From J061 sp003695725 [NCBI: Candidatus Schekmanbacteria bacterium] (GTDB lineage: Bacteria; Schekmanbacteria; GWA2-38-11): DNA of 11,114 nucleotides. The notes beneath the pieces were generated by a model. It saw nothing but the letters and a program-made list of their open reading frames with translations, searched no databases and had not been told where the DNA came from. Numbering within the stretch: the stretch's first letter is position 1; every line of letters starts with the position of its first letter. This document shows, piece by piece, positions 1-11,114 of the stretch. Both the position numbers and the translations under genes were made by a program. The stretch spans positions 1-11,114 of the forward strand of contig RFHX01000250.1 of NCBI GenBank assembly GCA_003695725.1. The letters run 5' to 3'.

Positions 1-464
1 GGAAGAACTATTATGAACCTATTGTTTTTAACATAGAATTTGTTGTAATTTTTTGTGTAATCTTTTAATGATTCTCTTATCTTCTCCTTGAAAAAATCCA
101 AATTCATTCCCTGATTTAATGGAATCAAGGGCTTGAAGATTATTTTTTCACCTCTAACAGCAAATATATAGGAAACAGACTTGAATTTTTGAAAATACGC
201 TGATACAAATTTCAAATAATCATCATTGGAAGAAAAATCTACCCAGCCATTTCTATAAAGAACATTCATAAGTTCAATATTCCGGCTCAATGAAAAAAAA
301 TACTTCTCAATAGCGCGGGATACTTGCTCAGCAATTTGAAGTTTTTGCTCTCCATATCGTTCGACCAAATCCTTTTCCAATGACGATTGAAGCTTTATTG
401 AAAAGAAGAAAAAGGCGGGAATTATAATCAGAAAGAGAACAACAGGAACGATATTCTTCTTCAT
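1..464 (-). CDS. Membrane-anchored sensor protein, N-terminal part (partial, runs off the window)
   Basis: An open frame of 154 codons begins at 464 and stays open to the window edge. It starts MKKNIVPVVLFLIIIPAFFF, one strong membrane helix (about residues 4-23) behind a short Lys-rich cytoplasmic tip. About 130 polar, helix-rich residues follow, including an EQVSRAIEKYFFSLSRNIEL segment. A helix followed by a long amphipathic helix and a mixed alpha/beta region is the usual start of Cache-type periplasmic sensor domains in histidine kinases, chemoreceptors and diguanylate cyclases. The output domain is outside the window, so the class is not known. The start is supported by GAGG followed by an A-run ahead of the ATG; another ATG at 480 is out of frame. 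It lies 69 bp after the nonahaem gene on the same strand with no visible terminator between, so it may be co-transcribed and could regulate the respiratory genes, which is inference. Confidence 0.7.
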   Translation of the reverse strand, partial: MKKNIVPVVLFLIIIPAFFFFSIKLQSSLEKDLVERYGEQKLQIAEQVSRAIEKYFFSLSRNIELMNVLYRNGWVDFSSNDDYLKFVSAYFQKFKSVSYIFAVRGEKIIFKPLIPLNQGMNLDFFKEKIRESLKDYTKNYNKFYVKNNRFIIVL

Positions 465-496
465 TTTTTTTCCTCATCATCAGGATATGAAGAAGG

Positions 497-524
497 ATAT
501 GACCTTTTATGTCATTTTTGTCAA
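497..524 (-). promoter_or_regulatory. Weak candidate promoter for the sensor gene
   Basis: On the minus strand TTGACA (519-524) is followed after 16 nt by TCATAT (497-502), a perfect -35 with a poor -10 box. The spacer overlaps a small inverted repeat, TGAC-7 nt-GTCA (500-514). The spacer region between the two genes is AT-rich and has no GC-rich hairpin, so read-through from the upstream operon is equally possible. Confidence 0.25.
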
Positions 525-533
525 TATTTTTCT

Positions 534-1940
534 TTATCTTATGTCAGCACCGGGAACATCACTGCCGGTCAGATTCTTGTAGGAAAGTTGAAGAAGTTTG
601 ACTGCATAACCTGCATTATGAACACCGTGACTTTTGTCATTATTGACAAAAAGCCAGTTGAAGGCGGCTCTTTTTTCATTATCAGTGGCTGAAGATGAGA
701 ACTTGAAAAATGTGCGTCCAAAAGAATCAGTATCTTCAGTTACATTGCCGGATTCAAGTATTTTGCTTTTTAAAAGCGTTAATAATCCATCGACTTCTGA
801 TTGAATTCCTTCTGTGCTTCCATCACCGTCATAGTCTCCTCTTGCAGTCCTATCAAAAGAAGTCAGACCTGAGTGGCATTGTCCGCAGGCACTGAGAAGC
901 TCATTTCCATCATCATCTGAGACCATAAATGTATGGCTTCCAATGGTATTATGCCCATCTTCGCCACTTGAGGGCGTACTATATCCATGACAGGTCAAAC
1001 ATTTGTCTGCAAATGTTGAATGGAAAGAATTGTCAATTGTTTCACCAAAATCATAGCCGCCTGTACCAACCAAAAGCTGCGCTTGGTTATGTGCAGGCAC
1101 CTCTCCTGAATCCACTGCTTTGTCAACATCCTCAATCTGGTCATTATGGCAGGTAAAACATATTGCGGCATTCTCGGCAGCATATTTGACACCGCTTCCC
1201 GGAAGAGTCGCATTGCCGGTAGTTCTTAGTTGATATTTATTTTTGCTGCTGTGGGGATCATGACATCCCACACAGGTAATAGGATTTGACGCTCGCTTAA
1301 TGGACACTGATCCTTTGTAGTAAATTGCATCGACACTATGGCACTCGAGACAGCTGTCTTCTGACTCTTTGTGTCCCTTTAATGTCTTCAGAGATTTAGA
1401 ATGTTTGGAATTGACCCATTGGTCATATTGACCCTTCGACTGCGAACCGGAAATTGTTTTCGTATGACATTTGCCGCAAGTAGTTGCTTGTAAAGAAAGA
1501 AGAGTTTGCTTGAATTGAATCTTTCTTGCACTTGAGCGGCTTGTATAATGAGGAGAATAACGGCCTGCTGCTTTATGGCAGGATTCACAACCTACATTTT
1601 CTAATCCCTTTTCAGGATTCTCATCATATCCGCCATTTTTGATCTTTTTATCATAACCAGTTGTATGGCACTGCAAGCAGGTTTTATTATTTTTGCTTAT
1701 ATCAGAAAATGCTGAAGCATGTTTTGTTTTCTTCCATTCATCACCTTTACTTTCGTGGCAATGTTTACAGCGATTGCTTCCTATATATTTTCTACCCAAG
1801 TAGGGAGGACTTTTAACTTTAGTTTCATCTGAACTGCTTGTACTTCCGCCTCCTCCACCACCACAGGCGGTTAAGAAAAAAGTCGAACAAAGGAGCATTA
1901 AGAAAAATAATCTAACTGCAATAAATGTTTTTTTAATCAT
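534..1940 (-). CDS. Nonahaem c-type cytochrome lipoprotein, probably outer-membrane or surface
   Basis: The 468-residue protein has a lipoprotein signal peptide ending in the lipobox LTAC (lipidated Cys26) and a Gly/Ser-rich linker. There is no Asp at +2, which fits sorting to the outer membrane. Nine CxxCH motifs begin at residues 58, 88, 118, 155, 197, 223, 261, 314 and 352. The first region (YIGSNRCKHCHESKGDEW) resembles the cytochrome c554-type domain. The C-terminal helix with NWLFVNNDKSHGVHNAGYA resembles a conserved tail of NrfA/octahaem/OmcS-like multihaem cytochromes in which His of GVHN serves as a distal haem ligand. No CxxCK catalytic haem is present, so a nitrite reductase role is unlikely. 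It follows the dodecahaem gene by 11 bp and has a strong AGGTGA ribosome site. Likely the outermost electron carrier or a partner of the barrel; its terminal acceptor or donor cannot be read from the sequence. Confidence 0.88.
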   Translation of the reverse strand: MIKKTFIAVRLFFLMLLCSTFFLTACGGGGGGSTSSSDETKVKSPPYLGRKYIGSNRCKHCHESKGDEWKKTKHASAFSDISKNNKTCLQCHTTGYDKKIKNGGYDENPEKGLENVGCESCHKAAGRYSPHYTSRSSARKIQFKQTLLSLQATTCGKCHTKTISGSQSKGQYDQWVNSKHSKSLKTLKGHKESEDSCLECHSVDAIYYKGSVSIKRASNPITCVGCHDPHSSKNKYQLRTTGNATLPGSGVKYAAENAAICFTCHNDQIEDVDKAVDSGEVPAHNQAQLLVGTGGYDFGETIDNSFHSTFADKCLTCHGYSTPSSGEDGHNTIGSHTFMVSDDDGNELLSACGQCHSGLTSFDRTARGDYDGDGSTEGIQSEVDGLLTLLKSKILESGNVTEDTDSFGRTFFKFSSSATDNEKRAAFNWLFVNNDKSHGVHNAGYAVKLLQLSYKNLTGSDVPGADIR

Positions 1941-1951
1941 TTCACCTTTTT

Positions 1952-2875
1952 TTATTTAACAAGCTTTTTAAGATTTATAGTATGACAAACACCACAAAAA
2001 TCTTTCTTATGGCAAACAAGACAGGATCTTGCATTTCTCTTTGCCACTACTCTGTGATTCGGCACCCAATTAGGCTCAAAATGAGTTGTAGGTTTCTGCT
2101 GATGACAGCGACTGCAGAAATCTGCCTGATGGCATACAGCACATTTATCTCTATTCTGAGTTGCATATCTTCCATGTATATCCTGCTTCCATGACAAAGT
2201 ATGTGAAGAAGGTTTATTCTTCAAGTGACAGTCCTGACATTTGGATGTCTGATGGCAAAGAATACATTTTTTCTCATTTCCCTCAATCTTATTTCTATGA
2301 AGTGTCTTCCATGAAAGGTCATGGGAAATAGAAAGTTCATTATCGATTGGCTTTCTATTTTCCCGAATTTCTGAATGACATTTACTACAATTTGTCTCTT
2401 TTTCATTATGACATTCAAAACATTTCTCCATCTTTGGAATATCAGCAAAGGAAACTTTTTCACGGTTTATAATTTCAGGATGGCATTGTTCACATTCAGT
2501 TCCTCTATCTGTATGATTCTTGTGAGAAAAGATGAGATCTTTCGGCGCTAACTTGACAAACTTGACAAATACCTTTCTATCATCTCTCGTATGACATTTA
2601 TTACATTCTGTTGATTCAATCTTTCCTTCTTCTATGTCATGGCACTGAGAACATTCTTCATGGGTTGGAAGTTTCATTTTCTGTCCATTGACATCAGTCA
2701 TATGGCAATCACTGCACTCTGCCCCAACTTCACCATCAGGGTTGGTATGAAAGCTATGAGGGAAAATTAGTCCCGAATCTTCCTCATTGCAGGCAGAAAA
2801 AAAGCTAACGAAACACAGAAGCAGAATAGATAAGCAAAGAGCTGCAACACTGTATTTTTTCTTTTCCATCACCAT
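1952..2875 (-). CDS. Dodecahaem c-type cytochrome
   Basis: The 307-residue protein carries twelve CxxCH motifs (Cys at 54, 75, 91, 128, 152, 163, 204, 213, 245, 254, 285, 294), about one haem per 26 residues, and many spare His residues for bis-His ligation. The N-terminal half (36-167) has cytochrome c7/c3-like units such as FPHSFH and FSHKNH followed by CxxCH. Residues 184-298 are three tandem modules of about 40 residues, each His-x3/4-Trp, His, then CxxCH-x4-CxxCH. The signal sequence ends FFSAC at Cys29, a possible lipobox although Phe at -3 is atypical, so it may be a lipoprotein or simply membrane-anchored. Two close ATGs (2875 and 2869) are both possible; neither has a well-placed ribosome site. 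It sits 20 bp after the porin gene and 11 bp before the nonahaem gene, suggesting it is the periplasmic or in-barrel wire of a porin-cytochrome conduit, analogous in role to OmaB or MtrA but not clearly homologous. Confidence 0.87.
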   Translation of the reverse strand: MVMEKKKYSVAALCLSILLLCFVSFFSACNEEDSGLIFPHSFHTNPDGEVGAECSDCHMTDVNGQKMKLPTHEECSQCHDIEEGKIESTECNKCHTRDDRKVFVKFVKLAPKDLIFSHKNHTDRGTECEQCHPEIINREKVSFADIPKMEKCFECHNEKETNCSKCHSEIRENRKPIDNELSISHDLSWKTLHRNKIEGNEKKCILCHQTSKCQDCHLKNKPSSHTLSWKQDIHGRYATQNRDKCAVCHQADFCSRCHQQKPTTHFEPNWVPNHRVVAKRNARSCLVCHKKDFCGVCHTINLKKLVK

Positions 2876-2895
2876 AAAATTCTAAAATTCTCCGA

Positions 2896-4251
2896 CTAAA
2901 AGTTAAATTCAAGCTCTACTCTAACACCCTGCAAATAATCAAGTTTTGAGAAAGGAACTGCAAGCTCATCATCTTCTTCATAAGAGTATGCAACAAGATA
3001 ACTTATCCTCTTAGTAACTTCGCCTCTAATCTCTGTTGAAAAGCCATATGTCTGATAAACATTGCGGTTATAATCATAAAACCTATAAAATGTGCCTGCT
3101 GAAACTGAAATATTGTTGCCTAACATCTGTGAATATTGTCCTCTAACTTCATTCGATTCAGTCTCAAATCTCTTTGAACTTCTTTCATCCTTATAATGAC
3201 GCCATTCTACAAATATGTCGTTGCCTTCAAGCATTATATCCCTGCAATTCAAACCGGCAGTAAATTCAAGAAAATCTGAATTGTATTGATCGCCTTCATT
3301 ATTGTTCAAAAGGTCATGAATAGTTAAAGAAGCTTCCAAGGCAAATTTTTTAAAAAGGGGCTGGTTCCATAAAATCGATAATTCCTCATATGGATCCAAG
3401 TCACCGATATTCAAACGGGCAACATCATATCCTTCCTTTCCCCTGTTGGATGAAGATGTATAATCAAAATCATAGTCATCGGCATTACTGCCTCCCAACA
3501 ATCTAAAATATGAAATCTTTATATTCGATGATAATTTTGGGAAGAAATAATCAAATTCTGCGCTCACATTCCTTGGGTCGTTATTTATGAGTGCATATTT
3601 CAGTGATAGGTCAAGATTGCGCGTTACATTCTGATGAAAAGCAAAGTCGTAACTAAAATCAAGATACTTGACAAAGCGTGCTTCAAAGAGGGTTTTTTCA
3701 TTTATTGTCAAATCAAAGTTTCCACCCCAAATACCCTTTTTTCTCGGATGGTATCTGAGACTCACTCTTCGTCCGCCAAAGAGGGATAAGTTGAAAAGAT
3801 TGCTTTTATTGAAATCAATAGAGGCACCATCGAAATGTGCCAATTCTGCACCATAAAAATACTGTCTTCCTATCTTCGAATCAAATATGCCTAAAACATT
3901 TTTAAAATTAGCCCAAATACTATAAATATCTGAAATCCTATCATCACCGCTGTAAGTATCGCGCACATCACGAAAATAGTCCTTTATCCCTGTGCCATCT
4001 ATATCGCGCTCTATTCTTCCATTTGCATAGGTTTCAAGATTTTCTAGCCCATAACCTTCACTCTTAAAAGTAATGTATTGAAAAAAATCGTGGTCAACAT
4101 CGTTAGTCCTAATATCCTTGAATCGGGCTGAACGGAAATCATAGGCGCTTTTTAGATTGAGACTGAAGCTTTTGGCAAAACTCAGATACGGCAGAAGCGA
4201 AAAAGATAAAATTAAAGCAAAAATCAAATATATATTTTTTCTATTTAACAT
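2896..4251 (-). CDS. Outer-membrane beta-barrel, porin-like (candidate conduit barrel)
   Basis: The 451-residue protein has a classical signal peptide (MLNRKN, hydrophobic 7-25, cleavage after SFA at 26). It then consists of many short alternating polar/hydrophobic stretches rich in Tyr, Phe and Asn, separated by charged loops, and ends in ELEFNF with a terminal Phe. These are hallmarks of a BAM-assembled outer-membrane barrel. No CxxCH is present. A segment with IGRQYFYG (127-134) and HFDGASIDF (139-147) resembles a shared element of uncharacterised proteobacterial porins. It is much shorter than MtrB/PioB and nearer the size of the Geobacter OmbB-type barrels, but no family can be assigned with certainty. 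Position immediately before two large multihaem cytochromes suggests it houses or docks one of them across the outer membrane. An ordinary substrate porin is the alternative. No clear ribosome site is seen before ATG 4251. Confidence 0.8.
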   Translation of the reverse strand: MLNRKNIYLIFALILSFSLLPYLSFAKSFSLNLKSAYDFRSARFKDIRTNDVDHDFFQYITFKSEGYGLENLETYANGRIERDIDGTGIKDYFRDVRDTYSGDDRISDIYSIWANFKNVLGIFDSKIGRQYFYGAELAHFDGASIDFNKSNLFNLSLFGGRRVSLRYHPRKKGIWGGNFDLTINEKTLFEARFVKYLDFSYDFAFHQNVTRNLDLSLKYALINNDPRNVSAEFDYFFPKLSSNIKISYFRLLGGSNADDYDFDYTSSSNRGKEGYDVARLNIGDLDPYEELSILWNQPLFKKFALEASLTIHDLLNNNEGDQYNSDFLEFTAGLNCRDIMLEGNDIFVEWRHYKDERSSKRFETESNEVRGQYSQMLGNNISVSAGTFYRFYDYNRNVYQTYGFSTEIRGEVTKRISYLVAYSYEEDDELAVPFSKLDYLQGVRVELEFNF

Positions 4252-4288
4252 TTTTAACTGAACAAAAAAAATTTTGGAATTTTAATTT

Positions 4289-4318
4289 TTTATAAACTGA
4301 AAACTTTTTTATTGTAAA
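4289..4318 (-). promoter_or_regulatory. Candidate internal promoter ahead of the porin gene
   Basis: On the minus strand TTTACA (4313-4318) and TATAAA (4289-4294) are separated by 18 nt, each one base from the sigma-70 consensus, in the only long gap (97 bp) inside the gene run. The sequence here is very AT-rich, so a chance match is a real possibility. If active it would let the barrel and the two large cytochromes be expressed separately from the inner-membrane genes. Confidence 0.35.
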
Positions 4319-4348
4319 GAAAAAAAATAAGGCAGGCGAAAAAAGGGA

Positions 4349-5566
4349 CTAATGTTTCTTCAAATATTCAACAATATTTCTCAACTCATCAGCATTCATA
4401 AGAGGCCATGAAATTCCTTTTTCCTTCATCTTGTCTCTCATTTGAGGACCATGATTCCACATAGCCCACGCCATATAAATCGAAGAAACTTCTCTTCCGG
4501 GCAAAGGAATTTTTATCTTACCGCTTTCCGGTTTCTTCCCAACAGTATGGCAGATGACACATTTCTTTGCTTCAAATTGTTTCTTGCCCAGATAGGCATT
4601 ACCTCTTGGTTCAACATATTTCAAACTAAAAAGGTAAGCCATCAAATCAGACATCTCTTCTGCTGTAAACCCACGGCTTCCTCTGCCAATAGGTGCACCG
4701 CTTGCAATCATCTGCGGAGCATGATTCCACATCAAGCCTGCAAGCTGTGATATTGTACTGCTCTCTGCATCCTTTTCAATGAGACGGCGTGAAAGGTCGG
4801 GACCTGCCCCTCCGCCTCTTCCGAATATGCTGTGGCAATTGGCACACCCCTTCTTTCTAAATATACTCCTCCCCTTTGAAGGACTACCGGGGCTTAGATA
4901 CTCCTTTTCTGCACTGCCCGCTACTTCCTTTACATATGCCACAAGGTCAACCATTTCACTTCCTCTAAAAACAGGCCATCTAATTCCGGCATCTCTCATT
5001 GCACTTTTCATACCTGCGGCATGATTGAGCATCAAAGATGCCCATGCTATTGGACTCGAATACCGTCCCCAAGTAGTCAATTCAGGACCAATTCTTCCTC
5101 CTTTCCCTCTCAAAGTATGGCATTCTCCACATTTTTTTTCTCTAAAAACCTTTTCTCCCTTCGATGAATTGCCTATTTCTATGTTAGAGCGCATAAAAAC
5201 CAAAAAAGCAAAGATGTCTGACATCTCTTTCTGCGAAATACTTTCAGTTGCGGCTTTCTTCAATATTCTATGTTCCAGCATTATTGGAGCATGATTCCAC
5301 ATTCCTGCTGCAAGAGCACTAACTGAAATATCAGCTCGCCTTCCTCTAACTGTGCCCAACTCAGGACCTTCCTTTCCACCTTCACCCCAAACGGAATGGC
5401 AAGCGATACATCCCTTTGTATAAAAAGCATCCCATCCTGCTGAGGGTTCGCCTTTCAATATTACAGTTTCAGCATACAAAAGGGATGAGAAGGAAAGAAT
5501 GAGTAGAAATAAAAAAATCCTCAAACTTCTTTGTCCAATTTTCTTCTGCATTTTCATCTCTATCAT
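4349..5566 (-). CDS. Tetrahaem cytochrome made of four tandem monohaem class I-like domains
   Basis: Four CxxCH motifs (Cys53, 146, 241, 336) recur every 93-95 residues, each preceded by a G-x3-F-x3-KxC element and, in the first three, followed by a Gly-rich G-x-GPEL/GPDL segment typical of class I cytochrome c. Each domain also carries a variant of MWNHxPxM (at 89, 179, 279, 369), MLNHAAGM in the second. Its terminal Met (96, 186, 286, 376) or its His is a candidate second haem ligand. Each repeat ends in an amphipathic helix of the xSDxxAYL type. A signal peptide ends near LLYA (about 32), so the protein is periplasmic or membrane-anchored. Three in-frame ATGs lie at the start (5566, 5557, 5551); the third has AGAG at a suitable distance, making 5551 (MQKKIG) the most likely start. 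Nine bp separate it from the small membrane gene. Likely an electron shuttle between the inner-membrane complex and the outer-membrane cytochromes. Confidence 0.85.
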   Translation of the reverse strand: MIEMKMQKKIGQRSLRIFLFLLILSFSSLLYAETVILKGEPSAGWDAFYTKGCIACHSVWGEGGKEGPELGTVRGRRADISVSALAAGMWNHAPIMLEHRILKKAATESISQKEMSDIFAFLVFMRSNIEIGNSSKGEKVFREKKCGECHTLRGKGGRIGPELTTWGRYSSPIAWASLMLNHAAGMKSAMRDAGIRWPVFRGSEMVDLVAYVKEVAGSAEKEYLSPGSPSKGRSIFRKKGCANCHSIFGRGGGAGPDLSRRLIEKDAESSTISQLAGLMWNHAPQMIASGAPIGRGSRGFTAEEMSDLMAYLFSLKYVEPRGNAYLGKKQFEAKKCVICHTVGKKPESGKIKIPLPGREVSSIYMAWAMWNHGPQMRDKMKEKGISWPLMNADELRNIVEYLKKH

Positions 5567-5575
5567 AAATGAAAT

Positions 5576-5821
5576 TTATTCACTTTTATCTTTAGAAATG
5601 CCAAAATAGATAGTGCTTACGACAAGCCCCAAAATGATAAACAGGGGTATGGCTACCATTCCAATTATTTTAGCAAATGGCATTGCCGGGTCCTGCCACT
5701 CCTTTGCAAAAAAATAACCATTCAAGACAAAAGCTATTATCCCGCTTACAAAAAGCCACATAAAGATGAGTATCAAAAATTGGCATATCTTTGCGATTGT
5801 TTCTATCTTCTTATCATCCAT
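5576..5821 (-). CDS. Small two-helix membrane protein, unrecognised
   Basis: The 81-residue protein has two predicted membrane helices (about 11-36 and 51-74) linked by a short loop with NGYFFAKEWQDP, and charged ends (MDDKKIE and SKDKSE). It has no cysteine motif; its only Cys, at 13, lies in the first helix. A clear ribosome site AGAGGTG (5829-5835) sits 7 nt before the ATG, and the gene lies between the NrfD-like subunit (20 bp) and the tetrahaem cytochrome (9 bp), so it is very probably a real translated member of the operon. I do not recognise a family. By position it may be an accessory subunit stabilising the membrane complex, in the way alternative complex III has small membrane subunits, but this is inference only. 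Confidence 0.75.
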   Translation of the reverse strand: MDDKKIETIAKICQFLILIFMWLFVSGIIAFVLNGYFFAKEWQDPAMPFAKIIGMVAIPLFIILGLVVSTIYFGISKDKSE

Positions 5822-5828
5822 ACAAAAA

Positions 5829-5835
5829 CACCTCT
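5829..5835 (-). promoter_or_regulatory. Ribosome binding site of the 81-residue gene
   Basis: AGAGGTG on the minus strand, 7 nt ahead of ATG 5821. This is the main support that the short gene is translated. Confidence 0.65.
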
Positions 5836-5841
5836 AAAATG

Positions 5842-7197
5842 CTAACTTTTTGCTTCGCCTTTTTCAAAATGAGGCACATAGCTGTCAACCCTCTCTCTTA
5901 CTTCTTCGGCACCTTTTTCTCTTCCTTCCTTGATCTCCCAAATCGAAATCATTGGAAAAAATTTCGTGAAGAGCACATATAGAAGAAGAAAGACAGCAAA
6001 GGAGCCTGCAAGCTCTGAAAATTCTACCCAAGTAGGAAAGTACCACCCTCTATCATAGGGAAGACGAGGATTGACCAAAGTTGGAACTATAATACAAAAT
6101 CTCTCAAGCCACATACCAATAGTCACGGAAACAGAAGCGATTACTGTGCCTGTTATTGTTCTTGTTTTGCTGTTGCAAAGTATTGCAAAAGGGATAATGA
6201 AGCAGGTTAAAACCATTCCCCAAAAGGGAGCGGCATAACGGCCATTGAATTTCTCCCAAAAGACTGCCATATGGGAAGGTTCTGCGCCATAATAGGTTGT
6301 AAGATATTCACAAAAAGTAAAATAGAACCACAGAAGCGTCATAACAAGAAGAAGAATTCCCATATATTCAAAATGGATTTTTCTGAAATATGCCTCGAGA
6401 TTGAATGCCTTTCGCAGAATCGCCATTCCAATAATCAGCGCCGCAATGCCTGAAAAAATTGCTCCTGCAACAAAATAGGGACCAAATATCGTGCTGTGCC
6501 ACATTGGCTGTACTGTCATTGCAAAAACATAAGAAATAACAGTATGCACTGAAACGGCTATAGGTATAACAAGAATTGCCATTATAGATATCAGCCTTTC
6601 AAGAATCCGCCACTGTCTTTCAGTGCCCTTCCACCCCATTGCAAGAATGGTATAAAAAAGGCGGAATTTCTTCGTCTTATCCCGTATTATTGCAATATCA
6701 GGTATCAGTGGAATATAGAGATAAATAGAGCTTGCTGTAAGGTAGGTCGAAATACTCACAAAATCCCATATGAGCGGTGATTGAAATCTGCCGTAGATTA
6801 CGGGATTCATCAATCTGTCAGGACGTCCGAGGTCAACAATTACATTCCCAAGACCGATGAATAAGACCATTACCGTTATAACCTCTGCCGACCTTGTTAT
6901 CGCACGCCTCCACTCAGCCTGAGCGATTCTCAATATTGCTGAAATTAAGGTCCCTGCATGACTGATACCAATAAAAAATACGAAATTTGTAATATAAACG
7001 CCCCAAAATGTTGGACGGTTCATACCAGTAACACCAAGTCCCCACCTCAACTGGCAAATATAAGCAAAGGCAGCCCAAGCAATCACTGCAAGTAAAATTC
7101 CTACGGTTATATAAAAGCCCTTCCCCGTATTTATGACAGGTTCAAGAAGTATGTCATCAGGATCTTTAAATTTAGATTTCAAATTTTCTTCCGCCAT
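5842..7197 (-). CDS. NrfD/ActC/QrcD-type integral membrane quinone-interacting subunit
   Basis: The 451-residue polytopic protein (about ten hydrophobic segments) has the sequence style of the long NrfD branch seen in ActC, QrcD and HmcC. Examples are GVYITNFVFFIGISHAGTLI at 66-85, VDLGRPDRLMNP at 121-132, SVHTVISYVFAMTVQPMWHS at 216-235, and a late GMWLERF then PTWVEFSELAGSF. His80, Asp122 and Arg125 lie in the first two blocks, which in this family line the quinone pocket near the periplasmic face. It carries no haem or FeS centre and would pass electrons between (mena)quinone and the FeS subunit. The protein is longer than PsrC-type homologues, with a charged C-terminal tail (EGREKGAEEV). 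The gene starts 3 bp after the FeS gene with an AAGGTGA ribosome site inside the end of that gene, implying coupled translation. Confidence 0.9.
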   Translation of the reverse strand: MAEENLKSKFKDPDDILLEPVINTGKGFYITVGILLAVIAWAAFAYICQLRWGLGVTGMNRPTFWGVYITNFVFFIGISHAGTLISAILRIAQAEWRRAITRSAEVITVMVLFIGLGNVIVDLGRPDRLMNPVIYGRFQSPLIWDFVSISTYLTASSIYLYIPLIPDIAIIRDKTKKFRLFYTILAMGWKGTERQWRILERLISIMAILVIPIAVSVHTVISYVFAMTVQPMWHSTIFGPYFVAGAIFSGIAALIIGMAILRKAFNLEAYFRKIHFEYMGILLLVMTLLWFYFTFCEYLTTYYGAEPSHMAVFWEKFNGRYAAPFWGMVLTCFIIPFAILCNSKTRTITGTVIASVSVTIGMWLERFCIIVPTLVNPRLPYDRGWYFPTWVEFSELAGSFAVFLLLYVLFTKFFPMISIWEIKEGREKGAEEVRERVDSYVPHFEKGEAKS

Positions 7198-7200
7198 TGC

Positions 7201-7884
7201 TTATTCACCTTCTGATAAATAAAAAACCTTCGGCTCTGTTCCTAAATCTTCAAGAAGCCGTCTCACCCGTCTGCTTTTAGACAAAGTAAAAACTTTATGT
7301 TCAGGGTTATCGAGGTCTCCAAAATAGATTGCTTTTGCCGGACATGCTTCAGCACATGCAGGAATATAATCATCTTCTCTCATTTCACGCTTCTCAAACC
7401 GAGCCCTATCTTTTGCCTTCTGAAGACGATGGTGGCAAAATGTGCATTTCTCAACAACCCCTTTAGGACGCACAGAAACATCAGGATTGAACATTGGCTT
7501 CATCTCATCTGGCCAATCAGGTACAAACCAATTGAAATAACGAACAGTATAAGGGCATGCTGTTGTGCAATAGCGGCATCCAATACACCTCGGGTATACC
7601 TGTCCCACAATCCCGCCTTCCCCTTTAAATGTTGCTCTTACAGGACATACCTTTATGCAAGGCGGCTCATCACAATGGAAGCAAGGCCGTGGAAGAATCT
7701 TCTTTTTTACCTCAGGATAATGTTCTTCCTTTTCAATCAGATAATCCATCCATCTAATCGATCTGCCCTGCCTAAACCATTGAGGATTCGAAGGAGCTAT
7801 ATTATTTTCAGCAATACAAGCCACAGCACAAGCACCACAGCCGTTGCATTTGTCAAGATCGATTACCATTCCCCATCGAGCCAT
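7201..7884 (-). CDS. Four-cluster ferredoxin-type subunit (PsrB/QrcC-like)
   Basis: The 227-residue protein has sixteen cysteines in the order typical of NrfC/PsrB/QrcC subunits: C13-x2-C-x2-C-x3-C23, C68-x2-C-x4-C-x3-C80, C100-x2-C-x2-C-x3-C110 and C147-x2-C-x26-C177-x3-C181. All four sites have four Cys, so four [4Fe-4S] clusters are possible. Qrc and alternative complex III are known to hold one [3Fe-4S] cluster among the four, and nothing here shows a missing ligand. No signal peptide is present; such subunits are carried out with the Tat-exported MopB partner. It would form the wire between the MopB/cytochrome side and the NrfD-like quinone subunit. The start is fixed by AGGTGA overlapping the stop codon of the preceding gene. 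Confidence 0.92.
   Translation of the reverse strand: MARWGMVIDLDKCNGCGACAVACIAENNIAPSNPQWFRQGRSIRWMDYLIEKEEHYPEVKKKILPRPCFHCDEPPCIKVCPVRATFKGEGGIVGQVYPRCIGCRYCTTACPYTVRYFNWFVPDWPDEMKPMFNPDVSVRPKGVVEKCTFCHHRLQKAKDRARFEKREMREDDYIPACAEACPAKAIYFGDLDNPEHKVFTLSKSRRVRRLLEDLGTEPKVFYLSEGE
7205..7211 (-). promoter_or_regulatory. Ribosome binding site of the NrfD-like gene inside the FeS gene
   Basis: AAGGTGA lies within the last codons of the FeS gene, 7 nt before ATG 7197. The arrangement favours translational coupling and fixed stoichiometry of the two subunits. Confidence 0.6.
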
Positions 7885-7887
7885 ATT

Positions 7888-7893
7888 TCACCT
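7888..7893 (-). promoter_or_regulatory. Ribosome binding site of the FeS gene overlapping the upstream stop codon
   Basis: AGGTGA shares bases with the TAG stop (7892-7894) of the molybdopterin-family gene and lies 3 nt before ATG 7884, a coupling arrangement. Confidence 0.6.
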
Positions 7894-10345
7894 ATGCCTT
7901 ATAAATTTTAACCATTGTCCTATCAGGGAGTAAAACCCCTGACAAAGGGTCTCTTTCTTCAATCATAACATCAACAGCATTACTCCCAATGCCTGATGAC
8001 CACTCGCCATTCCCTTTATGTCCCAAACCTGCCGGGATAGCAATACTTTCAGGATGTATTCCCTCTGAAATAGAAACAATCGCCCTTATTCTTCCTTTTG
8101 ATGATTCGATAATGACATATTCCCCATCTTTCAAATTCATCTTCTTTGCTGTTTCAGGGTTAATTTCCACCCAAGTTTCCCAGCGATCAGAAATTACTGA
8201 AGTTGCATTGTCCATCAACCAAGGAGAATTTGGCTGTGAAAGAGAAGTAAGTGATATGGTTTTGGAAATATGAAGATATAACCCTTCCTTCTCACTGATT
8301 CTTTCAGATATCAAGTCAGGATAAAAGGGATTTACCCTTCCTTCAATAAAACGCGAATACTTAGTTCTAACTTCCTTTTCTTTTGAACCAATGATTTTTT
8401 CAATCTGCGGCTTCAAAGAGGTCGGCATAAATTCCACTTTACCTTTTTTTGGATCAATAATCCCCGGCAATTCATTATAATAAAAAATCGGATCCCACCA
8501 TCCTCCCTTCTCAAGTACCTCTTTAACAAATTCCTGCTTTGTGATTTTTTTAGGAACCTTCCATCCTGCCTTCTCAAGAAGCCGAACCCACCGTCCTTTA
8601 AACTCTTCAGATATTACATCGCCTCGTCCGGCGTCAAAAAGTCCTTCAATTGACCATTCAAGGTATTCCTTTAGATTTTTCCACTGTAGATTTCTTGATA
8701 TTCCTACCGGCATTTTAGAAGAAACTTCAAGTATAACATCCTCTGTTGCCCTGCAATCAACTACTGGAGAAACAACAGGTTTTGATACCGAAAAAACTTG
8801 ATAACCTTCAGATGTATTTACAGCCGCCCCACCCCATTTCTCAAGATAAGTGCAATCGGGAAGTACTAAATCACAAAGAGAGGTTGTCTCATCCATTACA
8901 GAAGAAAAACTCACCTTATATGGAATCTTTTTCAATATTTCTATCCATTCATCTCTTGCCGGTGAGGAATATACCGGATTTGCATCTTTCACTAAGAGAA
9001 GTTTGACCGGATTGGCATTATCTTTGAATTTCGAAATCACTGATGCTGGATTGTTTTCATTGAAACCTTCTGCCCCTGATGACGATTTGTCATTGTTTTC
9101 AAAGGAAGCTTTAGAGACTTCATCCTTTTTAACTTTTGGAATTTGAGTCAATGGAATTTGGTGGGGAAATATCATTCCTCCTTTGGAGCCTATGCTTCCA
9201 CAAAGGAGGTTCAAACTATGCACAGCCATTTGTGTCATTATATCATCACGTCTTCCAATGACAATGGCAGGCCTTGCAGAATAAAGCTCTCTTGCAACAG
9301 TAATTATCTCTTCAGCGCTTACCCCTGTTATTTCTTCAACATCTACAGGGGCATAACCGCTCATAACCCAATACTTGAATCCTCGCCTTATTTTTCCATC
9401 TTTTGACACCTCATCTTCAAATCCTGTGCAGTATTTAGCAACGAAATTATAATCATATAGGTCTTCTCGTATGAGTACATAAGCTATGGAAAGGGCAATG
9501 ATTGCCTCTGTCCCGGGCTTTATTGGAATCCATCTATCAGCGCTGGCTGCCGTCGATGAAAGTCTTGTACCAAAATGAATAAATTTCGTTCTGCCCTCTT
9601 TTCTTTCTCTGCGTGCATATCCGTATGAACTAATCGACTGCATAAGATTTTCACAGCTTTCAAGATAGTCATTTGAAAAAGAGAGGACAATGCCGGAATT
9701 TTTTATATCAAAGGATGGTTTTCTTAAAATCCCCTGCATTAGATAAATTGCATCAAGCTGACATTCATCATCCCAATCATAGGCATCATTGAAAGGAATG
9801 TAATTGGGACTGCCGTATGATTCCATAAAATGGTGATATAATCTCTTCTCCAATATTGAACTTCTTATGCTGTGCAAAAACATAACGCCTGCAGGATTTT
9901 CATTCCTTTGTGAAATCAGCTTGTCCGACAATTCCTTCAAAGCATCATTCCACGAGATAGGGATCCATTTAGCAGAATTGCCACTGCCCTCTCTTCTCAA
10001 AGGGCTTTTGACTCTGTTGGGATTATAAAGGTGATTGATGCCGGCAACACCACGCGGACAGATGCCTCCTCTATTGACAGGATGCAGTGGATTGCCCTCA
10101 ATCTTAACAACTCTTTCACCAATTTTTCTAACATTGATTCCGCAAAAACTTGGACAAAGAGAACAGCTGGTTGTTTCCCATGTTTCAACATCGTAAGGAA
10201 CGATGACTTCTTCATACTGATTCAAAAAATTATGTATTGCCTTATTCGAATTTTTGATTTTTTGGCATCCTGTGACAGCAGCAGCTGAAACAAGCCCTGC
10301 GCCTTTTAAAAAACTTCTTCGATTTATGCCTTTTTTATCTTTCAT
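7892..10345 (-). CDS. Tat-exported molybdopterin-oxidoreductase-family (MopB) subunit, QrcB/PsrA-like
   Basis: The 817-residue protein has a Tat motif RRSFLKG (9-15) and a hydrophobic stretch ending VTGC (24-27), which also fits a lipobox, so a Tat lipoprotein is possible. A [4Fe-4S] site follows: C61-x2-C64-x3-C68-x27-C96, with CPRG after the last Cys. Residues about 110-540 form the molybdopterin oxidoreductase core, including PGTEAIIALSIAYVLIREDL at 277-296. Residues about 690-810 are the dinucleotide-binding domain, with WVEINPETAKKMNLKDGEYV at 725-744 and GHKGNGEWSSGIGSN at 775-789, a form like that of ActB/QrcB relatives. Cys195 in DDECQLDA sits near the usual Mo-ligand position, so cofactor binding cannot be excluded; QrcB and ActB relatives do not bind Mo. 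With the pentahaem, FeS and NrfD-like subunits it would make a Qrc-like quinone:cytochrome c oxidoreductase. A true reductase (sulfur, tetrathionate or arsenic compounds) is the alternative. It follows the pentahaem gene by 6 bp. Confidence 0.88.
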   Translation of the reverse strand: MKDKKGINRRSFLKGAGLVSAAAVTGCQKIKNSNKAIHNFLNQYEEVIVPYDVETWETTSCSLCPSFCGINVRKIGERVVKIEGNPLHPVNRGGICPRGVAGINHLYNPNRVKSPLRREGSGNSAKWIPISWNDALKELSDKLISQRNENPAGVMFLHSIRSSILEKRLYHHFMESYGSPNYIPFNDAYDWDDECQLDAIYLMQGILRKPSFDIKNSGIVLSFSNDYLESCENLMQSISSYGYARRERKEGRTKFIHFGTRLSSTAASADRWIPIKPGTEAIIALSIAYVLIREDLYDYNFVAKYCTGFEDEVSKDGKIRRGFKYWVMSGYAPVDVEEITGVSAEEIITVARELYSARPAIVIGRRDDIMTQMAVHSLNLLCGSIGSKGGMIFPHQIPLTQIPKVKKDEVSKASFENNDKSSSGAEGFNENNPASVISKFKDNANPVKLLLVKDANPVYSSPARDEWIEILKKIPYKVSFSSVMDETTSLCDLVLPDCTYLEKWGGAAVNTSEGYQVFSVSKPVVSPVVDCRATEDVILEVSSKMPVGISRNLQWKNLKEYLEWSIEGLFDAGRGDVISEEFKGRWVRLLEKAGWKVPKKITKQEFVKEVLEKGGWWDPIFYYNELPGIIDPKKGKVEFMPTSLKPQIEKIIGSKEKEVRTKYSRFIEGRVNPFYPDLISERISEKEGLYLHISKTISLTSLSQPNSPWLMDNATSVISDRWETWVEINPETAKKMNLKDGEYVIIESSKGRIRAIVSISEGIHPESIAIPAGLGHKGNGEWSSGIGSNAVDVMIEERDPLSGVLLPDRTMVKIYKA

Positions 10346-10351
10346 AACTTT

Positions 10352-10852
10352 CTATTTATGGCAGTCGATACAGTCCCAAGCCACATTTCTCTTTATATGA
10401 CAATTGATACAGTCTTCCATTACTAAAGTCTTCAATGGTTTTTTTGGAGGTTCTGTCAATTTCCACATTTCCCCATGACACTCGACGCATTCGACTTTTC
10501 CCACTGCAACATGCCTTCTATGAGAAAAAAAGACATGGGAAGGAAGTCTAAATACTCTTTTCCAATGAAGCTCTCCCCCCTTGGAAGCAATGGTTCTAAT
10601 TTTTTCCTCTTCTTTGCTCTCTGTTATTGCATCCTCATGACATTCGAGGCATTTTGAAATTTTAGGAATGCTTGCAAAGGTTTGAGTCTTTACATATATA
10701 TGGCACTCATCACACTCAAGTCCTTGATCTATATGAGCTTTATGGCTGTATTTGATTGGCTGTTCAGGAGCAGAAGAGAAGGAGAAAACTGTAATGCTGC
10801 CAAGAAGTGCGAACAAGAGAATGAATAATGATAAATATATAATCCTTTTCAT
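10352..10852 (-). CDS. Pentahaem c-type cytochrome, QrcA/c7-like, first gene of the operon
   Basis: The 166-residue protein has an N-terminal hydrophobic segment (4-24), a signal peptide or retained anchor, then five CxxCH motifs (Cys47, 68, 122, 148, 161). The elements KYSHKAH (34-40) and FFSHRRH (108-114) precede CxxCH sites in the c7/c3 manner, giving His ligands for bis-His haems. Length and spacing resemble the cytochrome subunits of Qrc (six haems in Desulfovibrio) and alternative complex III, here one haem fewer than Qrc. Its place directly before the MopB, FeS and NrfD-like genes supports the role of periplasmic electron entry or exit module of that complex. The ATG is preceded by AAGGG at 5 nt. 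The protein ends with the last CxxCH plus Lys, so the final haem lies at the very C-terminus. Confidence 0.88.
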   Translation of the reverse strand: MKRIIYLSLFILLFALLGSITVFSFSSAPEQPIKYSHKAHIDQGLECDECHIYVKTQTFASIPKISKCLECHEDAITESKEEEKIRTIASKGGELHWKRVFRLPSHVFFSHRRHVAVGKVECVECHGEMWKLTEPPKKPLKTLVMEDCINCHIKRNVAWDCIDCHK

Positions 10853-11019
10853 TAGACCCTTTTATAAAAGATATAAAAAAAATTTTTTACAGCTATTTAT
10901 GATAGGATCAGGGTCTGAACAAGCTCTCTGAATATTCTCTTGCTTTTGAAATTTACTGCCGTCAACTACCGGTCTTTCTTCACACACTCAACAGCGAGAA
11001 AATGATTTTAAAAAAAATT
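10853..11019 (-). other. 5' leader of the operon, no gene seen
   Basis: About 165 nt separate the predicted transcription start from the first ATG. I see no open frame or recognisable riboswitch. The only structures are a short imperfect hairpin (TCAG-GGT-CTGA, 10908-10918), a GAATATTC palindrome (10930-10937) and A-run/T-run blocks (10875-10888 and 11010-11023). Confidence 0.35.
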
Positions 11020-11025
11020 TTTTAT

Positions 11026-11075
11026 CTTATACTTTTTCAAGATGAAATATGTCAAGAAAAATTTTAAAAAATTTT
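11026..11075 (-). promoter_or_regulatory. Probable main promoter of the operon with UP-like element
   Basis: On the minus strand TTGACA (11050-11055) is a perfect -35 box, followed after 18 nt by TATAAG (11026-11031), one base from the -10 consensus. Directly upstream, 11057-11075 is composed of alternating A and T runs that resemble an UP element for RNA polymerase alpha subunits. The first gene begins about 165 nt downstream. The 39 bases further upstream (11076-11114) hold nothing I can assign. Confidence 0.55.
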
Positions 11076-11114
11076 CTGTTGATGCTTCAAAATGCTTAAC
11101 TGACAAGGGTTTCA

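Follow-up and report, generated by a model that had tools for sequence, protein, structure and literature searches.

Adjacent quinone-oxidoreductase and porin-cytochrome modules on a Schekmanbacteria-related contig may link the quinone pool to the cell surface

The locus described here raises the question of whether a run of nine genes provides one route for electrons between the quinone pool and the cell surface or joins two modules that work independently. The window, i.e., the whole stretch of DNA analyzed, is an entire contig of 11,114 bp from a Schekmanbacteria-related MAG, and the A-I junction is known from this single MAG contig. All nine co-directional ORFs (A to I, minus strand, 534-10852) are present in the window, together with the start of a tenth gene and two promoter-like sites:

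11026..11055, minus strand: promoter-like site upstream of A, TTGACA-18-TATAAG (consensus match only, 11/12)
10352..10852, minus strand: A, five-haem c7-type cytochrome, ActA/QrcA-like, 166 aa (5 CxxCH, PDB match, QrcA model)
7892..10345, minus strand: B, TAT-type MopB protein, 817 aa (Pfam MopB and TAT signal, QrcB model)
7201..7884, minus strand: C, FeS protein, 227 aa, with 16 Cys for four predicted clusters (QrcC model, PDB match, Cys count)
5842..7197, minus strand: D, NrfD/ActC-like quinone-binding membrane subunit, 451 aa (PF03916, E 4.7e-35; ActC match)
5576..5821, minus strand: E, putative membrane protein, 81 aa (BLAST-similar small proteins in relatives)
4349..5566, minus strand: F, tetrahaem cytochrome with four tandem class-I c domains, 405 aa (PF00034, four stretches)
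4289..4318, minus strand: candidate promoter in the F-G gap, TTTACA-18-TATAAA (consensus match only, 10/12; not functional evidence)
2896..4251, minus strand: G, predicted outer-membrane beta-barrel, 451 aa (AlphaFold model, generic OMP-barrel matches)
1952..2875, minus strand: H, 12-haem c7-type cytochrome with a lipoprotein-like N terminus, 307 aa (12 CxxCH, Pfam c7)
534..1940, minus strand: I, nine-haem lipoprotein-like cytochrome, 468 aa (9 CxxCH, PF22113, PF13435)
3..464, minus strand: J, start of a sensor kinase-like tenth gene, 69 bp after I and ending at the contig end

The initial annotation had reported nine co-directional genes with 30 CxxCH motifs and up to five FeS clusters, and this description stands. 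The haem motifs number 5 in A, 4 in F, 12 in H, and 9 in I, compared to a mean of 0.26 and a maximum of 2 in 200 shuffled-residue controls of the four cytochromes; an extra CxxCH in C reads as part of its FeS cysteine set and as non-haem, and the 16 Cys of C with the four-Cys set of B would fit up to five clusters. The c7, MopB, FeS, NrfD, and class-I cytochrome c domains were found with Pfam and NCBIfam. The intergenic gaps from A to I are 6, 7, 3, 20, 9, 97, 20, and 11 bp. The reported spacing of mostly 3 to 20 bp therefore holds for seven gaps and fails at the 97-bp F-G gap, which divides the run into six and three genes.

The top NCBIfam models for A, B, and C were those of Qrc, the quinone oxidoreductase of sulfate reducers, with which the locus shares its gene set of cytochrome, MopB, FeS, and NrfD proteins. 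Plain Qrc identity was rejected, given that all four subunits fell under the NCBIfam equivalog cutoffs (A, 96.9 bits versus 180 for QrcA; B, 331.9 versus 440 for QrcB; C, 320.6 versus 400 for QrcC; and D, 33.6 versus 570 for QrcD); the top NCBIfam model for D was DsrP, also under its cutoff. Furthermore, A has five haems compared to six in QrcA, and B keeps its FeS Cys set whereas QrcB is listed without a cofactor (PMC8076601 Table 1). Alternative complex III (ACIII, ActABCDEF) offers a second comparison, in which A corresponds to ActA, B plus C to ActB, and D to ActC by sequence, with cytochrome F in place of ActE. The best PDB match of A was the ActA-type chain 8k9e_A of an ACIII entry (E 4e-22), that of C was the C-terminal part of ActB (6f0k_B 797-1023, E 1.6e-58), and D matched the ActC chain 6f0k_C (E 3.3e-75). 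B matched the N-terminal part of ActB (E 4e-16, PDB sequences), although ArrA (5e-56) and PsrA (4e-40) were both closer among solved structures. Unlike in ACIII, ActB is split into B and C, F carries four haems compared to the monohaem ActE, and neither ActD nor the second NrfD-like subunit ActF was recognized in the run. Plain ACIII identity was rejected as well, given that the quinone-site residues His139 and Asp253 are replaced in D by Asp and by Val or Ile, respectively, in 20/20 loci (residue numbering of R. marinus ActC, from PMC8076601). All 20 loci retain Ser164 and Asp169 of the R. marinus ActC quinone site, together with Glu394-Arg395, the residue pair in the P-side ion path of ActC. 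Judged by sequence, A-F form a coherent subfamily between ACIII and Qrc, with a split ActB. Downstream of D, 17 of the 20 loci carry an F-like tetrahaem gene, and F is probably periplasmic. No Pfam or NCBIfam family matched E above its cutoff; BLAST found similar small proteins in the same position in G001, G002, G035, and G196.

The second module begins with a barrel that had no match in Pfam or NCBIfam (E 0.01) or among PDB sequences (E 1). Pfam presumably holds an MtrB/PioB sequence profile, and because G has no Pfam match at all (0 families at E up to 0.01), it has no match to that profile. An AlphaFold model of G from 19 sequences predicts a plug-free barrel of 22 strands (pLDDT 79.3, pTM 0.74) and supersedes a poor 4-sequence model (pLDDT 61.7). 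A structure search returned generic outer-membrane barrels, i.e., OprD/Occ channels, TonB-dependent receptors, and ushers; a multihaem-conduit barrel was absent among the 50 matches listed, which excludes nothing. The neighbor of G, H, has 25.6 aa per haem, and I combines MtrC/F domain II/IV-like (PF22113) and c554-like (PF13435) domains with an LTAC lipobox read from its sequence. A scan of genome contigs with the single G sequence found no relatives, and a scan with the barrel alignment identified a single named relative, Candidatus Schekmanbacteria bacterium GWA2_38_11. In 39 of 42 distinct loci, the gene directly after the barrel is a multihaem gene (at least 3 CxxCH, same strand, gap of -320 to +400 bp), and all 39 followers are H-like at E 1e-5. 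Of the remaining three loci, one is truncated by the contig end, another carries a 12-haem gene whose start is misplaced, and the third (G003) has no such gene. The 42 loci, which include four paralogues in G377 and six genomes of family f145, are what is left of 46 barrel rows (41/46 unreduced) after removal of the duplicates L064 and L114 and the N-terminal fragments L103:10031-10426 and L104:8374-8814; a weak second match in G134 gave no barrel row and was left out of the count. Because an H-like gene directly follows the barrel so regularly, we conclude that G-I represent a real porin-cytochrome conduit family in the predicted functional sense, i.e., a barrel encoded with multihaem cytochromes. 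The proposal that a Qrc/ACIII-like quinone complex lies beside a porin-cytochrome module was thus borne out.

A-F and G-I are separate modules that are usually apart and only occasionally neighbors. In the two relatives with both modules, these lie about 32 kb apart (G001) or on different contigs (G002), and a barrel occurs in the fetched flank of 2 of the 20 A-F loci, those of the source genome (G000) and G094, which is a lower bound, with seven of the others on contigs shorter than 13 kb. On these grounds a conserved nine-gene unit was rejected, and the initial view of the run as one conserved, self-contained unit is not supported. The conduit homologues are largely apart from the first genes, with 18/20 A-F loci lacking a barrel in the flank, but two observations soften this picture. 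In the unrelated genome G094, A-F and G-I adjoin in convergent orientation. In addition, 8/36 barrel genomes have an NrfD gene no more than 10 kb from a barrel; with the source genome left out, the count is 7/35 compared to 0.63 expected (P 1.7e-6) or, by family, 5/25 (P 2.4e-4), under a random-placement model that ignores the general clustering of respiratory genes. Within family f93, G094 is the only one of six genomes with a barrel; of the remaining five, three have contigs that stop at F or shortly after it, and two carry other genes there.

We consider it reasonably probable that A-F and G-I together connect the quinone pool with the cell surface, and a quinone-to-surface respiratory path is the most likely reading of the locus. 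Menaquinol would be oxidized at D, and electrons would reach A by way of the FeS clusters in C and B and then move via F to H, which would thread or dock in barrel G and pass them to I at the surface, where I would reduce an extracellular acceptor, e.g., Fe(III) or a partner cell; electrons could also flow inward along this chain. The match of all four core subunits A-D to ACIII chains supports this path, as do the quinone-site and ion-path residues retained in D, the FeS Cys of the MopB rows with no Mo-ligand Cys, the plug-free barrel model, the H-like genes after the barrel, the adjacency in G094, and the NrfD genes near barrels. The separation of the modules in G001 and G002, the 18 A-F loci without a flanking barrel, the barrel-free f93 genomes, the closeness of B to ArrA and PsrA, the DsrP model for D, the Cys near or Ser on the Mo-ligand column in some MopB rows, and the 97-bp F-G gap count against it. 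Separation of the modules also favors a possible, though clearly less probable, alternative in which A-F and G-I are functionally independent, accidental neighbors. A-F would then be a general quinol:periplasmic cytochrome oxidoreductase with several acceptors, including a haem-copper oxidase, and G-I would be fed by the general periplasmic pool or by a cytochrome b cluster. F might indeed feed other acceptors, given that the source genome encodes, elsewhere, a haem-copper oxidase beside a 3-CxxCH gene as well as a cytochrome b cluster that includes 9- and 11-haem cytochromes. The scarcity of barrels near A-F loci (2/20, a lower bound), the 97-bp F-G gap with its promoter-like site, and the sensor kinase-like gene that follows G-I in both G000 and G001 point the same way. 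However, the two modules adjoin independently in G094, NrfD genes occur near barrels above the random-placement expectation, and D is the only NrfD match in the source genome at E 1e-10, each of which argues against independence.

For the quinone-to-surface path, export of electrons seems the likelier direction, and import or traffic both ways retains a substantial chance. Uptake as such, a directional sub-case in which Fe(II), a cathode, or a partner would feed the surface cytochromes and A-D would reduce quinone in the Qrc direction, is doubtful. It agrees with the Qrc models that lead the NCBIfam matches of A, B, and C, with a haem-copper oxidase that could serve as a sink, and with the protonating residue of D: in place of the His of ActC, D has the Asp that is also listed for QrcD, PsrC of W. 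succinogenes, and DsrP. Yet every subunit is under the Qrc cutoffs, and the Asp does not set the direction because PsrC, which also has Asp, serves quinol-driven polysulfide reduction.

Two further readings concern single proteins. G could be an ordinary solute porin, with H and I acting elsewhere, as OprD/Occ channels were the structures it matched best (Z up to 19.5; rmsd of 4.1 for 279 residues). This is very unlikely, given that 22 plug-free strands are predicted for G, on which our view of the pore width rests, compared to 18 in OprD barrels, and that an H-like gene so often lies directly downstream. The residue at the Mo-ligand Cys column of B is Tyr189 (alignment to ArrA and PsrA). This column is variable in the clade, with Cys in 0/20 MopB rows (Ser in G140) compared to 6/8 more distant MopB comparators, and in some rows a Cys stands a few residues away from it (Cys195 in the window, G050, G223, and G239). 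The four FeS Cys are kept in 17/20 rows; of the other three, L047 and L132 end at contig ends and the L128 frame is unaligned at the Cys columns. B therefore probably relays electrons rather than acting on a substrate. A catalytic molybdoenzyme that would make A-F a substrate reductase (e.g., for arsenate or polysulfide) is highly improbable even though ArrA is the best PDB match of B, because B lacks the Mo-ligand Cys but retains the FeS cysteines and because A matches ActA-type chains.

One-locus clusters of quinone and conduit genes have already been published, and the initial statement that quinone oxidoreductases and conduits are usually encoded separately in known systems was too strong in light of the available text of four reports (PMC8805035, PMC6295460, PMC5566968, PMC10732223). 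These describe mtrCAB clusters carrying cymA or netBCD, i.e., a quinol dehydrogenase and a conduit together (PMC8805035); cymA/mtrH with mtrABC in R. ferrireducens (PMC6295460); barrel, multihaem cytochromes, and an inner-membrane protein in one cluster in PCC3 and PCC4 (PMC5566968); and an NrfD complex beside a PCC in one MAG (PMC10732223). The present locus differs from the MtrCAB clusters in that G has no MtrB profile match, and the likeness of CymA/NetBCD to A-F is by description only. In PCC3 and PCC4, the inner-membrane protein is five-helix and cytochrome b-like, as far as the accessible text describes it, whereas NrfD and MopB proteins are encoded here (PMC5566968). By description, A-F resemble ACIII-like cluster 4 of the MBNT15 bacterium SHF-111, with ActABCD and a four-haem ActE-like protein in an Fe(III) reduction context; a barrel conduit is not described with that cluster in the available parts of the report (PMC9386147). 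G and H resemble, again by description only, the barrel and 12-haem cytochrome of the porin-dodecahaem PCC_1 to 3 in Ca. Manganitrophus, a Mn(II)-oxidizing Nitrospirota lineage (PMC9040806, available text). We found no published report of this locus in the literature on Schekmanbacteria cytochromes and extracellular electron transfer, a search that left subscription journals mostly outside. The locus illustrates the mixing and matching of quinone modules and outer-membrane conduits between genomes. If the proposed path is correct, it singles out a barrel and c7-cytochrome conduit family whose barrel is missed by Pfam and NCBIfam profiles, and it offers a testable route of extracellular respiration for Schekmanbacteria, which are known here only from MAGs, in a compact gene set suited to testing in a laboratory host.

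A stronger version, in which the locus is one regulated unit and a continuous quinone-to-surface wire built from two unnamed classes (an ACIII/Qrc-intermediate oxidoreductase and a 22-strand barrel with a c7-type cytochrome), is tentative and rather unlikely. A single A-I transcript is hypothetical, given that the 97-bp F-G gap contains a promoter-like site; a terminator-like site was looked for in this gap and not found. Sigma-54 promoter candidates were unconvincing throughout: the best one upstream of A had 4 mismatches, those in the F-G and I-J gaps had 5 each, and that upstream of G in G001 had 3. In this version, the oxidoreductase class is marked by the split ActB, the Asp quinone site, and a tetrahaem ActE-like shuttle, and the conduit class has c7-type cytochromes of up to 14 haems and spans many bacterial families. 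J had no family match in Pfam, and its first 134 aa are 30.9% identical to a PAS-HisKA protein of G001 (L035:8049-10157).

The window spans a complete contig (C250; 11,114 bp). The genome it belongs to measures 2.77 Mb over 374 contigs, with 97.8% completeness. Nine genes (A to I) occupy the minus strand between 10852 and 534, and the first part of a tenth (J) lies beyond them; the intergenic gaps from A to J are 6, 7, 3, 20, 9, 97, 20, 11, and 69 bp. Domain names were taken from Pfam and NCBIfam matches. Module 1 comprises a c7-type cytochrome (A), a MopB protein (B), an FeS protein (C), an NrfD/ActC-like protein (D), a small putative membrane protein (E), and a tetraheme cytochrome (F), and module 2 comprises a predicted outer membrane beta-barrel (G), a c7-type cytochrome (H), and a lipoprotein-like cytochrome (I). 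We confirmed the nine co-directional genes and 30 CxxCH heme motifs described in the initial annotation (5 in A, 4 in F, 12 in H, and 9 in I), compared to a mean of 0.26 motifs in residue shuffles of the same cytochromes. Many further multiheme genes lie outside the window in this genome (G000), and a 25-heme and a 16-heme cytochrome adjoin on its contig C248 (L122:7262-10569). Among 98 genomes, its own counted, only G001 (same family) and G002 and G003 (same order) were nearer to it than domain level. The barrel contig of G003 (7,501 bp) and MGDB01000090.1 from Candidatus Schekmanbacteria bacterium GWA2_38_11 agree at 7501/7501 positions, which makes G000 a Schekmanbacteria relative.

Genes A to I had been interpreted as one locus linking a Qrc/alternative complex III (ACIII)-like complex to a porin-cytochrome module. 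Our analysis supports this in part: there are two real, separately conserved modules, which are neighbors in G000 and, independently, in one other lineage, but they do not form one conserved unit, as they stand apart in G001, where some 32 kb of a shared contig separates the end of A-F from the barrel, and in G002, where they are on different contigs. A close A-F module was not found in G003 (70% complete). The barrel lies in the fetched flank of A-F in at least 2 of 20 loci (G000 and G094), a lower bound because seven of the other A-F contigs are under 13 kb. Within the family of G094 (f93), the barrel was seen in that genome only (1/6), and three of the other five contigs stop at or just past F. 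Also against one unit, the F-G gap is the longest among A to J and holds a promoter-like site with 10/12 consensus matches, although sites of this kind often arise by chance in the window (35 found versus 30.4 expected, the latter figure by a slightly different criterion). Two observations favor a joint unit. In G094, the other lineage, A-B-C-D-F lie on one strand, with the barrel and 5-heme and 17-heme genes convergent 84 bp away. An NrfD gene occurs within 10 kb of the barrel in 8 of 36 barrel genomes (G000, G094, G134, G146, G283, G387, G057, and G010), and only in G000 and G094 is it of the close A-F type. Without G000, the count is 7/35 versus 0.63 expected (P = 1.7e-6), or 5/25 by family (P = 2.4e-4); the true surprise is smaller because the null is random gene placement, while respiratory genes cluster anyway.

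Quinone modules beside conduits have already been published: cymA or netBCD with mtrCAB (PMC8805035), cymA and mtrH with mtrABC (PMC6295460), inner membrane proteins within PCC3 and PCC4 (PMC5566968), and an NrfD complex adjoining a porin-cytochrome conduit in one MAG (PMC10732223).

The A-F unit is widespread. A homolog of D at E 1e-120 or better was present in 19 of 385 genomes sampled around G094. The A-B-C-D order holds in 17/20 loci, window included, the remaining three being truncated where their contigs end. A tetraheme gene resembling F then follows in 17/20, and the presence of C in G001 was verified. E-like small proteins were recognized by BLAST in 5/20 loci, window counted. The tetraheme gene is doubled in some loci (L042:10196-12835, L040:13709-16554, and L047:4662-8058). 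In PDB sequence searches, D matched ActC of ACIII (E 3e-75), A matched ActA (E 4e-22), and C matched the C-terminal part of ActB (E 1.6e-58), whereas B matched the N-terminal part of ActB weakly (E 4e-16), with ArrA (5e-56) and PsrA (4e-40) scoring better. The NCBIfam Qrc models match module 1, every one under its curated cutoff, as does DsrP, the best model for D.

On alignment with ArrA and PsrA, the Mo-ligand Cys column holds Tyr189 in B, and no Cys occupies it in any of 20 loci, the residue there varying; a Cys lies some residues off the column in a few rows (including Cys195 of the window) and one row has Ser on it, both of which count against ligand loss. All four FeS cysteines persist in 17/20 rows (two are cut off and one frame is unmatched), and the Mo-ligand Cys is retained in 6/8 more distant MopB comparators. 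Subunit B is a MopB protein without the Mo-ligand Cys. In the R. marinus numbering of PMC8076601, the quinone-site residues Ser164 and Asp169 are conserved in D, as is the Glu394-Arg395 pair, but in 20/20 rows His139 is replaced by Asp and Asp253 by Val or Ile; the same paper lists Asp at the His139 position for several proteins, including QrcD, W. succinogenes PsrC, and DsrP. From these matches and residues, module 1 is a clade between ACIII and Qrc. By description only, cluster 4 of an MBNT15 genome, with ActABCD and a four-heme ActE-like protein (PMC9386147), is a published relative.

In module 2, searches with the barrel against Pfam and NCBIfam (E 0.01) and against PDB sequences (E 1) gave no match. 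Its model, from a 19-row alignment, has 22 strands (mean pLDDT, 79.3; pTM, 0.74), and only signal-like helices precede the barrel, pointing to the absence of a plug. Structure comparison returned generic outer membrane barrels: OprD/Occ (Z 19.5; rmsd, 4.1; 279 aligned), TonB-dependent receptors (333 to 368 aligned), and ushers. The predicted plug-free barrel should form a wide pore. Barrel matches occurred in 17/386 genomes at E 1e-5 with a four-sequence profile (four source genomes counted) and in 26/193 genomes around G146 at 1e-8 with a 19-sequence profile (several source genomes counted).

A gene with at least three CxxCH motifs lies directly 3' of the barrel in 41/46 rows, or 39/42 without two duplicates and two fragments; the three exceptions are a contig end at the barrel, a 12-heme gene with its start set too far upstream, and G003, with none there. 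All 39 of these genes, to which the comparison was limited, match H at E 1e-5 and carry 5 to 14 heme motifs each. A further large multiheme gene, often lipoprotein-like, varies between barrel loci. We read H as the cytochrome pairing with the barrel and I as a surface or outer partner. H has a low ratio of 25.6 residues per heme, a feature linked with wire-like cytochromes in PMC5566968. Porin-dodecaheme complexes, which by description resemble G-H, have been published for Ca. Manganitrophus (PMC9040806).

Along the proposed path, quinol would be oxidized by D close to the periplasmic side of the membrane; its electrons would travel through the FeS sites of subunits C and B, the five hemes of A, and the four-domain carrier F to H, located in or at the barrel, and finally to I outside. 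The protein assignments rest on sequence, and we infer each transfer step and docking as the most likely. ACIII oxidizes quinol and Qrc reduces quinone (PMC8076601). G000 also holds a heme-copper oxidase gene beside a three-CxxCH gene, as well as 9- and 11-heme cytochromes in a cytochrome b cluster, which would make oxygen use and electron import possible too; cytochrome bd had no match in this genome.

Other barrel loci have varied neighbors. G134 (L070:5486-12826) has NrfD, FeS, and 4-heme genes divergent from a 1-heme, barrel, 9-heme, and 7-heme set, another quinone module adjoining this barrel family. G377 (L062 and L063) has four alike clusters of barrel, 6-heme cytochrome, 953- to 979-aa protein, and FeS protein; two of the 953- to 979-aa proteins are weak BLAST matches to MopB, and the clusters resemble a conduit that supplies a molybdoenzyme, perhaps one on the cell surface. 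Close to the barrel, three f145 genomes encode 506-aa proteins with six CxxCH motifs (L096:5981-7501, L097:4833-6353, and L099:2275-3795), which may be ImcH-like quinol oxidases. Upstream of the G001 barrel (L035:14136-20000) are a HEAT-repeat protein, which a G003 protein (L041:5668-7122) resembles by eye, an ethylbenzene-dehydrogenase-domain diheme protein, and a MopB-like frame.

A sensor kinase-like gene comes after G-I (window 3-464; G001 L035:8049-10157). In G001 it encodes a PAS-HisKA protein with weak Cache matches and one CxxCH in the sensor part, and an NtrC-type sigma-54 regulator is next (L035:6646-8037); together they could perhaps be a heme-based redox switch for the conduit. A palindrome, ATGAC-7-GTCAT, at window 499-515 in the I-J gap is a candidate operator.
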